From assembly GCF_022712195.1 (NCBI RefSeq), contig NZ_JALAGY010000037.1:24081-88080 (forward strand): a stretch of DNA of 64,000 bases, read 5' to 3'. This document shows positions 1-64,000 of this stretch, in pieces. A program made the translations under genes and the position numbers. Under the pieces are notes generated by a model that worked only from the letters and a program-made list of their open reading frames with translations, ran no database searches and had not been told where the DNA came from. The stretch's first letter is position 1. Every line of letters begins with the position of its first letter. Source of the DNA: Corynebacterium sp. Its GTDB lineage: Bacteria > Actinomycetota > Actinomycetes > Mycobacteriales > Mycobacteriaceae.

Positions 1-902
1 CGCAGATGGAGAGCTGGGGCTGGCGGATCCCGTTCCTGCTCGCGCTGCCCCTGGGCCTGGTCGGTGTCTACATGCGCTCCCGCATCAAGGAGTCCCACAC
101 CTTCGAGGCGTCCCAGGACGCCTCCCAGCAGCAGGCGGAGGCCGCCATCGCCGCCGGTGTCCCCGCACCGAGCCAGGGCATGATCGCCCAGATCCGGTAC
201 CTCCTGCGTCGCTTCTGGCCCCAGATGCTCATCGGCTCGGCGATGGTGATGTGCGCCCAGGTCGTGGGCTACGCCCTGACCACCTACATGCCGACCTACC
301 TCACCGAGTCCCTGGGTTACGACACCCTGCACGGCAACGCCCTGCTGGTACCGGTCCTGCTGATCGTCTCACTGTGCCTGCCGTTGTTCGGGATGATCTC
401 TGACCGCATCGGTCGCCGTCCCGTCATGCTCGCGGGATGCGTGCTCGGCGTCGTCACGGCGATCCCCGCGTTCCTCCTGATGATGATGGGCCACGTGTGG
501 TCCACACTCGCCGGGCTGATGATCGTGGGTGTCATCATGATGTTCCAGGTCTCCATCCAGGCGTCCGCACTGCCGTCGCTGTTCCCCACCGAGAGCCGTT
601 ACACGGCGATGGGTCTGATGTTCAACATCGCCGTCGCGCTCTTCGGCGGAACGACGGGCTTCGTCATCAGCGCCCTCCAGTCGGCGATCGGATCCGACCT
701 CGCCGGCGCCTACTACATCATGTTCGCCTGCCTGGTCGGCGGGATCGGCGTCTACTGCATGAAGGAGTCAGCCGGACGCAATCTGCTGGGCTCCATGCCC
801 ACGGTGGACCACGAGGACGAGGTCCACGACGTTCTCAGGACAATGGACGGCAACGACAAATACGATCTCAGCACCATGCCGGTGCAGAATCCCTCCCGCT
901 GA
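1..902 (+). CDS. MFS transporter, metabolite:H+ symporter (MHS/ProP-like) type, C-terminal part
   Basis: The start lies left of the window, so only about the last 300 residues are visible. They form a hydrophobic protein with roughly eight membrane segments. A loop after the fourth visible segment carries SDRIGRRP, the conserved cytoplasmic GxxSDRxGRR loop of the major facilitator superfamily. The large cytoplasmic loop (KESHTFEASQ... onward) and the sequence YMPTYLTESLGY resemble the ProP/KgtP metabolite:H+ symporter group, which imports osmolytes or dicarboxylates. The C-terminal tail is acidic and soluble. The substrate cannot be read from the sequence. The next gene, putP, is on the same strand but 190 bases away with its own ribosome site. 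Confidence 0.85.
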   Translation, partial: QMESWGWRIPFLLALPLGLVGVYMRSRIKESHTFEASQDASQQQAEAAIAAGVPAPSQGMIAQIRYLLRRFWPQMLIGSAMVMCAQVVGYALTTYMPTYLTESLGYDTLHGNALLVPVLLIVSLCLPLFGMISDRIGRRPVMLAGCVLGVVTAIPAFLLMMMGHVWSTLAGLMIVGVIMMFQVSIQASALPSLFPTESRYTAMGLMFNIAVALFGGTTGFVISALQSAIGSDLAGAYYIMFACLVGGIGVYCMKESAGRNLLGSMPTVDHEDEVHDVLRTMDGNDKYDLSTMPVQNPSR

Positions 903-1095
903 CAGGCCTCCCCGCGGTCGGGAGTCACACCGGAATAATTGGAGAAACCTGGCAGGAATGTGGGTGTAGTTCGCCATTCGGCTGGTAATCAGGCCGAGGA
1001 CATGGAAACCTTGCAGTGTCGCCGTCTCTTTACCGGAGACGGCCCTAACTGATTGTTGACCAAGCGACCACGACAACCCCACAAGGAGGCCCACG

Positions 1096-2736
1096 GTGAG
1101 TGAACAGACTTGGTTCATTATCGCCATGGTGATCTATCTGGCTGTGATGCTCGGCATCGGCATCTGGAGTTTCACCAAGACCGACAAGTACGAGGACTAC
1201 ATGGTCGGAGGCCGCGGTCTCCACCCGTTCGTCGCCGCCCTCTCCGCCGGCGCGTCCGACATGTCCGGCTGGCTGCTCATGGGTCTGCCCGGTGCACTGT
1301 TCATGTCCGGATTCTCGGAGATCTGGATGGCGGTTGGCCTGCTGGTCGGCTGCTGGCTGAACTGGAAACTGGTGGCACCGCGCCTGCGCAGCTACACGGA
1401 GGTCTCGAACAACTCCATCACGGTCCCCTCGTTCTTCGAGAACCGCCTGCGCGACCACAGCCACACGCTGCGCGTCGTCGCCGGCATCATCATCCTGGTG
1501 TTCTTCACCTTCTACGTCTCCTCCGGCATGGTCGCCGGCGGCCGCTACTTCGAGTCCAGCTTCAACGGTGACTACGTCACCGGCCTGCTGATCATCGGTG
1601 CGGTCACGGTGGTCTACACCTTCGTCGGCGGTTTCCTCGCCGTGTCCTACACCGACGTCGTGCAGGGCTCCATGATGTTCCTGGCCCTGATCCTGGTGCC
1701 CGTCTTCGCGATCACCTCACTGGACAACCCGGGCGACATCTTCACCTTCCAGCTGGACAACGACTACGGCTCGATGGCCGACAACGCGGCGAACGCCGTC
1801 GGCGCGAACTCGAACTTCTACAACCTGTTCCAGTTCAACGACACCACCGCCCTGGCGGCGTTTGTCATCATCATCTCCAACCTCGCCTGGGGCCTCGGCT
1901 ACTTCGGCCAGCCGCACATCATCGTGCGCTTCATGGCCATGCGTAAGCCGGCCGACGCCGTCGCCGGCCGTCGCTACGGCGTCACCTGGATGTTCCTGTG
2001 CCTGATCGGCGCAGTCTTCATCGCCATCAGTGCCCCGGCGTTCTTCGCCGAGACCCCCGAAGCGACCTTCTCTGACGTCACCAACTACGAGACCAACTTC
2101 CTCGACATGTCGAAGGTGCTCTTCCACCCGCTGGTCGCGGGCCTGATCCTCACCGCCGTGCTGGCGGCGATCATGTCCACCGTCTCCTCCCAGCTCCTCG
2201 TGGTCGCCTCCGCACTGGTCGAGGACATCTACGCGGGCATGATCAACCGGAACGCCTCGGACACGCTGCTGAAGAACCTGTCGCGCGTCATGGTCATCCT
2301 CGTCGCCGTCATCGCCGCACTCATCGCCCTGGATCCGGACTCCGCGATCCTCGGCCTCGTCGAGTTCGCCTGGGCCGGCTTCGGCGCCGCCTTCGGCCCG
2401 GTCGTCCTGGCCGCCCTGTACTGGAAGCGGCTCAACGCACAGGGAGCTGCGGCCGGCATGATCGGTGGCGCTCTCGTCGCCTTCATCTGGGGCGGGCTGC
2501 CCCAGTTCGGTGTCATCGACAAGCCCTTCGGCCTCTACGAGATGATCCCGGGTGTCGCGGTCAACGTGCTCCTGATGGTCATCGTCACGCTCGCCACCAA
2601 GGCTCCGTCCAAGGAGATCACGGACGAGTTCGACGAAGCCGTCCGCTTCGCCCAGCTCACCGTCGATGACGGAGACGTCGATCTCGACGCCGCCCGTGCC
2701 AAGGTCGAGGCCGAGGCCGACCAGGGCAAGATCTGA
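1096..2736 (+). CDS. putP: Sodium/proline symporter PutP
   Basis: A 546-residue integral membrane protein of the sodium:solute symporter family, which takes up L-proline with Na+. The N-terminal signature SAGASDMSGWLLMGLPGA (about residues 51-68) is the PutP Na+/proline-binding helix, and roughly 13 hydrophobic segments follow, the usual number. The C-terminus is an acidic soluble tail. The GTG start at 1096 is preceded by AAGGAGG (1083-1089) at good spacing. A strong hairpin follows the gene. Together with the MHS transporter upstream it suggests osmolyte or proline uptake. Confidence 0.93.
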   Translation: MSEQTWFIIAMVIYLAVMLGIGIWSFTKTDKYEDYMVGGRGLHPFVAALSAGASDMSGWLLMGLPGALFMSGFSEIWMAVGLLVGCWLNWKLVAPRLRSYTEVSNNSITVPSFFENRLRDHSHTLRVVAGIIILVFFTFYVSSGMVAGGRYFESSFNGDYVTGLLIIGAVTVVYTFVGGFLAVSYTDVVQGSMMFLALILVPVFAITSLDNPGDIFTFQLDNDYGSMADNAANAVGANSNFYNLFQFNDTTALAAFVIIISNLAWGLGYFGQPHIIVRFMAMRKPADAVAGRRYGVTWMFLCLIGAVFIAISAPAFFAETPEATFSDVTNYETNFLDMSKVLFHPLVAGLILTAVLAAIMSTVSSQLLVVASALVEDIYAGMINRNASDTLLKNLSRVMVILVAVIAALIALDPDSAILGLVEFAWAGFGAAFGPVVLAALYWKRLNAQGAAAGMIGGALVAFIWGGLPQFGVIDKPFGLYEMIPGVAVNVLLMVIVTLATKAPSKEITDEFDEAVRFAQLTVDDGDVDLDAARAKVEAEADQGKI

Positions 2737-2782
2737 CCCCGGTCACCCGGAACTGAACTTCTGACCGGGAGGGGAACCTCCG

Positions 2783-2829
2783 CACCGGCCGGGAGAGTCT
2801 CTCTCATCATGAGACTCTCCCGGCCGGTG
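2783..2829 (+). terminator. Perfect 19-bp inverted repeat downstream of putP
   Basis: The arms 2783-2801 (CACCGGCCGGGAGAGTCTC) and 2811-2829 are exact reverse complements around a 9-base loop. No T run follows, which is common in high-GC actinobacteria. It lies 47 bases after the putP stop and overlaps the beginning of the next reading frame. Confidence 0.75.
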
Positions 2830-3573
2830 TCATTGTCGGTGGCGCCCTCCTCCGCCGCCCCGTCCACGGCCCTACCGCTCCTGTCGCCCACCACCGTGGC
2901 GCTGGCACTGTACGTCCTCTCCCTGCTCCTCCTTCCCCCGGGAGGCGGCCCGGACACTCCGGGGGCCACAGACCGTGACACGGTGTCGACGTCCCTGGAG
3001 CGGCTCTCCACGGTCCCCCGACGCACCCACGTCCTCGGCTACTCCCGCGACCACTTCGGCGGGTGGGCGGACCAGTGGTGGGCGGAGGGGACGGGCACCG
3101 TGAGCACAGAGAGCGGATCCGGGCCCGCCGGTACCCGGTGCAGTACCCGGCACATCGTCATGCTGCAGACCTTCGAGAGCCGCTCCCCCGGCGACGACGG
3201 TTCCTGCCCCTCTCCCCGGGGCCGGATCACCGACGTCTACACCGGTGACATGATCGCCCCGTCCGACGTGGAGATCGACCACGTCGTCCCGCTGTCGGCC
3301 GCGTGGGACCACGGCGCGTGGGACTGGCCCCGGGAGTCGCGGGTGCGTTTCGCCAACGACGACGAACTGAACCTCCTCGCCGTGGCGGGGACGGTCAACC
3401 GGGACAAGAGTGACGGGAGTCTGGCCGAGTGGCTCCCTCCCACGGCAAAAGCCGGCTCCCTGTCGGAAGCCGGCTGTGCCTATGCCGCACGGTATCTCGC
3501 GGTGTGTCTGCGCTACGGGCTCAGCGTCAGCGACGCCGACGCCACGACGGCGCGGCAGGTGTGCGGACTGTGA
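2809..3573 (+). CDS. Membrane-anchored or secreted HNH nuclease-like protein (DUF1524/GmrSD C-terminal type)
   Basis: A 254-residue protein when read from ATG 2809. It has one hydrophobic N-terminal segment (about residues 28-46, TTVALALYVLSLLLL), then a proline/glycine-rich linker. The C-terminal half carries the HNH-like motif EIDHVVPLSAAWDHGA (about residues 150-165) and ANDDELNLLAVAGTVNRDKS, where the Asp-His pair and the downstream Asn/Asn-Lys match the DUF1524 nuclease fold. Actinobacteria often encode secreted versions of unknown role. The first seven codons lie inside the putP hairpin, so a start at GTG 2827 or later is equally possible. No ribosome site is visible for either start. 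It ends 20 bases from the convergent helicase gene. Confidence 0.75.
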   Translation: MRLSRPVSLSVAPSSAAPSTALPLLSPTTVALALYVLSLLLLPPGGGPDTPGATDRDTVSTSLERLSTVPRRTHVLGYSRDHFGGWADQWWAEGTGTVSTESGSGPAGTRCSTRHIVMLQTFESRSPGDDGSCPSPRGRITDVYTGDMIAPSDVEIDHVVPLSAAWDHGAWDWPRESRVRFANDDELNLLAVAGTVNRDKSDGSLAEWLPPTAKAGSLSEAGCAYAARYLAVCLRYGLSVSDADATTARQVCGL

Positions 3574-3593
3574 CCGCCCAGCCGCACCGGGGC

Positions 3594-5768
3594 TCAGTCC
3601 CGGCGGGCACCGCGGTTGCCCCGGAAGCTGCCGCGACCACCACGGTCGCCACGGTCCCGGTCACTGCGGTCACGGTCGAAGCGACCGCCACGGTCACCCC
3701 GGTCGTTGCGGCCACGGCCGCCACGGTCGTTCCGGTCGCCCCGGTCACCACGGTCGTTACGCGGACGTCCGCCACCACGGTGACCGCCACGGTCACCGTC
3801 CTGACGGGTCCGTGCCGGGCGACCCGCCGGTGCCCCGGGATCGGGCTCGATGTTGATCAGCTTGCCGGAGATGCGGGTCTGGTCCAGGGACTCGAAGACC
3901 TCCTTCGGCAGGTCCGACGGCAGCTCCACCAGGGAGTGCTCGGAGAAGATGCTGATCCTACCGAAGTCGCGGGAGTTCATGTTCCCCTCGTTGGCCAAGG
4001 CGCCGACGATGGCACCCGGACGCACCCGCTGACGGTGGCCCACACCGATGCGGTACACCGACAGGGACTTCCCGTTGCGGTCGGTGACCGTGGGTGCCTG
4101 CCTGTTGAAGCGCTCCTTGAAGGGACGGTGCACACCGGACTGGCCGTCAGGGCCGTCCCGGCGGTCACCACGGTCGTTGCGGTCTCGCCGCTCCCGCCGC
4201 GGGGGCTCCTGGATCTCCTCCATGTAGAAGGGTTCCTTGCCCTGGAGCTTCGCCGCGAGTGCCGCGGCGATCTCCGTGGGGTCGACACCGTTCTCCTCGG
4301 CGTAGGTGGAGATCAGCTCGCGGAAGGTGTCGACCTGCCTGCCCTTGCGGGCCTCGGTGATCGAGGCGTGGAACTTGGCCTTGCGGGCCTCGTTGACCTT
4401 GTCGACACCGGGCAGCTCGATCTCGTTGAGCTTCGACTTCGTCGCACGCTCGATGTTCTTGAGCAGACGTCCCTCGCGCGGGGTGACGAAGAGGATCGCC
4501 CGTCCGTGGCGTCCGGCACGACCGGTACGGCCGATACGGTGGACGTAGGACTCCGTGTCACGCGGGATGTCGTAGTTGAACACGTGGGTGATGCGTTCCA
4601 CGTCGAGACCGCGGGCGGCGACGTCGGTGGCGACCAGGATGTCCAGCCGACCGTCCTTGAGCTGGTCCACGGTACGCTCACGCTGGTTCTGCGGGATGTC
4701 GCCGTTGATCGCGGCCGCGTCGAACCCACGCTCGCGCAGCTTCTCGGCGATCTCCTCGGTGTCGTTCTTGGTACGGACGAAGAGGATCATCGCCTCGAAG
4801 TCGGTGACCTCGAGGATGCGGGTCAGCGCGTTGAGCTTGTTGCGGTAGGTGACGTACAGGTAGTCCTGCTCGATGTTCTCCGCGGTACGCTGCGTGGACT
4901 TCACCGTGATCTCGGCGGCGTCGTTGAGGTACTGCTTCGACAGACGTCGGATCGCCGACGGCATGGTGGCCGAGAACAGCGCGACCTGACGGTTGTCAGG
5001 GGTGTCGGACAGGATGCGCTCGACATCGTCCTGGAAGCCCATGTTGAGCATCTCGTCAGCCTCGTCGAGGACGAGGAAACGCAGGCCGGACAGGTCCAGG
5101 CTGCCCTTCTCCAGGTGGTCGATCACACGGCCGGGGGTACCGACCACGACGTGGGCGCCACGACGCAGGCCGGACAGCTGTGCGCCGTAGGGGGCACCGC
5201 CGTAGATCGGCAGCACGCTGATGCCGCCGAGCTTGTTGGCGAAGGACTCGAAGGAGTCAGCGACCTGCAGTGCCAGCTCTCGCGTGGGGGCGAGAACCAG
5301 GACCTGCGGAGTGCGCTGGTCAGGATCGAGGCGCGACAGTGCGGGCAGCGCGAAGGCGGCCGTCTTGCCGGTACCGGTCTGCGCCAGACCGACGACGTCC
5401 CGTCCCTCCATGAGGGTGGGGATGGTGGAGGCCTGGATCGGCGACGGCGTAGTGAACCCGACGCTCGCGACGGCCTCGAGGATCTTCGGCGGCAGGCCGA
5501 GGGAGTCGAAGCCGTCGGTGTCGGCCTTCTCCTCGGACTCCACGGACGCGGTGTCCTCGTCGGTCTTCTTGTTCTCTGTGTGGATGTTCTTCTCGGTGAC
5601 GTCCCCGTCCACAGTGCTCTCGGGAATCTCTGCGCCCACTACGTCACCGAGGTCCAGCGACCCCGTGACCGGGGAGGCGGCATCCTCGTGCAGATTCTCC
5701 TGAGGTACTGACGACTGGGATGTTTCCGGCATTTTCTCGTCGCCGGTCACGTTCTCAGTTTCAGACAT
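3594..5768 (-). CDS. deaD: DEAD-box ATP-dependent RNA helicase (DeaD/CsdA type)
   Basis: A 724-residue RNA helicase that remodels structured RNA, typically in ribosome assembly and cold adaptation. An acidic disordered N-terminus of about 85 residues is followed by the Q motif (GFTTPSPIQ), Walker A (AQTGTGKT), PTRELA, DEAD (residues 235-238), SAT and HRIGRTGRAGR. A DbpA-like RNA-binding domain follows (around + strand 3860-4080). The last 70 or so residues are dense Arg/Gly/Asp repeats (RGDRGG-like, 3597-3800), an RNA-binding tail. ATG 5768 is preferred because GGTGAAG lies just upstream. GTG 5777 would add three residues. Confidence 0.95.
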   Translation of the reverse strand: MSETENVTGDEKMPETSQSSVPQENLHEDAASPVTGSLDLGDVVGAEIPESTVDGDVTEKNIHTENKKTDEDTASVESEEKADTDGFDSLGLPPKILEAVASVGFTTPSPIQASTIPTLMEGRDVVGLAQTGTGKTAAFALPALSRLDPDQRTPQVLVLAPTRELALQVADSFESFANKLGGISVLPIYGGAPYGAQLSGLRRGAHVVVGTPGRVIDHLEKGSLDLSGLRFLVLDEADEMLNMGFQDDVERILSDTPDNRQVALFSATMPSAIRRLSKQYLNDAAEITVKSTQRTAENIEQDYLYVTYRNKLNALTRILEVTDFEAMILFVRTKNDTEEIAEKLRERGFDAAAINGDIPQNQRERTVDQLKDGRLDILVATDVAARGLDVERITHVFNYDIPRDTESYVHRIGRTGRAGRHGRAILFVTPREGRLLKNIERATKSKLNEIELPGVDKVNEARKAKFHASITEARKGRQVDTFRELISTYAEENGVDPTEIAAALAAKLQGKEPFYMEEIQEPPRRERRDRNDRGDRRDGPDGQSGVHRPFKERFNRQAPTVTDRNGKSLSVYRIGVGHRQRVRPGAIVGALANEGNMNSRDFGRISIFSEHSLVELPSDLPKEVFESLDQTRISGKLINIEPDPGAPAGRPARTRQDGDRGGHRGGGRPRNDRGDRGDRNDRGGRGRNDRGDRGGRFDRDRSDRDRGDRGGRGSFRGNRGARRD

Positions 5769-5844
5769 TGACTTCACCGTACGTTGCCGGGGCTCTAAAA
5801 GCCATTCGACGGCCCTACGCTGTGATATAGGACTCTTCGATGGT

Positions 5845-5850
5845 TAGTAT
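5845..5850 (+). promoter_or_regulatory. Candidate -10 element TAGTAT for the leaderless permease mRNA
   Basis: TAGTAT ends exactly 8 bases before the GTG start at 5859. No Shine-Dalgarno site is present, so transcription would begin at or beside the start codon. Confidence 0.5.
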
Positions 5851-5858
5851 GTGAGTCC

Positions 5859-7295
5859 GTGACTGACACAAGCACCCCCGCACGGCAGCCGAGACAGCTC
5901 CGCCGCACCCTGACCCACCGGCACATCCACTTCATCGCGCTGGGGTCCGCCATCGGCACGGGCCTGTTCTACGGGTCGTCCGGTGCCATCGGAGCGGCCG
6001 GCCCCGGTGTCGTCTTCGTGTACCTTCTCGGCGGCGCCGTTGTCTACTTCATGCTCCGCGCACTCGGCGAGATGGCCGTCGCCGACCCCGCCCCCGGCTC
6101 CTTCGCCGAGTTCTGCCGCCGCTACCTCGGCGGCTGGGCCGGTTACATCACCGGGTGGATGTACGCCTTCGAGATGATCATCGTCTGCCTCGCGGACCTC
6201 ACCGCCATCACGGTGTACATGACGTTCTGGTTCCCGGACACGCCCGGCTGGGTGTGGGTGGCCGTGGCACTCCTGATCGTCGGCGCCGCGAACCTGGCCA
6301 GTGCCCGCTGGTACGGCGAGCTGGAGTTCTGGTTCACCTCGATCAAGGTCACCGCGGTGGTCGCCATGATCCTGGGTGGTGCGGCGATCCTGGTGTTCAA
6401 CGTGGACACCGGCGGCTCCGCCGGGTTCGGCAACCTCTGGAACGACGGCGGCCTGTTCCCCAACGGTGTCGCCGGGGTCTTCAGCGCACTCATCCTCGTA
6501 CTCTTCGCCTTCGGCGGGACGGAGATCATCGGCGTGACCGCCGGGGAGGCCGCCGACCACGAGAAGACCATCCCCAGGGCCGTCAACACGGTGCCGATGC
6601 GCATCCTCCTGTTCTACGTCCTGGCGATCCTGGTGATCGTCGCGGTGATCCCGTGGCGCGAGATCACCGGTGACGAGTCCCCCTTCGTCCAGATCTTCAG
6701 TGACCTCGGCATCGGGTGGGCCGCAGCGGCACTGAACATCGTCGTAGTCTCCGCCGCCCTCTCCGCGATCAACTCGGACCTCTACGGCGCCGGCCGTGTG
6801 GTCTTCGGTATGGCGCACCAGGGACTGTCACCGCGGATGTTCGCCCGCCTCAACCACCGGGGCGTCCCGGTGACGACGATCGGGGTGATGCTGCTGGTGC
6901 TTCTGGTCGGCGTCGGCCTGCAGCTGGCCAGCGACACCGCCGCCGACATGTTCCAGAACATCGCGGCGCTGGCGACCTTCGCCACCGTCTTCGTGTGGCT
7001 GATGATCCTGCTGGCCCACCTGGGCAGCCGCCGCCGGACACCCGACGGGGGTGCCGTCCAGGACGGCCCGCGCGCCTTCCCCGTCCCCCTGTGGCCCGTC
7101 GGCCAGTACTTCGCCGTCGCCGTCATCCTCGTCACCTTCGGCACCATGGTCTGGATGGACCAGTACCACTCCGCCCTCTGGGCCGGGGTGATCTTCCTGG
7201 TGGTGATGTCCGCGCTCTACCCGTTGGCACGCCGACGCGCCGCCGCCATCCGTGCGACTACCTCACACCGGGGGGACGAAACGGCGGCCGAGTAG
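5859..7295 (+). CDS. Amino-acid permease (APC superfamily, AroP/GabP-like)
   Basis: A 478-residue membrane protein with about 12 hydrophobic segments. The N-terminal GSAIGTGLFYGSSGAIGAAG is the glycine-rich unwound substrate-binding helix of the amino acid-polyamine-organocation superfamily, and FAFGGTEIIGVTAGEA marks the sixth helix of the bacterial amino-acid transporter subgroup (AroP, LysP, GabP, CycA). Such proteins import neutral, aromatic or basic amino acids with H+. The substrate cannot be assigned. A second permease of the same family lies at 27657-29093. It is transcribed away from the helicase gene. Confidence 0.88.
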   Translation: MTDTSTPARQPRQLRRTLTHRHIHFIALGSAIGTGLFYGSSGAIGAAGPGVVFVYLLGGAVVYFMLRALGEMAVADPAPGSFAEFCRRYLGGWAGYITGWMYAFEMIIVCLADLTAITVYMTFWFPDTPGWVWVAVALLIVGAANLASARWYGELEFWFTSIKVTAVVAMILGGAAILVFNVDTGGSAGFGNLWNDGGLFPNGVAGVFSALILVLFAFGGTEIIGVTAGEAADHEKTIPRAVNTVPMRILLFYVLAILVIVAVIPWREITGDESPFVQIFSDLGIGWAAAALNIVVVSAALSAINSDLYGAGRVVFGMAHQGLSPRMFARLNHRGVPVTTIGVMLLVLLVGVGLQLASDTAADMFQNIAALATFATVFVWLMILLAHLGSRRRTPDGGAVQDGPRAFPVPLWPVGQYFAVAVILVTFGTMVWMDQYHSALWAGVIFLVVMSALYPLARRRAAAIRATTSHRGDETAAE

Positions 7296-7398
7296 GTGTC
7301 CGACGGCCCGTTAACCTACCTTTGTAGTGTCCTTTTTACCCCCTTACCGGGGATGCACACCCCGTTACAGCCCATCACCCCAAGGAGCTTCCCTGCCC

Positions 7399-8880
7399 AT
7401 GAGTGCACCGGCCCACGATTCACAGAGTGACTGGAACTCCCGCATTCTGCTCGCCGAACAGATCCTCCCCCTGCTGTCGCGTCTGCACCGCGAGCACAAT
7501 GTCGTGACCTCCGTCTTCGGTCGCCTGCTCATCAACGTCACCAGTGTGGACGTGATCAAGTCGCACCGCTACGCCCGCCTGGTCACCGACCGGGAGCTCC
7601 CGCTGAGCTCGACCCTGCCGATCCTGCAGGAACTGGTGGACATGAACCTGGGCACCGCCTCGATCGACCTGGGGCGCCTGGCGACCGGGTACGAGGCAGA
7701 ACGTGAGTCCGCCGGCGGATCCGCGGTAAGTCTCCGCAGCTACCTCGAGCGCGAGCTCGCCGAGGTCGTCGGTGCACACACCGAGCAGAGGCCCACCGAC
7801 GTGGTGCTCTACGGCTTCGGGCGCATCGGCCGCCTGCTGGCACGCATCCTCATCGCCCGCGAGGCCGCCTACGGAGGTGTGCGACTGCGGGCGATCGTGG
7901 TGCGGCGCAACGGCGACGAGGACCTGGAGAAGCGGGCCAGCCTGCTGCGCCGGGACTCCGTCCACGGGGCCTTCGACGGGACGATCACCGTCGACGGCGA
8001 AAACGAGGTCATCTGGGCCAACGGGACCCCGATCCAGGTGATCTACTCCAACGACCCCGCCCAGGTCGACTACACCGCCTACGGGATCAACGACGCCGTG
8101 CTCGTCGACAACACCGGACGCTGGCGCGACCGCGAGGGGCTGTCCCGGCACCTCGCCGCGACAGGCATCCGCAAGGTGCTGCTCACCGCCCCGGGCAAGG
8201 GCGACGTCCGCAACCTGGTGTACGGGATCAACCACGGCGACATCACCGACGACGCGTCCGACGACATCCTCTCGGCCGCGTCCTGCACCACCAACGCGAT
8301 CACCCCGGTCCTCAAGGTCCTCCACGACCGCTACGGCATCAACCACGGTCACGTCGAGACGGTCCACTCCTTCACCAACGACCAGAACCTCATCGACAAC
8401 TTCCACAAGGGTGACCGGCGTGGCCGCGCCGCGGGCCTGAACATGGTCCTCACGGAGACCGGCGCCGCCAAGGCCGTCGCCAAGGCACTCCCCGAACTCG
8501 AGGGCAGGCTCACCGGCAACGCCATCCGCGTCCCCACGCCGGACGTCTCCATGGCGGTCCTCAACCTCACCCTGGACTCGCCGACCAGCCGCGACGAGGT
8601 CAACGACTACCTCCACAAGGTCGCCCTGCACTCGAACCTGCGCCAGCAGATCGACTACATCAAGTCACCCGAGGTGGTCTCGACCGACTTCGTCGGGTCG
8701 ACGCATGCGGGCATCGTCGACGGTCTCGCCACCATCGCCGACGGCAACAACCTTGTCGTGTACGTCTGGTACGACAACGAGTACGGCTACTCCAACCAGG
8801 TGATCCGTATCGTCGAGGAGATCGCCGGAGCCCGGCCGCGGGTCTTCCCGCGCCGCGTGGCCCCTGCGGAACTGTTCTAA
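7399..8880 (+). CDS. gapB: Glyceraldehyde-3-phosphate dehydrogenase, long form (GapB type)
   Basis: A 493-residue enzyme interconverting glyceraldehyde-3-phosphate and 1,3-bisphosphoglycerate. About 130 residues precede the Rossmann fold (VVLYGFGRIGRLLARIL), as in the long corynebacterial GapB rather than the 335-residue glycolytic GapA. The catalytic Cys sits in SAASCTTNAITPVLK. The catalytic His region is the usual HTVHSF replaced by HVETVHSFTNDQNL. The C-terminal YVWYDNEYGYSNQV is diagnostic. ATG 7399 is chosen because AAGGAG lies at 7382-7387 and the family sequence begins there. The GapB form is generally linked with gluconeogenesis; that is family knowledge, not seen here. Confidence 0.9.
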   Translation: MSAPAHDSQSDWNSRILLAEQILPLLSRLHREHNVVTSVFGRLLINVTSVDVIKSHRYARLVTDRELPLSSTLPILQELVDMNLGTASIDLGRLATGYEAERESAGGSAVSLRSYLERELAEVVGAHTEQRPTDVVLYGFGRIGRLLARILIAREAAYGGVRLRAIVVRRNGDEDLEKRASLLRRDSVHGAFDGTITVDGENEVIWANGTPIQVIYSNDPAQVDYTAYGINDAVLVDNTGRWRDREGLSRHLAATGIRKVLLTAPGKGDVRNLVYGINHGDITDDASDDILSAASCTTNAITPVLKVLHDRYGINHGHVETVHSFTNDQNLIDNFHKGDRRGRAAGLNMVLTETGAAKAVAKALPELEGRLTGNAIRVPTPDVSMAVLNLTLDSPTSRDEVNDYLHKVALHSNLRQQIDYIKSPEVVSTDFVGSTHAGIVDGLATIADGNNLVVYVWYDNEYGYSNQVIRIVEEIAGARPRVFPRRVAPAELF

Positions 8881-8882
8881 CA

Positions 8883-8924
8883 CCGGACACCTCCATCGAA
8901 CGGGTGTTCGATGGAGGTGTCCGG
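8883..8924 (+). terminator. Hairpin terminator after gapB
   Basis: A perfect 19-bp stem (8883-8901 with 8906-8924) closes a 4-base GGGT loop, beginning 3 bases after the gapB stop codon. Confidence 0.85.
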
Positions 8925-8951
8925 TCCCGTCCCGGTGTCCGTCGCTCCCCG

Positions 8952-8957
8952 TAGCGT
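8952..8957 (+). promoter_or_regulatory. Candidate -10 element TAGCGT
   Basis: TAGCGT ends 8 bases before ATG 8966, with no ribosome site between, as expected for a leaderless mRNA. Confidence 0.4.
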
Positions 8958-8965
8958 GCTGAGCC

Positions 8966-9583
8966 ATGGACAACCACACCACACCCACCGCACCCACCGG
9001 GCCCACAGTGTCCCTGCGCTCCCTGATGCGCCGGCCGCTCAGCGCCCTGAGGCCGTCCCCCTCCGTCGTCCGTGCCGCCGACCGCTGTGCGGGGGTCCTG
9101 CGCCATCCCCGGAGCAGGATCCAGGTGACCCCGGGATGGCGGGCACCGTCCCTCCAGGTGCCCCTGCCTTCCGGTCCTGTCGAGGTATTCCTGTCACACC
9201 ACCGCGTATCGCCGGCGATGTGGCGCAGACTCACCGGCGCCGGCGCCGACGAAGACCCACCTGCCGCCGAGCTTCATCTCGTCACCACCACCGCACTCGC
9301 GCCGTCCCACGCCTCCGGCGGCGGGGTGAGGAACATGACGGCAGACGTCCACTCCCTGTTCCGGAGGATCCTCCTCGCCCAGGACAGCTCCCCTTCTTCC
9401 CGCCACGACGGTGCCGACGGTGCCGGCGCAGCCCTGGGCGACGGCGTCCCCTGGTATTCACCGGCAGCCTGCGGCAGGCCCACACCGGACGGTGAACGCC
9501 TGGAATGGACCTGGCACGCACTGACCGTCGGCCGCCCCGGACGCCCCGCCACCCACGACCGGGCGGAGGGCACCGCAGCCTGA
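8966..9583 (+). CDS. Hypothetical protein
   Basis: A 205-residue protein not recognised. Third codon positions are strongly G/C, as in neighbouring genes, which supports real coding. The N-terminus is Thr/Pro-rich and basic. A middle segment (about residues 55-105, from QVTPGWRAPSLQVPLPSGPVEVF to AELHLVTTTAL) looks folded, with alternating hydrophobics. The tail is Gly/Ala/Asp-rich. There is no signal peptide or membrane helix. It stands alone between the gapB terminator and the convergent acidic-protein gene. Confidence 0.6.
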   Translation: MDNHTTPTAPTGPTVSLRSLMRRPLSALRPSPSVVRAADRCAGVLRHPRSRIQVTPGWRAPSLQVPLPSGPVEVFLSHHRVSPAMWRRLTGAGADEDPPAAELHLVTTTALAPSHASGGGVRNMTADVHSLFRRILLAQDSSPSSRHDGADGAGAALGDGVPWYSPAACGRPTPDGERLEWTWHALTVGRPGRPATHDRAEGTAA

Positions 9584-9613
9584 CAGCGCAGGTCAGGTCA
9601 TCTACCCCTGGAA

Positions 9614-10396
9614 CTACCCGGAGACATCCTCCGGGAACCCGTCGTCCTCCGTGTCCGCCGCACCGTCCACGTCGTCCTCCCACAGTGTCTCGAGCGGGAC
9701 AAGGAGCGACTCCCAGTGGGCCGCCTGCTCCTGCGCCAACGCCAGTACGTCGAAGAGCCGGTCGAAGTCGGTGTACTCCCCGAGGTCGAGGACCTCCTCC
9801 GACATGTCGGCCACATTGGCGACCAGGCCGCGGAACATCGCCTGCCGTTCCATCTCCGAGTACTCCTCGGCGAGGGACTCGTCGTCCCACACCTCCGAGA
9901 TCGCCTGGTCCATCAGCTCCTCGAACCCCTCCCCGAGGGAGATGAACTCGACATGGGCGGTCGGCTCCACGGACTCGCCGTCGAGGGTGACCACCAGCTC
10001 CGAACTCTCCCCGATCTCGGCGGAGACCCGGAGAGCGTCGCTGGCGTCCTGCTCGAACTGCAGGTCCACGATCCTCGCGTCGGTACCGTCGATCAGGTCC
10101 CGGATCACCCCGACCACCAGGTCGGTGGCCACGTGGCGCGCGACTGTCGCGACGGCGTCCTCGACCGAGAACACCACCCCGACGAGAGCCGCCTCGAAGT
10201 CCTCGTCGTCCTCCGCCACATCGGCCATCGCGAGGAAGACATTCGCGGCGGACATGCCGGCGGGCACGCCGTCCTCGATCTCCACGAACTGGATTTCCAG
10301 GTCAGTGGAGACCGGGACGAAAAGGGTACCGTCGTTGACCCTGGACTCGATCCCCTCCGAATCCAGGGACTCTGCAACATCCTCATAGAACCCCAT
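9614..10396 (-). CDS. Conserved acidic hypothetical protein
   Basis: A 260-residue, strongly acidic soluble protein without Cys or membrane segments. The first 100 residues (MGFYEDVAESLDSEGIESRV..., STDLEIQFVEIEDG) resemble the compact alpha/beta fold of YbjN or secretion-chaperone-like proteins in their hydrophobic spacing, but this is only an impression. The second half (about 150-260) is helical and rich in Glu/Asp. ATG 10396 has AGGAGG 8 bases upstream. No function can be assigned. It is divergent from odhA. Confidence 0.75.
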   Translation of the reverse strand: MGFYEDVAESLDSEGIESRVNDGTLFVPVSTDLEIQFVEIEDGVPAGMSAANVFLAMADVAEDDEDFEAALVGVVFSVEDAVATVARHVATDLVVGVIRDLIDGTDARIVDLQFEQDASDALRVSAEIGESSELVVTLDGESVEPTAHVEFISLGEGFEELMDQAISEVWDDESLAEEYSEMERQAMFRGLVANVADMSEEVLDLGEYTDFDRLFDVLALAQEQAAHWESLLVPLETLWEDDVDGAADTEDDGFPEDVSG

Positions 10397-10690
10397 GGCG
10401 GGTGCCTCCTAGGTACCTAGTCCATACGTTGTGCAGCACGCGCAGGTTTCACGCGGCACGCCTGCCGGAACTCCACCATGCTAGCCCAGTTCCGGCGTCT
10501 CGGCGGAGCCGCTGAAGACTCATTTTGCCGACCGAACAGGACCCCGGTCACACTGCAGCGCGAAAGTTACTGAAAACATACCCTCATCTGCCGGTTTCGG
10601 CCGCAACCCCGACGAGTTCACCGACCGCGGTGTTGTAGTAGGGTGGAGCGTCGAGATTGACCACATCATGAAATGAGGCGAGGACCTGCT
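10397..10690. other. Divergent intergenic region upstream of odhA
   Basis: Nearly 300 bases between the acidic protein and odhA. It contains AGGTACCTAG just upstream of the left gene and, near odhA, TAGGGT (10639-10644), a possible -10 about 47 bases before the start. GCGAGGA (10678-10684) is the odhA ribosome site. No operator could be identified with confidence. Confidence 0.4.
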
Positions 10691-13600
10691 GTGAACAGCA
10701 CCAATTTCGGCCAAAATGAATGGCTGGTCGACCAGATGTACCAGCAGTTCAAGGAAGACCCCCAGTCCGTCGATCCGGAGTGGCGGGAACTCTTCAACAA
10801 GCGGCCGGACACGGTTGACCACACCCCGGGGACATCATCCCCGAGCTCCACGACCTCCGGGAACGGCGGTAACGCCGCCGCAGACAAGGCCGCGACGGCG
10901 CCGTCCGCCGCCAAGGTGAACAAGGGCACCGGCGACGCCGGCGGGAAGAAGACCACGACGGCACCGAAGGCTGCACCGGTCGCCCCGAAGAAGTCGCTTT
11001 CTGCATCGGTCAACCCGATTCCGGAACGCGTCGCTCCGCCGGCACCGAAGGGACCTGCCGAGGCACCCACCCCCGGTGAGCACCCGCTCAAGGGGGCGCA
11101 GAAGTCCATCGCGAAGAACATGGACATCTCGCTGGAGATCCCCACCGCCACCACCGTGCGGGACATGCCGGCCAAGCTGATGTTCGAGAACCGGGCGATG
11201 GTCAACGACCACCTGCTCTCGCGCGGTAAGGGCAAGATCAGCTTCACCCACATCATCGGCTGGGCCATGGTCAAGGCCGTCCAGGCCCACCCCTCGATGA
11301 ACAACAGCTACAAGGTCGTCGACGGCAAGCCCGTCCTCGTGACCCCCGAGCACATCAATCTCGGTCTGGCCATCGACATGGTCAGCAAGAACGGTGCCCG
11401 TAACCTCGTCGTCGCCGCCATCCGTGAGTGTGAGACCCTCAGCTTCGACGAGTTCGTCGACGCCTACGAGGACATCGTCAAGCGTGCCCGCGTCGGCAAG
11501 CTGACGATGGACGACTTCAGCGGTGTGACCATCCAGCTGACCAACCCCGGCGGCATCGGCACCCGTCACTCCGTGCCCCGCCTCACCCGCGGCCAGGGCA
11601 CCATCGTCGGTGTCGGTGCCATGGACTACCCGGCGGAGTTCGCCGGTGCCTCCGAGGACCGTCTCGCTGAGATGGGTGTCGGCAAGCTCGTCACCATGAC
11701 CTCGACCTACGACCACCGCATCATCCAGGGTGCGGAGTCCGGCGAGTTCCTCCGCGACATCAGCCGCCTGCTGATCAACGACGAGTTCTGGGACGACCTG
11801 TTCGCCGCGATGTCGGTGCCCTACGCCCCGGTGCGCTGGAGCCAGGACCTGCCGAACATCGGGGTGGACAAGTCCACCCGCGTGATGCAGCTCATCGAGG
11901 CCTACCGCAGCCGCGGTCACCTCATCGCCGACATCGACCCGCTGCAGTGGACCCAGCCCGGCCTGCCGGTCCCCGACCACTCCGACCTGGAAATCGAGAC
12001 CCACGGCCTGACCCTGTGGGACTACGACCGCAGCTTCAACGTCGGTGGCTTCGCCGGCCGCGAGAAGATGACGCTGCGCGAGGTCCTCGCGACCCTGCGC
12101 CGTGCCTACACCCTCAAGGTCGGTTCCGAGTACACCCACATCCTCGACCACGACGAACGTCAGTGGCTCGAGGAGCAGATCGAGGCCGGTCAGCCGAAGC
12201 TGTCGAACCCCGAGCAGAAGTACCTGCTGCAGACCCTGAACTCCGCCGAGGCGTTCGAGAACTTCCTGCAGACCAAGTACATCGGTCAGAAGCGCTTCTC
12301 GCTGGAGGGCGCCGAGTCGCTCATCCCGCTGCTGGACGCCGCCGTGGACTCCGCCGCCGAGCAGGGTCTCGAGGAGGTCGTCATCGGCATGCCCCACCGC
12401 GGGCGCCTGAACGTGCTGGCCAACATCGTCGGTAAGCCCTACTCGAAGGTCTTCACCGAGTTCGAGGGCAACATCGAGCCCACCGTCGCCGGCGGTTCCG
12501 GTGACGTGAAGTACCACCTGGGCCAGACGGGCCAGTACACCCAGATGTTCGGCGACAACGACATCAACATCACCCTGACGGCCAACCCGTCGCACCTCGA
12601 GGCCGTCAACCCGGTCATGGAGGGTATCTCCCGGGCGCACCAGGACATCTCCCCCAACGCCGACGAGTACCCGATCATGCCGATCCTGATGCACGGCGAC
12701 GCGGCGTTCACCGGTCTGGGCGTGGTCCAGGAGACCATCAACCTCGCGAAGCTCGACGGCTACACCGTGGGCGGCACCGTCCACGTCGTGGTCAACAACC
12801 AGATCGGTTTCACCACCACCCCGGACGCCGGCCGTTCCACCCACTACGTCACCGACCTCGCCAAGGGCTTCGACGCCCCGATCTTCCACGTCAACGGCGA
12901 CGACCCGGAAGCTGTCGTGTGGGTGGCCCGTCTCGCCGTCGAGTACCGCCGCCGTTTCGGCAAGGACGTCTTCATCGACCTCGTCTGCTACCGCCGTCGC
13001 GGACACAACGAGTCCGACGACCCGTCGATGACCCAGCCGGAGATGTACGACCGCATCCAGGACCGCGCCACCGTGCGTGCCCTCTACCACGACACCCTCG
13101 TGGGCCGTGGTGAGCTGTCCGAGGAGGACGCCCAGCGTGCCGCGGACGACTTCCAGGGTCAGCTGGAGACCGTGTTCAACCAGGTCCGTCAGGCCGAGAA
13201 GGACGCCACCCCCGCAGAGCAGACCGGTATCGCCGGTTCCCAGGCGCTGACCCGGGGCCTGGACACCTCCATCTCCCGTGAGGTCCTCGAGGCCGTCGGC
13301 GACGCCTTCGCGGACGTCCCGGAGGGCTTCAACGTGCACCAGCGCGTCAAGCCGGTGGTCAAGCGTCGTCAGGAGATGACCCGTAAGGGCGGCATCGACT
13401 GGGCCTTCGGCGAGCTCCTGGCCTTCTCCACGCTCGCCCAGGACGGCCGGCTCGTACGACTCGCCGGTGAGGATTCCCTGCGCGGTACCTTCACCCAGCG
13501 CCACGCCGTGCTCTTCGACTCCGAGACCACCGAGCCCTACAGCCCGCTGGAGAAGCTCGCCGAGGAGTCCGGCAACGGCGGCTCCTTCCGCGCCTACAAC

Positions 13601-14440
13601 TCCCCGCTGACCGAGTTCGCCGGTCTCGGCTTCGAGTACGGCTACTCCGTGGGCAACATCGACGCCGTGGTGGCCTGGGAGGCGCAGTTCGGTGACTTCG
13701 CCAACGGCGCCCAGACCATCATCGACCAGTACGTCGCCTCCGGCGAGGCCAAGTGGGGTCAGCTCTCGAGCGTGATCCTGCTGCTGCCCCACGGTTACGA
13801 GGGCCAGGGCCCGGACCACTCCAGCGCCCGCATCGAGCGGTTCCTGCAGATGGCCGCCGAAGGGTCGATGACCATCGCCCAGCCGTCCACCCCTGCGAAC
13901 CACTTCCACCTGCTGCGTCGCCACGCCATGGGCACGATGCGTCGTCCGCTGGTGGTCTTCACCCCGAAGTCGATGCTGCGCAACAAGGCCGCGACGTCCT
14001 CGGTCGAGGACTTCACCGAGGTCACGAGCTTCCGCTCCGTGCTCGACGATCCGCGGCTGCGGGACACCGAGGGTAAGCACGAGGACATCACGACGGTCCT
14101 TCTCTGCTCGGGCAAGATCTACTACGACCTCGAGAAGAAGCGCCAGGAGGACGGCCGCGACGACGTCGCCATCGCCCGCGTGGAGATGCTGCACCCGCTG
14201 CCGCACAACCGCATCCGGGAGGTCCTCGACCGCTACCCGAACGCGGAGTTCCGCTGGGTGCAGGACGAGCCCGCCAACCAGGGTCCCTGGCCGTTCATCG
14301 CCCTGAACCTGCCGGAGCGCATCGAGGGACTGAAGCTCAAGCGGGTGTCCCGCCGGGCCCAGTCCTCCACGGCGACCGGACTGGCGAAGGTCCACAAGCT
14401 CGAGCAGGAACAGCTGCTCAACGAGGCTTTCGCGAAGTAG
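10691..14440 (+). CDS. odhA: 2-oxoglutarate dehydrogenase E1 with fused E2-type acyltransferase domain
   Basis: A 1249-residue TCA-cycle enzyme that decarboxylates 2-oxoglutarate. The N-terminus (NSTNFGQNEWLVDQMYQQF) is the E1 start. A Pro/Ala/Lys-rich linker (about 35-110) is followed by an E2 succinyltransferase catalytic domain with the DHR motif in TYDHRIIQGAESGEFL (about residues 337-352). The thiamine-diphosphate E1 body follows, with GMPHRGRLNVLANIVGKPYSK and GDAAFTG...NNQIGFTT. There is no lipoyl domain, as in C. glutamicum OdhA and mycobacterial KGD, which borrow AceF. GTG 10691 is chosen because GCGAGGA (10678-10684) lies 6 bases upstream; an ATG at 10673 would bury that site. Confidence 0.96.
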   Translation: MNSTNFGQNEWLVDQMYQQFKEDPQSVDPEWRELFNKRPDTVDHTPGTSSPSSTTSGNGGNAAADKAATAPSAAKVNKGTGDAGGKKTTTAPKAAPVAPKKSLSASVNPIPERVAPPAPKGPAEAPTPGEHPLKGAQKSIAKNMDISLEIPTATTVRDMPAKLMFENRAMVNDHLLSRGKGKISFTHIIGWAMVKAVQAHPSMNNSYKVVDGKPVLVTPEHINLGLAIDMVSKNGARNLVVAAIRECETLSFDEFVDAYEDIVKRARVGKLTMDDFSGVTIQLTNPGGIGTRHSVPRLTRGQGTIVGVGAMDYPAEFAGASEDRLAEMGVGKLVTMTSTYDHRIIQGAESGEFLRDISRLLINDEFWDDLFAAMSVPYAPVRWSQDLPNIGVDKSTRVMQLIEAYRSRGHLIADIDPLQWTQPGLPVPDHSDLEIETHGLTLWDYDRSFNVGGFAGREKMTLREVLATLRRAYTLKVGSEYTHILDHDERQWLEEQIEAGQPKLSNPEQKYLLQTLNSAEAFENFLQTKYIGQKRFSLEGAESLIPLLDAAVDSAAEQGLEEVVIGMPHRGRLNVLANIVGKPYSKVFTEFEGNIEPTVAGGSGDVKYHLGQTGQYTQMFGDNDINITLTANPSHLEAVNPVMEGISRAHQDISPNADEYPIMPILMHGDAAFTGLGVVQETINLAKLDGYTVGGTVHVVVNNQIGFTTTPDAGRSTHYVTDLAKGFDAPIFHVNGDDPEAVVWVARLAVEYRRRFGKDVFIDLVCYRRRGHNESDDPSMTQPEMYDRIQDRATVRALYHDTLVGRGELSEEDAQRAADDFQGQLETVFNQVRQAEKDATPAEQTGIAGSQALTRGLDTSISREVLEAVGDAFADVPEGFNVHQRVKPVVKRRQEMTRKGGIDWAFGELLAFSTLAQDGRLVRLAGEDSLRGTFTQRHAVLFDSETTEPYSPLEKLAEESGNGGSFRAYNSPLTEFAGLGFEYGYSVGNIDAVVAWEAQFGDFANGAQTIIDQYVASGEAKWGQLSSVILLLPHGYEGQGPDHSSARIERFLQMAAEGSMTIAQPSTPANHFHLLRRHAMGTMRRPLVVFTPKSMLRNKAATSSVEDFTEVTSFRSVLDDPRLRDTEGKHEDITTVLLCSGKIYYDLEKKRQEDGRDDVAIARVEMLHPLPHNRIREVLDRYPNAEFRWVQDEPANQGPWPFIALNLPERIEGLKLKRVSRRAQSSTATGLAKVHKLEQEQLLNEAFAK

Positions 14441-14452
14441 TACCCGCGCAAG

Positions 14453-14503
14453 GAAGCCCCGGTGGGAAGTGACACGGTTCGTGTCCCTCCCCACCGGGGC
14501 TTC
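14453..14503 (+). terminator. Hairpin terminator after odhA
   Basis: GAAGCCCCGGTGGG (14453-14466) pairs perfectly with 14490-14503. It starts 12 bases after the odhA stop and may also serve the convergent lipoprotein gene. Confidence 0.8.
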
Positions 14504-14538
14504 TGCTGTCCCCGCCTCCGGAAGTCGGGGAGCCGCAC

Positions 14539-15141
14539 CTAGCCTGCGTTCTCCTCTGCCAGGTCGTCGCTGGAGACCCCGCCGGCCACGTTGTTCAACG
14601 CTCGGCGGTCCGAGCGTTCCAGTGCCGTCTTGCGGTACACCGCGACCGTGTTCTGCGGCAGCGAGTCGTCACCGCAGCCCACCGCCTCCCCCGGGTCACT
14701 CGCCTGCAGGTCGGTCGGCAGTGCCGAGAACATCGTGGTGTGGGTGATGTCCCGCCACTGGCCGGGGTCCGCGCCCTCGTCGAGTGCGTCCGCGTACAGG
14801 CCACGCAGTTCGTCGCCCTTCGCCGGGTCCAGGACGTCCAGCAGTTCGCCGACGCAGCCGAGGACCACGTTGACGTCCCCTGCACGGAGCTGTTCCAGCC
14901 GGTCGGCACTGTCGATGTCCCGGAACTCCACCGGTCGTCCCGTCGCGGCGAAGGCGTCCTCGTACTTGCCGGACAGCCGTTGCTGGACGGGGTCGTCGGT
15001 GAGTCCCAGGCGGATCGGGCCGGCGGTCTCCTCGTCCATCCGCAGCTGCGCCGGGCCGGTCACCCCCGCCGCCGTGCAGCCGGTCAGCCCGACCGCAGCG
15101 GCCGCGCAGAGCGCCGTGGCCGCCCTCCGGAATCCGCTCAC
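14539..15141 (-). CDS. Lipoprotein, possibly related to ABC substrate-binding proteins
   Basis: A 200-residue secreted lipoprotein. The N-terminal signal ends in the lipobox VGLTGC (Cys near residue 21). The mature part (GPIRLGLTDDPVQQRLSGKYEDAF..., DIDSADRLEQLRAGDVNVVLGC) has the feel of the first lobe of a type II periplasmic binding protein, but at under 180 mature residues it is too short for a full one. A Cys pair (VLGCVGE and AVGCGDD) could form a disulfide. GTG 15141 has GGGAG 6 bases upstream; ATG 15147 is adjacent to that site. Ligand unknown. Confidence 0.75.
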   Translation of the reverse strand: MSGFRRAATALCAAAAVGLTGCTAAGVTGPAQLRMDEETAGPIRLGLTDDPVQQRLSGKYEDAFAATGRPVEFRDIDSADRLEQLRAGDVNVVLGCVGELLDVLDPAKGDELRGLYADALDEGADPGQWRDITHTTMFSALPTDLQASDPGEAVGCGDDSLPQNTVAVYRKTALERSDRRALNNVAGGVSSDDLAEENAG

Positions 15142-15198
15142 ACCCATCTCCCGTCCGTCCTGTCTCGTCCGTCACCGTGGCCTGTCCCCACCATCATG

Positions 15199-15393
15199 TC
15201 ACCACCACGCCACGGCGTAGACAACCACCAGCGCGAGCCACGGCACCACACCCCACAGCCGCGCTCGGTCCGAGAGCAGGGCTCCGGCCGTCGCCACGAC
15301 TCCACCCACCGCATGGGGAATCCACAACGGGCTGCCCAGCAACGCCAGAATCACCGCGACCCCGCACAGACCGCCGGCGATCAGTCGTGACAT
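15199..15393 (-). CDS. Small membrane protein (64 aa)
   Basis: A 64-residue protein that is almost all hydrophobic, with two membrane segments (GLCGVAVILALLGSPLWI and LWGVVPWLALVVVYAVAW) joined by a short Asp-Arg-Ala-Arg loop. ATG 15393 has GGGAGG about 6 bases upstream. It matches the small membrane protein found beside the MgtE-N/CBS gene in related actinobacteria. Function unknown. It is divergent from that gene and lies upstream of the lipoprotein. Confidence 0.75.
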   Translation of the reverse strand: MSRLIAGGLCGVAVILALLGSPLWIPHAVGGVVATAGALLSDRARLWGVVPWLALVVVYAVAWW

Positions 15394-15519
15394 CGTTTCC
15401 TCCCGTGGGTGCACCAGTACCTCGCCATCCGCCTAAGGATACCCCCACCTCTCACCCGGGAAGAAGCGCCGGCGGTGCTGGACCGCAGGTTCACAGCGCG
15501 CCCACGGGATACTGTGCCG

Positions 15520-15525
15520 TAATCT
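15520..15525 (+). promoter_or_regulatory. Candidate -10 element TAATCT
   Basis: TAATCT ends 8 bases before ATG 15534, which has no ribosome site. This predicts a leaderless mRNA for the MgtE-N/CBS gene. Confidence 0.5.
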
Positions 15526-15533
15526 CTAGTTCC

Positions 15534-16838
15534 ATGAACACCACACGGGTTTTCGCCGGACGTCTGGCCGGCATGCTCCTGCTCGGCGCGGACGGCGAGT
15601 CGCTGGGGCGCGTCAGGGACGTCGTCCTGACGATCCGGTCGACACGTGCCGTCGCACTGGGGCTGGTCGCCGAGGTCGCCGGTAAACGCAGGATCTTCCT
15701 GCCCATGGGGCGGGTCACCTCCATCGACCCCAAGGAGGTCACGCTCAACACCAGTTCGGTGAACCTGCGGCCGTTCCGTTCCCGCGCCGGCGAGCTCACG
15801 GTGATGGAGGACCTCATCGGGGCGAAGGTGCACACCGACGACCCCGAGTTCAGCCACCTGGCTGGCCGCGCCGTGGAGATCTCCGATGTCGAGCTTGAAC
15901 GTACCCGCAGCCGCGAGTGGGAGCTGAGCCGGGTCGCGGTGATCACCCGGGGCAGGCTCGGACGTCGCTCCACCCCCGCGGTGATCCCTTTCATGCACGT
16001 CCACGGCCTGTCGGCCTCCGGCGCAGGTCCCCGCGACATGGACGCCGAACTCATCGCCGAGTTCACCACCATGCGCAACGCCGACATCGCCCACGCACTG
16101 CGGGACATGTCCGCCGAGCGTCGGATCCGCATCGCATCGGAACTGGACGACGAACGTCTCGCCGACGTCATCGCCGAGCTGCCCGACGACGAGCAGACGG
16201 AGATCGTCGAGGAACTCAACATCGAACGCGCCGCCACGGTCCTGGAGGAGATGGACCCCGACGACGCCGCCGACCTCCTCGGCGAGCTCCCCGGCGACAA
16301 AGCCGACGTCCTGCTGGAGCTGATGGACCCCGAGGAGTCTGAACCGGTGCGTCGCCTGATGAGCTTCACCCCCGACACCGTCGGCGCCCTGATGACCTCG
16401 GAAGCCATCATCCTGACCCCACAGGCGACGGTGGCGGAGGCCCTGGCACACGCCCGCAACCCCGAGGTGCCGCTCTCCCTGAGCTCGCTGATCTTCGTGG
16501 TGCGCCCTCCCCAGGCCACCCCGACCGGGCGCTACCTGGGATGCGTGCACCTGCAGAAGCTGCTGCGCGAGCCTCCGTCGTCCCTCGTCGGCGGCATCCT
16601 GGACCTCGAACTGCCCGCGCTGCACCCCGAGGACACCGAGGAGACCGCCGCCCGGTACTTCGCCACCTACAATCTCGTCTCGGCGCCGGTGCTCGACGAG
16701 GACGGCCACCTTCTCGGCGTCGTCGGCGTCGACGACCTCCTCGACCACCTGCTGCCGGAGAACTGGCGCGACGAGGACTGGCGGAGCAACCGGACCACCG
16801 TGAACGGACCATCCACCCCGACCACCGGACGAGAGTGA
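15534..16838 (+). CDS. Soluble MgtE N-domain and CBS-domain protein with PRC-barrel start
   Basis: A 434-residue cytoplasmic protein. Residues about 1-75 (VFAGRLAGMLLLGADGESLGRVRDVVL) are PRC-barrel-like, and a second related segment follows near 80-150. Then comes an MgtE intracellular N domain made of helical Asp-rich repeats (ELPDDEQTEIVEELN, MDPDDAADLLGELPGDKADVLLEL), and a CBS pair from about residue 285 (TVGALMTSEAIILTP, DGHLLGVVGVDDLLDHLLPENW). The MgtE membrane channel is absent, so it is not itself a Mg2+ transporter. It may sense Mg2+ or adenine nucleotides. The DUF1003 gene follows after 7 bases. Confidence 0.9.
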   Translation: MNTTRVFAGRLAGMLLLGADGESLGRVRDVVLTIRSTRAVALGLVAEVAGKRRIFLPMGRVTSIDPKEVTLNTSSVNLRPFRSRAGELTVMEDLIGAKVHTDDPEFSHLAGRAVEISDVELERTRSREWELSRVAVITRGRLGRRSTPAVIPFMHVHGLSASGAGPRDMDAELIAEFTTMRNADIAHALRDMSAERRIRIASELDDERLADVIAELPDDEQTEIVEELNIERAATVLEEMDPDDAADLLGELPGDKADVLLELMDPEESEPVRRLMSFTPDTVGALMTSEAIILTPQATVAEALAHARNPEVPLSLSSLIFVVRPPQATPTGRYLGCVHLQKLLREPPSSLVGGILDLELPALHPEDTEETAARYFATYNLVSAPVLDEDGHLLGVVGVDDLLDHLLPENWRDEDWRSNRTTVNGPSTPTTGRE

Positions 16839-16845
16839 GAGCACC

Positions 16846-17382
16846 ATGCCCGACAACTTCTCCAGGACCGAACTGGACACTCCCTCCACCGGTCCCCGAC
16901 GCCGGCTCATCGCCTACAACGACGACGCCGTCGGAGTGGGCGCGGAGAAGGTCGCCCGCTTCCTCGGCACCGGGCGCTACCTCATGTGGCAGTCGGTCAT
17001 CGTGGTGGTCTGGATCTGCCTCAACGTGGGCGGGTTCTGGTGGAACTGGGACCCTTACCCCTTCATCCTGCTCAACCTGGCCTTCTCCACCCAGGCGGCC
17101 TACGCCGCCCCGTTGATCCTGCTGGCCCAGAACCGCCAGGACGACCGGGACAGGGTCTCACTCAACGAGGACCGCCGACGTGCCGAGGAGACCAAGGCCG
17201 ACACCGAGTTCCTCGCCCGCGAACTCGCCGGCCTGCGTATCGCCGTCGGTGAGAACGTGACCCGCGACTACCTCCGCCGCGAACTCGACGACCTCGGCGA
17301 CATGCTCCGTCGCATCGAGGACAAGCTGGAGGACCAGCGCAACGACGACCGCACCGACGGAGGGGTCCCTGACCGTCCCTGA
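16846..17382 (+). CDS. DUF1003 membrane protein
   Basis: A 178-residue protein. After a soluble N-terminus there are two membrane helices (about 50-65 WQSVIVVVWICLNVGGFWW and 70-92 PFILLNLAFSTQAAYAAPLIL) with the conserved DUF1003 pattern YPFILLNL..S.QA...APLI..AQNRQ. A charged coiled-coil C-terminus follows (LNEDRRRAEETKADTEFL...). It is in an operon with the MgtE-N/CBS protein, a frequent pairing that suggests a shared role in cation or envelope physiology. The exact function is unknown. Confidence 0.88.
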   Translation: MPDNFSRTELDTPSTGPRRRLIAYNDDAVGVGAEKVARFLGTGRYLMWQSVIVVVWICLNVGGFWWNWDPYPFILLNLAFSTQAAYAAPLILLAQNRQDDRDRVSLNEDRRRAEETKADTEFLARELAGLRIAVGENVTRDYLRRELDDLGDMLRRIEDKLEDQRNDDRTDGGVPDRP

Positions 17383-17416
17383 CCGCCCCTGACCGGCCCT
17401 TGCCGTGGCCCGCACA

Positions 17417-17445
17417 TTGGCCCTGAACTGGGGTGGGCGTATCAT
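17417..17445 (+). promoter_or_regulatory. Sigma-A-like promoter of mrp (TTGGCC-N17-TATCAT)
   Basis: TTGGCC at 17417-17422 and TATCAT at 17440-17445 are separated by 17 bases. The -10 ends 8 bases before ATG 17454, so the mRNA would be leaderless. Confidence 0.6.
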
Positions 17446-17453
17446 CGGGGGCA

Positions 17454-18584
17454 ATGTCTACTGTCACTGAATCAGCGGTTCGCAGTGCCCTGGCCACTGT
17501 CGAGGACCCGGAACTCAACAAGCCCATCACCGAACTGGGCATGGTCAAGTCGATCGACGTCGACGGCGACCACGTCGCGGTGGAGATCTACCTCACCATC
17601 GCCGGCTGCCCCATGAAGTCGACCCTGACGACCCGCACCCGTGAGGCCGCCGAAGGCGTGGAGGGCGTCGCGCGTGCCACGGTGACCACCGACGTGATGA
17701 GCGACGAACAACGCCGGGAACTGCGCACCAGACTGCGTGGCAGTGCCGCGGAGCCGGTCATCCCCTTCGCCCAGCCGGAGTCGACGACGCGTGTCTTCGC
17801 CGTGGCCTCCGGTAAGGGCGGCGTCGGCAAGTCCTCGGTGACGGTCAACCTCGCCACCGCACTGGCCAAACGCGGCCTGCAGGTCGGTGTGGTCGACGCG
17901 GACATCTACGGCCATTCGGTGCCGCACATGATGGGTTCGGACCACCGTCCCCACCAGGTGGACGACATGATCATCCCGCCGCAGGCCCACGGTGTGAAGA
18001 TCATGTCCATCGGCCACTTCCTCGAGGGCAACTCACCGGTCGTGTGGCGTGGACCGATGCTGCACCGGGCGATCCAGCAGTTCCTCGCCGACGTGTTCTG
18101 GGGTGATCTGGACATCCTGCTGCTCGACCTTCCCCCGGGAACCGGCGATGTGGCGATCTCGGTCGCCCAGCTGGTCCCGAACGCCGAGCTTCTCATCGTG
18201 ACCACCCCGCAGGCCGCGGCCGCGGAGGTCGCCGAACGTGCCGGCAGCATCTCCCAGCAGACCCGGCAGCGCATCGGCGGGGTCATCGAGAACATGAGCT
18301 GGATGGACATGCCGGACGGCACCCGCATGGAGATCTTCGGTGCCGGTGGCGGTCAGGTCGTGGCCGACCACCTCAGTGAGCTCACCGGTGCCGAGGTGCC
18401 CCTGATGGGGCAGATCCCACTGGACCCGAACCTGCGCATCGGCGGGGACCTCGGCAACCCGATCGCCATGTCTGAACCGGACTCCCCGGCCGGCAAGGCA
18501 CTGGGGGAGATCGCGGAGAAGCTGGCCACCCGGCGTCAGTCGCTGGCAGGTCGCCCGCTGAATCTCGGCGTCGCCGGGCAGTAG
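17454..18584 (+). CDS. mrp: Mrp/ApbC-type P-loop ATPase, iron-sulfur carrier family
   Basis: A 376-residue cytoplasmic protein. A MIP18/DUF59 domain (about 5-90, ...EDPELNKPITELGMV... GCPMKS) precedes a ParA/MinD-like ATPase with the deviant Walker A VASGKGGVGKSSV (about residue 118) and DLPPGTGDV. Family members carry or insert Fe-S clusters. The CxxC pair of classical ApbC/Nbp35 proteins is missing: the corresponding stretch reads ENMSWMDMPDGTRMEIFG. Actinobacterial members may generally lack it, so cluster transfer is inferred, not shown. It is convergent with tatB. Confidence 0.9.
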   Translation: MSTVTESAVRSALATVEDPELNKPITELGMVKSIDVDGDHVAVEIYLTIAGCPMKSTLTTRTREAAEGVEGVARATVTTDVMSDEQRRELRTRLRGSAAEPVIPFAQPESTTRVFAVASGKGGVGKSSVTVNLATALAKRGLQVGVVDADIYGHSVPHMMGSDHRPHQVDDMIIPPQAHGVKIMSIGHFLEGNSPVVWRGPMLHRAIQQFLADVFWGDLDILLLDLPPGTGDVAISVAQLVPNAELLIVTTPQAAAAEVAERAGSISQQTRQRIGGVIENMSWMDMPDGTRMEIFGAGGGQVVADHLSELTGAEVPLMGQIPLDPNLRIGGDLGNPIAMSEPDSPAGKALGEIAEKLATRRQSLAGRPLNLGVAGQ

Positions 18585-18614
18585 ACCGCCCCGGCCCCTC
18601 TCTACCGCCGCGCC

Positions 18615-19136
18615 CTACAGGGTGTCGTCGAGGTTGCCGGGGGAGCTCCAGTCCCGCGACTGGCCGACCTCGTCCTGCTGGGGAAGTTCGACCCGCTCCT
18701 CCCCCGTGGCATGGCCCTCCGCGCCGGCGGTGGCACCGTCCGATGTCGAGGGCACCTCGCTCGGCCGGGGCGGGTTCTTCGGCGCCGACCCGGAGATCTG
18801 TGCGGTGGTCCCACGGACAGCGCCGGTGACGTCCTTCGCCGTGGACTCCAGGTCGGTGAGGAAGCTGTCGTCGTCGTCCAGCAGGGTCTTCGTGATGAAT
18901 CCGCGGGCGCCCATCTGACGCACGCTGTTGAGCTGCGACAGTGGCTTACGGAACTCCTCGAAGTCCTCGCCGAAGTCCTGGTCCAGTTCCTGGCGGGCGT
19001 TGGCGATGGCGTTCCGTGCCGCGAGGAGCAGTGCCTTGAGGTCGGTGATCAACCGGGGCAGCCGTTCAGGTCCGACGACGATAATGCCCACGACAATCAG
19101 GACGAGGACCTCGCCCCACCCGACGCTGGAGAACAC
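18615..19136 (-). CDS. tatB: Sec-independent protein translocase subunit TatB
   Basis: A 173-residue protein. The N-terminal membrane helix ([20 protein letters not shown]) and amphipathic helix ([23 protein letters not shown]) are the TatA/B hallmark, with the Gly-Pro-Glu-Arg hinge. The long acidic C-terminus marks TatB, which binds twin-arginine signal peptides with TatC. GTG 19136 has GAAAGG upstream. It lies directly downstream of the anti-sigma gene on the same strand, as in mycobacteria. Confidence 0.93.
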
Positions 19137-19176
19137 CAGTCACGCCTTTCTCTCGACACTGCCGACGGGACTGATT

Positions 19177-19608
19177 CTAACCCTCACGGTCCGGGCGCGA
19201 CGATTTCGCCTGTGGCTTCGCCACCTTCGTCCCCCTGGTGGTCCGTCGCTGCACCTTGCGCGCCACCGCGGCCATCCGTCCGGTGATGCTGTCGGGGCGA
19301 CGGCACCCGTCGATCCCCACGGAGTCGTGCTGCGGGTCAGGGCTCTCCCCGGTAGCGCAGGCGTCTGGAATCTGGACCAGTCGGCTCAGCAGACGGCCGG
19401 AGGCGTGGACCTGGTCCATCGGGATACTGCCGCGCAGCAGTTCGGACGCCTGGCGCTGTTCCCGGACCTCGTCCCGGCACTCCTCGCAGTGCACCAGGTG
19501 GATCCTCGCCCGGTGCTCCGCCCCGCGGGTCAGTTCCCCGTCGACCAGTGCTGCGACGACCTCAGGAGTCAGATGTCCCACATCCGACAGTTTCCCGACT
19601 TCCGACAT
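19177..19608 (-). CDS. Zinc-binding anti-sigma factor for SigE (CseE/RseA type)
   Basis: A 143-residue cytoplasmic protein. Residues about 12-47 form an anti-sigma zinc-finger domain with the HLVHCEEC signature (HxxxCxxC) in HRARIHLVHCEECRDEVREQ. There is no membrane helix, so this is a soluble type like mycobacterial RseA. The C-terminus is basic. AAGGAGG lies 7 bases before ATG 19608. It is 59 bases downstream of sigE on the same strand, which argues that it sequesters SigE until envelope or thiol stress. Confidence 0.9.
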   Translation of the reverse strand: MSEVGKLSDVGHLTPEVVAALVDGELTRGAEHRARIHLVHCEECRDEVREQRQASELLRGSIPMDQVHASGRLLSRLVQIPDACATGESPDPQHDSVGIDGCRRPDSITGRMAAVARKVQRRTTRGTKVAKPQAKSSRPDREG

Positions 19609-19666
19609 GACTGGACCTCCTTGACGACTCGCACGCCGCGCGTCTCATCTACCGTCGATGATAGCG

Positions 19667-20254
19667 CTAGGACTGTGGAACGTAGCTGAGCTCACCGGCG
19701 GACCGGGCGAGACTGGCCCGGAGCTGCGTGCGTGCGCGGTGGATACGCGAGCGTACCGTACCCATCTTCAGGCCGAGGGTGTCGGCGATCTCCTCGTAGG
19801 TCATGTCGAGCCCGTCGCACAGGATCACGGCGACCCGGAACTCCGGGCTGAGGTCGTCGAGGGCGCGCTCCAGGGCCGGGTCGAGGTTGTTCATCTCGAA
19901 GGCGCCCTCCGGGCCGACCCGGGTGCCCTCGACCCGGTCGTAGTCCTCCGGCAGCGCCTCCATGCGGATGGTCCCGCGGTGCCGCACCATGTCGAGGAAG
20001 AGGTTGGTGGTGATGCGGTGCAACCACCCTGAGAAGGTGCCCGGCCGGTAGGACTTCAGCGACCGGAACGCCCGCATGAACGTGTCCTGGGTGAGGTCCT
20101 CGGCGTCCTGCCGGTCACCGCTGAGCCGGTAGGCCAGCCGGTAGACGCTGTCCGCATGCTCCTCGACGAGTTCACTCCAGGACGGCATCGCGCCTTCGCC
20201 CCGGTCGAAGGCGCCGGTCACCCCGTCCGTTCCGGGGGCTGCTGCGGTGTTCAT
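19667..20254 (-). CDS. sigE: ECF RNA polymerase sigma factor SigE
   Basis: A 195-residue group 4 sigma factor. Region 2 ([35 protein letters not shown], about residues 25-60) binds core polymerase and the -10, and region 4 ([24 protein letters not shown], about 155-180) reads the -35. The gene set sigE, anti-sigma, tatB with a divergent O-methyltransferase is the mycobacterial SigE locus. ATG 20254 has AGGA 8 bases upstream; ATG 20263 would add three residues with the ribosome site too close. It controls envelope stress in related species. Confidence 0.93.
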
Positions 20255-20484
20255 GGTTACCATCCTGACGCACGTCCATTACCTTTGTGTGCCCGGGCGC
20301 TTCGGGTTCGCTGTGAGTACCCGGCAGCAGAGGCTTTCGTCCTCAAAATATACCCGGCCGGCCCGCCGTGTGTAAAGGTGTCACTCACGCCACATCAAGC
20401 ACAGTTTTCCCACGTGGGACGGCAAAAGTGCGCTGTCCTCCCGACTCGCCGGGGGCGGTCACCACATCAACTGCTCAGCACACC

Positions 20485-20490
20485 TACAGT
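20485..20490 (+). promoter_or_regulatory. Candidate -10 element TACAGT
   Basis: TACAGT ends 7 bases before GTG 20498 of the O-methyltransferase, consistent with leaderless transcription from the 243-base sigE/methyltransferase divergent region. Confidence 0.45.
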
Positions 20491-20497
20491 TACACCC

Positions 20498-21154
20498 GTG
20501 AACGCAGAATCCCGCTCCGCCCTCGACGCCGTCCGCGACTACGTCAACAGCACAGCCGCCTCCGACGAGTCCCTCGACGCTGCCCGCGATTCAGCTGCTG
20601 AGTACGGGCTGCTCACCCCCGACGCCATGACCGGTGAGTTCCTCACCTTTCTGGCGGCGCAGATCACCACCCCGTCCCCCACGGCGGTGGTGATGTCCCC
20701 GGCCTTCGGGGTGATCGGCCTGCACCTCTTCGCCGGGTTCCCCGACAACGGACACGTCACCTGCATCGACCCGGAGGTCCAGCACCAGGCACTGGCGCGC
20801 AACGCCTTCTCCCTGGCCGGCATCCGGTCGAACGCCTACCGCTTCCTGCCGTCGGCCCCGCTGGTCGGCGTCTCACGCCTGGCCACCGACGCCTACGACA
20901 TCATCGTCTCGCAGTCGATGACCGAGCACCTCACCGCCACGATCGACGCCGCCCTGCCCGTCCTCCGCCCCGGCGGCGTTCTGGTCCTGCTGGACTCACT
21001 GCTCGACGGCACCCTGGCCGACCCTGACCACACCGACCGGCAGACCCGCGCCGCCGGCGACGCCGAGGAGCACCTGCGTTCCCTCGACGGCGTCACCGTG
21101 GCCCGCCTGCCGCTGGGTGCCGGATGCACGGTCATCACCAAGCACGGCGCCTGA
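20498..21154 (+). CDS. O-methyltransferase (family 3, Rv1220c-like)
   Basis: A 218-residue S-adenosylmethionine-dependent methyltransferase. The glycine-rich SAM motif is atypical: TAVVMSPAFGVIGLHLFAGFPDNGHVTCIDPE, where the usual E-x-G-x-x-x-G reads SPAFGVIG but the acidic end of strand 2 (CIDPE) is kept. YDIIVSQ and the C-terminal PLGAGCTVITKH match the catechol-type O-methyltransferase fold. The substrate is unknown. GTG 20498 is chosen from the upstream -10 and from homologue length. Its position opposite sigE is conserved in mycobacteria. Confidence 0.85.
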   Translation: MNAESRSALDAVRDYVNSTAASDESLDAARDSAAEYGLLTPDAMTGEFLTFLAAQITTPSPTAVVMSPAFGVIGLHLFAGFPDNGHVTCIDPEVQHQALARNAFSLAGIRSNAYRFLPSAPLVGVSRLATDAYDIIVSQSMTEHLTATIDAALPVLRPGGVLVLLDSLLDGTLADPDHTDRQTRAAGDAEEHLRSLDGVTVARLPLGAGCTVITKHGA

Positions 21155-21233
21155 CGGCCGGGAAATCACCGGAAGTCACCGGAAGTCACTGGAATTCACT
21201 GCCGACCGGCGGCGCCGGGGTCCGTGACGGTGG

Positions 21234-21239
21234 TATACA
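21234..21239 (+). promoter_or_regulatory. Candidate -10 element TATACA
   Basis: TATACA ends 8 bases before GTG 21248, which fits the leaderless pattern and favours that start over the GTG at 21224. Confidence 0.45.
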
Positions 21240-21247
21240 GGGATGAC

Positions 21248-22777
21248 GTGAACCGCTACAGACCTGAACTACACGTCACCGCGGAAGTCGGCGTCCTCGA
21301 GGCACCTGCCGGAGCCCTGGGCCGGGGGGATTCCCTCCATGTCTTCCACCAGTTCCGGCCTCGACCCGATGCAGGGGCCCGCTGGGCCCACCAGGTCGCG
21401 TCGAGCATCCCCTACGGGTGGGACGTGTGCGACGACGTCCTCGTCCCACGGGACGACGAGATCGACTGTCTGGCGGGGTCGGCCGTGCCTCTGGGCGACG
21501 GAGTCGAACTGTTCTTCGTCACCACCACCCCCGTGGGCGACGTCGACCCCTCTGCCCTGCGGTCCAACGCGCTGCCCCACGGTCACCGTGGCGAGAGGTC
21601 CTTCAGCGTCCAGCGTGCGCGCATCGCCGACCTCGGGTCCGCCGTCGCCGAGGTCTCCGACGACCCCAGCGTGGTGTCCCCCTTCGTCGAACGCCTCGGC
21701 CCGGTGGACATCGACGACTCCGCCCACCCCGTGCACGACCTGGCCACGCCGTCGGTCGTCCGACGCGGCGAGGAGTGGATCATGGTCGCCCTGGACCTGG
21801 TCGACGACGTCGACGCCCGCATCGTGGTGCTGGAGTCAGCCGACCGGCAGTCCTGGACTGTCCGCGGGGCCCTGGAGTTCACCGGTGAATCCGTTCCCCG
21901 GGGTCGGCCGTACGCCCCCCGTCTGACCCGGATGACCGACCTGGGCACCGGCGAGGAGCAGGACGTCCTGTTCATCACCTTCCCCGACGACGGCAGCGCC
22001 GGCGACAGTCACGCCGGCGACGACGCCACGTCACCCCGGGACCGGGAGACCACCGGCTACATCGTCGGCCAGCTCGAGGGGAGCACGTTCCGGACCTCGA
22101 CGAGTTTCCAGTTGCTCGACCACGGCCACGACTTCACCCGGCCACGGCTGGTCCACGGCAGCCGCCCGGTCCTCTCCGGGCTCGTCGGCGCCTACCCCCA
22201 CAGCGACTCCACGGACGAGCCTGCCACCTGGGCCAACTGCCTGTCGGTGCCGAGGTTCCTCAGCCTGAGGGACGGCCACCTGTACCAGGACGTCATCGGT
22301 CTTCCCACCGCCGTGCGGTCCTACACCGACCGTGCCGCGGTCTACACCGCCCAGCTCGACGTCGAGACAGGGACCGCCACAGTCGACCTGCTGGACAGGG
22401 ACGGCGGTGTACTCGTCAGCGTCGCACACTCCGGCGGCGAGGTGTCGGTGACCAGGGACGGTGACACCCGGGTCGCACCGCTCACCGACGGGGACAGTGA
22501 CACGCTGACCATCTTCGTCGACGGCCCGGTCTGCGAGGTCTTCGCCGACGGCGGCCTGGTGTCGCTGACCACGGCCCTCACCGGCCCACGCGCCTTCGAC
22601 AGGTTCTCGGTGCGGGCCACCGGCGGGGCCCGGGTCCTGTCGGCGATGGAGTCGCTGGGGCGTCAGCTCCAGCGCCAGCTCGCCCACCTTGACGACCCCG
22701 CCGAGCAGGAGAAGCTCATCCGGGAGGCGGTCCTGGCCGACCGGGACCTCGCCGCGGGCATCGACCCCGGCGAGTGA
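21248..22777 (+). CDS. GH32-family beta-fructosidase homologue lacking catalytic residues
   Basis: A 509-residue protein aligned by eye with glycoside hydrolase family 32 (sucrose-6-phosphate hydrolase, invertase). It begins NRYRPELHVTAEVG, as family members begin YRPxxHFTP, and keeps HVFHQFRP, HGHDFTRPRL, WANCLSVPR, LRDGHLYQ and a C-terminal beta-sandwich with CEVFADGGLVSLT. The three active-site motifs are all changed: NDPNG reads EAPAG (nucleophile Asp lost), RDP reads ATP (LATPSVV), and the EC acid/base reads PYAP. Hydrolysis is therefore unlikely, and a binding or regulatory role is inferred. There is no signal peptide. It ends 62 bases from the convergent rRNA methyltransferase-like gene. 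Confidence 0.85.
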   Translation: MNRYRPELHVTAEVGVLEAPAGALGRGDSLHVFHQFRPRPDAGARWAHQVASSIPYGWDVCDDVLVPRDDEIDCLAGSAVPLGDGVELFFVTTTPVGDVDPSALRSNALPHGHRGERSFSVQRARIADLGSAVAEVSDDPSVVSPFVERLGPVDIDDSAHPVHDLATPSVVRRGEEWIMVALDLVDDVDARIVVLESADRQSWTVRGALEFTGESVPRGRPYAPRLTRMTDLGTGEEQDVLFITFPDDGSAGDSHAGDDATSPRDRETTGYIVGQLEGSTFRTSTSFQLLDHGHDFTRPRLVHGSRPVLSGLVGAYPHSDSTDEPATWANCLSVPRFLSLRDGHLYQDVIGLPTAVRSYTDRAAVYTAQLDVETGTATVDLLDRDGGVLVSVAHSGGEVSVTRDGDTRVAPLTDGDSDTLTIFVDGPVCEVFADGGLVSLTTALTGPRAFDRFSVRATGGARVLSAMESLGRQLQRQLAHLDDPAEQEKLIREAVLADRDLAAGIDPGE

Positions 22778-22786
22778 CCCCCTGCG

Positions 22787-22826
22787 GGTGGCCCCGGCCG
22801 GTGGCCCCGGCCGGTGGGCCCGGGCC
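22787..22826. repeat. Tandem 13-base repeat, three copies, between convergent genes
   Basis: GGTGGCCCCGGCC occurs at 22787-22799 and 22800-22812, and a 14-base variant at 22813-22826. The GGCC-rich copies can pair with each other and may terminate transcription from both sides. Confidence 0.6.
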
Positions 22827-22839
22827 GGTCCTGCCCCCC

Positions 22840-23721
22840 TCAGCCCAGGCCGGGATCTCGACGCAGGCGGGTGATCGCCGCCCTGGCGGTGACCGTCATC
22901 GTCTCCGGCAGCGCGGCGATCCGCTCCGCCAGCACGGTCGGGTGAATGTGACGCGCGGAGGGGCTCATGCCGATCTGGGCGGCGATCGAGGCCTGGTCCA
23001 GCGTCATCTCGAACTCCACGCTCTCCGGCTCCCCCACCGGCACCAGGTGGCCCGACGCCTGGGCGATCATCCGCTCCACCTTGCCCTCCTCGACATCGAT
23101 GATGCCCAGAGGTTCACGGAGTTCCGCCAGGTGGCCCGCGTCCGCGGTGAGCACGACGACCTGTCCCTCCGGGGACAGCACCCGGGCGAACTCGGCGGCG
23201 TTACGGGGGGCGAAGATCACCGTCACCGCGTCGACCACCCCGTCGCGCAGCGGAAGACGCGACCATGCGTCGGCGACGACCGCCCCGATGTTGCGGTGGC
23301 ACGAGGCCAGCCGCTTCGCCGCGGGCACGGACACGTCGATGCCCACGCCACGGGAGTTCTCGATCGAGTCGAGGGTGTGGGAGAGGTAGTAGCCGGTACC
23401 GGCCCCGATCTCCACGATCGCCGGGCGTGCGTCGTCCTCCACACCGGCGTCGTCGAGGGCCCTGCCCACGTGGTCGGTGATCGCCTCGACGAAGCGGGCG
23501 AAGTGCCCACCGGAGAGGAAGGTCTCCCGCGCCTGGATCATTTCGGCGTCGTCACCGGTGTAGCGCAGGCCTGCACCACCGGCGAGGGTGACGTAGCCCT
23601 GACGCGCCACGTCGTAGTTGTGACCGGATTCGGACACCAGGGTCTTCCACGCGTCGTCACCGGCGCGCAACGGGGTGCCGTCCACCGGGTCGGCGAGAAG
23701 GTCGATGACATCAGAGAGCAC
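22840..23721 (-). CDS. RlmA-family methyltransferase (23S rRNA guanine-N1 type)
   Basis: A 293-residue SAM-dependent methyltransferase. SGHNYDVARQGYVTLA and DDAEMIQARETFLSGGHF are the RlmA/TlrB hallmarks, and PAIVEIGAGTGYYLSH is SAM motif I. Enzymes of this family methylate G745 or G748 of 23S rRNA. The zinc-binding N-terminal cysteines of RlmA are replaced (LLADPVDGTPL), and there is no Cys before about residue 140. The role may therefore be altered or the zinc finger dispensable. GTG start. It lies 48 bases downstream of the M17-like gene on the same strand. Confidence 0.82.
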   Translation of the reverse strand: MLSDVIDLLADPVDGTPLRAGDDAWKTLVSESGHNYDVARQGYVTLAGGAGLRYTGDDAEMIQARETFLSGGHFARFVEAITDHVGRALDDAGVEDDARPAIVEIGAGTGYYLSHTLDSIENSRGVGIDVSVPAAKRLASCHRNIGAVVADAWSRLPLRDGVVDAVTVIFAPRNAAEFARVLSPEGQVVVLTADAGHLAELREPLGIIDVEEGKVERMIAQASGHLVPVGEPESVEFEMTLDQASIAAQIGMSPSARHIHPTVLAERIAALPETMTVTARAAITRLRRDPGLG

Positions 23722-23769
23722 GGGTGCGGGGTCTCCCCTCGGTAGTGGAACGAAGAAGAGCCGGGACGG

Positions 23770-25227
23770 CTACTTCCGGAACCACTCTACAAGAGTGCGG
23801 GCCGCGAAACCCGTGCTGCCCCGGCCCATGTCACCGTGCACGGAGTCCGACCACGACGGCCCCGTCGTGTCCAGGACCGTGCAGGGTACGCCGTCGGCGA
23901 AACGGCGAAGGTACATCGCCGCGGTCAGTGCACCGGGCCCCTCCGGGGCGACCGTGAGGTCGGCGTCCCGGGCACTGACGTTCTTCTCCAGGTACGACGG
24001 TGCGGGCAGCGGCCACCACCGCTCCCCGACCTTCGCCCCGCGCAACGTCACGCGCCGGACAGCCTGCTCGTCACCGCTGACCGCTCCGGTCAGTTCACCG
24101 AGCGCGGTCTTCGAGGCCGTGGACACCGGCCCCACCACCACGACCCGTCGGGGCCGGTGACGCTGGACGCCCCAGGCCACGGCGTCCGCCAGCGCCAGTC
24201 GGCGGCAGATCTCCGCCCGTGCGACAGCGCTGCCCACCGCCGGCACCTGGGAGGTGGTCCCGTCGACGTGCTCGACGACCGCCCGGGCCCGCCCCGGCAC
24301 GGACACGGGTGGACTGTAACCGTGCACCGGCACCAGTCCGACGACCTTGCGGGGCCCCTTCAGCTCCGCCAGGGCCCGGATCACCGCCGGCACCGGCGCC
24401 CCGCCGACCAACAGGACGTCCGGCCTGTCGTCGGTGAGGTCACCCTCGGCGGCGGCCGGGTCCCAGAACATCTCGACAAAACCGACCTCGTCCTCGCCGG
24501 CGGGGTCGTTGACCCCGGCTCCCGCGGTGGCGGTGGCCAGGATGCCGCCGAAGCCCTTGCGCTGCAGCCATCCCCGGCCGTGGGTCTTGACCCGGGTCCC
24601 CGGCACGTCACCGAGGACCGCCTTGGCCTTGCGCCGCCACCACACCGACGTCGCCGTCGGGACGGGGACGGCGTTGATGTCCCTGGCCAGCACGGTGGCA
24701 GCCCCCAGGACACGGCCCCGGTGCACGGCGTCGTCCGCGCGCTGGACCACGGCGTCATCGGTCAGGTCACTGAGGTCGAGGTGGACCGAGCGCACGTCGG
24801 TGGCGGGGTCCTTCCTGCTGACCACCAGGTGCCGACCACCCAGGACGACGCCCTGGCAGAGGTTGCGCAGGTTGTGCACGGTGGTGCCCTCCGGCACCCG
24901 GATCTGCACGGTGTGCCGCTTAGACCGTACCGGGTGGCCGTCGACGAGTGCGCCGAGCCGGCGGACCAGTACCGCCGCGGCCGCCCGCCAACCGTCCTCG
25001 GCGAGCCGGGGCTCCTCGGCGAGCTCCGCCAGGTCCGTCAACGGGGACGCCGTGTCCGGGACCCGGACCTCCCACACCCCGTCGTCGGCCAGGTCCGCGC
25101 GGGGTTCGGCGGCCGTGTCGCCGGCCGATGCACGGACGACCCTGCAGTCGATGACGTCACTGCCGGTCACGGTGTCTCCCACCGTGATCTCGGGTACCGG
25201 ACGGGGTAGATTCGGGATCTTCTTCAC
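23770..25227 (-). CDS. M17 leucyl-aminopeptidase-like protein without the metal-binding motifs
   Basis: A 485-residue protein with the two-domain M17 layout: an N-terminal macro-like domain (1-150) and a C-terminal peptidase domain (...WLQRKGFGGILATATAGAG; DVLLVGGA; LALADAVAWGV; ASKTALGELTGAVSGD; WWPLPAPSYLEKNVSARDADL; STGFAARTLVEWF). The catalytic blocks are lost: KGVTFDSGG is absent after DVLLVGG, and NTDAEGR reads ARAEICRRL. So the metal-binding Lys, Asp and Glu and the catalytic Arg are not present. It is probably an inactive scaffold or regulator. Its GTG start overlaps the stop of the small membrane protein upstream (GTGA), implying coupled translation. Confidence 0.8.
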   Translation of the reverse strand: MKKIPNLPRPVPEITVGDTVTGSDVIDCRVVRASAGDTAAEPRADLADDGVWEVRVPDTASPLTDLAELAEEPRLAEDGWRAAAAVLVRRLGALVDGHPVRSKRHTVQIRVPEGTTVHNLRNLCQGVVLGGRHLVVSRKDPATDVRSVHLDLSDLTDDAVVQRADDAVHRGRVLGAATVLARDINAVPVPTATSVWWRRKAKAVLGDVPGTRVKTHGRGWLQRKGFGGILATATAGAGVNDPAGEDEVGFVEMFWDPAAAEGDLTDDRPDVLLVGGAPVPAVIRALAELKGPRKVVGLVPVHGYSPPVSVPGRARAVVEHVDGTTSQVPAVGSAVARAEICRRLALADAVAWGVQRHRPRRVVVVGPVSTASKTALGELTGAVSGDEQAVRRVTLRGAKVGERWWPLPAPSYLEKNVSARDADLTVAPEGPGALTAAMYLRRFADGVPCTVLDTTGPSWSDSVHGDMGRGSTGFAARTLVEWFRK

Positions 25228-25445
25228 TGTGCCCTCTCCTGCTGTTCACGGTGCCCACCGGTGACCCCGTCCTGTGGCTCGTCCTGTGGCTCGTCCGACA
25301 TCTCGCCCTCACCCCGTGCCGCGCCCCGCCGAGCCCCGCGGGTGCGCCCCGGCGCCGGCGGCTCACGGTCGAAGACCGTCAGCACCAGGTAGACCAGGAC
25401 GAGGCCCACCAGCAGTGACGCGATGACGGTGATGAGCAGATACAT
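25224..25445 (-). CDS. Small single-span membrane protein (73 aa)
   Basis: A 73-residue protein. Residues 2-25 (YLLITVIASLLVGLVLVYLVL) form one membrane helix with a very short N-terminus, followed by a basic Arg/Gly segment and an acidic tail (MSDEPQDEPQDG). The TGA stop overlaps the GTG start of the M17-like protein by one base pair set (GTGA, 25224-25227), so the two are probably made together. Unknown function; it could anchor the M17-like protein to the membrane. Confidence 0.7.
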   Translation of the reverse strand: MYLLITVIASLLVGLVLVYLVLTVFDREPPAPGRTRGARRGAARGEGEMSDEPQDEPQDGVTGGHREQQERAQ

Positions 25446-25465
25446 GGGTGCCGAGAATACCCGAA

Positions 25466-26362
25466 CTACCGGTTGCCGGCGCCGTCAGCGGGCACGTCAG
25501 CGGTGCCGGGGCCGTCACCGCCCGACATCCGTCCCGCCTGCTTCTCCAGGTTCTCCAGCTCCCGGAGGAGCTGGCTGCGCCGCTCCTCGAGCTCCTCGAC
25601 CTGCCCCTGGTGGGCTGCCACACAGTACGCGACGGCCTCCTCCGGGGAATCGGTGAGCAGGAACAGGTCCGGGTCCCCCTCGGAGACCATCCCCTCCTCG
25701 ACCAGACGCGTGGTGATCCAGTCGACCAGGCCACGCCAGAAGTCGCAGCCCAGCAGGACGATCGGGAACTGCCGGACCTTGCCGGTCTGCACCATCACCA
25801 GGGCCTCGAAGAGCTCGTCGAGCGTGCCGTACCCCCCGGGCAGGCAGATGAAGGCCTGCGCGTACTTCAGGAACATCGTCTTGCGGACGAAGAAGTAGCG
25901 GAAGTTCAGGCCGAGGTTCACCCACGAGTTCAGGCCCTGCTCGTGGGGCAGTTCGATGCCCAGCCCCACGGACAGTCCGCCGCTCTCGGCGGCGCCCCGG
26001 TTCGGTGCCTCCATCAGCCCGGGGCCGCCCCCGGTGATCACCGCGTACCCGGCCTCCTTGAGCCGCTGGCCGAGCTCCCGACCCATCTCGTAGTAGGGGT
26101 GGTCCTCCTTCACCCGGGCGGACCCCCACACGGTGACGGCCTTGGGCAGTTCAGCCAAGGCACCGAACCCCTCGACGAACTCCGACTGGATGCGCATCAC
26201 CCGCCACGGGTCGGCGTGCAGCCAGTCGGTGTTGGGCTGCTCGTCCAGCAGCCGCTGGTCCGTGGTGGACCGCGGGTAAGGGGTGCCCGGGTACACGCCG
26301 TCGATGCCGCGTCTCATCACCGGCCCCTGGTAGGTGAAGGGTCGGGGGTCATTGTCAGCCAT
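25466..26362 (-). CDS. LOG-family protein (cytokinin riboside 5'-monophosphate phosphoribohydrolase-like)
   Basis: A 298-residue Rossmann-fold protein with GGGPGLMEAPNRGA (about residues 110-123) and PGGYGTLDELFEAL (about 175-188), the two conserved LOG blocks that bind and cleave nucleoside 5'-monophosphates. The C-terminal 50 residues form a charged coiled coil and Gly/Asp tail beyond the usual domain. It lies 6 bases downstream of dapE on the same strand. M. tuberculosis has a LOG protein (Rv1205) in the same neighbourhood. Confidence 0.92.
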   Translation of the reverse strand: MADNDPRPFTYQGPVMRRGIDGVYPGTPYPRSTTDQRLLDEQPNTDWLHADPWRVMRIQSEFVEGFGALAELPKAVTVWGSARVKEDHPYYEMGRELGQRLKEAGYAVITGGGPGLMEAPNRGAAESGGLSVGLGIELPHEQGLNSWVNLGLNFRYFFVRKTMFLKYAQAFICLPGGYGTLDELFEALVMVQTGKVRQFPIVLLGCDFWRGLVDWITTRLVEEGMVSEGDPDLFLLTDSPEEAVAYCVAAHQGQVEELEERRSQLLRELENLEKQAGRMSGGDGPGTADVPADGAGNR

Positions 26363-26368
26363 TGCACG

Positions 26369-27592
26369 TCACCGCGCCTTCCGTGTCAGGTAGTCGGTCA
26401 ACTGGGCACTCACGGTCTCGATCATCTCCACCGGGCAGTTCTCCTGCGGGGTGTGGCACAGACCCGGGTCCCCGGGCCCGAAGTTCACCGCCGGGATCCC
26501 CAGGGAGGAGAAACGGGAGACGTCCGTCCAACCGAACTTGGCGCGGACGTTACCCCCGGTGGCCTCCACCAGTGCCGCCGCGGCAGGCTGATGGAGACCC
26601 GGCAGTGCTCCGGGGGCGAGGTCGTCGACCTCGACGCTGAAGCCCTCGACCGGGTCGTCGGGTATGCCGACCCCCAGGACCCCGAGGGTGTGGTCGAGGG
26701 CCTCCTCGGCCGTGCGGTCCGGGGCGAACCGGAAGTTCACGAACATCCAGGCCTCGTCCGGGACGGTGTTCGTCGCCACCCCCGCCTCCAGGTGGACCAC
26801 GTTGAGCCCCTCCCGGTAGAGGCAGCCGTCGATGTCGACGTCGCGGGGACGGTAGGCACCCACCCTGGCGATCACCGGGGAGAGCCGGTGGACAGCGTTG
26901 TCGCCGAGCCAGGCCCGGGCAGAGTGGGCACGGGTGCCGTGGGCGGTCACCCGCACCCGCAGCGTCCCCTGGCAGCCCGCCTCGATCACGGCACCGGAGG
27001 GTTCCCCCAGCAGAGCCACGTCGCCGGTGAGCCAGTCCGGGTGTGACTCCACCAGGTGGCCGAGACCGTTGTACCGGGTCGCCACCTCCTCACCCTCGTA
27101 GAGCACCAGGGTGAGGTCGTGGGCGAGTCGGGGGTCGCCGGCCAGGGTCGCGAAGGCGTGGATGTACACGGCGTCCCCGGACTTCATGTCCACCGACCCG
27201 AGACCGTGGATGCTGTCGCGGCCCGCCTCGTCCGGCCGCCGCGACGACGGCAGGTTCCCGGCAGGCGGGACGGTGTCGATGTGACCAGCGAGGATCACCC
27301 GCGTGGGCAGGCCACGGTGGGTCCGTGCCACCAGGGTGTTGCCGTGACGGTCGACGGTGACGTGCGGGTGGTCCGCGCGCAGTCCCTCGAGCGCGGTGTG
27401 GAGAGCGTCGGCGATGGCCTCCTCCTCATGCGACCGGCTCGGGACGTCGACCAGTGTGCGGGTCAGCTCCACCGGGTCCGCCGAGAGGTCGGCGGTGGTC
27501 AGTGGCACGGTCGGCGCGGCGGTGGTCTCCGGAGCAGTGCCGGACGACGGGGAGGACGGGGAGGACGGGGTGGAGGACGCGGGATTCATCAT
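26369..27592 (-). CDS. dapE: Succinyl-diaminopimelate desuccinylase
   Basis: A 407-residue zinc metallopeptidase-family enzyme that releases succinate from N-succinyl-L,L-diaminopimelate, for lysine and peptidoglycan. Metal ligands are visible in ILAGHIDTVPPAGN, GLGSVDMKSGDAVYIH and LYEGEEVATRYNGLG (Glu-Glu pair), and the dimerization domain is in the middle. The first 35 residues are Ser/Pro/Thr-rich and disordered. ATG 27592 is preferred to GTG 27604, because a TAGAGT (-10-like, 27608-27603) overlaps the latter. It is divergent from an amino-acid permease. Confidence 0.93.
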   Translation of the reverse strand: MMNPASSTPSSPSSPSSGTAPETTAAPTVPLTTADLSADPVELTRTLVDVPSRSHEEEAIADALHTALEGLRADHPHVTVDRHGNTLVARTHRGLPTRVILAGHIDTVPPAGNLPSSRRPDEAGRDSIHGLGSVDMKSGDAVYIHAFATLAGDPRLAHDLTLVLYEGEEVATRYNGLGHLVESHPDWLTGDVALLGEPSGAVIEAGCQGTLRVRVTAHGTRAHSARAWLGDNAVHRLSPVIARVGAYRPRDVDIDGCLYREGLNVVHLEAGVATNTVPDEAWMFVNFRFAPDRTAEEALDHTLGVLGVGIPDDPVEGFSVEVDDLAPGALPGLHQPAAAALVEATGGNVRAKFGWTDVSRFSSLGIPAVNFGPGDPGLCHTPQENCPVEMIETVSAQLTDYLTRKAR

Positions 27593-27656
27593 CGTGGCAC
27601 TCACTCTAGTGGGCTATGGACTCGGCCGCCGGACGAGTGTGCGAGAATCCCGGAGT

Positions 27657-29093
27657 ATGAGCACTCAGCACAGCGACACCCCCGCAGGTTCCCGGGGTGC
27701 GGCACCGACCGAGGCCGGTAACCGGGATCTCGGACACAGCCTCAAGGTCCGGCACCTGACGATGATGGGGCTGGGTTCCGCCATCGGCGCGGGTCTCTTC
27801 CTCGGTACCGGTGTGGGCATCAGGGCCGCGGGGCCGGCGGTCCTGCTGTCCTACGTCGTCGCCGGTGTGATCGTCGTCTTCGTCATGCGCATGCTCGGCG
27901 AACTCGCCGCGGCACGACCGGCGTCGGGCACCTTCGCGACCTACGCGAAGATGGCGCTGGGCCCCTGGGCCGGATTCGCCACAGGCTGGCTGTACTGGTT
28001 CATGCTGATCATGGTGATGGGTGCGGAGATCACCGGGGCCGGCGCCATCATGGGCAACTGGTTCGGGGTCGAGGGGTGGATCCCGGGCCTGCTCTGCGTG
28101 ATCCTGTTCACCGTGGTGAACCTGTTCGCGGTCCGCGGCTTCGGCGAGTTCGAGTACTGGTTCTCCTTCGTCAAGGTCGCCGTCATCATCTTCTTCCTCG
28201 TCGTGGGTGCGCTGCTGATCTTCGGGCTGCTGCCCGGCCACGAGCCGGTCGGCGCGGACAACTTCTCCCCGTTCGCCCCGAACGGTGTCTCGGGCATTGC
28301 CGCGGGACTGCTGGCCGTGGCCTTCGCCTTCGGCGGCATCGAGATCGTCACCATCGCCGCCGCCGAGTCCGAGAAGCCCAGCGAGGCGATCACCGCGGCG
28401 GTGCGTGCGGTGGTCTGGCGTATCTCGCTGTTCTACCTCGGCTCGGTGCTGGTGATCACCGCCCTGCTGAACTTCACCACCCTCGACGACGCGCAGGGCG
28501 CCGCCGACTCCCCCTTCACCCGGGTGCTGGCGATGGCCGACATCCCCGGCGTGGTCGGGTTCATGGAGGTCATCATCGTCCTGGCGCTGCTCTCTGCGTT
28601 CAACGCGCAGATCTACGCGACCTCCCGCCTGACCTTCTCCTTCTCCCACCAGGGCAACGCGCCCCGGATCTTCCGGAGGGTCTCCTCCCAGAAGGTCCCG
28701 ACCGCCGCGGTGATCTGCTCACTGGTCTTCGCCTTCATCTCGGTGGGTCTGCAGGTGTGGGGCCCGGACAACCTGATCAACATCCTCTTCAACGCCGTCG
28801 GCGGCTGCCTGCTGGTGATCTGGTTCATCATCGTGCTCAGCGAGCTGAAGCTCCGTCCGCAGCTCGAGGCCGAGGGCAGCCTCAAGGTGCGCATGTGGGC
28901 CTGGCCCACCTTGCCGATCGTCACACTGGTGGCGCTGGTGGGCCTGGCCGTGCTCATGCTGTTCGACGAGACCGCCCGTGACCAGGTGGTCACCGTGGCC
29001 GTGGCGTTCACCGCGATGAGCCTGCTGGGGCTGTACGTCACCCGCCACCACGCACGCACGGTGGCGGCGGAGGGCAACGGGAACCACGGCTAG
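27657..29093 (+). CDS. Amino-acid permease (APC superfamily)
   Basis: A 478-residue membrane protein with about 12 hydrophobic segments. GLGSAIGAGLFLGTGVGIRAAG is the substrate-binding glycine-rich helix, and FAFGGIEIVTIAAAESE marks helix six of the AroP/CycA/LysP group. ATG 27657 has GGAG close upstream, and family alignment begins soon after. The same family occurs at 5859-7295, with clear overall similarity. It is transcribed away from dapE and toward dapD, so a link with lysine or diaminopimelate metabolism is possible but unproven. Confidence 0.88.
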   Translation: MSTQHSDTPAGSRGAAPTEAGNRDLGHSLKVRHLTMMGLGSAIGAGLFLGTGVGIRAAGPAVLLSYVVAGVIVVFVMRMLGELAAARPASGTFATYAKMALGPWAGFATGWLYWFMLIMVMGAEITGAGAIMGNWFGVEGWIPGLLCVILFTVVNLFAVRGFGEFEYWFSFVKVAVIIFFLVVGALLIFGLLPGHEPVGADNFSPFAPNGVSGIAAGLLAVAFAFGGIEIVTIAAAESEKPSEAITAAVRAVVWRISLFYLGSVLVITALLNFTTLDDAQGAADSPFTRVLAMADIPGVVGFMEVIIVLALLSAFNAQIYATSRLTFSFSHQGNAPRIFRRVSSQKVPTAAVICSLVFAFISVGLQVWGPDNLINILFNAVGGCLLVIWFIIVLSELKLRPQLEAEGSLKVRMWAWPTLPIVTLVALVGLAVLMLFDETARDQVVTVAVAFTAMSLLGLYVTRHHARTVAAEGNGNHG

Positions 29094-29136
29094 GCCGGAC
29101 CGCCACGTCCCCCGTGGCACTCCGGTGTGCGGCAGG

Positions 29137-29142
29137 TAGACT
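29137..29142 (+). promoter_or_regulatory. Candidate -10 element TAGACT for dapD
   Basis: TAGACT ends 8 bases before ATG 29151. A weak -35, GTGGCA, sits 17 bases upstream. This predicts a leaderless dapD mRNA. Confidence 0.5.
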
Positions 29143-29150
29143 GGCTCACC

Positions 29151-30095
29151 ATGACTGCCGCGTATGGAACCGGAATTGCGACCCTGACCGCCGACGACAC
29201 CGTCCTCGACGTGTGGTACCCCGAGTTCGGACTCGGGGAGGCCCCGTCCTCCCCCACGGACCTGTCCCACCTCGAGGGTGAGGACGCCGACCGCGGTGTG
29301 CGTCTCGCCGTGGTGCACACCGTCATCACCGACCTGGACGACGCCCCCGTCGACACCGCCGACGTCTACCTGCGTCTCCACCTGATCTCCGGTCGCGAGC
29401 TCCGCCCCCACGGATGCAACCTGGACGGCATCTTCGGCAAGCTGGCCAATGTCGTCTGGACGAACTTCGGCCCCTGTGCCGTCGAGGGTTTCGAGGCCAC
29501 GCGCGCCCGGCTGAGCCGACGTGGCCGGGTGACGGTCCTCTCCGTCGACAAGTTCCCCCGGATGGTCGACTACGTCGTCCCCACCGGCGTGCGCATCGGT
29601 GACGCTGACCGGGTCCGTCTAGGGGCCCACCTCGCCGAGGGCACCACCGTGATGCACGAGGGCTTCGTGAACTTCAACGCCGGCACTCTGGGGTCCTCGA
29701 TGGTCGAGGGCCGGATCTCCGGCGGCGTCGTCGTCGGTGACGGTTCCGACGTCGGCGGCGGCGCCTCGATCATGGGTACCCTGTCCGGTGGCGGCAAGGC
29801 CGTGATCTCCGTCGGCCGGCGTTGCCTGCTCGGCGCGAACTCCGGGCTGGGCATCTCCCTCGGCGACGACTGCGTCGTCGAGGCCGGCCTGTACGTCACT
29901 TTCGGCACCAAGGCCGTGGTCTCCGGCGCCGTCGCCGAGGCGGTCGGCGCCCGCGACGGTGACACGGTGAAGGCCTCCGAACTCTCCGGGGTCTCCAACG
30001 TGCTGTTCCGCCGCAACTCGGTCACCGGTGCCGTCGAGGCCGTCGCCCGCACCACGGGCACGGTGGAGCTGAACGAGGACCTCCACAAGAACTGA
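29151..30095 (+). CDS. dapD: 2,3,4,5-tetrahydropyridine-2,6-dicarboxylate N-succinyltransferase
   Basis: A 314-residue trimeric left-handed beta-helix enzyme transferring succinate from succinyl-CoA to tetrahydrodipicolinate, the step that feeds DapC and DapE. The actinobacterial DapD form is evident from [31 protein letters not shown] and the hexapeptide repeats VHGRIS-like ([23 protein letters not shown]). The catalytic region [14 protein letters not shown] is intact. The start is fixed by the -10 just upstream. All three succinylase-branch genes (dapC, dapD, dapE) lie within 8 kb. Confidence 0.94.
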
Positions 30096-30172
30096 CCGGT
30101 CCGCCGGCCTCGGCCTCCCCTCTCCGCTCTCCCTCTCTCCTCTCCTTCTCTCCCCCAGAAAGCTCTCCTCCC

Positions 30173-30232
30173 ATGGGACACCCCGCAGCCTCACCTGCCC
30201 ACCCCGTCCACACCCCGCCCGCCGCACGATGA
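30173..30232 (+). CDS. Possible 19-codon leader ORF overlapping the ABC permease start
   Basis: ATG 30173 opens 19 codons rich in Pro, His and Ala whose TGA overlaps the permease ATG (ATGA at 30229-30232). The ribosome site is weak (AGAAAG). Preceding it is a long pyrimidine tract (about 30115-30155). It could couple translation of the permease, or be chance. Confidence 0.25.
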   Translation: MGHPAASPAHPVHTPPAAR

Positions 30233-32841
30233 GCCGGGCGGCACGGACGCTCCTGCGCCTGAGTCTCCGCGGTCTCCGGGCCCACCGGGCCCGGCTGGTC
30301 CTCACGATCCTCGCGGTGGCCCTGTCCACCGCCTTCATCGCCGGGACCGCCCTGCTCTCCTCGGCGCTCAGCGAGTCCGTCGACAGGCTCACCGCTTCCG
30401 ACTACAGTCACGCCGACGTGGTCGTCCGCCCCGCCGACGGCCACCGCGTGATCCCCGACCGGGTCCGGGACCGGATCGTCGACCATCCACTGGTCGACCG
30501 TGTCACCGTCGACGACCGCCGCAGCGTGGTCCTCAGCCGTGGCCCGTCCGCTGACGGACTGACGGTGGACACCGGCGGCATGCCCGTACGTCCGACACCC
30601 TTCTACGACGCCGACCACGCCCTGGACCCGGGGACCCGGCTGGTCGCCGGGTCCCCGCCGTCCCCCGGCGAGGTCGTGCTCACCGCCTCCGCCGCCGAGA
30701 GCACCGGACTCTCCGTCGGAGACACGGTGACCGTCACCGGACCGGCCGAGGGGCTGACCCTCACCGTCAGCGGCCTGTCCGCCGGCAGCGATGACGGCAC
30801 CGGGGCGATCGGACTGTCACTGGACACCGGCGACTACCGGGAGACCTTCGCCCCCGACGGCCCACCCGGGCTGGCGCTGCGCACCACACCCGGCACCGCC
30901 GCCGAGACAGCGGCGACGGCCCTGGAGGAGGAGCTCTCCGGCACACCCGACCACCCCGCACTGTCGGTGCGCACCGCCGCCGAGGTGGAGGAGGCCGACT
31001 CGGCCGTCCTGGACACCGGTGTCGGGTACCTGCGCTACATCCTCGGCGCCTTCGGTGTGATCGCCCTGGTCGTGGCGATGTTCATCATCGCCAACACCTT
31101 CGCCATGACCGTGGGTCAGCGCCTCCGCGACTACGCCCTGCTGCGGGCGTTGGGGATGTCCGCCCGTCAGGTCTCGACCTCGGTGCTGTGTGAGGCGCTG
31201 GTCACCGGTGGCTTCGGTTCGGCGTTGGGTGTCGCCGCCGGTCTCGGGCTGGTGACCGCAGGTACGCGGCTCGTGCCCGACACCGGTCCCCTCACAGCGG
31301 AGGTTCCCGCCGGCGACCCCACCCTGCTGGCCACCGCGGTCCTGCTGCCCTGGATCGTCGGCACGGTGACGACGGTCCTCGCCGCATGGGGACCGGCCGG
31401 TCGGGCCGCATCCGTTCCACCGGCCGGGACCGCCCCCGCGGCCGCCACGGGGACAGGGTCCGCACTACGTCGCCGGAGTCTGTCCGGGGCGGTGACCGGC
31501 CTCACCGGTGCCGCTGCCGCTACTGCTGCGGCACTGGACCCCGGATGGGGCACCCCTGCCAGGGCCGCCGCCTGCGGCGCCGGGGTCCTCCTGGCACTGA
31601 CCGGGGTGTACCTCGTCTCCCCCGCCGTCTCCCGGGTCGTGCTGCCGCCGCTGGGACGACTGTTCAGCCTCCCCCTGGGGCGTTCCTTCCGTACCGCCGG
31701 GGCGCTGGCGGTACGCACCACACGCCGCGCACCGCGTCGGACGGCCGGCACGGCGTTCGCACTTACCCTAGGGATGTGCCTGGTCACCGTGACCGGCATG
31801 GCCGGTGCGTCGACGGTGGCCTCACTGCGTCAGGCCGTCGACACCGAGGTCTCCGCGGACCTGGTCGTCGCCGCCCCCGGCGGCGCCGTCGACGTACCTG
31901 TCCCCGGCAGCACCGTCGACGAGGTCCGTGAGGAGCCCGGGGTCGGCGCCACCTTCACCCTCGGCAAGGCCCTCGCCGTCGTCGGCGACGACCCGCAGCA
32001 GGGCCTGCCCCTGGTGACCGTCAGCAACGGGGACCCGTCGGACGTCCTGGACGTCGGCGAGAAGCGTGGCGACCTGGACATCGGCACCGACGACGGGATC
32101 ACCATGTCGTCCTCCTACGCCGCCGCACACGGCTGGGAGATCGGCGATCCGGTCCCTGTCGCAGCACAGGGACAGGGGCGGGCGGTCGAGCTGCCCCTGA
32201 CCGGTACCTACGGCCACTCCAGGATCCTCGGCGACGTCGTCATCGGCGCCAGCGCCTTCTGGCGGCTGGCCCCTGGGGCCCAGGGCGGCACCGGTCACCG
32301 GGTGATGGCGCTGCTCGTCGACGGTGACGGCACCCGGTCACAGGAACAGCTCGCCGAAGGGTTGGACGGTCTGCTCGGCGACAGTGCGGAGGTCACGGTC
32401 CAGACTCCTGCGGAGTTCGCCGGGGAGCAGTCGGTGCTCGTGGAGAGGATCGTCCTGGCGCTCTACGCACTGACCGCCCTGGCCGTGCTCGTGGCGGTGA
32501 TGGGGGTGGTCAACACCCTCGCACTGTCGGTGGTGGAACGCCGCCGCGAGATCGGCATGCTCCGGGCGGTCGGCATGGGCCGGGCCCAGGTGCGCCGCAT
32601 GGTCGTGGTGGAGTCGCTGCAGACCACGGTCTACGGCGCGGCACTCGGCACTCTCCTGGGACTCGGGGCGGGGTGGGCGCTCCTGGGAGTCCTGTCGGAC
32701 GTGGGCCTCTCCACCCTGGCCGTGCCATGGGGGCTGGTGGCGGGGGTTCTGGTGGCCTCGGTTCCTCTCGGCGTCCTCGCCGCGCTGGCACCGGCAGTGC
32801 GGGCGGCCCGGATCCCCCCGCTCCAGGCGTCCCAGCCGTAG
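30229..32841 (+). CDS. ABC transporter permease, double FtsX-domain (MacB/LolC-like)
   Basis: An 870-residue membrane protein with an N-terminal helix (LVLTILAVALSTAFIAGTALL), a large extracytoplasmic domain, three helices of a first FtsX domain (about 275-400), further helices, a second external domain, and a second FtsX domain at the C-terminus (ALTALAVLVAVMGVVNTLALSVVERRREIGMLRAVGM). This is the type VII/MacB-like fold that couples ATP hydrolysis to movement of lipids, lipoproteins or peptides in the envelope. No ATPase gene is next to it, so its ATPase must be elsewhere. The ATG overlaps the stop of a possible leader ORF. Confidence 0.88.
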   Translation: MSRAARTLLRLSLRGLRAHRARLVLTILAVALSTAFIAGTALLSSALSESVDRLTASDYSHADVVVRPADGHRVIPDRVRDRIVDHPLVDRVTVDDRRSVVLSRGPSADGLTVDTGGMPVRPTPFYDADHALDPGTRLVAGSPPSPGEVVLTASAAESTGLSVGDTVTVTGPAEGLTLTVSGLSAGSDDGTGAIGLSLDTGDYRETFAPDGPPGLALRTTPGTAAETAATALEEELSGTPDHPALSVRTAAEVEEADSAVLDTGVGYLRYILGAFGVIALVVAMFIIANTFAMTVGQRLRDYALLRALGMSARQVSTSVLCEALVTGGFGSALGVAAGLGLVTAGTRLVPDTGPLTAEVPAGDPTLLATAVLLPWIVGTVTTVLAAWGPAGRAASVPPAGTAPAAATGTGSALRRRSLSGAVTGLTGAAAATAAALDPGWGTPARAAACGAGVLLALTGVYLVSPAVSRVVLPPLGRLFSLPLGRSFRTAGALAVRTTRRAPRRTAGTAFALTLGMCLVTVTGMAGASTVASLRQAVDTEVSADLVVAAPGGAVDVPVPGSTVDEVREEPGVGATFTLGKALAVVGDDPQQGLPLVTVSNGDPSDVLDVGEKRGDLDIGTDDGITMSSSYAAAHGWEIGDPVPVAAQGQGRAVELPLTGTYGHSRILGDVVIGASAFWRLAPGAQGGTGHRVMALLVDGDGTRSQEQLAEGLDGLLGDSAEVTVQTPAEFAGEQSVLVERIVLALYALTALAVLVAVMGVVNTLALSVVERRREIGMLRAVGMGRAQVRRMVVVESLQTTVYGAALGTLLGLGAGWALLGVLSDVGLSTLAVPWGLVAGVLVASVPLGVLAALAPAVRAARIPPLQASQP

Positions 32842-32854
32842 TGCCGGGAACTGT

Positions 32855-32875
32855 GGGCTGGACCTAGTCCAGCCC
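32855..32875. terminator. Bidirectional hairpin centred on the dapC stop codon
   Basis: GGGCTGGAC (32855-32863) pairs with 32867-32875. The 3-base loop is exactly CTA, the dapC stop codon read on the minus strand. It lies between two convergent genes. Confidence 0.6.
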
Positions 32876-33991
32876 GCCGGCGAGCCGTCTGGCGGCGGTG
32901 ACGATCTGCATGTCCGTGGCCGTCAGCCCGATGCGCACATGCTCGGCGCCGGACGGGCCGTAGAAGTCGCCGGGTGCGACGAGGATGCCCAGTCGCGCGA
33001 GCCGGTCGACGGTCTCACGGCAGGACCGTCCCTCCGACGCCCACAGGTAGAGCCCGCCCTCGGAGTCGTCGATGCGCAGGCCGGCGGCCTCCACGGCGGC
33101 GGACAGCACTTCACGACGCCTACGGTAGCTCTCCTTCTGCAGGGTCTCCTGGTCGTCGTCGTCGAGGGCGGCCACACTGGCCGCCTGGATCGGGCCCGGC
33201 ATCATCAGGCCGGCGTTCTTGCGCACGCTGAGCAGCTCGGCGATCAGCGCCGGATCTCCGGCGAGGAAACCGGACCGGTAGGACGCCAGGTTCGAGGTCT
33301 TCGACAGGGAGTGCACCGCGACGAGGTTGGTGTGGTCCCCGTCGCAGACCCGGGGGTCCAGGACCGACACCGGGGACTCCCCGTCTGACCATCCCAGGCC
33401 GAGGTAGCACTCGTCGGAGACGACCACGACGTCACGGTCCCGCGCATAGGCGACGACCTTGCGGAGGTGGTCGACCCCCAGGACCCTGCCGTGCGGGTTC
33501 GCCGGGGAGTTGATGAAGATCAGTGACGGTGTGTCCGGACCCAGCTTCACCAGCGAGTCACTGCGCACGGCCGTCGCCCCGGCGAGACGGGCACCCACCT
33601 CGTAGGTCGGGTAGGCCAGCTCCGGGATCACCACGGTCTGCCCCGGCGTCACACCGAGCAGGAACGGCAGCCAGGCGATCGCCTCCTTGGTGCCCACCAC
33701 CGGCAGGACGGCGTCCTCCGCCACCCCGGTGACGCCGAAGCGTCGACCCAGTGCGGCGACGATCGCCCGACGCAGCTCGGGCGTGCCCGCGGTCTGCGGG
33801 TAGCCCGGTGCCGCGGCGTTCTCGGCGAGCGCCAGCTGAACCGACGGGGCGACCTCGTCGACCGGGGTGCCCACCGACAGGTCCACGATCCCCTCCGGGT
33901 GCTCCGACGCCACCTTCTTCGCACCGGACAGCGAGTCCCACGGGAAATCGGGGAGTTCAGTGGACAGGGTGCGACGGGTATGGCGGGGCAT
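32864..33991 (-). CDS. dapC: Succinyldiaminopimelate transaminase, class I/II aminotransferase
   Basis: A 375-residue PLP enzyme making N-succinyl-L,L-diaminopimelate from the keto precursor, between DapD and DapE. The PLP lysine is in HSLSKTSNLASYRSG. SPANPHGRVLG (Asn-Pro) and SDECYLGLGW (Asp) are the cofactor motifs. ATG 33991 has GAGG 9 bases upstream; ATG 34000 is nearly on top of that site. It lies 61 bases downstream of the ferredoxin gene, the same order as M. tuberculosis fdxC and Rv1178. Confidence 0.9.
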   Translation of the reverse strand: MPRHTRRTLSTELPDFPWDSLSGAKKVASEHPEGIVDLSVGTPVDEVAPSVQLALAENAAAPGYPQTAGTPELRRAIVAALGRRFGVTGVAEDAVLPVVGTKEAIAWLPFLLGVTPGQTVVIPELAYPTYEVGARLAGATAVRSDSLVKLGPDTPSLIFINSPANPHGRVLGVDHLRKVVAYARDRDVVVVSDECYLGLGWSDGESPVSVLDPRVCDGDHTNLVAVHSLSKTSNLASYRSGFLAGDPALIAELLSVRKNAGLMMPGPIQAASVAALDDDDQETLQKESYRRRREVLSAAVEAAGLRIDDSEGGLYLWASEGRSCRETVDRLARLGILVAPGDFYGPSGAEHVRIGLTATDMQIVTAARRLAGGLD

Positions 33992-34052
33992 GGGGTTCAT
34001 CCTCAACAACGGTAGCGCCGGCACAGGGCCGGGAGTGGGGCCGGACGGGATC

Positions 34053-34376
34053 TCAGTCCTGGTTCTGCGGCGGGAGGTTCCGGATCCCCTCCACGTCGAA
34101 GTCCTGCGGGCCGAGCTTCGCCGCTCCACCCGGGTCGCCGAGCTCGTCGAAGAAGGCGACGTTGTAGTCGAAGTAGTCCTCCCACTCGTCGGGGAGGTCG
34201 TCCTCGTAGAAGATCGCCTCGACCGGGCAGACCGGCTCACAGGCGCCGCAGTCCACGCATTCGTCCGGGTGAATGTACAGCGCCCGCTTGCCCTCGTAGA
34301 TGCAGTCGACGGGGCATTCTTCCACGCACGCCCGGTCCATCACGTCCACACACGGCTGCGCGATCACGTAGGTCAT
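34053..34376 (-). CDS. fdxC: Seven-iron ferredoxin (FdxC/FdxA type)
   Basis: A 107-residue electron carrier. The N-terminal half holds two cluster motifs, [21 protein letters not shown] (spaced for a 3Fe-4S with an extra Cys) and [16 protein letters not shown] (4Fe-4S). The C-terminal extension with acidic and aromatic residues ([13 protein letters not shown]) matches mycobacterial FdxC. The start [11 protein letters not shown] is typical of the family. It lies in a minus-strand run with dapC and mshB. Confidence 0.95.
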
Positions 34377-34431
34377 CTGGTTGTCACCTTCTGGAGTTCG
34401 TCACTGTCTGGGTTCTCAAGTTGTCCACCGT

Positions 34432-34454
34432 CCGCCCCGTGGTCACCGGGGCGG
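34432..34454 (-). terminator. Hairpin downstream of the small membrane gene
   Basis: CCGCCCCG (34432-34439) pairs with CGGGGCGG (34447-34454) around a 7-base loop, about 100 bases past the stop at 34553. Two copies of CGGTCGTCA (near 34500-34518) lie beside it. It may separate the mshB group from fdxC. Confidence 0.5.
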
Positions 34455-34552
34455 CCGGTCACTGTGCAGTCCACCTGCACCGCAGTTGCCGCCGGTCAAC
34501 GGTCGTCAACGGTCGTCACCGCCCGTCACCTTCCGTCGCCGCTGTGATCTTC

Positions 34553-35008
34553 TCACTTCAACCGCAGTAATGCCCAACCGCCGCCGGCCGCCCCCAGCGG
34601 GAGGAGCAGCAGGGCCCACACCGTCCCGGGGAGGACCGTGTCTCCCCCGAGCCCGGGGAGCACCGGCCAGAACAGCAGCAGCGCGTATCCGGCCAGCCAC
34701 ACCCACAACGGGGCGGCGGCGATCCGCCGGTCGTCGGTCCACAGCAGGGCCGTCTTCACCAGCACGTGGTTGAACCACGGGGCGGCGAGTACCGGCCACG
34801 GGAAGGGTACGGAGACATCACCGACGGTGATCCTCGAGCCCAGGTACAGGGCCGACAGCAGAATCGCCACCAGCGCCCCGACGCAGAGCCAGATGATGCC
34901 GGCGACGCGCTCCGCACGCGAGGTGTCCCGACGGACCTGCGAACGTTCCGGGTCACCCCAGTGCGGCTCGGCACCGGGATCCACGGCAGTCGTCTCGTCA
35001 GATGACAT
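34553..35008 (-). CDS. Four-helix membrane protein downstream of mshB (Rv1171-like position)
   Basis: A 151-residue protein with a charged N-terminus (MSSDETTAVDPGAEPHWGDPERSQ) and four hydrophobic helices (GIIWLCVGALVAILLSALYL, PWPVLAAPWFNHVLV, WVWLAGYALLLFWPVL, VWALLLLPLGAAGGGWALL). ATG 35008 has AGGGAGG 7 bases upstream; an in-frame ATG at 35029 lies before that site and is unlikely. It begins 5 bases after the mshB stop on the same strand. Function unknown. The order mshB, membrane protein, fdxC, dapC matches mycobacteria. Confidence 0.75.
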   Translation of the reverse strand: MSSDETTAVDPGAEPHWGDPERSQVRRDTSRAERVAGIIWLCVGALVAILLSALYLGSRITVGDVSVPFPWPVLAAPWFNHVLVKTALLWTDDRRIAAAPLWVWLAGYALLLFWPVLPGLGGDTVLPGTVWALLLLPLGAAGGGWALLRLK

Positions 35009-35012
35009 CAGG

Positions 35013-35960
35013 TCACCTCCCTTCGGCAAACAGACAGTCTAGTCTGTCCGCCGTCTCCGGCGACAACCCGCCCTGCCCGGGGAACTCCCGACCCAGCGTG
35101 TAGCTCTCCGAGTCGAGCAGGGGCTGCGCGATGAGGTTGGACAGGCAGAAGGCCACACGCCCGGCCGAGTAGCGGGGCCGGTCATTCACGTCGGATACCG
35201 AGCCGTCCGCGACCCACAACTGCGTCGCGTGGGCTGCCATGGCACGGCGCTTGGCGTCGACGTCGCGGTCGTCGCCCTCGACACGGGCGTCCACCACCCC
35301 GGCGGGCACCGTCGCCAATTCGCCGGGCTCCGGGAAACGCCATCCCTCCGGCGGCCCGCCGGCGGCGGCGAGCTCCTCCAGCCCGGCCACCACACGCTCG
35401 CGTTCCTGTGCGGTCCAGTAGATCCGTGCCGGCGCCCACCGGCCCTCCGCCACCGCCCGCGTGGCGGCACGGTGGGTGATCTCGTGGGCACGGATGTGGT
35501 CGGGGTGCCCGTACCCGCCGTCAGGCCCGTAGGTGACCACGACATGGGGTCGCAGCTCGTCGAAGAGTGCGCCGAGCTGGTCCACGGCGGTGTCACCCGA
35601 GTTCACGAAGGCCCGGGGATGCTCCGCCGCCGGGGTCCCCGCCATGCCGGAGTCACGCCACCTGCCCGCCCCGCCGAGGAACACCGGGCGCCCGGCACCC
35701 AGTTCGGTGAGCGCACGCTGCAGTTCAGCGATACGGTAGCCGCCGAGCATGTCCCTCTCCGCGGCGACCAGGCTGGCGTACTTGTCGCCGATGACCTCGC
35801 CCTCCTCACCGAGGGTGCAGGTCACCACGGTCGCCTCGGCGCCGCGGCGGATCCAGTTGGCCAGCGCCAGCCCACCCCAGATCGACTCGTCGTCGGGGTG
35901 CGCGTGGACCGCGACGATCCGCAGTCTCGAGAGGTCGCCGTGCCCGTACTTGTCATTCAT
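35013..35960 (-). CDS. mshB: N-acetyl-GlcNAc-inositol deacetylase of mycothiol biosynthesis
   Basis: A 315-residue LmbE/PIG-L family zinc deacetylase that removes acetate from GlcNAc-inositol, the second committed step to mycothiol. The zinc site is AVHAHPDDESIWGG near the N-terminus (His-Pro-Asp-Asp), with HPDHIRAHEIT (about residues 140-150) supplying the third ligand. The length and the C-terminal DRPRYSAGRVAFCLSNL fit MshB. The ATG overlaps the end of lpqW by 8 bases, so the two are translationally coupled. Confidence 0.9.
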   Translation of the reverse strand: MNDKYGHGDLSRLRIVAVHAHPDDESIWGGLALANWIRRGAEATVVTCTLGEEGEVIGDKYASLVAAERDMLGGYRIAELQRALTELGAGRPVFLGGAGRWRDSGMAGTPAAEHPRAFVNSGDTAVDQLGALFDELRPHVVVTYGPDGGYGHPDHIRAHEITHRAATRAVAEGRWAPARIYWTAQERERVVAGLEELAAAGGPPEGWRFPEPGELATVPAGVVDARVEGDDRDVDAKRRAMAAHATQLWVADGSVSDVNDRPRYSAGRVAFCLSNLIAQPLLDSESYTLGREFPGQGGLSPETADRLDCLFAEGR

Positions 35961-37875
35961 CGTCGTTCTCCCCGGTCGTGTCGGTCTCGGTACCTCCGTC
36001 GGCGTCCCGGTCACCGACGCGGTACCATTCCGCGACGGTGACGAAGGGACCCGACCTCTCCCCCACGGGCCAGGAGGCGATCCGCCCGGAAGGGCCGGCC
36101 AGCGCGGCCGAGCGGCCCACCACGACCCGGTCACCGATCAGCGGCAGGGACAGCGCCTGCCCGGAGAGGTAGTCGCTGATCTCACTGTCTGAACCGCCGA
36201 GCAGGAGCTCGTCCAGGTCCGGGTCGCAGAAACCGGAGATGTTGGACGCCCGGGCGTTCGGCGCCGCAGGTTCCCCGTCCGTCGCCGTGTCAGACGCCGC
36301 GTCCGATTCCGTGCCCGAGGCCGTCGTGTCCGGCTCCGTGTCCGTCGCGGTGTCCGTCTCGGTGTCCGTCTCGATGTCCGGGCCGCTCTCCGCTTCCGTG
36401 GACACCTCCGACTCGGTCGGGAGCTGCTGGGACGGGGAGCGCTGCGGACGGTCCGCCTCGTCGCAGGAGAAACCGCTGCGCAGGTCGGTCCGGGTACGCT
36501 CCCGGTCCTGCCACGCCACCACCGCGTCGACGTCGCCCCGGGGCAGGAACGCCGAGTACAGGTCGGAGGCCGTCGGTGTGACCACCGTCGCGGGGACCCC
36601 AGCGGAGACCAGCTGGTCGACGACTCGACGGGCGGCCTCGACGGCCTCGTCGTCCAGCGTGTCGGCGGCGATCCGCAGGGGATTGGACCGTGTCGCACCG
36701 ATGATGCCGGAGGCACCGTCGGACTCCCCGCTCCCCCGGAACGCGCCGGCCCCGCCCTCAGGCGCGACGGCGTCCGGGTCCCCGGAGACCAGTCGTGCCA
36801 CCTTGTCGGCGTCGACGGTGGACAACAGGGCCCTGCGGGCCTCGGCCGACGCCAGGCGTCCGGCGGCGACGTTCGGGACCAGGTCCAGCCGGGTGTCCAG
36901 GTCCACCGTGGTGGAACCGACGGCCGGAAGGCTGCCCACGGCCTCGGCGGTGACGGCACCACTGCGTGTCGTGAGCATCTGGAACTGCCCGGCCCGCAGC
37001 ATCTGGGTCGAGGTGTCCACGTCCCCGGACTCCGAGAAGACCACCCGGTCGGTCCGGGCCGGCGAGGAGCCCCAGTACCTGGTGTTGCGCTCCAGGACGA
37101 GGTTCCCCCGCCCCGGGTCGAACTGGCGCACGGTGTAGACACCGCCGGAGGCCGCGGGCAGGGCGCCCAGGGCCGTGGTGAAGTTGCGGCCCTCGGACCC
37201 GTAGATGTGACTGGGCAACAGGTGCGCGAAGAGGTCCCGCCAGTCCTGCTGGGGGCGGGAGAACGTGACCGTGACCGTGGTTCCCCCGGCGGACACCGCA
37301 AGATCGCCGATGTCGGCGTAACCGGCGTTGTCCGTGGTGCCGGGCATGGTCATCACCTGCTGCCACAGGTAGTGGAAGTCTGAGCCGCTGATCGGTGAGC
37401 CGTCCGACCACTGGGCCTCGTGGGCGAGCGTGTAGCGGACCTTGGTGGGCGCGTCTTCCTCACCGGCCAGCACGTCGACGGAGTCCAGCAGGTCGGAGTT
37501 CAGCTCGGTCCGGCGTCCGTCCTCGCCGAGGGTGAACGCACTGGGCATGGTCAGGTCGGCCACAGTGGAGGTCAGCATGGACCGCGAGCCCACCAGATGG
37601 GGGTTGAGGTCCGCCGGTATCCGGTCGACCCCGACCGAGATCGTGCGCAGTTCCTCGGGAACACCCGCGGAGCCGTTGTCCCCGTGGCCGCCGGAGCTGC
37701 CCCGCTGCTCCTCGCCCGCCTCCTCGGCGTCGTCGACGGTGGGGGCGTCGCCCGGATCAGCCTGACACGCCGACAGCACCAGGCCGCAGGCAGTGGCGAC
37801 CGAGGCGACCGCGATGGCGGACGACGGACACCGCCGGAACCTGTTGAACTGCTTCACCTGGCGACGGCTCCTCAT
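35953..37875 (-). CDS. lpqW: LpqW-like lipoprotein, substrate-binding-protein fold
   Basis: A 640-residue lipoprotein with signal peptide and lipobox (SACQA, about residues 35-39), then the family 5 substrate-binding fold (ISVGVDRIPADLNPHLVGSRS; WSDGSPISGSDFHYLWQQV). LpqW in mycobacteria and its corynebacterial homologue govern mannolipid (PIM, LM/LAM) synthesis rather than peptide uptake, and no transporter genes are near. A low-complexity acidic Ser/Thr insertion (about residues 480-545, coded by 36250-36430) interrupts the C-terminal lobe. Typ A is 26 bases upstream and mshB overlaps downstream, the conserved mycobacterial order. Confidence 0.85.
   Translation of the reverse strand: MRSRRQVKQFNRFRRCPSSAIAVASVATACGLVLSACQADPGDAPTVDDAEEAGEEQRGSSGGHGDNGSAGVPEELRTISVGVDRIPADLNPHLVGSRSMLTSTVADLTMPSAFTLGEDGRRTELNSDLLDSVDVLAGEEDAPTKVRYTLAHEAQWSDGSPISGSDFHYLWQQVMTMPGTTDNAGYADIGDLAVSAGGTTVTVTFSRPQQDWRDLFAHLLPSHIYGSEGRNFTTALGALPAASGGVYTVRQFDPGRGNLVLERNTRYWGSSPARTDRVVFSESGDVDTSTQMLRAGQFQMLTTRSGAVTAEAVGSLPAVGSTTVDLDTRLDLVPNVAAGRLASAEARRALLSTVDADKVARLVSGDPDAVAPEGGAGAFRGSGESDGASGIIGATRSNPLRIAADTLDDEAVEAARRVVDQLVSAGVPATVVTPTASDLYSAFLPRGDVDAVVAWQDRERTRTDLRSGFSCDEADRPQRSPSQQLPTESEVSTEAESGPDIETDTETDTATDTEPDTTASGTESDAASDTATDGEPAAPNARASNISGFCDPDLDELLLGGSDSEISDYLSGQALSLPLIGDRVVVGRSAALAGPSGRIASWPVGERSGPFVTVAEWYRVGDRDADGGTETDTTGENDDE
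36290..36400 (-). repeat. Short tandem repeat inside lpqW (GTGTCCGTCTCG-like units)
   Basis: Degenerate copies of GTGTCCGTCTCG on the + strand encode Thr-Asp/Glu repeats on the minus strand. The unit is 12 bases, so copy changes would keep the frame. Confidence 0.7.
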
Positions 37876-37900
37876 GATCCGGGCTGCTGGAGGGTTCGAC

Positions 37901-39811
37901 CTACTTGTTGCGGGCCTTCATGCGCGACAGCGCACGTGCACGCTCCGTGGCGCTGAGGATCACCTTGCGCACCCGGATGTTCTCCGGGGTGACCTCGACG
38001 CACTCGTCCTGGCCACAGAACTCCATGGCCTCGTCGAGCGTCAGGTTACGGGCCTTGGCGAGAGTCACCGTGGCGTCGGCGGTGGCCGAGCGCATGTTGG
38101 TGAGCTTCTTCTCCTTGGTGATGTTGATGTCCATGTCCTCGTCGCGGTTGTTCTGGCCGACGACCATGCCCTCGTAGGTCTGGGTGCCGGGCTCGACGAA
38201 GAAGTCACCGCGGTCCGCCAACTGGGTCAGCGCGTAGGCGGTGATCTGACCGGTGCGGTCGGAGACCAGCGAACCGTTGGGACGGCCCTTGATCTCGCCG
38301 GCCCACTCCTCGTAACCGGCCGAGTAGTGGTTGGCGATACCGGTCCCGCGGGTCTCGGTCATGAAGATGGTGCGGAAGCCGATGAGGCCGCGGGACGGGA
38401 CCGTGAAGTTCATCCGGATCCAGCCGGTGCCGGTGTTGTCCATGCCCTCCATGCGGCCCTTGCGGGCGGCCATGAGCTGGGTGACGGCACCGAGGTGCTC
38501 CTCCGGCACGTCGATGATCATGTGCTCGTAGGGCTCCTGGAGCTTGCCGTCGACGGTACGGGTGACGACCTGCGGCTTACCGACGGTCAGCTCGAAGCCT
38601 TCACGGCGCATCGTCTCCACCAGCACGGACAGCGCCATCTCGCCACGGCCCTGGACCTCCCAGGCGTCCGGACGCTCGGTGGGCAGGACGCGGATCGAGA
38701 CGTTGCCGATCAGCTCCTGGTCCAGGCGCGCCTTGACGACACGGGCGGTGAGCTTGTCGCCGCCGCCACGGCCCGCCATCGGCGAGGTGTTCACACCGAT
38801 GGTCATCGAGATGGCGGGCTCGTCGACGGTGATACGCGGCAGGGCGACGGGGTGCTCGGGGTCGGCGAGGGTGTCGCCGATCATGATGTCCTCGATACCC
38901 GAGACCGCGGCGATGTCACCGGCGATGACCTCGTCGGCCGGGACGCGGGAGACACCGACGGTACGCAGCAGCTCGGCGATCTTGGCGGTCTTGGTGTGCT
39001 CGACCCCGTCGGAGTCGTAGTGGATCCAGGAGACCTGCTGGCCCTTGCGGATCGTGCCGGCGAAGACGCGGATCAGACCGATACGGCCCAGGAATGAGCT
39101 GGAGTCCAGGTTGGTCACGTGGGCCTGCAGCGGCGCGTCGATGTCGGCGGAGGGCTCGGGCAGCACGTCGTAGAGGACGTCGAACAGCGCCTGGAGGTCC
39201 TCGGCGTCCGGCACGTTGCCGTTGCCCGGGTTCTCGGTCGAGGCCTTGCCTGCACGGCCGGAGGCGTAGAGCACGGGCAGGTCCAGCAGTGTCTCGGCGG
39301 CGGCCGCGGCCTCCTCGTCGTCGAGGGCCGAGGCGAGCTCGAGCAGCAGGTCCTGTGCCTCGGTGACGACCTCGTCGATACGGGCGTCGGGCCGGTCGGT
39401 CTTGTTGACGCAGATCATCACCGGCATCTTGGCCTCGAGGGCCTTACCCAGCACGAAACGGGTCTGGGGCAGCGGCCCCTCGGAGGCGGCGACCAGCAGG
39501 ACGACTCCGTCGACCATCGACAGGGCACGCTCGACCTCGCCACCGAAGTCCGCGTGACCGGGAGTGTCGATGACGTTGATGACCAGGTCACCGCCGTCCT
39601 TGCCCTTGCCCGCACGGCGGATCGCCGTGTTCTTGGCCAGGATGGTGATGCCCTTTTCCTTCTCCAGGTCCCCCGAATCCATGACACGGTCCTCGACCTC
39701 GCCGTGGGCATCGAACACCCCGGACTGACGCAGCATGGCGTCGACGAGGGTGGTCTTGCCGTGGTCAACGTGGGCGACGATGGCGACATTACGGAATTCA
39801 GTCAGTGACAC
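37901..39811 (-). CDS. typA: Ribosome-associated translational GTPase TypA/BipA
   Basis: A 636-residue GTPase that binds 70S ribosomes under stress and cold. G1 is AHVDHGKTTL, the switch region DTPGHADFGGEVERAL, and NKTDRPDARIDE the guanine-specificity motif, followed by EF-G-like domains III and V and the TypA-specific C-terminal domain (TGQITAYAL). The GTG start 39811 has AAGGA about 5 bases upstream. The gene precedes lpqW and mshB on the minus strand with a 26-base gap, so the three probably share a transcript. Confidence 0.95.
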   Translation of the reverse strand: MSLTEFRNVAIVAHVDHGKTTLVDAMLRQSGVFDAHGEVEDRVMDSGDLEKEKGITILAKNTAIRRAGKGKDGGDLVINVIDTPGHADFGGEVERALSMVDGVVLLVAASEGPLPQTRFVLGKALEAKMPVMICVNKTDRPDARIDEVVTEAQDLLLELASALDDEEAAAAAETLLDLPVLYASGRAGKASTENPGNGNVPDAEDLQALFDVLYDVLPEPSADIDAPLQAHVTNLDSSSFLGRIGLIRVFAGTIRKGQQVSWIHYDSDGVEHTKTAKIAELLRTVGVSRVPADEVIAGDIAAVSGIEDIMIGDTLADPEHPVALPRITVDEPAISMTIGVNTSPMAGRGGGDKLTARVVKARLDQELIGNVSIRVLPTERPDAWEVQGRGEMALSVLVETMRREGFELTVGKPQVVTRTVDGKLQEPYEHMIIDVPEEHLGAVTQLMAARKGRMEGMDNTGTGWIRMNFTVPSRGLIGFRTIFMTETRGTGIANHYSAGYEEWAGEIKGRPNGSLVSDRTGQITAYALTQLADRGDFFVEPGTQTYEGMVVGQNNRDEDMDINITKEKKLTNMRSATADATVTLAKARNLTLDEAMEFCGQDECVEVTPENIRVRKVILSATERARALSRMKARNK

Positions 39812-40090
39812 AGATCCTTCAGCTTCCTAATTGGGAGTCAGTCGTGGTCGGGGACCCGGGGCCTCTCTCAGGCCCCTCGGGGGACGACGACGTTCCAGGT
39901 TACTCGACTGATGGCCATTTTTTCTCATCGGCGCAATTCTTGCCGGGTGAACGCCTCTCACTGGTATGGTACCCCAAAGAGAACCTTGGCCCCGTATGTT
40001 ACTCATGTTACTGTTGGGGCGAATGTGACGTTTGATGCGCTCGTGGCGTTCTGATTGACGACACGATTCACCACCACCGAGAGGCCGACA

Positions 40091-40840
40091 GTGCTTTCCC
40101 AGTTCACCCGAACCACGCGCCCCGCCCGGACCGGACGACCGACCCGCCGCGTCGTCCGGGCCTGCACCGCCGTGCTCACCGCGGTCGCCGTCTCCACCGG
40201 CGCGTCCCTGGCAGCGGCGCCCGCCGCCCACTCCGCACCCGTGCTGCCCGGACTGCCGGACCTGCCGATCGACAACCTCGGGCGCCCCTCCCCCGAACTG
40301 CTCAGGCAGATCGAGGACTTCGCCAACAACCCGGACGTCCCCGAGAACGTCAGCGGCATCCTCAAGCGCGTCGTCGGCTTCTTCCGCGGGGACGGCGAGC
40401 CCGGCGTCGGCATCCCGGAGAACGGTCCCGGATTCACCCAGTTCGGCTGGCCCACGCTCGCGCAGAACTGCATCGGCGGCACCAGCAACGCCGTCGGCAT
40501 GGCGATGGGCGTCCCCGGTCCCGCCGAACTCCCCCTGCCCGGCGTCCCCCGCGGCCACGTCTCCTTCGTCTTCACCGCCCTGGGCACCGGTCCTGTCGCC
40601 GAGCACCAGAAGACCGGCATGCGCGTGCACTGGGTCAACATCAACAACGGCCGGATCGGCCAGACCGAACTCGGCTACGGCGGCATCAACCCCGAGGGGC
40701 CCGCCACCGTCAACGGCCTGGCGGACACCGGCCCCGGCCACGTCCTGGCACTGCTGGAAGGCGGCGTGACCACCGACGAAGAGGGCGCCCAGGGCAACTG
40801 CACCTTCCTGCCGACCGCCGGGATCTTCAACGTCCGCTGA
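40091..40840 (+). CDS. Secreted protein of unknown function (Rv1157c-like position)
   Basis: A 249-residue exported protein with a long basic signal peptide (RRVVRACTAVLTAVAVSTGASLAAAP, ending APAAHSAP near residue 45). The mature part has GFTQFGWPTLAQNCIGGTSNAVGMAMGVPG and a Cys pair (NCIGG and GNCTF) that may form a disulfide. The start GTG 40091 has GAGAGG upstream. It is followed 12 bases later by a DUF402 gene; the same pair (Rv1157c, Rv1156) exists in mycobacteria. A twin-arginine motif is only partial (TRRVV). Function not assigned. Confidence 0.8.
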   Translation: MLSQFTRTTRPARTGRPTRRVVRACTAVLTAVAVSTGASLAAAPAAHSAPVLPGLPDLPIDNLGRPSPELLRQIEDFANNPDVPENVSGILKRVVGFFRGDGEPGVGIPENGPGFTQFGWPTLAQNCIGGTSNAVGMAMGVPGPAELPLPGVPRGHVSFVFTALGTGPVAEHQKTGMRVHWVNINNGRIGQTELGYGGINPEGPATVNGLADTGPGHVLALLEGGVTTDEEGAQGNCTFLPTAGIFNVR

Positions 40841-40852
40841 CCCCACTGCCCC

Positions 40853-41398
40853 ATGAGCGGCCTGCACCGACCCAAGACCGAGACCTTCGACGTCCCGGAA
40901 CGCGTCAACACCGACCCGAAGGGTTTCCGCCGGCGGGTGGAGCGCTGGGAACAGCGTGACGGCATGCTCTACATGGCCCGGCAGGCGGACCACCCGCGGT
41001 TCGGCTATCTCGAGAGCTGGCTGATCCCCGACCTCGACCTGCGGGTCAACCGGTTCCATTTCCGGGAGGGCCACGGCGGCCGGTTCCCCGGCCAGGACCT
41101 CTACGTCGACATCGCCCTCGTCGAGGACGCCGGACCCCACTGGCGCACCACCGACCTCTACGTGGACCTGGTCACCTACACCGGGGGCCGGTGGGAGGTA
41201 CTCGACCTCGAGGAGCTCGGCGACGCGCTCACCGCCGGATACCTCGACGTCCCCACGGCCACACGGGCCCTGGGATCCTCCCAACGGCTCATCGACGGCA
41301 TGCTCGACGCCGGCGGAGTGGAGGACTGGCTGCGGTCCCGGGGGCACCCGCTCACCTGGGCCACAGGTGTCGAGTACGCCGCCCCGGAAGACCCGTGA
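40853..41398 (+). CDS. DUF402 family protein
   Basis: A 181-residue cytoplasmic protein. DLYVDIALVEDAG and TTDLYVDLVTYTGGRWEVLDLEEL, with VDxxL.xDxxxxVxDxDEL spacing, are the DUF402 signature; some members are nucleoside di/triphosphatases. The catalytic Asp pair of such members appears in LYVDLV and LDLEEL. It follows the secreted protein by 12 bases and is in the same transcription unit. Confidence 0.88.
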   Translation: MSGLHRPKTETFDVPERVNTDPKGFRRRVERWEQRDGMLYMARQADHPRFGYLESWLIPDLDLRVNRFHFREGHGGRFPGQDLYVDIALVEDAGPHWRTTDLYVDLVTYTGGRWEVLDLEELGDALTAGYLDVPTATRALGSSQRLIDGMLDAGGVEDWLRSRGHPLTWATGVEYAAPEDP

Positions 41399-41668
41399 CC
41401 CCTGCGTGAGCACTACGTGAACTTCCACTGACGCCGCAGGTCACTGCCAGGGTCCTCCAAGAACCCGGCCGTAGATTGAATGTCAGAGCCACCGCACAGG
41501 TGGCCGGCAGGCACGGAAGCGACCGGAAGGACACCTCGTATACGGCAGCTGAGCATTCTCCTCTTGAAACGTCAGCAGTCAACCTCCGACCCACAGGGCC
41601 GGGGGTTAACTGTGTGCGCCGACACTGCCGACCCCTCCCAGGAGGACGACACGGCGACGGCACGCGGG
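41399..41668. other. Intergenic region between convergent genes, no gene found
   Basis: The 270 bases hold only a weak 6-bp hairpin (GCCACC 41488-41493 with 41499-41504). Short reading frames here lack start signals and coding-like third positions. Confidence 0.4.
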
Positions 41669-42838
41669 CTACTTCAGGATCTGGCGGCCCATCACCATGC
41701 GGCAGACCTGGTTGGTGCCCTCGTAGATCTGGGTGATCTTCGCGTCGCGCATCATCCGCTCGACCGGGAAGTCGCGGGTGTAGCCGTAGCCGCCCAGAAG
41801 CTGCACCGCGTCGGTGGTGACCTGCATCGCGATGTCCGAGGCGAAGGTCTTGGAGCCGGCGGCCATCAGCCCCAGCTTCTCGCCGCCCTCAGCCTCGCCA
41901 CGCTCGGCGTTGGACGCCGCGGTGTAGATCATCAGCCGTGCGGCGTCGATCTTCATCTTCATGTCGGCGAGCATGAACTGGGTGCTCTGGAACGCCGCGA
42001 TGGGCTTGCCGAACTGCTTGCGCTCCTTGACGTACTCCACGGCGGCGTCGAAGGCGCCCTGCGCGATACCCAGGGCCTGTGCACCGATCGTCGGACGGGT
42101 GTGGTCCAGGGTGGCCAGCGCCGTCTTGAACCCGGTGCCCTCCTCGCCGATGATCCGGTCGCCCGGGATGCGGCAGTCCTCGAAGTACAGCTCCGCCGTG
42201 GGGGATCCCTTGATGCCCAGCTTGTGCTCCAGACCGCCGACCCGGAACCCGGGGTCGTCCTTGTGCACCATGAACGCCGAGATGCCGTTCGCGCCGGCCT
42301 CCGGGTCGGTCACCGCCATCACGGTGTACCAGGTGGAACGCCCACCGTTGGTGATGAAGCACTTGGACCCGTTGAGAACCCACTCGTCACCGTCACGGAC
42401 GGCCTTGGTCTTCATGCCGCCGGCGTCCGAGCCCGCCTCCCGCTCGGTCAGGGCGTAGGACGCCATGGCACCGTTGGCGATGTCCGGCAGCACCTTCTGC
42501 TTGAGCTCCTCGGAGCCGGACAGGATCAGCCCCATCGTGCCGAGCTTGTTCACCGCCGGGATCAGCGAGGAGGCACCGCACACGCGGGCGACCTCCTCGA
42601 TGACGATCACCGCGGCCAACGAGTCGCCACCCTGCCCGCCGTAGGCCTCACCGACGTGGATCGCGTTGAAGCCACTGTCGTTGAGCGCCTTCAGCGCCTC
42701 CTCCGGGAAGCGCTCGTCCTCGTCGACGGCGGCGGCGTACGGAGCGATCTCCTGCTCCGACAGGCCGCGGATGCTGTCACGGAGCTCGCGGTACTCGTCC
42801 GGCAGCTGGAAGAGGTCAAAATCAGGGTTGAAAGCCAT
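41669..42838 (-). CDS. Acyl-CoA dehydrogenase
   Basis: A 389-residue flavoenzyme catalysing alpha,beta-desaturation of acyl-CoA. The FAD signature GGMKTKAVRDGDEWVLNGSK and the N-terminal, middle and C-terminal domains are complete. The catalytic base Glu is in ITQIYEGTNQVCRMVMGR, as in short/branched-chain enzymes. The substrate chain is not evident. AGGAGA is 11 bases upstream of ATG 42838. It is alone on the minus strand between two plus-strand groups. Confidence 0.92.
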   Translation of the reverse strand: MAFNPDFDLFQLPDEYRELRDSIRGLSEQEIAPYAAAVDEDERFPEEALKALNDSGFNAIHVGEAYGGQGGDSLAAVIVIEEVARVCGASSLIPAVNKLGTMGLILSGSEELKQKVLPDIANGAMASYALTEREAGSDAGGMKTKAVRDGDEWVLNGSKCFITNGGRSTWYTVMAVTDPEAGANGISAFMVHKDDPGFRVGGLEHKLGIKGSPTAELYFEDCRIPGDRIIGEEGTGFKTALATLDHTRPTIGAQALGIAQGAFDAAVEYVKERKQFGKPIAAFQSTQFMLADMKMKIDAARLMIYTAASNAERGEAEGGEKLGLMAAGSKTFASDIAMQVTTDAVQLLGGYGYTRDFPVERMMRDAKITQIYEGTNQVCRMVMGRQILK

Positions 42839-42946
42839 GAACGTTCAGTCTCCTGGGGAAAATCGTTGGAAGTGCTCGCACCGGACGATACCCGTCGACG
42901 ATGCGCCTGTACCGGGCTACGCCGAACCCGATGATGTGATTCAGCC

Positions 42947-42952
42947 TACACT
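42947..42952 (+). promoter_or_regulatory. Candidate -10 element TACACT
   Basis: TACACT ends 7 bases before ATG 42960, with no ribosome site, so the lipoprotein mRNA is probably leaderless. Confidence 0.5.
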
Positions 42953-42959
42953 GGGGGCC

Positions 42960-43697
42960 ATGGTTACTCAGCAGCCGCAGGGCACCCCGAACAGCACAGA
43001 TACCGCCACCAGCGCGGTCGGCGGCTCCCGGTTCCGCCGGGCGGGGACGGTGGGCGCCGTCGGCGCGTCCGTCGTCCTCGCCGTGTCCGTCCTGAGCGCA
43101 TGTTCCGACGGGGACGGAGCCACCGACGCCAACGGTGGAGCCGGCACCCCCGTCCAGGACACCGCCTCCACCGGCGAGTCGGCGGCACCCACCACCGCGG
43201 ACCGACCCGACCCCGGTCAGCCCACCGCCACCGGCGGCGACGCCTCCCGGTGCGCCACCGACGCCCTCGACATCACGCTCGGCCAGAGCCAGGGCGCGGC
43301 GGGCAGTCTCCTGGTGGACGTCGACTTCACCAACTCCTCCTCCGGGGCCTGCACCCTCGCCGGGTTCCCTGGGGTGGCGCTGGTCGACGAGGCCGGCGCC
43401 CCGGTCGGCGCCCCCGCCGTCCGCGAGGACAACGCACCGGGAGGTCCTGTCGAACTGGCCCCCGGCGACACGGCGAGCACCGTCGTGAAGATCAGCCGGG
43501 CCGAGAACTACGACGAGCAGGCGTGCGGACCAGTCCCCGCGTCCGGGCTCCAGGTCATCGTCCCCGAGGAGACCGACACCACCGTGCTCGACTTCGCCGA
43601 CGGTGCCGACGGTGCCGACGGTCTCGGCGACGTCACCGCCTGCACCGACGACTCCGTCGAACTGTTGACCGTCCAACCACTCACCACCGGCACGTGA
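42960..43697 (+). CDS. Lipoprotein with DUF4232 domain
   Basis: A 245-residue lipoprotein. The signal peptide ends at VSVLSACSDGDG (lipobox LSAC, Cys near residue 45). A disordered Thr/Pro linker follows, then a DUF4232 beta-sandwich with two Cys pairs (SRCATDAL, SGACTLAGFPGVALVD, QACGPV, VTACTD). Mycobacterial relatives are cell-envelope lipoproteins of unknown role. The stop overlaps the GTG start of the membrane protein that follows (GTGA), so the pair is co-expressed. Confidence 0.85.
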   Translation: MVTQQPQGTPNSTDTATSAVGGSRFRRAGTVGAVGASVVLAVSVLSACSDGDGATDANGGAGTPVQDTASTGESAAPTTADRPDPGQPTATGGDASRCATDALDITLGQSQGAAGSLLVDVDFTNSSSGACTLAGFPGVALVDEAGAPVGAPAVREDNAPGGPVELAPGDTASTVVKISRAENYDEQACGPVPASGLQVIVPEETDTTVLDFADGADGADGLGDVTACTDDSVELLTVQPLTTGT

Positions 43698-45487
43698 GAC
43701 GCGCAGCCGCTCCGCTCCTCGTCACGCTCGCCATTCTCGCCCTGCGGGGATGGCAGCTGAGCCAACGGACCTTCTACTGGGACGACCTGGTCATCCCCGC
43801 CCGGTTCCGGGACACCGGACTCTGGGTGCCCTACGACGGCCACCTCATGCCGGGATCGGCGGCCCTGCAGATCCTGGCCGACTCGGTCGCACCGTTGCAG
43901 TGGTGGCTGCCCGCCGTGGTCACACTGGCGACGACGGCGCTGGCCGCACTGCTGTGGTGGCGCCTGCTCAGCCGACTCACCGACCGGCGGACGGTCCGGG
44001 TCACCGCCTTCACCGCGCTGATGTTCTCCCCGTTCCTGGGGACGGCCTCCGGCTGGTGGTCCGCCGGGGTCAACGCACTTGCCTGGCAGGTCACCGCCGC
44101 CGGTGTCGGCCTGATCGTCCTCTCCGCCCCGGCGCGGGCGCCACTGGGCACCGTACTGGCCCGTTCTCTCGCGGCCGGCGCCGTCCTGCTGGCCGGTCTG
44201 GTCATGACGGAGAAGGTCCTCACGGTGGTGCCGGCGACGGTGGCGGTGGCCCTGGTGCTGCGGGCGGCCGGCCGCGGTGTGCCCGACGGGCGGGTCGCGC
44301 CACGTGTCCCGTGGACCGTCGGCGTCGTACCTGTGGCGCTGACGGCGTTCTGGGCCGGTCTCTACCTGTACCTCGTCGAGCGCGGCAGCGGCACGCCGTC
44401 GCCGGGGCTCGACGGGATCGCCACTGCCCTGGGGTCCTCGGTGGTGCCCGGTGTCCTCGGCGGCCCCTGGAGCTGGGACCGGTGGGACCCTTCGCCCGCG
44501 TTCTCCACCACCGCCGGCCCGGTGCAGGTGGCCGCGGCGGTGGTGGTGGCCGGTCTCGTGGTGGTCTACCTCGTTTCCCTCCGGCGTCGGTTCACCGCCG
44601 GCCTCCTCGCCGTAGCGCTGTCCGTCGGTTACCTGGCCGTGGTCCTGCTGCTGCTGCGCCAGGGCCGCACCGGCGAGGGCTCCACGGACCTGCTGGCCCG
44701 CGGAATGCACTACTACGCCGACTGGTGGTCGGTCACCGTCCTGCTGCTCGTCGCTGCTGCAACCGGGACGCTCCCCCGGGATTCCCGGGGGACCGCCGGG
44801 GCCCCCGCAGCGCGCCGGGTGCTCGCGGGAACGGCCTGCCTGCTGTTCATCGCCAGTTCGACGGCGTCGACGGTGACCTGGGTGGCCGAGTGGTCCGACG
44901 ACCAGACCGCCGGCTACCTCGCCGGACTGCGGGAGGCGGTGGCGCAGGCCCGGGACTCCGGTGTCCCGTTGCCGGATCAGAACACCCCGTTGGAGGTCCT
45001 CACCCCGCTGATGTCACCCTACAACACCGTCGGTTCGGTCGGCGGGAGCCTGCACGGCGGGGACGGCGTCGGCCCGGTCACCACGCAGCCGCGCATCGTG
45101 ACGCCGGACGGGAGAATCGTCGACGCCGAGGTCCTCGACATCGCCCGCAGCGCCCAGGGTGACTCCCCCGACTGCGGTGTCCGGGTGGAGGCCGGCCGCC
45201 CCACGGTCGTCCCCGTGGAACCTGCCCTGCCCTTCGGCGACTGGACCTGGGAGTTCACCGCCACCGCCGACCAGCCCGTCACCGTCAGGCTCTCCACCCC
45301 CAACGGCCTCGAGGACGAGGCCCGGTGGCGTGCCCGGACCGTGGGTGTCGACGTGGGCACCGACCTCGTGACCAGGTGGGTCGGGCTGTCCGGCGGCGGG
45401 GGCACGTTCCTGGTGGAGGTCGACGGCCCACCCGGTTCCCACGTCTGTGTCGGTGCCGGGGCGGTGGGACCTCTCGTTCCCCGCTAG
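43694..45487 (+). CDS. Polytopic membrane protein, glycosyltransferase-like
   Basis: A 597-residue protein with about 10-11 membrane segments in its first 420 residues. The early periplasmic loop has the acidic pair FYWDDLVIPARF, reminiscent of the DD/DE motif of GT-C mannosyl/arabinosyltransferases. A soluble C-terminal domain of about 160 residues (VRVEAGRPTVVPVEPALPFGDWTWEF) looks like a carbohydrate-binding beta-sandwich. Envelope glycan transfer is inferred only. GTG 43694 overlaps the stop of the DUF4232 lipoprotein. Confidence 0.78.
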   Translation: MRRAAAPLLVTLAILALRGWQLSQRTFYWDDLVIPARFRDTGLWVPYDGHLMPGSAALQILADSVAPLQWWLPAVVTLATTALAALLWWRLLSRLTDRRTVRVTAFTALMFSPFLGTASGWWSAGVNALAWQVTAAGVGLIVLSAPARAPLGTVLARSLAAGAVLLAGLVMTEKVLTVVPATVAVALVLRAAGRGVPDGRVAPRVPWTVGVVPVALTAFWAGLYLYLVERGSGTPSPGLDGIATALGSSVVPGVLGGPWSWDRWDPSPAFSTTAGPVQVAAAVVVAGLVVVYLVSLRRRFTAGLLAVALSVGYLAVVLLLLRQGRTGEGSTDLLARGMHYYADWWSVTVLLLVAAATGTLPRDSRGTAGAPAARRVLAGTACLLFIASSTASTVTWVAEWSDDQTAGYLAGLREAVAQARDSGVPLPDQNTPLEVLTPLMSPYNTVGSVGGSLHGGDGVGPVTTQPRIVTPDGRIVDAEVLDIARSAQGDSPDCGVRVEAGRPTVVPVEPALPFGDWTWEFTATADQPVTVRLSTPNGLEDEARWRARTVGVDVGTDLVTRWVGLSGGGGTFLVEVDGPPGSHVCVGAGAVGPLVPR

Positions 45488-45537
45488 GCTGGGGCCACAC
45501 TCAGGACACAACGACCTCGATGAAAGGCATCCACACC

Positions 45538-46206
45538 ATGTACGACATCGTCATCATCGGCGGCCACGGGAAGGTTGCCATGCTGACCGCACCGATGCTC
45601 GTCGAGTCGGGAAGTACCGTGACGTCGGTAATCCGTTCCCGCGACCAGTTCAACGACGTCCGCGAAACCGGTGCGACCCCCGTCGTGGCGGACATCGAGA
45701 CCATGAGCACCGATGCCATCGCAGAGCTCCTCGAGGGGCACGACACGGTGATCTGGGCGGCCGGGGCCGGCGGCGGGGACCCGGAGCGAACCTGGGCGGT
45801 GGACCGGGACGCGGCGATCCGCACCATCAACGCCGCAGAAGAGGTCGGGGTCAGCCGGTTCATCATGGTCTCCTGGTCGGGGTCATACCTGGACCACTGC
45901 ATCCCGGAGGACAGCAGCTTCTACCCGTACGCGGAGTCGAAGGCCGCCGCCGACCAGCACCTGCGCGACTCCGAACTGGACTGGACGATCATCGCACCGA
46001 GCCGACTCACCGACGACCGCGACCGCGGCGGCATCGAGATCCTCCCCGAGGGCGACGGCCGCACCGACGCCACCGAGGTGCCCCGTGAGACCGTCGCCCA
46101 GACGATCGTCGCCGCCCTGGAGTGCCCCCAGACCTCGGCCCGGACGATCCGGTTCAACGCCGGCAACGAGGACCCCCGCGAGGCGCTGCGGAGAATCGAG
46201 TGGTGA
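45538..46206 (+). CDS. NAD(P)-binding atypical SDR protein (YwnB/YhfK-like)
   Basis: A 222-residue Rossmann-fold protein. DIVIIGGHGKVAMLTAPML is the dinucleotide-binding loop, DTVIWAAGAGGGDPERTWAVD follows, and SKAAADQHLRDSELDWTIIAPSRL holds the position of the usual Tyr-Lys pair but lacks Tyr (YAESKAAAD keeps YxxxK). Such proteins act as NAD(P)H-dependent reductases or binders. ATG 45538 has AAAGG 10 bases upstream. The stop overlaps the GTG of the patatin-like gene (GTGA). Confidence 0.85.
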   Translation: MYDIVIIGGHGKVAMLTAPMLVESGSTVTSVIRSRDQFNDVRETGATPVVADIETMSTDAIAELLEGHDTVIWAAGAGGGDPERTWAVDRDAAIRTINAAEEVGVSRFIMVSWSGSYLDHCIPEDSSFYPYAESKAAADQHLRDSELDWTIIAPSRLTDDRDRGGIEILPEGDGRTDATEVPRETVAQTIVAALECPQTSARTIRFNAGNEDPREALRRIEW

Positions 46207-47099
46207 GCCCCTCCGGCCCCGCACCGGTCGTGGCGTCCGACGTCGCCCTGATCTTCGAGGGCGGCGGCATGCGCAACAGCTACACCGCCGCCTGTGTGTC
46301 CGAGCTGATCGAACAGCAGGTCCGCTTCGGCTGGGTCGGCGGGATCTCCGCAGGAGCCTCACACACGGTGAACTTCCTGTCACACGACGCGGAACGCTCA
46401 CGGAAGAGCTTCGTGGAGTTCGGCGCCGCCCCCGGCACGGGCGGGATCAGCTCCTTCCTCCGCGGGGACGGCTACTTCAACGCCGAGTACATCTACGAGA
46501 CCTCCGGTCTGCCCGGCAACGAGTTCCCCTTCGACTGGGAGACCTTCTCCGCCGACGCGACGCCGTTCCGCATCGGCGCCATGCACGCCGGCACCGGTGA
46601 GACGGTCTACTGGGGTCGCGACGACCTCACCGACCTGCCGTCACTGATGAAGCGGGTGCGCGCGTCCTCGACGATGCCGGTGCTGATGAAGACCCCCGAG
46701 GTCGACGGTGAGCCCTATGTCGACGGGGCGCTGGGCTCCTCCGGCGGGATCCTCCTGGAAGCCGCGGAGAACGACGGTTTCGGGAGGTTCCTGGTGATCT
46801 GCACCCGCCCGCGCGACTACGTCAAGCCCGAGGTGAAGTACCCCGGCGCGGTGCGCCGCGTCCTGCGTGACACCCCTGCCGTGGCCGAGGCCGTGATCAC
46901 CCGCCCCGCCCGTTACAACGCCACCAAGCGCCGCCTTCTCGAGCTGGAGGAGCAGGGCCGGGCGCTCCTGTTCTTCCCGGAGCACATGCGGATCTCCAAC
47001 ACCGAGCGCAAGATCGACAAGCTGCGCGCCTCGTACGAGGCCGGGGCCATCCAGACCGGTGCCGACTGGCCGCGGTGGATGGAGTTCCTCGCCGGGTGA
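46203..47099 (+). CDS. Patatin-like phospholipase (YjjU/RssA group)
   Basis: A 298-residue serine lipase/esterase. The oxyanion loop GGGMRNSY (about residues 19-26), the nucleophile elbow GISAGAS (GxSxG, about 50-56) and the catalytic Asp in YVDGALGSSGGI form the patatin Ser-Asp dyad. LIFEGGG and the conserved AWVGG-like GWVGGISAGA are complete, so the enzyme is probably active. It is translationally coupled to the SDR protein upstream. Substrate unknown. Confidence 0.9.
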   Translation: MSPSGPAPVVASDVALIFEGGGMRNSYTAACVSELIEQQVRFGWVGGISAGASHTVNFLSHDAERSRKSFVEFGAAPGTGGISSFLRGDGYFNAEYIYETSGLPGNEFPFDWETFSADATPFRIGAMHAGTGETVYWGRDDLTDLPSLMKRVRASSTMPVLMKTPEVDGEPYVDGALGSSGGILLEAAENDGFGRFLVICTRPRDYVKPEVKYPGAVRRVLRDTPAVAEAVITRPARYNATKRRLLELEEQGRALLFFPEHMRISNTERKIDKLRASYEAGAIQTGADWPRWMEFLAG

Positions 47100-47155
47100 G
47101 AGTGGTCGGGCCGGCCGTGGGTTCTCCCTGCCCGGTGAGGAAGCGGGACACCATG

Positions 47156-47161
47156 TACAGT
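47156..47161 (+). promoter_or_regulatory. Candidate -10 element TACAGT
   Basis: TACAGT ends 7 bases before ATG 47169, which has no ribosome site. This pattern supports that start. Confidence 0.4.
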
Positions 47162-47168
47162 TCGATCC

Positions 47169-47798
47169 ATGTACGCCAGGTCCCGTGGAGAAGGCCCACT
47201 GCGCCCGTCCGGGCTCCCCGAGGTCACCGCACGCCGACGTGCACTCCTCCGCCGGGCCGCCGACAGGACCGCTGACAGGGCGGCTGACAGGGCCGCCCTG
47301 AGGGCGAACACCGAGGATCTCCGGCGCATCGACATGATGATCGCGGTCAACGAGGACAAGGCCCAGTCGCCCCGGTCCGCCGTGGCCTGGACTGTCGCTG
47401 TCCTCGCCGTGGCAGGTCTGCTGACCGCCGCAGGCTACCTGCTCAGCACGGTCCCCGTGTCCGGGTTCCTGCACCTGATGCTGCAGGTGGTCGCCGCGTT
47501 GCTGCTGACCGGGACCGTCGTCAGCGCGTCGGTGTCACTGCTGTACCTGTGGGCCGGAGTCGTCCTGCACCGCCGGTGTGTCCTGGAGGACCGCCTGTTC
47601 CGCTCCGAAGTGGGAGGGATGGTCTCCGGGTACTCCCCTGACTCCCCCACCGCCGGCCTCAGCCGTGCTTGCCTGGTCGACCAGCTCGAGGCGCTCACCG
47701 CGCTCACCACCCTGAACCCGGACCTGCGCACAGACCTGCACACAGACATGCGCACCGACCGCGACCGCACCACACCAGGCCCCACCTCCGAGGAGTAA
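47169..47798 (+). CDS. Two-helix membrane protein of unknown function
   Basis: A 209-residue protein. A basic N-terminus contains the repeat DRTADRAADRAA (from a short GACAGGGCGGCT tandem), then a coiled segment. Two membrane helices follow (AVAWTVAVLAVAGLLTAAGYLL and LMLQVVAALLLTGTVVSASVSLLYLWAGVVL), and a soluble tail ends in a repeated TD motif (DLRTDLHTDMRTDRD). Codon use matches the host. No family recognised. Confidence 0.65.
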   Translation: MYARSRGEGPLRPSGLPEVTARRRALLRRAADRTADRAADRAALRANTEDLRRIDMMIAVNEDKAQSPRSAVAWTVAVLAVAGLLTAAGYLLSTVPVSGFLHLMLQVVAALLLTGTVVSASVSLLYLWAGVVLHRRCVLEDRLFRSEVGGMVSGYSPDSPTAGLSRACLVDQLEALTALTTLNPDLRTDLHTDMRTDRDRTTPGPTSEE

Positions 47799-47874
47799 CG
47801 GCGGCCCCGCATCACCGATTGTTTCTGTGAGTGAACGATAACCGGACTCCCGCAGACCCTGGAAGTGATGCACC

Positions 47875-48432
47875 ATGTCCTCCCCACGCACTCTCACCCG
47901 GCGGATCCTCGCCGGCGCCGCCGCACTGGCCGCATCCACGGCCCTGACCGTCGGCCTGGCCGGCCCCGCCCACGCCCAGGACAGCCGCCCTCTGGCTGTC
48001 TACCAGATCCCTGCGCTGGGCCTCCACGTCAGTGGCCTCGTCGTCCCCGGGCCGTACTTCGCCTCCGTCGTCGCCCGCTCCACCGGCAACTCCGGGGAGG
48101 TGGACTTCTCCGCACCCGCTTCCCCCGACATCTGCTCCGGAAGCGCGGCCAGTTCCCACGTCACCGTCAACTACCTCAACCTCACCTCCGGCAAGGGCGG
48201 TGAGGTCACGGTGAAGCCGTGCCCGACCTATCTGGACCCCACGCCGATGAACGTCGTGGCGAAGACGGGCAGTGGACAGGTCGCGATGGGCATCCGGGTG
48301 ACGAACTCCGCGATGTTCCCGGACGCCGGCCAGCCCTCCCTCCCCGGGGCGGGGACCTTCCACCCCCCCCTGAGGCCACGACATCGACCGTGTGCTGCCG
48401 GACGGCCGGGGTTCTGCCCCGGGATGCTCTAG
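47875..48432 (+). CDS. Secreted hypothetical protein, end possibly altered by a C run
   Basis: A 185-residue exported protein with a signal peptide (RRILAGAAALAASTALTVGLAGPAHAQ, cleavage near residue 35 after AHA). The mature part is Ser/Thr/Val-rich with two Cys (DICSGS and VKPCPTY). After GAGTFHPP the sequence becomes a Pro/Arg/Cys-rich string unlike the rest. A run of eight C at 48363-48370 precedes it, and one C fewer would give a TGA at once. The ribosome site is GGAAG. Confidence 0.7.
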   Translation: MSSPRTLTRRILAGAAALAASTALTVGLAGPAHAQDSRPLAVYQIPALGLHVSGLVVPGPYFASVVARSTGNSGEVDFSAPASPDICSGSAASSHVTVNYLNLTSGKGGEVTVKPCPTYLDPTPMNVVAKTGSGQVAMGIRVTNSAMFPDAGQPSLPGAGTFHPPLRPRHRPCAAGRPGFCPGML

Positions 48433-48482
48433 GATGGGAAAATCTCTGACCCCCGTCCCCTGACCACAGTACGGAGCACCCC

Positions 48483-49457
48483 ATGGCCGGTGGCCTGATC
48501 GCACTGCTCGACGACGTCGCCCTCATCGCACGCAAGGCTGCCGCGAGCAGCCGCGACGTCGCCCAGGCCGCCGCGTCGACAAGCACGAAGGCCGCCGCGG
48601 TCGTCGTCGACGACGCTGCGGTGACACCGGGTTTCGTCCAGGGTGTGAGCCCCGCACGCGAACTGCCGATCATCTGGCGGATCACCAAGGGTTCGCTGGT
48701 CAACAAGATCATCGTGATCCTGCCGGTGATCCTCCTGCTCAGCTGGCTGGCACCGTGGGCGCTGACCCCGGTCCTCATGGTCGGTGGAACCTACCTGGCC
48801 TTCGAGGGGGCCGAGAAGATCTGGCACGCCCTCGCCGCACGCCGCGGTGGACACGCCGGTGACGGTCACCACGGCAACGCCGGGGCCGTCGGGGCGGACG
48901 GGGAGGCCTCCTCCCCCGACGACGAGGACTCACTGGTCAAGGGCGCGGTGCGCACGGACTTCATCCTGTCCGCCGAGATCATGGTGCTCTCCCTCAACGA
49001 GCTGACCGGACGGGGGCTGCCTGAGCGCGCGGCGATCCTGGTCGGCGTCGCCCTGCTGATCACCTTCGTGGTGTACGGGGTCGTGGGGCTCCTGGTGAAG
49101 ATGGACGACGTCGGACTCGCCCTCGCCGACCCCGCCCGCGACCGGGCGCAGGCCGTCCGGCGGCTCGGACGGGGGCTGGTGGCCCTGATGCCCCGCATCC
49201 TGACCGTCCTGTCGGTGGTGGGCACCGCGGCGATGCTGTGGGTCGGTGGTCACATCCTCCTCGTCGGCGTCGACGAACTCGGATGGCACGCACCCTACGG
49301 TGCCGTCCACCACCTGGTGGAGCAGCTCTCGGGTGCCGGCGCCGTGGTTCGGTGGCTGGTGGAGACCCTGTGCTCCGCGGTCACCGGTCTCCTCGTCGGA
49401 TCCGTCGTCGTCGGCGCGGTCACGGCCGTGCGTCGGACGACGCGTCGCCCCCGGTGA
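48483..49457 (+). CDS. DUF808 family membrane protein (YedI-like)
   Basis: A 324-residue protein starting MAGGLIALLDDVALIARKAA, the invariant DUF808 start, with DDAAVTPGFVQGVSPARELPIIWRI next. About six membrane helices follow. The domain occurs widely in bacteria without a known role. ATG 48483 has CGGAG upstream. It stands in a plus-strand run after the secreted protein. Confidence 0.92.
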   Translation: MAGGLIALLDDVALIARKAAASSRDVAQAAASTSTKAAAVVVDDAAVTPGFVQGVSPARELPIIWRITKGSLVNKIIVILPVILLLSWLAPWALTPVLMVGGTYLAFEGAEKIWHALAARRGGHAGDGHHGNAGAVGADGEASSPDDEDSLVKGAVRTDFILSAEIMVLSLNELTGRGLPERAAILVGVALLITFVVYGVVGLLVKMDDVGLALADPARDRAQAVRRLGRGLVALMPRILTVLSVVGTAAMLWVGGHILLVGVDELGWHAPYGAVHHLVEQLSGAGAVVRWLVETLCSAVTGLLVGSVVVGAVTAVRRTTRRPR

Positions 49458-49485
49458 CCCGTCTGGCGCACGGATCCGGCCGCAC

Positions 49486-49953
49486 CTACCGGGCCATGTG
49501 GAGCACCGGGTAGGGGCGTCCTGCCTCGTCGAGCTCGTCCCGTGAGGTGACCGCGAATCCGCGGCGCAGGTAGAAGTCCACCGCCTGGCGGTTCTGCTCG
49601 TTGACGTCGACGCGGCTCACGCCCTGTTTCTCGACGGCATCGTGCAACAGCAGCGTACCGACGCCCTTCCCCCGCGCCTCGGCGTGGACGAACAGCATCT
49701 CGAGATTGCCGTCCGCCGTCCCCGCGAATCCGACCGGACGTCCGTCGACGTCGGCGACGGTCAACCGGACCTGCGGGAAGTAGTCCCCCGGCAGGGCCTC
49801 CTCGATGCTGTCGCGGTCCGCCTCCGCCAGGAAGTCGTGGGTGGCGTCGACGGCGGACCGCCAGATCTCCACCAGTCGCGAGTACTCCCCCGGTCCGCGG
49901 CATTCGCGCAGTTCCGCTCGGCCGGTTCCGGTCGCTCCTGTCACGTCCGTCAT
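49486..49953 (-). CDS. GNAT-family N-acetyltransferase
   Basis: A 155-residue acetyl-CoA-dependent transferase. GNLEMLFVHAEARGKGVGTLLLHDAV (motif A, RGKGVG binding the pyrophosphate) and VNEQNRQAVDFYLRRGFAV (motif B) are complete, and HDFLAEAD resembles the YjaB subgroup. ATG 49953 lies 10 bases after the corA stop; GTG 49977 would overlap corA. The substrate is unknown. Confidence 0.85.
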   Translation of the reverse strand: MTDVTGATGTGRAELRECRGPGEYSRLVEIWRSAVDATHDFLAEADRDSIEEALPGDYFPQVRLTVADVDGRPVGFAGTADGNLEMLFVHAEARGKGVGTLLLHDAVEKQGVSRVDVNEQNRQAVDFYLRRGFAVTSRDELDEAGRPYPVLHMAR

Positions 49954-49963
49954 GCCCGTCACC

Positions 49964-51073
49964 CTACATCCAGTCACTGCGGCGGAAGAAGATGTACAGC
50001 AGCAGCGCGACGCCGAACATCATGCCCAGCGCCATCGGGTAGCCGAAGGCCCAGTGCAGTTCGGGCATGTCGTCGAAGTTCATCCCGTAGATCGCGCCGA
50101 CGAGCGTCGGGGCAAAGAGGATGGCCGCCCACCCGGAGATCTTCTTCATGTCCTCGTTCTGGCGCTGCGCGACGAGAGTGGCGTTGACGTTGAGGATCTG
50201 CGCCAGGGCGTCGCGCTGGTCGGCGGCGAGAGTCCCGGCACGGGTGAGGTGGTCGGCGACGTCGTCCAGGTAGGAGCGCAGATCCTCGGGGATGTCGTAC
50301 TTCACGAAGCCTGCGCGGAGCGCGTCGAGCACCTCGGTCATCGAGGCGATGGTCTGCTGGACGTCGATGACCTCCTGGCTCAGCCGGTAGATGCGTTCGG
50401 CGACCGCGGCGTCGCCGCTGAAGACCTGACGCTCGATCTGCTCCTTGTCGATGGCGATGCCCCGGAGCACCGGCGGGTAGCCGTCGACGATCGCGTCGAG
50501 GATCCTGTAGACCACGGCCTCCGGACCGAGCTTCAGGACGTCCGGGTCTGCGAGCAGGGTCCGGCGCCCGGGACCGGCACCGTCCGCTGCGGACACCCCG
50601 GCGCTGTCTGTGCCGTCGACCCACCGGCCGTCCTGGCACAACACGGCGACGCATCCGTGGCGGACGAGAATGTGGAACTCGGAGAACGCGACGTCCTCCG
50701 CCGCGTCGTTGTACCGGGCTGAGCGGGCGACGATGAACAGTACATCATCGTAGCGCTCCAGCTTGGGACGCTGCCGGGCGTTCACCAGGTCCTCCACGAG
50801 CAGCGGGTGCAGGTCCCAGGCCTCGGCCAGCTCGCCGATTCCCTCCCTGCCCGGGGTGGGGTACTGCAGCACCACCATGCGGTCGGGCCGGTCCGCCGCC
50901 GAGGCTGTCGCCTCAGCCACCGTGGTGCCCTCCGGCACGCGGCTGACGGCCCCGTCGTCGACGTAGGTCACCACCGGCGGTGCACCGGGAGGGGCGGGGG
51001 TCAGCCCCGCGGCGCGCTGCTTGCTGCGGGCGCGCCTGCTGATCCTGCCGTCGTTCGTCCTGTGGTTGCCCAT
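49964..51073 (-). CDS. corA: CorA-family Mg2+/Co2+ transporter
   Basis: A 369-residue pentameric channel subunit. A long cytoplasmic alpha/beta domain is followed by a helical stalk and two membrane helices (ISGWAAILFAPTLVGAIYGMNF and ...YPMALGMMFGVALLLYIFF). The selectivity signature YGMNFDDMPE is present. The N-terminal 40 residues are basic and disordered. It is followed by the GNAT gene on the same strand. Mg2+ import is the family function; this host also has the MgtE-N protein at 15.5 kb. Confidence 0.93.
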   Translation of the reverse strand: MGNHRTNDGRISRRARSKQRAAGLTPAPPGAPPVVTYVDDGAVSRVPEGTTVAEATASAADRPDRMVVLQYPTPGREGIGELAEAWDLHPLLVEDLVNARQRPKLERYDDVLFIVARSARYNDAAEDVAFSEFHILVRHGCVAVLCQDGRWVDGTDSAGVSAADGAGPGRRTLLADPDVLKLGPEAVVYRILDAIVDGYPPVLRGIAIDKEQIERQVFSGDAAVAERIYRLSQEVIDVQQTIASMTEVLDALRAGFVKYDIPEDLRSYLDDVADHLTRAGTLAADQRDALAQILNVNATLVAQRQNEDMKKISGWAAILFAPTLVGAIYGMNFDDMPELHWAFGYPMALGMMFGVALLLYIFFRRSDWM

Positions 51074-51159
51074 GTGTCTGCCCTCTCGACCCGTGGTTGT
51101 CCGGTGTCCGGGGGATACCCTATCCCCGGCACCCGTCGTGGGCGTAAGCCGCCGGTGGT

Positions 51160-51897
51160 TCAGGCGGTGAGCGCGGGACTCAACCCGGGACGCAGCTCAG
51201 GCCTCAGCGCAGCTCCGGACTGCCGGGTACGGCCCATGCTGGCCTGCACAATGATCGGCAGGTGGTCGGAGCGCCCCTGCGGCAGAACATCGACCCGCGA
51301 GCGGCCGAAACCACGCGACACGGCGAAGTCGTAGTTCCCCTTCAGCACGCCGTAGCGCGAGTACGTCGCCCCGTCGCTCCGTGCCATGTCGAAACCGTGG
51401 GAGTCGACGTGCCGGCGCAGCCCGCTCTGGAACAACGGGTAGTTGAAGTCGCCGACCATGACCGACGGCACACCCGCCCCGATCTCGCCGAGCGCGTCGA
51501 AGGACGTGCGGATCTGCTGGCGTCGCAGCGCGTTCGTGGCCGTCAGCGGGGCTGCGTGGAAGGAGGCGATGACCACGTCGTGGCCGTGCTTGCCGTCATG
51601 TGCACGCACTGTGACGAGTCGTTCGGAGGCCGGCTTCATGACCCGGTCGTGGAAGGACTTCTCCAGGGCGGTGACCTGGAGGTCCCTGACGTCGAACCGG
51701 TCGGCGCGCAGGTAGACCGCCAGGCCGAGACGGTTCTGCGTGGTGGCGTGGACGAGTTCCAGGGACCCGAGGCGGGCCGGCAACCGTCCGGTGTCGGCCT
51801 CCTGGACGCAGATGGCGTCCGGGACGTGCGCTCCCGCCAGGGGGAGGAGCTCAGTGACCGCGTTGTGCTTATGCAGGTTATAGCTAATCAGCTTCAT
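51160..51897 (-). CDS. Endonuclease/exonuclease/phosphatase family protein
   Basis: A 245-residue metal-dependent phosphoesterase fold. The N-terminus ISYNLHKHN, CVQEAD (metal Glu), VMVGDFNYPLF (catalytic Asp-Asn), and GRSDHLPIIVQ (Ser-Asp-His) are in the right order, so it is likely active. There is no signal peptide or membrane helix. Targets could be DNA, phospholipid or inositol phosphate; none can be preferred. Confidence 0.88.
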   Translation of the reverse strand: MKLISYNLHKHNAVTELLPLAGAHVPDAICVQEADTGRLPARLGSLELVHATTQNRLGLAVYLRADRFDVRDLQVTALEKSFHDRVMKPASERLVTVRAHDGKHGHDVVIASFHAAPLTATNALRRQQIRTSFDALGEIGAGVPSVMVGDFNYPLFQSGLRRHVDSHGFDMARSDGATYSRYGVLKGNYDFAVSRGFGRSRVDVLPQGRSDHLPIIVQASMGRTRQSGAALRPELRPGLSPALTA

Positions 51898-51991
51898 TGG
51901 TCATCGAGCCTAGTACATCCGACGGCCGGAATTATGAGCATTTCCGGTGAGATCAGCACACACTTCCACAGGAAAGCGGTGGGGCGCGCGG

Positions 51992-52360
51992 TCAGCGCAC
52001 CTCTCCGTCGAGGTAGAACCAGCGTCCGTCCTCACGGACGAACCGCGACCGCTCCTCCATCACCTCCGCCACACCGGTCCCCGAAGTTGACCCCGGACCT
52101 GCCCCCTGGTCCGCCGGAAGATAGGTCGCCCGGAACTCCACGACCCCGGTGGAGTCCTCCGGCCCGCCGGCGACGGTGTCGACGACCTGGAGACCGCGCC
52201 AGCGGGGGTTGTCGGAGAGGTCGAGCTCCTCGGGCCGGGTGGAGGGGTGCCACGTGCGCAGCAGCCAGGTGGCGTCCCCACGCCGGAAGGCGTCGAACCT
52301 GGAACGCATCAGCGCCTCGGCGGTCTCAGGCTCCCCGGCCTCCGGCGACCTGTCCCCCAT
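51992..52360 (-). CDS. YchJ-like protein without the SEC-C zinc motif
   Basis: A 122-residue NTF2-like protein. AEALMRSRFDAFRRGDATWLLRTWHPSTRP is the YchJ-family signature, and the C-terminus RFVREDGRWFYLDGEV matches it. YchJ normally begins with a CPCGS zinc motif and ends with a second one. Neither is present, and only 3 bases separate its start from the sulfatase stop, so none is hidden upstream. Function unknown. Confidence 0.8.
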   Translation of the reverse strand: MGDRSPEAGEPETAEALMRSRFDAFRRGDATWLLRTWHPSTRPEELDLSDNPRWRGLQVVDTVAGGPEDSTGVVEFRATYLPADQGAGPGSTSGTGVAEVMEERSRFVREDGRWFYLDGEVR

Positions 52361-52363
52361 CAG

Positions 52364-53917
52364 CTACAGCTCCTCGCCTTCCCATGCCTCGCTGTAGAAC
52401 TCCTGGGACCGCGATTCCAGCAGCTGCGCGTAAATGTCCGGCTCCAGGTTCTGCGCGGAACTCTCCGGGATGGTCGGCGAGAACGCCGAGACCCCCAGGC
52501 CCGCCTGCCGGTCCTTCAGCTCGATCCCGGCCGCCTCGAGGATCGTCGGCATCATGTTCAGCTGGTCGACACCGGACCGCATCGACGAGGTCGACTTCTC
52601 GTCGCCCGGGATCCAGAACCGGTTGAAGATCGTCCGGTTCGGGTGGTCGCCGAGCTCCTCGCCGAAGGCGTTGTTGGAGCCCATGTGCTTGAGGTGGTCA
52701 CCCATGACGACCACGGCCGTGTCCTCCAGGTAGCCCTGCTGCTCCATGTAGCCGACGAAGTCGGCGACCTGGGTCAGCGAGCAGGAGAACATGGAGGTGA
52801 CCTCGCTCTCGGTGTCCACGTCGCAGTAGTCGTAGATGTGGACCGGCTCATGGGTGTCGACGGTCAGCATGGACAGGTTGAACGGGGTGCCCGTCCTCGC
52901 GGACTCCTCATGCAGGGAATCCACCTTCTCCTTCGCGTTGGCCATCAGCCGCTTATCGCTGAGACCCCAGTCGCCGCGGAACTGGTCGTCCGGCTCCCCC
53001 TTGGCCCGCCAGTCGTCCAGGTCGTACTGCTCGTCGTAGCCGTGGGTGGTGAGGTACTGGTCCTTGGCGGCGAAGGACCCGTTGGCCCCGCCCATGAACA
53101 CGTTACGGTAGCCCTGCTCCTTGAGGACGTCGCCGACACAGGTCAGCCCGCCCAGGTAGCTCGCGACGTCTCCGCCGAGGGAGTTCAACCCGGACTTCCC
53201 GGTGACCAGGCCGTTCCCCTTCAACGGGACACCGCACTGGGTGCCGGAGATGCCGGCCATGGTCCAGCCGCCCCCCTCGTACTGCTGGAAGTTCCCCACG
53301 TTCTGCCAGCCGTCCTCCTGGCGGGTGACGTCCTTGAGCGGGACGAAGGGGTCCTTCTCGAACAGGGTGGTGTCCGACAGTGTCGCCTCGCCGGACTCGA
53401 GGTAGATCATCACCACGTTGCGGGAGTTCTCGGCTGAGGTCACCTGCGGCGGCTTGTAGTACTGGTCGATGGTGTAGTCGGAGTTGGCGGCCTTGATGTA
53501 CGCACCGACGTGGACCGAGGACCCGAACATGGCGGTACCGCTGACCACGACGCCCGCGACCAGCACCACGGACACGGTGCGTTTGACCCAGCCACGGCCC
53601 GCGGGGACATGGTCGTCCTTCTCGCCGCCGCGTCGACGCAGGAAACGGTAGTGCCCGTAGGCGATCGCCAGGGTCAGGACGACCGGCAGCACGCCGAAGG
53701 CGAGGATGCCGAGCCAGACGAGGTCACCACCGCCGCCGTCGGCCTGCATGGACACCAGGTTCATCATCATCTGGTCGACGGTGATGGCACCCCAGAACAT
53801 GTGGATGCCGATGCCGACGATGAACAGAGTGAGGGCCAGCCAGATCAGCAGGTAGACAGCCACGCGCCCCACGACTGAGCCAACCCGTTTGGCCTTGGAC
53901 TTAACAGCTCCAGACAA
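52364..53917 (-). CDS. LTA-synthase-like membrane sulfatase/phosphoglycerol transferase
   Basis: A 517-residue protein with three to four N-terminal helices (about 14-145) and an extracytoplasmic sulfatase-fold domain. VVMIYLESGEATLSDTTLF holds the Thr/Ser nucleophile region, GVVDQLNMMPTILEAAG the C-terminal part, and VVMGDHLKHMGSN the Asp-His metal ligands of the LtaS/MdoB family, which transfer glycerol phosphate. The TTG start 53917 follows GGTGAG by 8 bases. The YchJ-like gene follows after 3 bases. Its product in corynebacteria, which lack classical LTA, is uncertain. Confidence 0.85.
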   Translation of the reverse strand: MSGAVKSKAKRVGSVVGRVAVYLLIWLALTLFIVGIGIHMFWGAITVDQMMMNLVSMQADGGGGDLVWLGILAFGVLPVVLTLAIAYGHYRFLRRRGGEKDDHVPAGRGWVKRTVSVVLVAGVVVSGTAMFGSSVHVGAYIKAANSDYTIDQYYKPPQVTSAENSRNVVMIYLESGEATLSDTTLFEKDPFVPLKDVTRQEDGWQNVGNFQQYEGGGWTMAGISGTQCGVPLKGNGLVTGKSGLNSLGGDVASYLGGLTCVGDVLKEQGYRNVFMGGANGSFAAKDQYLTTHGYDEQYDLDDWRAKGEPDDQFRGDWGLSDKRLMANAKEKVDSLHEESARTGTPFNLSMLTVDTHEPVHIYDYCDVDTESEVTSMFSCSLTQVADFVGYMEQQGYLEDTAVVVMGDHLKHMGSNNAFGEELGDHPNRTIFNRFWIPGDEKSTSSMRSGVDQLNMMPTILEAAGIELKDRQAGLGVSAFSPTIPESSAQNLEPDIYAQLLESRSQEFYSEAWEGEEL

Positions 53918-54220
53918 TGGGACATCTCACCTTTCCGACGCAGAGCACATGTCGTGCGGGTCGCTCACACTGCGGCCACGCGTGGGGCCGGCAGAAGATT
54001 CATCCTTTGAACTTCAGGAATTCAACCATAGTTCACCCGGATTGCGCGAGAAAGTGACTTATGACATTGCCGAGGCCACGGCGGCTTCCCCCGGGCACTG
54101 CAGGCCACTACGCCGCACAGTCGCCCCTGCTACGGCGCATCGCACGGCCGACTCCGAGGTCACGGTCAGACGGTGGACGTGAACACCACTTCCCCTTGGA
54201 TTCCGCAGATCAGCGCCGGA
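53918..54220. other. 303-base intergenic region, no gene found
   Basis: It includes the 5' leader of the sulfatase gene and a moderately A/T-richer stretch (about 53975-54070). Plus-strand reading frames cross it but lack start signals and family features. Confidence 0.4.
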
Positions 54221-54796
54221 TCAGGCGCGGGCGTACTCTGCGAAGATCACGCCCGACTCGAAGGACTGAGTCCGGGTTCGCCTCCATGCCCTCGGTGAGT
54301 AGGCGGCAGAACCGAACACCGGGATCCCCTCTCCCAGCACGACGGGGTTGATCTTCAGCGCCAGTCGGTCGATGTCCTCGATGAGCGATGCGGCGAGTGT
54401 CCCACCACCACACAGCCAGATGCCCCGCCCGTCCTCCTGCTTGAGCTCACGCACCACCGCCGTCGGATCCTCCGCGGTGAACTCGACATCGTCGCTTCCC
54501 TCCGGCCGCTGCGACGGCGCGCTGGTGAAGACGATCTGACGCAGGTGCCGGTAAGGGTTCGTCAGGTGCGGCAGCCCGACCGCGTATGTGTTCCTACCCA
54601 TGAGAACCGTGTCGAACGGCCCGTCATCGACCGAAAGCCCGGCCGCCTCGGCCAGTTCCGTGGGAGCCGTGCCGCGGTAGCGGGACCAGATCGGCTCCAT
54701 GTGATCGCCGGTAGCGAGGAAGGCGTCGAACTCACCGCCGGGACCGGCGATGTATCCGTCCAGGCTGACTGCGACGTAGTAGGTCAGTTCCCGCAT
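54221..54796 (-). CDS. Dihydrofolate-reductase-fold protein (RibD C-terminal type)
   Basis: A 191-residue NADPH-binding reductase-like protein. The start RELTYYVAVSLDGYIAGPGGEFD is the RibD-C/YyaP signature. LMGRNTYAVGLP and IWLCGGGTLAASLIEDIDRLALKINPVVLGEGIPVF complete the fold. Of two adjacent ATG codons, 54796 lies at good distance from GAGGGG. It is the last host gene before the integration boundary; the role is not assigned. Confidence 0.88.
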   Translation of the reverse strand: MRELTYYVAVSLDGYIAGPGGEFDAFLATGDHMEPIWSRYRGTAPTELAEAAGLSVDDGPFDTVLMGRNTYAVGLPHLTNPYRHLRQIVFTSAPSQRPEGSDDVEFTAEDPTAVVRELKQEDGRGIWLCGGGTLAASLIEDIDRLALKINPVVLGEGIPVFGSAAYSPRAWRRTRTQSFESGVIFAEYARA

Positions 54797-54897
54797 CATG
54801 TTCCCCTCACCGCGACAGTGGTTTTCCTCAGAATACATCGCCAGCAGTGATGGCGCCGGGCCCGTCTCCCCTCCCCACGACGGACCCCTCCTACGCG

Positions 54898-54960
54898 CTA
54901 GACGTTGAACTTGAACTCCACCAGGCACACGTCGACCACCTCCTTGCCCCTGCTCTGGAC
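54898..54960 (-). other. Likely attachment-site remnant: 3' end of a displaced host gene
   Basis: On the minus strand an open frame ends KEVVDVCLVEFKFNV followed by TAG (54898-54900), with stop codon in the same frame about 75 bases upstream toward the integrase. It reads like a gene C-terminus with no gene in front of it. It lies between the last host gene and the integrase, where a left attachment site is expected. The gene was not identified. Confidence 0.4.
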
Positions 54961-54979
54961 GGGGTTTCGCACATTTCGC

Positions 54980-54985
54980 TAATCT
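54980..54985 (+). promoter_or_regulatory. Candidate -10 element TAATCT for the integrase
   Basis: TAATCT ends 7 bases before ATG 54993, with no ribosome site, so the integrase mRNA appears leaderless. Confidence 0.5.
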
Positions 54986-54992
54986 TCTGGTC

Positions 54993-56765
54993 ATGCCTCC
55001 ACGCAAGAAATCCACTCCGATCCTCGGCGGCCGGGCCCGACTCTACGCGCCGTCGACGCCCGGTGGCCGGTGGCAGGTGGTCTGGCGCGACCCCGTCACC
55101 GGCAAGCCGAAGAACCGGACCGGCGCTACCAAGGACATCGTCGTCCAGAAAGCCGCTGAGGCCCTCGGCGATTGGGGTGACGACCCCGCCAGCGTCGCGC
55201 CTCCCACCGTCGGCGAAGCCGTCGAGACGTGGATCACCGACAATCAGCATCGCTGGGTCAGTCGCACCACCACTGCGTACCGGTACCGCGCCAAGGCACT
55301 CAGCAGCCTCTGGGACCTGCCGGTCACCGCCGTGCGCCCCGAGGATCTCCGCAGGCTCGCTGACGGCCTCAGCCGTGACCAGGCCAAGCGGGTCCGGACC
55401 ATCGTCCGGGCCACGTTCGACTTGGTAGAGCGCTGGACCGGCCGTCCAGGCGACCGCTACTCCGAGGCCATCCGACTCCCCGGCAGCGCCTCAGAGGACG
55501 CGCCACGGGAGGTCGAGCGCACCCAAATCCCGACATCAGAGTGGGTCTCCGGCGTCATCGACACGTGCTACTCGACATGCCAGCTGCACCCCGCGCTCTC
55601 CCGCCCCGGTGAGCACGTCGACCCGGTGACCGGAGAGCACACCGGCAATGCTCTTACGGACGACCCCGGATCACTCTGGTTCGTCCGCGAAAAGCTCCAG
55701 CTCGGCGCACCGCTCTCCCTCATCAGCAGCATGCGACGCGGCATCCCGGACCACTACAAGAACCCGATCGGCCGGCGCACCGTGGAGACGGCGGAGCTCG
55801 CGTCCCGATTCCGCCAAATCGCCCTACTGACTGCCCTCGGCGCTGCGGGCGGCCTGCGTATCGGGGAAGCCCTGGCGCTGCGCACGCGGCACCTATTCGG
55901 CCTCCACCTGGACCAAAACACCGCACGCAACCTGGAGGAGGCCATGCACGGGGTGCTCCTGCGAGAGGTCAATGACGGATACACGCCCACACCTCTCGAA
56001 GGCATGAATCCCCTGCTGATGCGCGGATACCGCGGCGCTGTCGATGTCGTCGAACAGGTCTCCCCGGACGGCGGGCGCATGGCCGTCACTGCCCCGAAGA
56101 TGGGTAAAACACGACGGGTTTATCTTTCCCCCCTCCTCTACCCCGCGTGGGATCGAGATGCTCAACGCCCGCTGCGGGATCTCCTCGCAGATCCGCATAA
56201 TGGCATCCTCCACTCGGCTGAATTCGATGTCTTCGACGCTACAGCTCGCGACGGCAGCCTCTGGGACATGACCGAGGTCGACGCGCTTCTCCTTTGGAAG
56301 TCGGGATTCACCCCAATCGCCTACCTACTGCACGACCGCCTGCGCGAAATGTGGATCGAATCCGGCCGCGACGTGCGAGTTTTCTGGGACGCGCTGCTAT
56401 TCCCGACGCGCAACCCGGCCCGTAACCGCGGCCCCGGAGTTGCTTTCCCAGCCCGCTGGCCATACGCGACCCAGATCCCCCACGGCACATACCAGTCCCC
56501 AACCAACCTCACAGGTAGGTACGTTTCGCCGCTCTACGACTACGTTTCGGACGTCCTACACGTGTGGCCCGGGTACAAAGGCACCACCCGCCGCGGCTGG
56601 TCCCACCATCACCTGAGGCACTACGCGGTCTCCCAGTGGCTCTCCCGCGGCGTACCGGTACCTCTCGTTACCCAGCAGGCCGGCCACGCCAACGAGGCGT
56701 TCACCCTCAGCCGATACGGCTGGGCAGCCACAGATTCATTGCCCGACAAGGGTTTTGAACCGTAG
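54993..56765 (+). CDS. Tyrosine recombinase (integrase) of an integrative element
   Basis: A 590-residue site-specific recombinase. The N-terminal part has an arm-binding-like domain (RWQVVWRDPVTGKPKNRTGATK) and a SAM-like core-binding domain (about 70-140, VGEAVETWITDNQHRWVSRTT). The catalytic domain holds the Arg in GGLRIGEALALR, a Lys in APKMGKTRRVYLS, HHLRHYAVSQWLSRG (His, Arg) and QQAGHANEAFTLSRYGWA (His and nucleophile Tyr). All six catalytic positions seem intact. It is longer than most phage integrases, with an insertion after the first Arg. Placed at the element's left end, it should carry out excision and integration. Confidence 0.92.
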   Translation: MPPRKKSTPILGGRARLYAPSTPGGRWQVVWRDPVTGKPKNRTGATKDIVVQKAAEALGDWGDDPASVAPPTVGEAVETWITDNQHRWVSRTTTAYRYRAKALSSLWDLPVTAVRPEDLRRLADGLSRDQAKRVRTIVRATFDLVERWTGRPGDRYSEAIRLPGSASEDAPREVERTQIPTSEWVSGVIDTCYSTCQLHPALSRPGEHVDPVTGEHTGNALTDDPGSLWFVREKLQLGAPLSLISSMRRGIPDHYKNPIGRRTVETAELASRFRQIALLTALGAAGGLRIGEALALRTRHLFGLHLDQNTARNLEEAMHGVLLREVNDGYTPTPLEGMNPLLMRGYRGAVDVVEQVSPDGGRMAVTAPKMGKTRRVYLSPLLYPAWDRDAQRPLRDLLADPHNGILHSAEFDVFDATARDGSLWDMTEVDALLLWKSGFTPIAYLLHDRLREMWIESGRDVRVFWDALLFPTRNPARNRGPGVAFPARWPYATQIPHGTYQSPTNLTGRYVSPLYDYVSDVLHVWPGYKGTTRRGWSHHHLRHYAVSQWLSRGVPVPLVTQQAGHANEAFTLSRYGWAATDSLPDKGFEP

Positions 56766-56822
56766 CCACGAATAGGATTGAAGAAGAAGTTAAGAAACTC
56801 GGACTACGAGCGGAGAAAGACG

Positions 56823-57782
56823 ATGACGACCTGCGCAGCTGATGGCTGTGAAAGAACCGGGGCATTTAGGACACGCACTCGCCCGACTTGGTGTGACGAG
56901 CACCTGCGTGACCTTTACGAGGAAGTCGGGCTCACTCTTCTCGACAATTTTACCAAACCCGGAGAATACCTCCTCACACGCTGCAATCACTGTAGTTTCG
57001 AGGGCCACTACCGGTTCGAGTACGTGCTCGAGCGCCGCAAACACTCGGAACAGGCCTGTCGTGCCTGTTACTGGACCAAGTGGGCGAAGGGTGCCCGTAA
57101 GCACTCAGGGAATCGTCCAGTCGATCTCCACCACATTCAGCAGATGGCAGAGGCCAATGGTTTCACGTACCTTGGTCCACTGACGGAACCCAGCCTCGAC
57201 GAAGATCCGCATGGTACACGCTGCAACCGGTGCGGACGCGTCGAGGCCCAGCGGCCAGGGGACCTCGGTTGGGGCTGCACCTGCAGCCGGAACACAAAAA
57301 CGGCAACCGCCGGGACTAAGAAGACAGCCGGAGCGAACCTCCTAAAGAACTCCGACAGTCGGTACGCAGACTGGTGGGACCACGACCGCAACCCGCCAGA
57401 GTTGTGGGAAACCGCGAAGCTCAAAGGACGAAAAGAAGCCTGGTGGCGCTGCCCCGCAGATCACTCCTTCCAACGGCGAATCTCGGACGTAACTGGCAGC
57501 CATTCCTCACCATGTCCCACGTGCCGGGAGGACGCGGCGGAGGAATGGAAGGCGAAGCGGGCTGCCTACGAGGGGTTAACCATCGCCGACGTCCCAGAAC
57601 TGCTGGACGCCTGGGATGAAGACATCTCTCCTGAGACAGTCCAGGTCGATGCCTTTACGGGCGGGTCCGGTTACCGTTTCCGATGCCCCAGTGGGCATCG
57701 CAACACCCGCCAGCCGTTGAGCTGGCTTTTCGGGGGGTTGCTCAGCATGCAAGGCAGCGGAAACGCGAAAGCGGCGTGCTAA
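56823..57782 (+). CDS. First frame of the zinc-ribbon nuclease gene
   Basis: 319 codons as read, ending GLLSMQGSGNAKAAC after the G6 run. Without the extra G the frame would continue into the next segment. An upstream TTG (56778) is in frame but lacks a ribosome site. Confidence 0.7.
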   Translation: MTTCAADGCERTGAFRTRTRPTWCDEHLRDLYEEVGLTLLDNFTKPGEYLLTRCNHCSFEGHYRFEYVLERRKHSEQACRACYWTKWAKGARKHSGNRPVDLHHIQQMAEANGFTYLGPLTEPSLDEDPHGTRCNRCGRVEAQRPGDLGWGCTCSRNTKTATAGTKKTAGANLLKNSDSRYADWWDHDRNPPELWETAKLKGRKEAWWRCPADHSFQRRISDVTGSHSSPCPTCREDAAEEWKAKRAAYEGLTIADVPELLDAWDEDISPETVQVDAFTGGSGYRFRCPSGHRNTRQPLSWLFGGLLSMQGSGNAKAAC

Positions 57783-57801
57783 GGAAGCTGCGGAAGACCC
57801 T

Positions 57802-58581
57802 TTGTCCACGCGTCTGACACCAGAGATCGCCAGCCAGTGGCACCCAACCAAGAATGAAAAGCTTAAATTGTCGACCATCTCGCCCAATTCACGTCGAGTT
57901 GTGTGGTGGCGCGACCCTGTGTGCGGCCATGAGTTTCAAGCAACGCCCCGGGAGCGAGATAAGTACGAGCGACTACGGTGTCCCGAGTGCAGGACAATTC
58001 TCGACTCGCTGGCTTTCCACTACCCCGAAATCGCGGATGAGTGGTCCTCCGAGAACGCGCTTTCACCATGGCATGTTCGACCTAATACCAGCCAGCTGGT
58101 AGAGCCTCCCCTGTGGGTTTGCCGACGAAACCCCGCGCACACGTGGTCGGCGATGCCGGCAGTTCGCGTCAACGGCTCCCAGTGTCCCGAATGCCGGACA
58201 GCAGGCAAGTCGATGATTGAGCTGCAGTACGTCGAGGCCGCTCGTGCGTACTGGGGCGAAGCTCAGTCGGGGCCGCGGATTCACTCACCTGCGTTCACCA
58301 ACCACTCCTCGTGGTCGGTAGACATCCGTGTTTCGCTGGCCGACGGGAGATCCCTGGTGATCGAATACGACGGCGCATACTGGCACAAGGACAAAGGCCC
58401 CGTCGACCGCATCAAGAGCATTGACCTGCTCCGAGATGGTCACATTGTGGTCAGACTTCGAGAAGCACCTCTACACTCTCTTGAAATTGATGACCCTGAC
58501 TACCACGAGCTAACTGTGTACTCAGGTGCCCAAGACCCATCCCGCGATGTCCAAACGATCGCCCAGCTGACGCAAGGGTGA
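57802..58581 (+). CDS. Second frame of the zinc-ribbon nuclease gene (two zinc ribbons and nuclease domain)
   Basis: Reads from about 57738 without a stop. The only start codons are weak (TTG 57802), so it is probably not made alone. It carries two complete DUF4379 ribbons and the Vsr-like domain (58321-58420 region: DIRV, IEYDGAYWH). Confidence 0.7.
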   Translation: MSTRLTPEIASQWHPTKNEKLKLSTISPNSRRVVWWRDPVCGHEFQATPRERDKYERLRCPECRTILDSLAFHYPEIADEWSSENALSPWHVRPNTSQLVEPPLWVCRRNPAHTWSAMPAVRVNGSQCPECRTAGKSMIELQYVEAARAYWGEAQSGPRIHSPAFTNHSSWSVDIRVSLADGRSLVIEYDGAYWHKDKGPVDRIKSIDLLRDGHIVVRLREAPLHSLEIDDPDYHELTVYSGAQDPSRDVQTIAQLTQG

Positions 58582-58611
58582 CCTCCCGTTGCGAACGGAG
58601 GGTCATTTTCC

Positions 58612-58637
58612 GGGGCGTAGCAAGAGTGCTACGCCCC
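58612..58637 (+). terminator. Hairpin terminator after the nuclease gene
   Basis: GGGGCGTAGCA (58612-58622) pairs with 58627-58637 around the loop AGAG, 31 bases past the stop. Confidence 0.7.
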
Positions 58638-58755
58638 CTGTGTCGGCCTCAGACGCCTTCAGTCAGCGAGATGCAGCTGAACCGGGGCCACGCGACAAGT
58701 TGGTCGCGTGGCTGGCCGCGGCTCGTGGAGTGCGTCTGAGAGCGCCGGGGACGGG

Positions 58756-58761
58756 TACGGT
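58756..58761 (+). promoter_or_regulatory. Candidate -10 element TACGGT
   Basis: TACGGT ends 6 bases before ATG 58768, similar to the leaderless pattern elsewhere in the window. Confidence 0.3.
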
Positions 58762-58767
58762 CGGGGC

Positions 58768-58959
58768 ATGCCCGATACCCCGACCACGTCCACCGGCCGC
58801 GCCCTGATCGACGCCCTCGTCGAGATCAGCGGCCCCGAGGAGCTGACGGCCGCTCAGCTGGCCCGATTCGCTGCCGCCTACCACGCGCACCCGGGCGCCC
58901 CACGCCGGACCGCGTACCCGGCCCGCCGCCCACGGGGCGGGAGTGGCTTTCCTCGCTGA
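58768..58959 (+). CDS. Small hypothetical protein of the element (63 aa)
   Basis: Not recognised. A short helical core (GRALIDALVEISGPEELTAAQLARFAAAYHAH) is followed by a basic Pro/Arg tail ending RGGSGFPR. The helix-turn spacing could suit a small DNA- or partner-binding protein, but no motif is decisive. It sits between the nuclease gene and the next small gene. Confidence 0.4.
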   Translation: MPDTPTTSTGRALIDALVEISGPEELTAAQLARFAAAYHAHPGAPRRTAYPARRPRGGSGFPR

Positions 58960-58998
58960 CGCGAGCAGGCACGGTAGTGGGTAACCACTCTCCACCTG

Positions 58999-59349
58999 AT
59001 GAAAGCCTTTTCCATGGAGATTACTGCCATTACAGCCGACGGCCGACGCCACGCCATCACTGACCCAGACGAGCTCCCCGAGTGGGATCCTCGCGGCGGT
59101 CATCGCGGGACCATCTTCGTCGAGGAGCGCAGCACCGGAGGGCTCGTGGCAATCGTGAGCTCCATGGATACCATCCACGCCGTCAGCGCGCTGCTGGCCA
59201 GCCGCTTCCTCATCACAGAGCCTCTCGACCTGGGGGATGGCCCTGGAGATGCGACGGATGGGCGGATTCACATGACCGCCCTGACCCCCGGTAGCCGACC
59301 CACCGAAAGTGCCGTGCGGGCCCATCTGGCCGCGTACGGAGTCGCGTGA
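58999..59349 (+). CDS. Hypothetical protein of the element (116 aa)
   Basis: Not recognised. A 116-residue soluble protein with an alternating beta pattern (MEITAITADGRRHAITDPDELPEW, GTIFVEERSTGGLVAIVSSMDT) and a helical segment (AVSALLASRFLI). There is no ribosome site at ATG 58999; ATG 59014 is an alternative start. It ends just before the G-rich tract, on the opposite strand to the relaxase. Confidence 0.5.
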   Translation: MKAFSMEITAITADGRRHAITDPDELPEWDPRGGHRGTIFVEERSTGGLVAIVSSMDTIHAVSALLASRFLITEPLDLGDGPGDATDGRIHMTALTPGSRPTESAVRAHLAAYGVA

Positions 59350-59380
59350 CGACGAACAGCAGAAGGGGGCCCCCCCGGAC

Positions 59381-59480
59381 GGGGGGGGCGGGGTAGTTGG
59401 GGTCGCGGGCCCACCCAGCCCCAGGGGCGGGGGGGGCGGGGGGGGGGGGGGCCGGGGGGGGGTGGGGGGGGCGCGGCGAC
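59381..59480. repeat. G-rich low-complexity tract (longest run 14 G)
   Basis: In 59421-59480, 47 of 60 bases are G on the + strand. Runs of 14 (59438-59451), 9 and 8 G are separated by one or two bases. It lies beyond the 3' end of the relaxase gene. G-quadruplex formation, a C-rich transcript tail, or assembly error are all possible. Confidence 0.75.
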
Positions 59481-59514
59481 GGACACGGCGCCCGGGGGGC
59501 CGCCTAACCGCTTT

Positions 59515-59540
59515 GGGGCCCCCGCGTTCGGGGGGGCCCC
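59515..59540 (-). terminator. Hairpin after the relaxase gene
   Basis: GGGGCCCCC (59515-59523) pairs with GGGGGCCCC (59532-59540) around an 8-base loop, 11 bases beyond the relaxase stop. Confidence 0.55.
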
Positions 59541-59551
59541 CTTCTCTTGGG

Positions 59552-62500
59552 CTACGCGGCCACTCCGCGCCCCTGGCGCTGCTGGGCCTGCTGGCGGCGG
59601 ACCTGCTGCTCGCGCTGCTGCCGGATCATCCTCACGGCCTCGGCGGACGACGCCTGCGCGACGCGCAGCTCAGCGCGCTGCTGCTCGCGCTTGGCGGCCT
59701 CCGCTGCCTGCACGTACGAAGCCCGCTCGACGATCGTCTCCGGGGTCACCGCTCGACCGTGCGCCCGCAGCCACTTCTCAGCCTCGGCCTGCTGGGCCGG
59801 CGTGGGGTGCGTCCGCGCGACCTGCAGTGCAGAGGCGTCGGCTCCGGTTGTGAGCATCGAGCGCGCGAGGTCGGCTTCAGCCCTCTCCGGGCTCTCAGAG
59901 ATCCAGTGGAGGTCGGTCCCACTCTTGGCCCGCGTCATGGCTGGGTAGAGCCACTCGCGGTCGGCTGCGCCGTCCGCGACGACCCAAGCCCGCTCGACCG
60001 TGCGCCCCTGGGCCCCGTGGCCGGTCGACGCGCAGCCAAGTGCTGCGTGTCCGGACGCCAGGTGCGAGGGCCGGATGACCTCTGTCTTCATGGCACCGCC
60101 GACACCCGTCGGGAGCGACACCTTGACCGAGCCGTCCGGATTTACGGCACGCACCGTCCCCACCTGGCCATTGCGGATCTGGGTCCCCCGAATGTTTTTC
60201 GTGATGCGAATCGTCTCGCCGGCCCTGATTTGCTGCTCGAAGCCTCTCTTCTGGTCCCGGAGAGTTGCTGCAGGCGTCGTCGGGTCGATGACGCCGCGGC
60301 GGATCTGCTCCCGCTGGATCGCCTCAGCCAGCCGGTTGACCTGCGCGTTGGTACGCGCCAGCGCCAAGCGGGTTTGGTCGGGGTGCGCCAGCTCATGATC
60401 GACGTACGCCGCCGCGATCTCCTCGATGGCCGCCTCCGCGTACGGGTCTCGGGCGTCCGGCCGCGCCACCGCCGCCGCCTCCAGTGCCTCGGACGTGGGG
60501 AGGTGAAGCCGTCCACGGTCGCGCCAGTAGTCGATCATGGCGTCGGCTGCGGTGGCCTTCTCGGCGTCCGCTCCCTCGACCAGGGACTCCGCATCGTGCC
60601 ATGCGACCTGCAGCTCCCTCTCCTGCGCGTCCCGAGCGCGGTAGGTCTCGCTTATGTCCATCCGGCCGGCGGCATCCGCGACCAGACTGAATGCAGTCGA
60701 CCTTCCGATGCCCTGGAGCTGCCGGCTGTCACCGGTCATCACCACCGACCACCCCCGCTGACCCGCCAGCCTCAGCACTTTCTCCATCTGCTCGTTGTTC
60801 GTCATCGCCGCCTCATCGACCATCAGGACCACCTTGTCAGCCTCCTCCCACGACTTCGGGGTCCGCGCCTGAAGCTCCTCGGACCGCTTCGAGAGAGCCT
60901 CGAACGCCCTCTGTCGCTCGCCTGCGTCTGCCGGCGGGGACGTCTTGAACGCAGCCCAGTCACGCTGCAACCGCGCGGCCTCGCCCTGCCTCCTTCGGGG
61001 CTCGTCCGCGGCACGCTGCTCCCACGCAGCGAGCGCGGCCTCCGCCGCCTGCCGCTGCTCTGGCGTCTCAGCCTGGCGGACCGCCGTCCGCGCGGCCTCA
61101 CCCTCCAGGGCCATGGCGCTGCTCATGCCTGCCTGCCAGGCCCCCGCTTCCGCCCACATCTCAAGCCGCGCCAGCGAGGCGTGTCGGTTCACGCCCGCCT
61201 CGCCCAGCGCCGCCGCCGTGTCCGCCTTGGTCGACACCCCGACGACCTCATACCCCGCCTCCTGGTACGCCGCGACAAGCGGGCTGAGCATGTGCGTCTT
61301 GCCGGCGCCGGCCGGCGCTTCAGCCACCGTGAGCTTCGTCCCCCGCCCGGCGGCAGCGAGAAAAGCCTCCTGCTCCGGGGTCAGGGTGTACCGCTCGGCC
61401 CAGTCCGCGAGGCGCCGCGGGTCCAGGCGCGGGCCGCCAGCCGAGTGGGCCAGCGCGGCGGCCATCGCCTCGATGCGCTGCTCCTGGGCGACAGCGGTGC
61501 GGGTGGTGTACTCGGTCCCGATCCCCTTCGTCCATGCGCCAGCCTGGAGCTCCACACGGTCCGTGAGCTGGAGCAGCTCCTCGCTGGCCATAAGCGCGGC
61601 CTCCACCTCTGCGACGCGATCCATCCCCCATCCGGTGGGCCACACGTCGTGGAGAGCAGCCCTCAAGTCCTTCAGCTTGATGACCGAGGCGTCCCGCGTC
61701 GCGTGTGCGAGGGCGGCGGCGACGACGGAGTCCACCGTGGGTTGCTGGCGGGCAGCCTTCCCCTGCTGCTGTGCGTGGGCGAGAAGCTGGGTCACGTCGG
61801 GGCGGTCCGGGGCTGTGGCCCACTCGCGGAGCTGATCGACCTCCGGCAGCTCCGGCTTACCGTCGCGCGACTCCAGCACGGCACGCTGGTGGGCGTGGGA
61901 GGCCGTTTTCCCGCTGGCCCACTGCCGCAGGATCGACTGGTACGTCGCGTAGTCTGCGGCCATCTTGGCCTGATCGGCGTCGAGGTCGACGCCTGCCGAT
62001 CGCCTCGCCGCCATCTCCTCGTAGGCCGAGAGGTCCGCCTCCACGCGCGCCACCAGGAGCTTGTCGGCGCGCTGGAGCTCCTCCAGCTTCTCGGCGACCT
62101 GCGCGGATCGCTTCGAGTACTGATCGAGGACGCCGGCGTCCATGCCGACGACCTCGCGTACGCCCGACTCCTCGGACATGGCGACGGTGATGCCCAGGTG
62201 CTCCTGCAGTCGGGTCGCGAGCTCGGCCTCGTAGCGCGCGCGGAGGACCCGGCTGGCATGGAAGACCGACTGACCATCGAGGAGGGTGATGCGGCCGTCT
62301 GCCCCACGGGCCGCCGCTGAGACCAGCAGGTGCGAGTGGAGCTGAGGGTCGCCGGCGCGACTCGCGAGCTCTGTCTTCCGCATCGCCCCGAGTGGGGTCG
62401 CCGCGATTGACTCAGCGCGCGCATGCCCGCGAGCCACAGCGAAAACCCCGGCTTCCTCGGCGTAGCTCAGGCTGGCGTCCACGGCCTCCTCGTGGAGGCT

Positions 62501-63160
62501 GATGATCAGCTCACGCAGCTCCGCATCGCCGAAGCCCATCAAAACCGATACCCCCTTGGGGGCCGAGAAGGTCAGGTCATACGTCGTGACCGCGTCTCGC
62601 TTGCCCCGCGACGGCTGATCGGTGGGTGCCCAGTAGCGGTCGATCAGCTGGCGCACTTCACCGGTCAGCTCCTCGCCGGTCTCCGGGTGCCGGCCCGCGC
62701 GGACTGCATCGAGCGTGTCCCCGCCCATTAGCGCCCCCTCGGGCAGCCCGAGGAGACGCGCGATCTTGTCCAGACGCTGAGGGGGCGGGTCCACGAGGGT
62801 CCTCTCGCCATCGGGGGTCCGTCCCTGGAGGTGCGCAAGCAGCTCCTCGTCGGTGACCCGGCTGCCGTGAGCATGGGAGCCCCGGACCCATACGAGGCGG
62901 GGCTTGGAGGCGTCGGCCTTGTAGTACGCGCCGGCGCCCTTGGTGGCCGCGAGCCCGTCCTTCATGCGGCGCTCGTGCTGCGCGAGGAGCCGGGCCTCAG
63001 CGTCTGGGATGCCGCGCTCCGCGGCGATTTCATCGGCCCGCTCCGCGACTTCTCGCTCGGCGGCCTCTTCGAGGGTCAGCTCGCCGGAGCGAACTTTTTC
63101 TGCGTAGTAGTCGCTCATCGCGGCGGCCTGGCCGGCCTTGATGGTGCTGATCGAAAGCAA
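59552..63160 (-). CDS. MobF-family relaxase-helicase (TrwC/TraA-like)
   Basis: A 1202-residue conjugative relaxase read from TTG 63160, with AAGGAG (63171-63176) 10 bases upstream. This start gives LSISTIKAGQAAAMSDYYAEK, placing the Tyr pair at 18-19 as in TrwC-type enzymes. YDLTFSAPKGVSV follows, then the metal-binding HSH in GDPQLHSHLLVSAA. The C-terminal half is a RecD-like helicase: Walker A APAGAGKT, VVLMVDEAAMTN (Walker B), VMTGDSRQLQGIG, and STGHGAQGRTVERAWVV. It would nick and unwind DNA at oriT for transfer. No mating-pore genes are visible. Confidence 0.93.
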   Translation of the reverse strand: MLSISTIKAGQAAAMSDYYAEKVRSGELTLEEAAEREVAERADEIAAERGIPDAEARLLAQHERRMKDGLAATKGAGAYYKADASKPRLVWVRGSHAHGSRVTDEELLAHLQGRTPDGERTLVDPPPQRLDKIARLLGLPEGALMGGDTLDAVRAGRHPETGEELTGEVRQLIDRYWAPTDQPSRGKRDAVTTYDLTFSAPKGVSVLMGFGDAELRELIISLHEEAVDASLSYAEEAGVFAVARGHARAESIAATPLGAMRKTELASRAGDPQLHSHLLVSAAARGADGRITLLDGQSVFHASRVLRARYEAELATRLQEHLGITVAMSEESGVREVVGMDAGVLDQYSKRSAQVAEKLEELQRADKLLVARVEADLSAYEEMAARRSAGVDLDADQAKMAADYATYQSILRQWASGKTASHAHQRAVLESRDGKPELPEVDQLREWATAPDRPDVTQLLAHAQQQGKAARQQPTVDSVVAAALAHATRDASVIKLKDLRAALHDVWPTGWGMDRVAEVEAALMASEELLQLTDRVELQAGAWTKGIGTEYTTRTAVAQEQRIEAMAAALAHSAGGPRLDPRRLADWAERYTLTPEQEAFLAAAGRGTKLTVAEAPAGAGKTHMLSPLVAAYQEAGYEVVGVSTKADTAAALGEAGVNRHASLARLEMWAEAGAWQAGMSSAMALEGEAARTAVRQAETPEQRQAAEAALAAWEQRAADEPRRRQGEAARLQRDWAAFKTSPPADAGERQRAFEALSKRSEELQARTPKSWEEADKVVLMVDEAAMTNNEQMEKVLRLAGQRGWSVVMTGDSRQLQGIGRSTAFSLVADAAGRMDISETYRARDAQERELQVAWHDAESLVEGADAEKATAADAMIDYWRDRGRLHLPTSEALEAAAVARPDARDPYAEAAIEEIAAAYVDHELAHPDQTRLALARTNAQVNRLAEAIQREQIRRGVIDPTTPAATLRDQKRGFEQQIRAGETIRITKNIRGTQIRNGQVGTVRAVNPDGSVKVSLPTGVGGAMKTEVIRPSHLASGHAALGCASTGHGAQGRTVERAWVVADGAADREWLYPAMTRAKSGTDLHWISESPERAEADLARSMLTTGADASALQVARTHPTPAQQAEAEKWLRAHGRAVTPETIVERASYVQAAEAAKREQQRAELRVAQASSAEAVRMIRQQREQQVRRQQAQQRQGRGVAA

Positions 63161-63648
63161 AAGGGGGGTGCTCCTTAGGGTCGGTGGATGCGTGGTCACC
63201 GTGCCGGTTTTTTGTCCACGCACCACCTACCTGTCGGGGCGGCCGTGGCGACCCCAAGGCGAGGCGACGCCGGGCCTGCACCCCCAGGTGCAAGTGCCTG
63301 TAATGAATTAGTGGTGTGTGTATGTAAGGGGTTTTGGTAGAGGGTTTTGAGGAGTAGAGGATGAGAAAAGGATGGAAGTAGAAGTAAGAGGAAGAGGGGT
63401 GTGAAGGGATAAAGGAGGAAGGGTTAGTAGTGCTCGTGTAGGTGCTTGAGGTGCTGAGAGGTTTGTGCTGCTGTCGGAGTTGAGCACGTGACTGTGGCTC
63501 GCCGTGGATGAGGGTCGACTACCGAGGCATGACCTCGTGCGCGTCCATCCGGCTGGCAACCCCGCGCCCGGCACGGTGTGTGTGCCGAGCCAGCGCGCCG
63601 ACGGTCATCGGTGTCCGAGACCCGCCACCCCACTGAGATGGAGCCGTG
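63161..63648. other. 488-base noncoding divergent region, with a 134-base cytosine-free tract
   Basis: It holds the relaxase ribosome site, the candidate oriT repeat, and a stretch (63299-63432) with not one C on the + strand, very purine-rich at 63361-63420 (53 purines of 60). The tract is also far lower in GC than its surroundings. Reading frames across it are low-complexity and look spurious. Confidence 0.7.
63183..63227. promoter_or_regulatory. Candidate oriT inverted repeat upstream of the relaxase
   Basis: GGTGG-A-TGCGTGG (63183-63195) pairs with CCACGCACCACC (63216-63227) with one bulged A, closing a 20-base loop that includes a T6 run. A second small hairpin, TGCACC/GGTGCA, is at 63277-63292. 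Placement beside a MobF gene suggests oriT. Confidence 0.4.
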
Positions 63649-63957
63649 ATGATCCCCAGCACCCCCGCGCCGCGATGGAGCGCCCGCGTCGACCGCAGCG
63701 ACTGGGAGACGCTCACCGCGTCAGCCGCCGCCCGCGGAGTCCGCGTCGAGACCCTGATCGCTGACACGGTCGGCGAACTGACCCCCGCCGACCTGTCTAC
63801 CTCTGCCCCGCGGGAGGTGGTGTTCGTGCGCGCGGCACTGCCTGAGCACGCACGCGTGGAGATCCGAGAGCGGGCCTACCTCGCGCGTGTGCGTGTCGCC
63901 GACGTCATCCACGCCCTGGCCGAGCGAGTGCGGTCGGCGGGGTGCGTACCCGCCTGA
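63649..63957 (+). CDS. Small protein, possible tandem ribbon-helix-helix relaxosome factor
   Basis: A 102-residue protein divergent from the relaxase. Two halves each look like a ribbon-helix-helix unit: SARVDRSDWETLTASAAARGVRVETLIADTV (about residues 12-42) and EVVFVRAALPEHARVEIRERAYLARVRVADVIHALAERV (about 55-95). TraY, the relaxosome protein of F-type systems, also has a tandem arrangement. This is inferred from pattern only. GGAG lies 7 bases before ATG 63649; GTG 63646 adds one residue. Confidence 0.55.
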   Translation: MIPSTPAPRWSARVDRSDWETLTASAAARGVRVETLIADTVGELTPADLSTSAPREVVFVRAALPEHARVEIRERAYLARVRVADVIHALAERVRSAGCVPA

Positions 63958-64000
63958 CCTGCCCGCCCCTGATGCCCGCGAGTAGCGGACGCCCAACCCC

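Follow-up and report, generated by a model that had tools for sequence, protein, structure and literature searches.

Gene structure and zinc array

The window, i.e. the whole stretch of 64,000 nucleotides of Corynebacterium sp. DNA that was analysed, carries at positions 56823–58581 a single gene that is split over two reading frames, P0001 (56823–57782) and P0002 (57733–58581). Its frame is broken once, near 57730, within a short run of one base, and an uninterrupted single-frame protein is present in relatives, e.g. the 586-residue protein of C. pelargi. The earlier note on this DNA, made from the letters alone, had indeed assumed that the frame needs correction. It had also listed Cys pairs in about seven units and four repeats, and these resolve, from N- to C-terminus, into three Cys clusters (C4/C9/C24, C54/C57–C79/C82 and C134/C137–C152/C154 of P0001) and four DUF4379-type repeats, followed by a C-terminal nuclease domain in which the VDIRV, VIEYDGAYWHK and DRIKSIDLL motifs of that note are found (Table 1).

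Table 1. Features of the nuclease gene and of its carrier element in the window
Feature	Position	Strand	Evidence
Attachment core of 24 nt, left element end	54900–54923	.	24/24 identical in window, G000:C60 and C. silvaticum right end
Tyrosine integrase, 590 residues	54993–56765	+	PHROG integrase 3e-20; Pfam Phage_integrase 25.3 bits, just under cut-off 27.1
Zinc unit 1 of N-terminal module (C4, C9, C24, perhaps H27)	56823–56909	+	C24 invariant, C4 and C9 nearly so, 39 aligned rows
Zinc unit 2 (C54-x2-C57 ... C79-x2-C82)	56982–57068	+	4/4 Cys invariant, 39 aligned rows
Zinc unit 3 (CNRC ... CTC)	57222–57284	+	3/4 Cys columns invariant, one nearly so, 39 aligned rows
DUF4379 repeat 1	57366–57530	+	PF14311 33.5 bits, cut-off 24.5
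DUF4379-like repeat 2	about 57573–57749	+	Straddles frameshift near 57730; recognised in relatives by repeat model
DUF4379 repeat 3	57826–57993	+	PF14311 59.2 bits, cut-off 24.5
DUF4379 repeat 4	58030–58197	+	PF14311 41.3 bits, cut-off 24.5
Probable EDxHD/Vsr-like nuclease domain (SMIE ... VDI ... VIEYDGAYWH ... D..K ... RLRE)	58210–58578	+	41-row alignment, 22 invariant columns
Possible terminator hairpin, then ATTTT	58580–58604	+	Near-perfect inverted repeat, seen by eye
MobF/TrwC relaxase-helicase	59552–63226	-	PF08751 1e-44; NCBIfam MobF 146.3 bits, cut-off 100

HMM searches of the protein had been proposed as a check, and in a whole-genome Pfam search three repeats matched DUF4379 (PF14311) above its cut-off, which assigns them to that family. 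Repeat 2 of the window copy was without a Pfam match, and a custom repeat model recognised exactly four DUF4379-type repeats in all of 25 relatives chosen by hand. Most of repeat 2 is missing from the C. silvaticum copy, where about 213 bp between short matching stretches have been deleted in frame, and therefore the number of fingers varies in nature. Searches of Pfam, NCBIfam, PADLOC and PHROGs revealed no model of the entire window protein; NCBIfam has no family for P0001 or for one of the relatives (L005), and P0002 gave only weak zinc-finger matches in that database.

The family is under purifying selection in relatives, with dN/dS values of 0.12–0.42 across eight pairs. Between the window and C. 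silvaticum copies dN/dS is 0.19 over the N-terminal part, and the C-terminal halves are 97% identical, so that the gene was constrained until recently, or else the frameshift is a sequencing error. The frameshifted window copy may be inactive, unless the shift is such an error. Other interrupted copies occur as well: three (L029, L030 and L033) are split or stopped, and four loci (L069, L078, L080 and L081) are without a single ORF of 440 residues bearing the nuclease motif, which for some of them may be explained by contig ends or masking.

The lower G+C content of the gene noticed earlier was confirmed (59.7% versus 68.5% for the window, with 28 of 60 bases in 56941–57000 by hand count). The claim that the gene has its own terminator is weakly supported: an inverted repeat followed by ATTTT can be seen by eye directly behind the gene, but this hairpin is absent from the output of a terminator scan, and the minimum-energy fold of 58576–58625 pairs differently.

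Carrier element, mobility and neighbouring genes

The 24-nt attachment core recurs elsewhere in the window genome, on a different contig, where it marks the 3' end of ychF (G000:C60:850–873), the two element ends being on different contigs in this assembly. The DNA common to the window and C. silvaticum starts at about 54898, directly ahead of the integrase gene, whose product shares 91% identity with its C. silvaticum counterpart. The nuclease gene begins 57 nt behind the integrase gene on the same strand (89 nt to the matching ATG in C. silvaticum). In C. silvaticum the element spans 12.9 kb (about 161286–174228 of its contig, the left end having diverged) and contains the integrase, the nuclease, the MobF relaxase and smaller genes. 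The gene thus lies between an integrase and a relaxase, as had been described from the sequence, and, since attachment repeats bracket it as well, its surroundings indicate that it is cargo of an integrative mobilizable element that has the 3' end of ychF as its insertion site.

Relatives were collected by keeping the best 80 of 270, and genomic context was compared for 57 loci, i.e. mostly the closest of these 80, with three plasmid loci and the window, and including near-duplicates (e.g. L022 and L045). A recombinase is encoded within 5 kb of the gene in at least 14 of the 57 loci (six seeds). In two loci (L027 and L106) lysin- and holin-like genes lie behind large serine recombinases in tandem, and L027 also has tail-like genes (all named by eye), which suggests that these loci are prophage-like; remnants of serine recombinases were found beside the gene in L026 and L030. 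C. pelargi and an Actinomyces metagenome-assembled genome (MAG) share a block of only 2.07 kb around the gene with 91% DNA identity, the MAG contig starting 125 bp before this block. In the tree these two copies are sisters (support 100/96), apart from those of C. glaucum and C. meitnerae, and this grouping implies transfer between families. Flanking sequences are unrelated among close relatives wherever they were compared (L026, L027 and L106, and also L023, an Arthrobacter plasmid, and L064). The gene family therefore rides on integrative elements, plasmids and prophages in actinobacteria. Free-standing relatives are also encoded by phages: ORF50 of Lietuvens, located between helicase and primase genes, has two DUF4379 repeats and a weak match to a DUF2726-type nuclease, and another (L204) lies near a terminase-like gene (by eye).

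Clustering of five genes on each side of the 57 loci revealed no conserved neighbourhood, and homologues are thus not confined to conserved housekeeping contexts, a situation that the earlier note had envisaged as contrary to its reading. A conserved operon was considered and rejected, as the largest neighbour cluster is present in at most 6 of the 57 loci and is itself a recombinase. Broken methyltransferase genes are present in L026, L027 and L030; a PF02384 search for their other halves yielded nothing beyond a short piece in L030 (positions 3–43 of 311) and a single complete but unrelated gene of C. pelargi.

As originally pictured, a Vsr-like nuclease domain that is linked to a multi-zinc reader and carried by mobile elements does lie near defence genes in some relatives: defence-type neighbours were identified in nine of the 57 loci, not every neighbour having been scanned singly. 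These include type III restriction-modification (R-M) genes, which in C. glaucum, C. meitnerae and C. haemomassiliense are divergent from the nuclease gene (of these, single scans covered only those of C. glaucum), AbiD in L026 and close relatives of it in L028 and L029, a fragment of an ISP-type R-M gene in L026, GmrSD in L036, NsnB and NsnC (Menshen-type genes) in L037, and a CBASS-type cyclase in L068. Proteins of L039 and L040 that look defence-like by eye had no PADLOC match. Altogether 144 neighbour proteins matched 391 PADLOC families, versus 84 families for 121 control proteins, although this control is crude, as it comes from other genomes, is a smaller set, and counts models rather than genes. 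The neighbours were the first 150 of 176 qualifying proteins minus six (two of L032 and four of L053), with L027, L029, L033, L106 and the window excluded beforehand; the controls came from 20 fixed-position stretches in genomes of the same class. P0001 and P0002 matched no PADLOC family at E ≤ 0.1, and hence no named anti-phage system, and the relative L005 had one weak match, to a 'homing endonuclease' model (E 0.0036).

Nuclease domain and occurrence of the zinc module outside it

The invariant columns in the alignment of nuclease domains include E4, D38, E52-Y-D-G, Y-W-H59, K62, D66, K69, R82 and R84-E85, and the signature E, D, EYDGxYWH, K, D, K, RxRE is kept in 41/41 rows. In our reading, residues E4, D38, E52/D54, H59 and D66 of the window row, all invariant in the 41 rows, correspond to the EDxHD positions. 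Among solved structures the nuclease profile best matches PDB entry 3r3p (deposition title 'Mobile intron protein'; E 3.4e-5 over profile positions 48–106), which represents the catalytic domain of the EDxHD homing endonuclease I-Bth0305I; this profile match links the family to a characterised EDxHD/Vsr-like member. The two nuclease domains have an IE-x-x-G-x-YW core in common, but 3r3p has an A at the place of the family-invariant H59, and the DNA-binding part of I-Bth0305I is unlike the zinc array of the window family. The EDxHD homing endonuclease family to which I-Bth0305I belongs is set, in the portion of the source that was accessible, in a context of phage homing (PMC3943268).

The nearest Pfam families, REase_MTES_1575 (PF18741) and DUF559 (PF04480), are matched by 38 and 32 of the 41 rows, respectively, at E ≤ 1, with best E-values of 9.1e-8 and 1.1e-5; the window's own row scores 12.3 bits with MTES_1575, below the Pfam cut-off of 38.2. 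MTES_1575 is described, in the accessible part of the publication, as a Vsr-type REase within a multidomain conflict protein (PMC3710099). Both families consist of single domains in other architectures, unlike the window protein. The domain had previously been called Vsr-like, and a true Vsr mismatch repair enzyme was considered and rejected, since the 14 Pfam families that the 41 rows match at E ≤ 1 do not include Vsr. The Vsr mismatch endonuclease (V.EcoKDcm type) bears a general motif resemblance to the window nuclease, a likeness that is also expressed in the published naming 'EDxHD/Vsr'. The C-terminal domain is thus probably an EDxHD/Vsr-like nuclease, and not a true Vsr. A lack of structural resemblance to nuclease folds would have contradicted the earlier note; at the level of sequence, the relation to the solved 3r3p speaks against such a lack.

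Scans for the N-terminal module of three zinc units were positive for 11 of 242 genomes at genus level, 9 of 397 at order level and 5 of 394 at class level (overlapping samples that each include the window genome), and a viral scan gave two loci. This module is not tied to the EDxHD nuclease. Two genomes (L201 and L218) and two Rhodococcus plasmids (L222 and L223) encode DEDDh exonuclease-BRCT proteins that end in the module, with a proline-rich linker ahead of it, and it stands at the start of a protein of 1246 residues (L191) that has PIF1-type helicase and BRCT-like regions. The BRCT domain exceeds the Pfam cut-off only in L042 and L062; its assignment in the four fusions is based on alignment to these two, and the twin-BRCT match of L191 is just below the cut-off. 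The module also occurs together with repeats 1 and 2, without the other repeats or the nuclease, beside type III R-M genes (L011, L012 and L193, in two genomes of the genus). Separate genes for the DEDDh exonuclease accompany the nuclease gene in three of the 57 loci, ending 7 nt (L043) or 14 nt (L042) upstream of it, or being divergent from it (L062). The fusions on the Rhodococcus plasmids are located in a stretch with an Mrr-like endonuclease and an OLD-like protein (L222) and in a stretch with ABC-three-component genes (L223). That the zinc module is repeatedly linked with an exonuclease-BRCT protein and with a helicase suggests a DNA-degrading system that is mobile. An exonuclease-like stretch that Pfam does not name can be discerned by eye in the middle of L191, and GIY-YIG heads of L203 and L221 were likewise read by eye only, Pfam finding none at E ≤ 0.01.

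Proposed role and alternative explanations

The general architecture was already published in 2025. According to the accessible part of that paper (Nucleic Acids Res 2025, gkaf761; PMC12350094), proteins of phage group II introns in which three to five domains of about 60 residues, with a distant relationship to CapR, DUF4379 and DUF723, precede an EDxHD/Vsr-like nuclease form an outgroup of the EDxHD/Vsr homing endonucleases that is large and had gone unrecognised. The window family is a variant of this architecture, as far as the accessible part allows comparison: zinc-type repeats and an EDxHD/Vsr-like nuclease are common to both, but the published proteins are intron-borne whereas the window gene lies outside any intron, and the window side is distinguished by its three-unit N-terminal module with four repeats, by actinobacterial integrative elements, plasmids and prophages as carriers, and by the links of the module to DEDDh-BRCT and PIF1 proteins. 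A non-exhaustive search of literature, partly seen only in excerpts, found no description of the N-terminal module, of its fusions to exonuclease and helicase, or of integrative elements of actinobacteria as carriers.

We tentatively propose, with a confidence that falls just short of even, that the protein is a metal-dependent DNA endonuclease guided by an array of seven zinc units, carried as cargo of mobile elements and most likely cutting competing DNA, i.e. that of phages or rival elements. The array of three-unit module and four DUF4379 repeats would find and hold the target DNA, and the EDxHD domain would cut it in a metal-dependent manner, after which, in some hosts, a partner DEDDh exonuclease-BRCT protein could degrade the cut ends. 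The gene would then be a weapon of the element or of its host against other DNA, a role suggested by its carriage beside integrases and, in some relatives, beside defence genes.

A layout typical of defence or element competition had been the expectation of the earlier note; mobile carriage and some defence neighbours agree with it, but among characterised nucleases the closest one acts in homing, and selfish mobility had not been considered. Its relatives and its carriage by phages make selfish homing the main rival to a role against competing DNA. The gene would in that case be a free-standing homing endonuclease resembling I-Bth0305I, with zinc repeats replacing the usual DNA-binding modules, that cuts a locus lacking the gene so that repair copies the gene in, an explanation that we regard as somewhat unlikely. 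The E-D-x-H-D signature and the relation to 3r3p argue for it, as do the free-standing phage relatives (Lietuvens ORF50 and L204). Free-standing homing genes exist, and a setting without an intron is thus compatible with a homing function. No Rfam match at the gathering score was obtained for positions 50000–64000 of the window, however, and the gene follows the integrase ORF with a start of its own. The unrelated flanks of close relatives (L026, L027 and L106; L023 and L064) reveal no common target locus, and the unrelated tyrosine and serine recombinases alongside, as well as the exonuclease and helicase links, are all unexpected for homing, even though arrays like CapR, DUF4379 and DUF723 with EDxHD/Vsr-like domains are read as homing endonucleases in the accessible text on phage group II introns (PMC12350094). 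Intact relatives on plasmids make the question of defence versus homing directly testable.

The short distance to the integrase gene on the same strand, the small number of genes in the 12.9-kb element and the fusions with helicase, exonuclease and BRCT regions, which suggest DNA repair-like processing, would also fit a helper of the element, that is, a nuclease specific for a structure or a site that takes part in the integration, excision or repair of mobile DNA or in relaxase processing. Such a function appears quite improbable, as the family rides on elements with unrelated recombinases, no recombinase was found within 5 kb in 43 of the 57 loci (six seeds), and its presence is sporadic, with the N-terminal module in so few genomes of the genus. 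The zinc repeats could also recognise structured RNA, the protein then being an RNA-targeting nuclease or an RNA-anchored factor. Among solved structures, the whole-protein (A2) profile best matches DUF4379 proteins from the mitochondrial ribosomes of kinetoplastids and from related particles, and, because solved DUF4379 proteins are parts of mitochondrial ribosomes, the array of the window protein might by analogy bind RNA. DEDDh exonucleases can act on RNA too. The closest relative of the nuclease domain, though, is a homing endonuclease that acts on DNA, and the companionship of PIF1 helicase and BRCT points to DNA, which makes an RNA target very unlikely indeed.

Beyond the proposed cutting of competing DNA, the arrays of DUF4379 repeats could constitute a modular, TALE-like code for reading nucleic acid that aims the EDxHD nuclease at rival DNA, while the portable three-zinc module would recruit the DEDDh exonuclease-BRCT protein and PIF1-type helicase or share targets with them, in one undescribed multi-enzyme system of actinobacterial mobile elements; we offer this extension as a speculation that is unlikely to be right. 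If true, a nuclease with a repeat array in which reading positions seem separable from the scaffold would represent a naturally occurring cutter that is directed by sequence and perhaps programmable. The variation among repeats was studied in 48 arrays with 217 repeats, kept from 600 aligned repeats after dropping repeats with more than 8 gaps, arrays of fewer than 3 repeats and redundant arrays. Columns 55, 57, 58, 61 and 63, just before the second zinc knuckle, are the most variable among the repeats of one protein, differing in 85–90% of pairs, followed by columns 30, 33 and 37 (80–82% of pairs), while W19, N24, W41, W42, C44, R59, C65 and C68 are nearly constant. The top five columns chosen in one half of the arrays recover four of five in the other half.

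Between orthologous repeats of the window's family (32 pairs) the five variable columns differ in 17%, versus 12% for the scaffold; within the family's own proteins the repeats are too diverged for a clear contrast (91% versus 73%). Variation between repeats combined with conservation between orthologues is the pattern that would be expected of reading positions. Positive selection at the hypervariable columns was considered and rejected, with dN/dS at 0.79–0.90, i.e. below 1, from silent sites near saturation and columns picked from the same data. In other phyla and viral contigs DUF4379 repeats are arranged head to tail in arrays of up to 14 units, recurring about every 70 residues, and in the seven proteins that were checked (L086, L087, L090, L097, L104, L105 and L110) the nuclease motif sits in the gap between two such arrays.

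Repeat arrays and a second repeat protein

In loci L086, L087, L090, L097, L104, L105 and L110, the stretch containing the nuclease motif is flanked on both sides by DUF4379 repeats, giving the order array, nuclease, array. In Goekera (genome G087), a family member is adjoined by a second protein built of closely similar DUF4379 repeats, the array of which is interrupted by a contig end.

DNA flanking the gene in the window and in relatives

In three relatives, the DNA directly upstream of the gene is a DNA methyltransferase gene that, judged by eye, ends at about motif I. The types represented are ISP, PglX/IIG-like (one gene, judged by eye) and HsdM-like (one gene). The neighbouring stretch in one of these loci (L027) is prophage-like, with tandem serine recombinases. 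Motif I of methyltransferase genes may be an insertion point for such elements.

In the window, an ORF located between the nuclease and relaxase genes had no match in Pfam (E<=1) or NCBIfam (E<=0.1). A gap separating two convergent genes holds long runs of G and of C and differs from its surroundings. This stretch has the appearance of an artefact of assembly or sequencing, a warning of possible base errors in the vicinity.

Zinc units in other proteins

The three-zinc N-terminal module of the main protein also occurs elsewhere. In genome G008 it is combined in one protein with a PIF1-type helicase and BRCT-like regions. Proteins of two Rhodococcus plasmids have the order DEDDh exonuclease, BRCT-like region, proline-rich linker, three-zinc module, and lie in regions that also contain OLD-like, Mrr-like or ABC-three-component genes. 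Related zinc clusters in L203 and L221 are followed by a putative nuclease that by eye resembles GIY-YIG enzymes, for which a Pfam search gave no match. Finally, proteins of 323 residues in L193 and L012 contain the module and two repeats, without a nuclease, and adjoin type III R-M genes.

Coordinates of the features discussed
Feature	Position	Remarks
Second DUF4379-repeat protein	L062:1-1271 with L013	Goekera, G087 contigs C52 and C53
Methyltransferase stretches upstream of gene	L026:9780-9950, L027:1-130, L030:4579-4788	
ORF	window 58999-59349	116 aa
G/C-run stretch	window 59349-59520	
Module-helicase-BRCT-like protein	L191:7134-10874	1246 aa
DEDDh-BRCT-like-module proteins	L222:4876-6483, L223:4894-6489	Rhodococcus plasmids
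Zinc clusters with GIY-YIG-like part	L203:538-1725, L221:1501-2536	
Module with two repeats	L193:8608-9579, L012	323 aa
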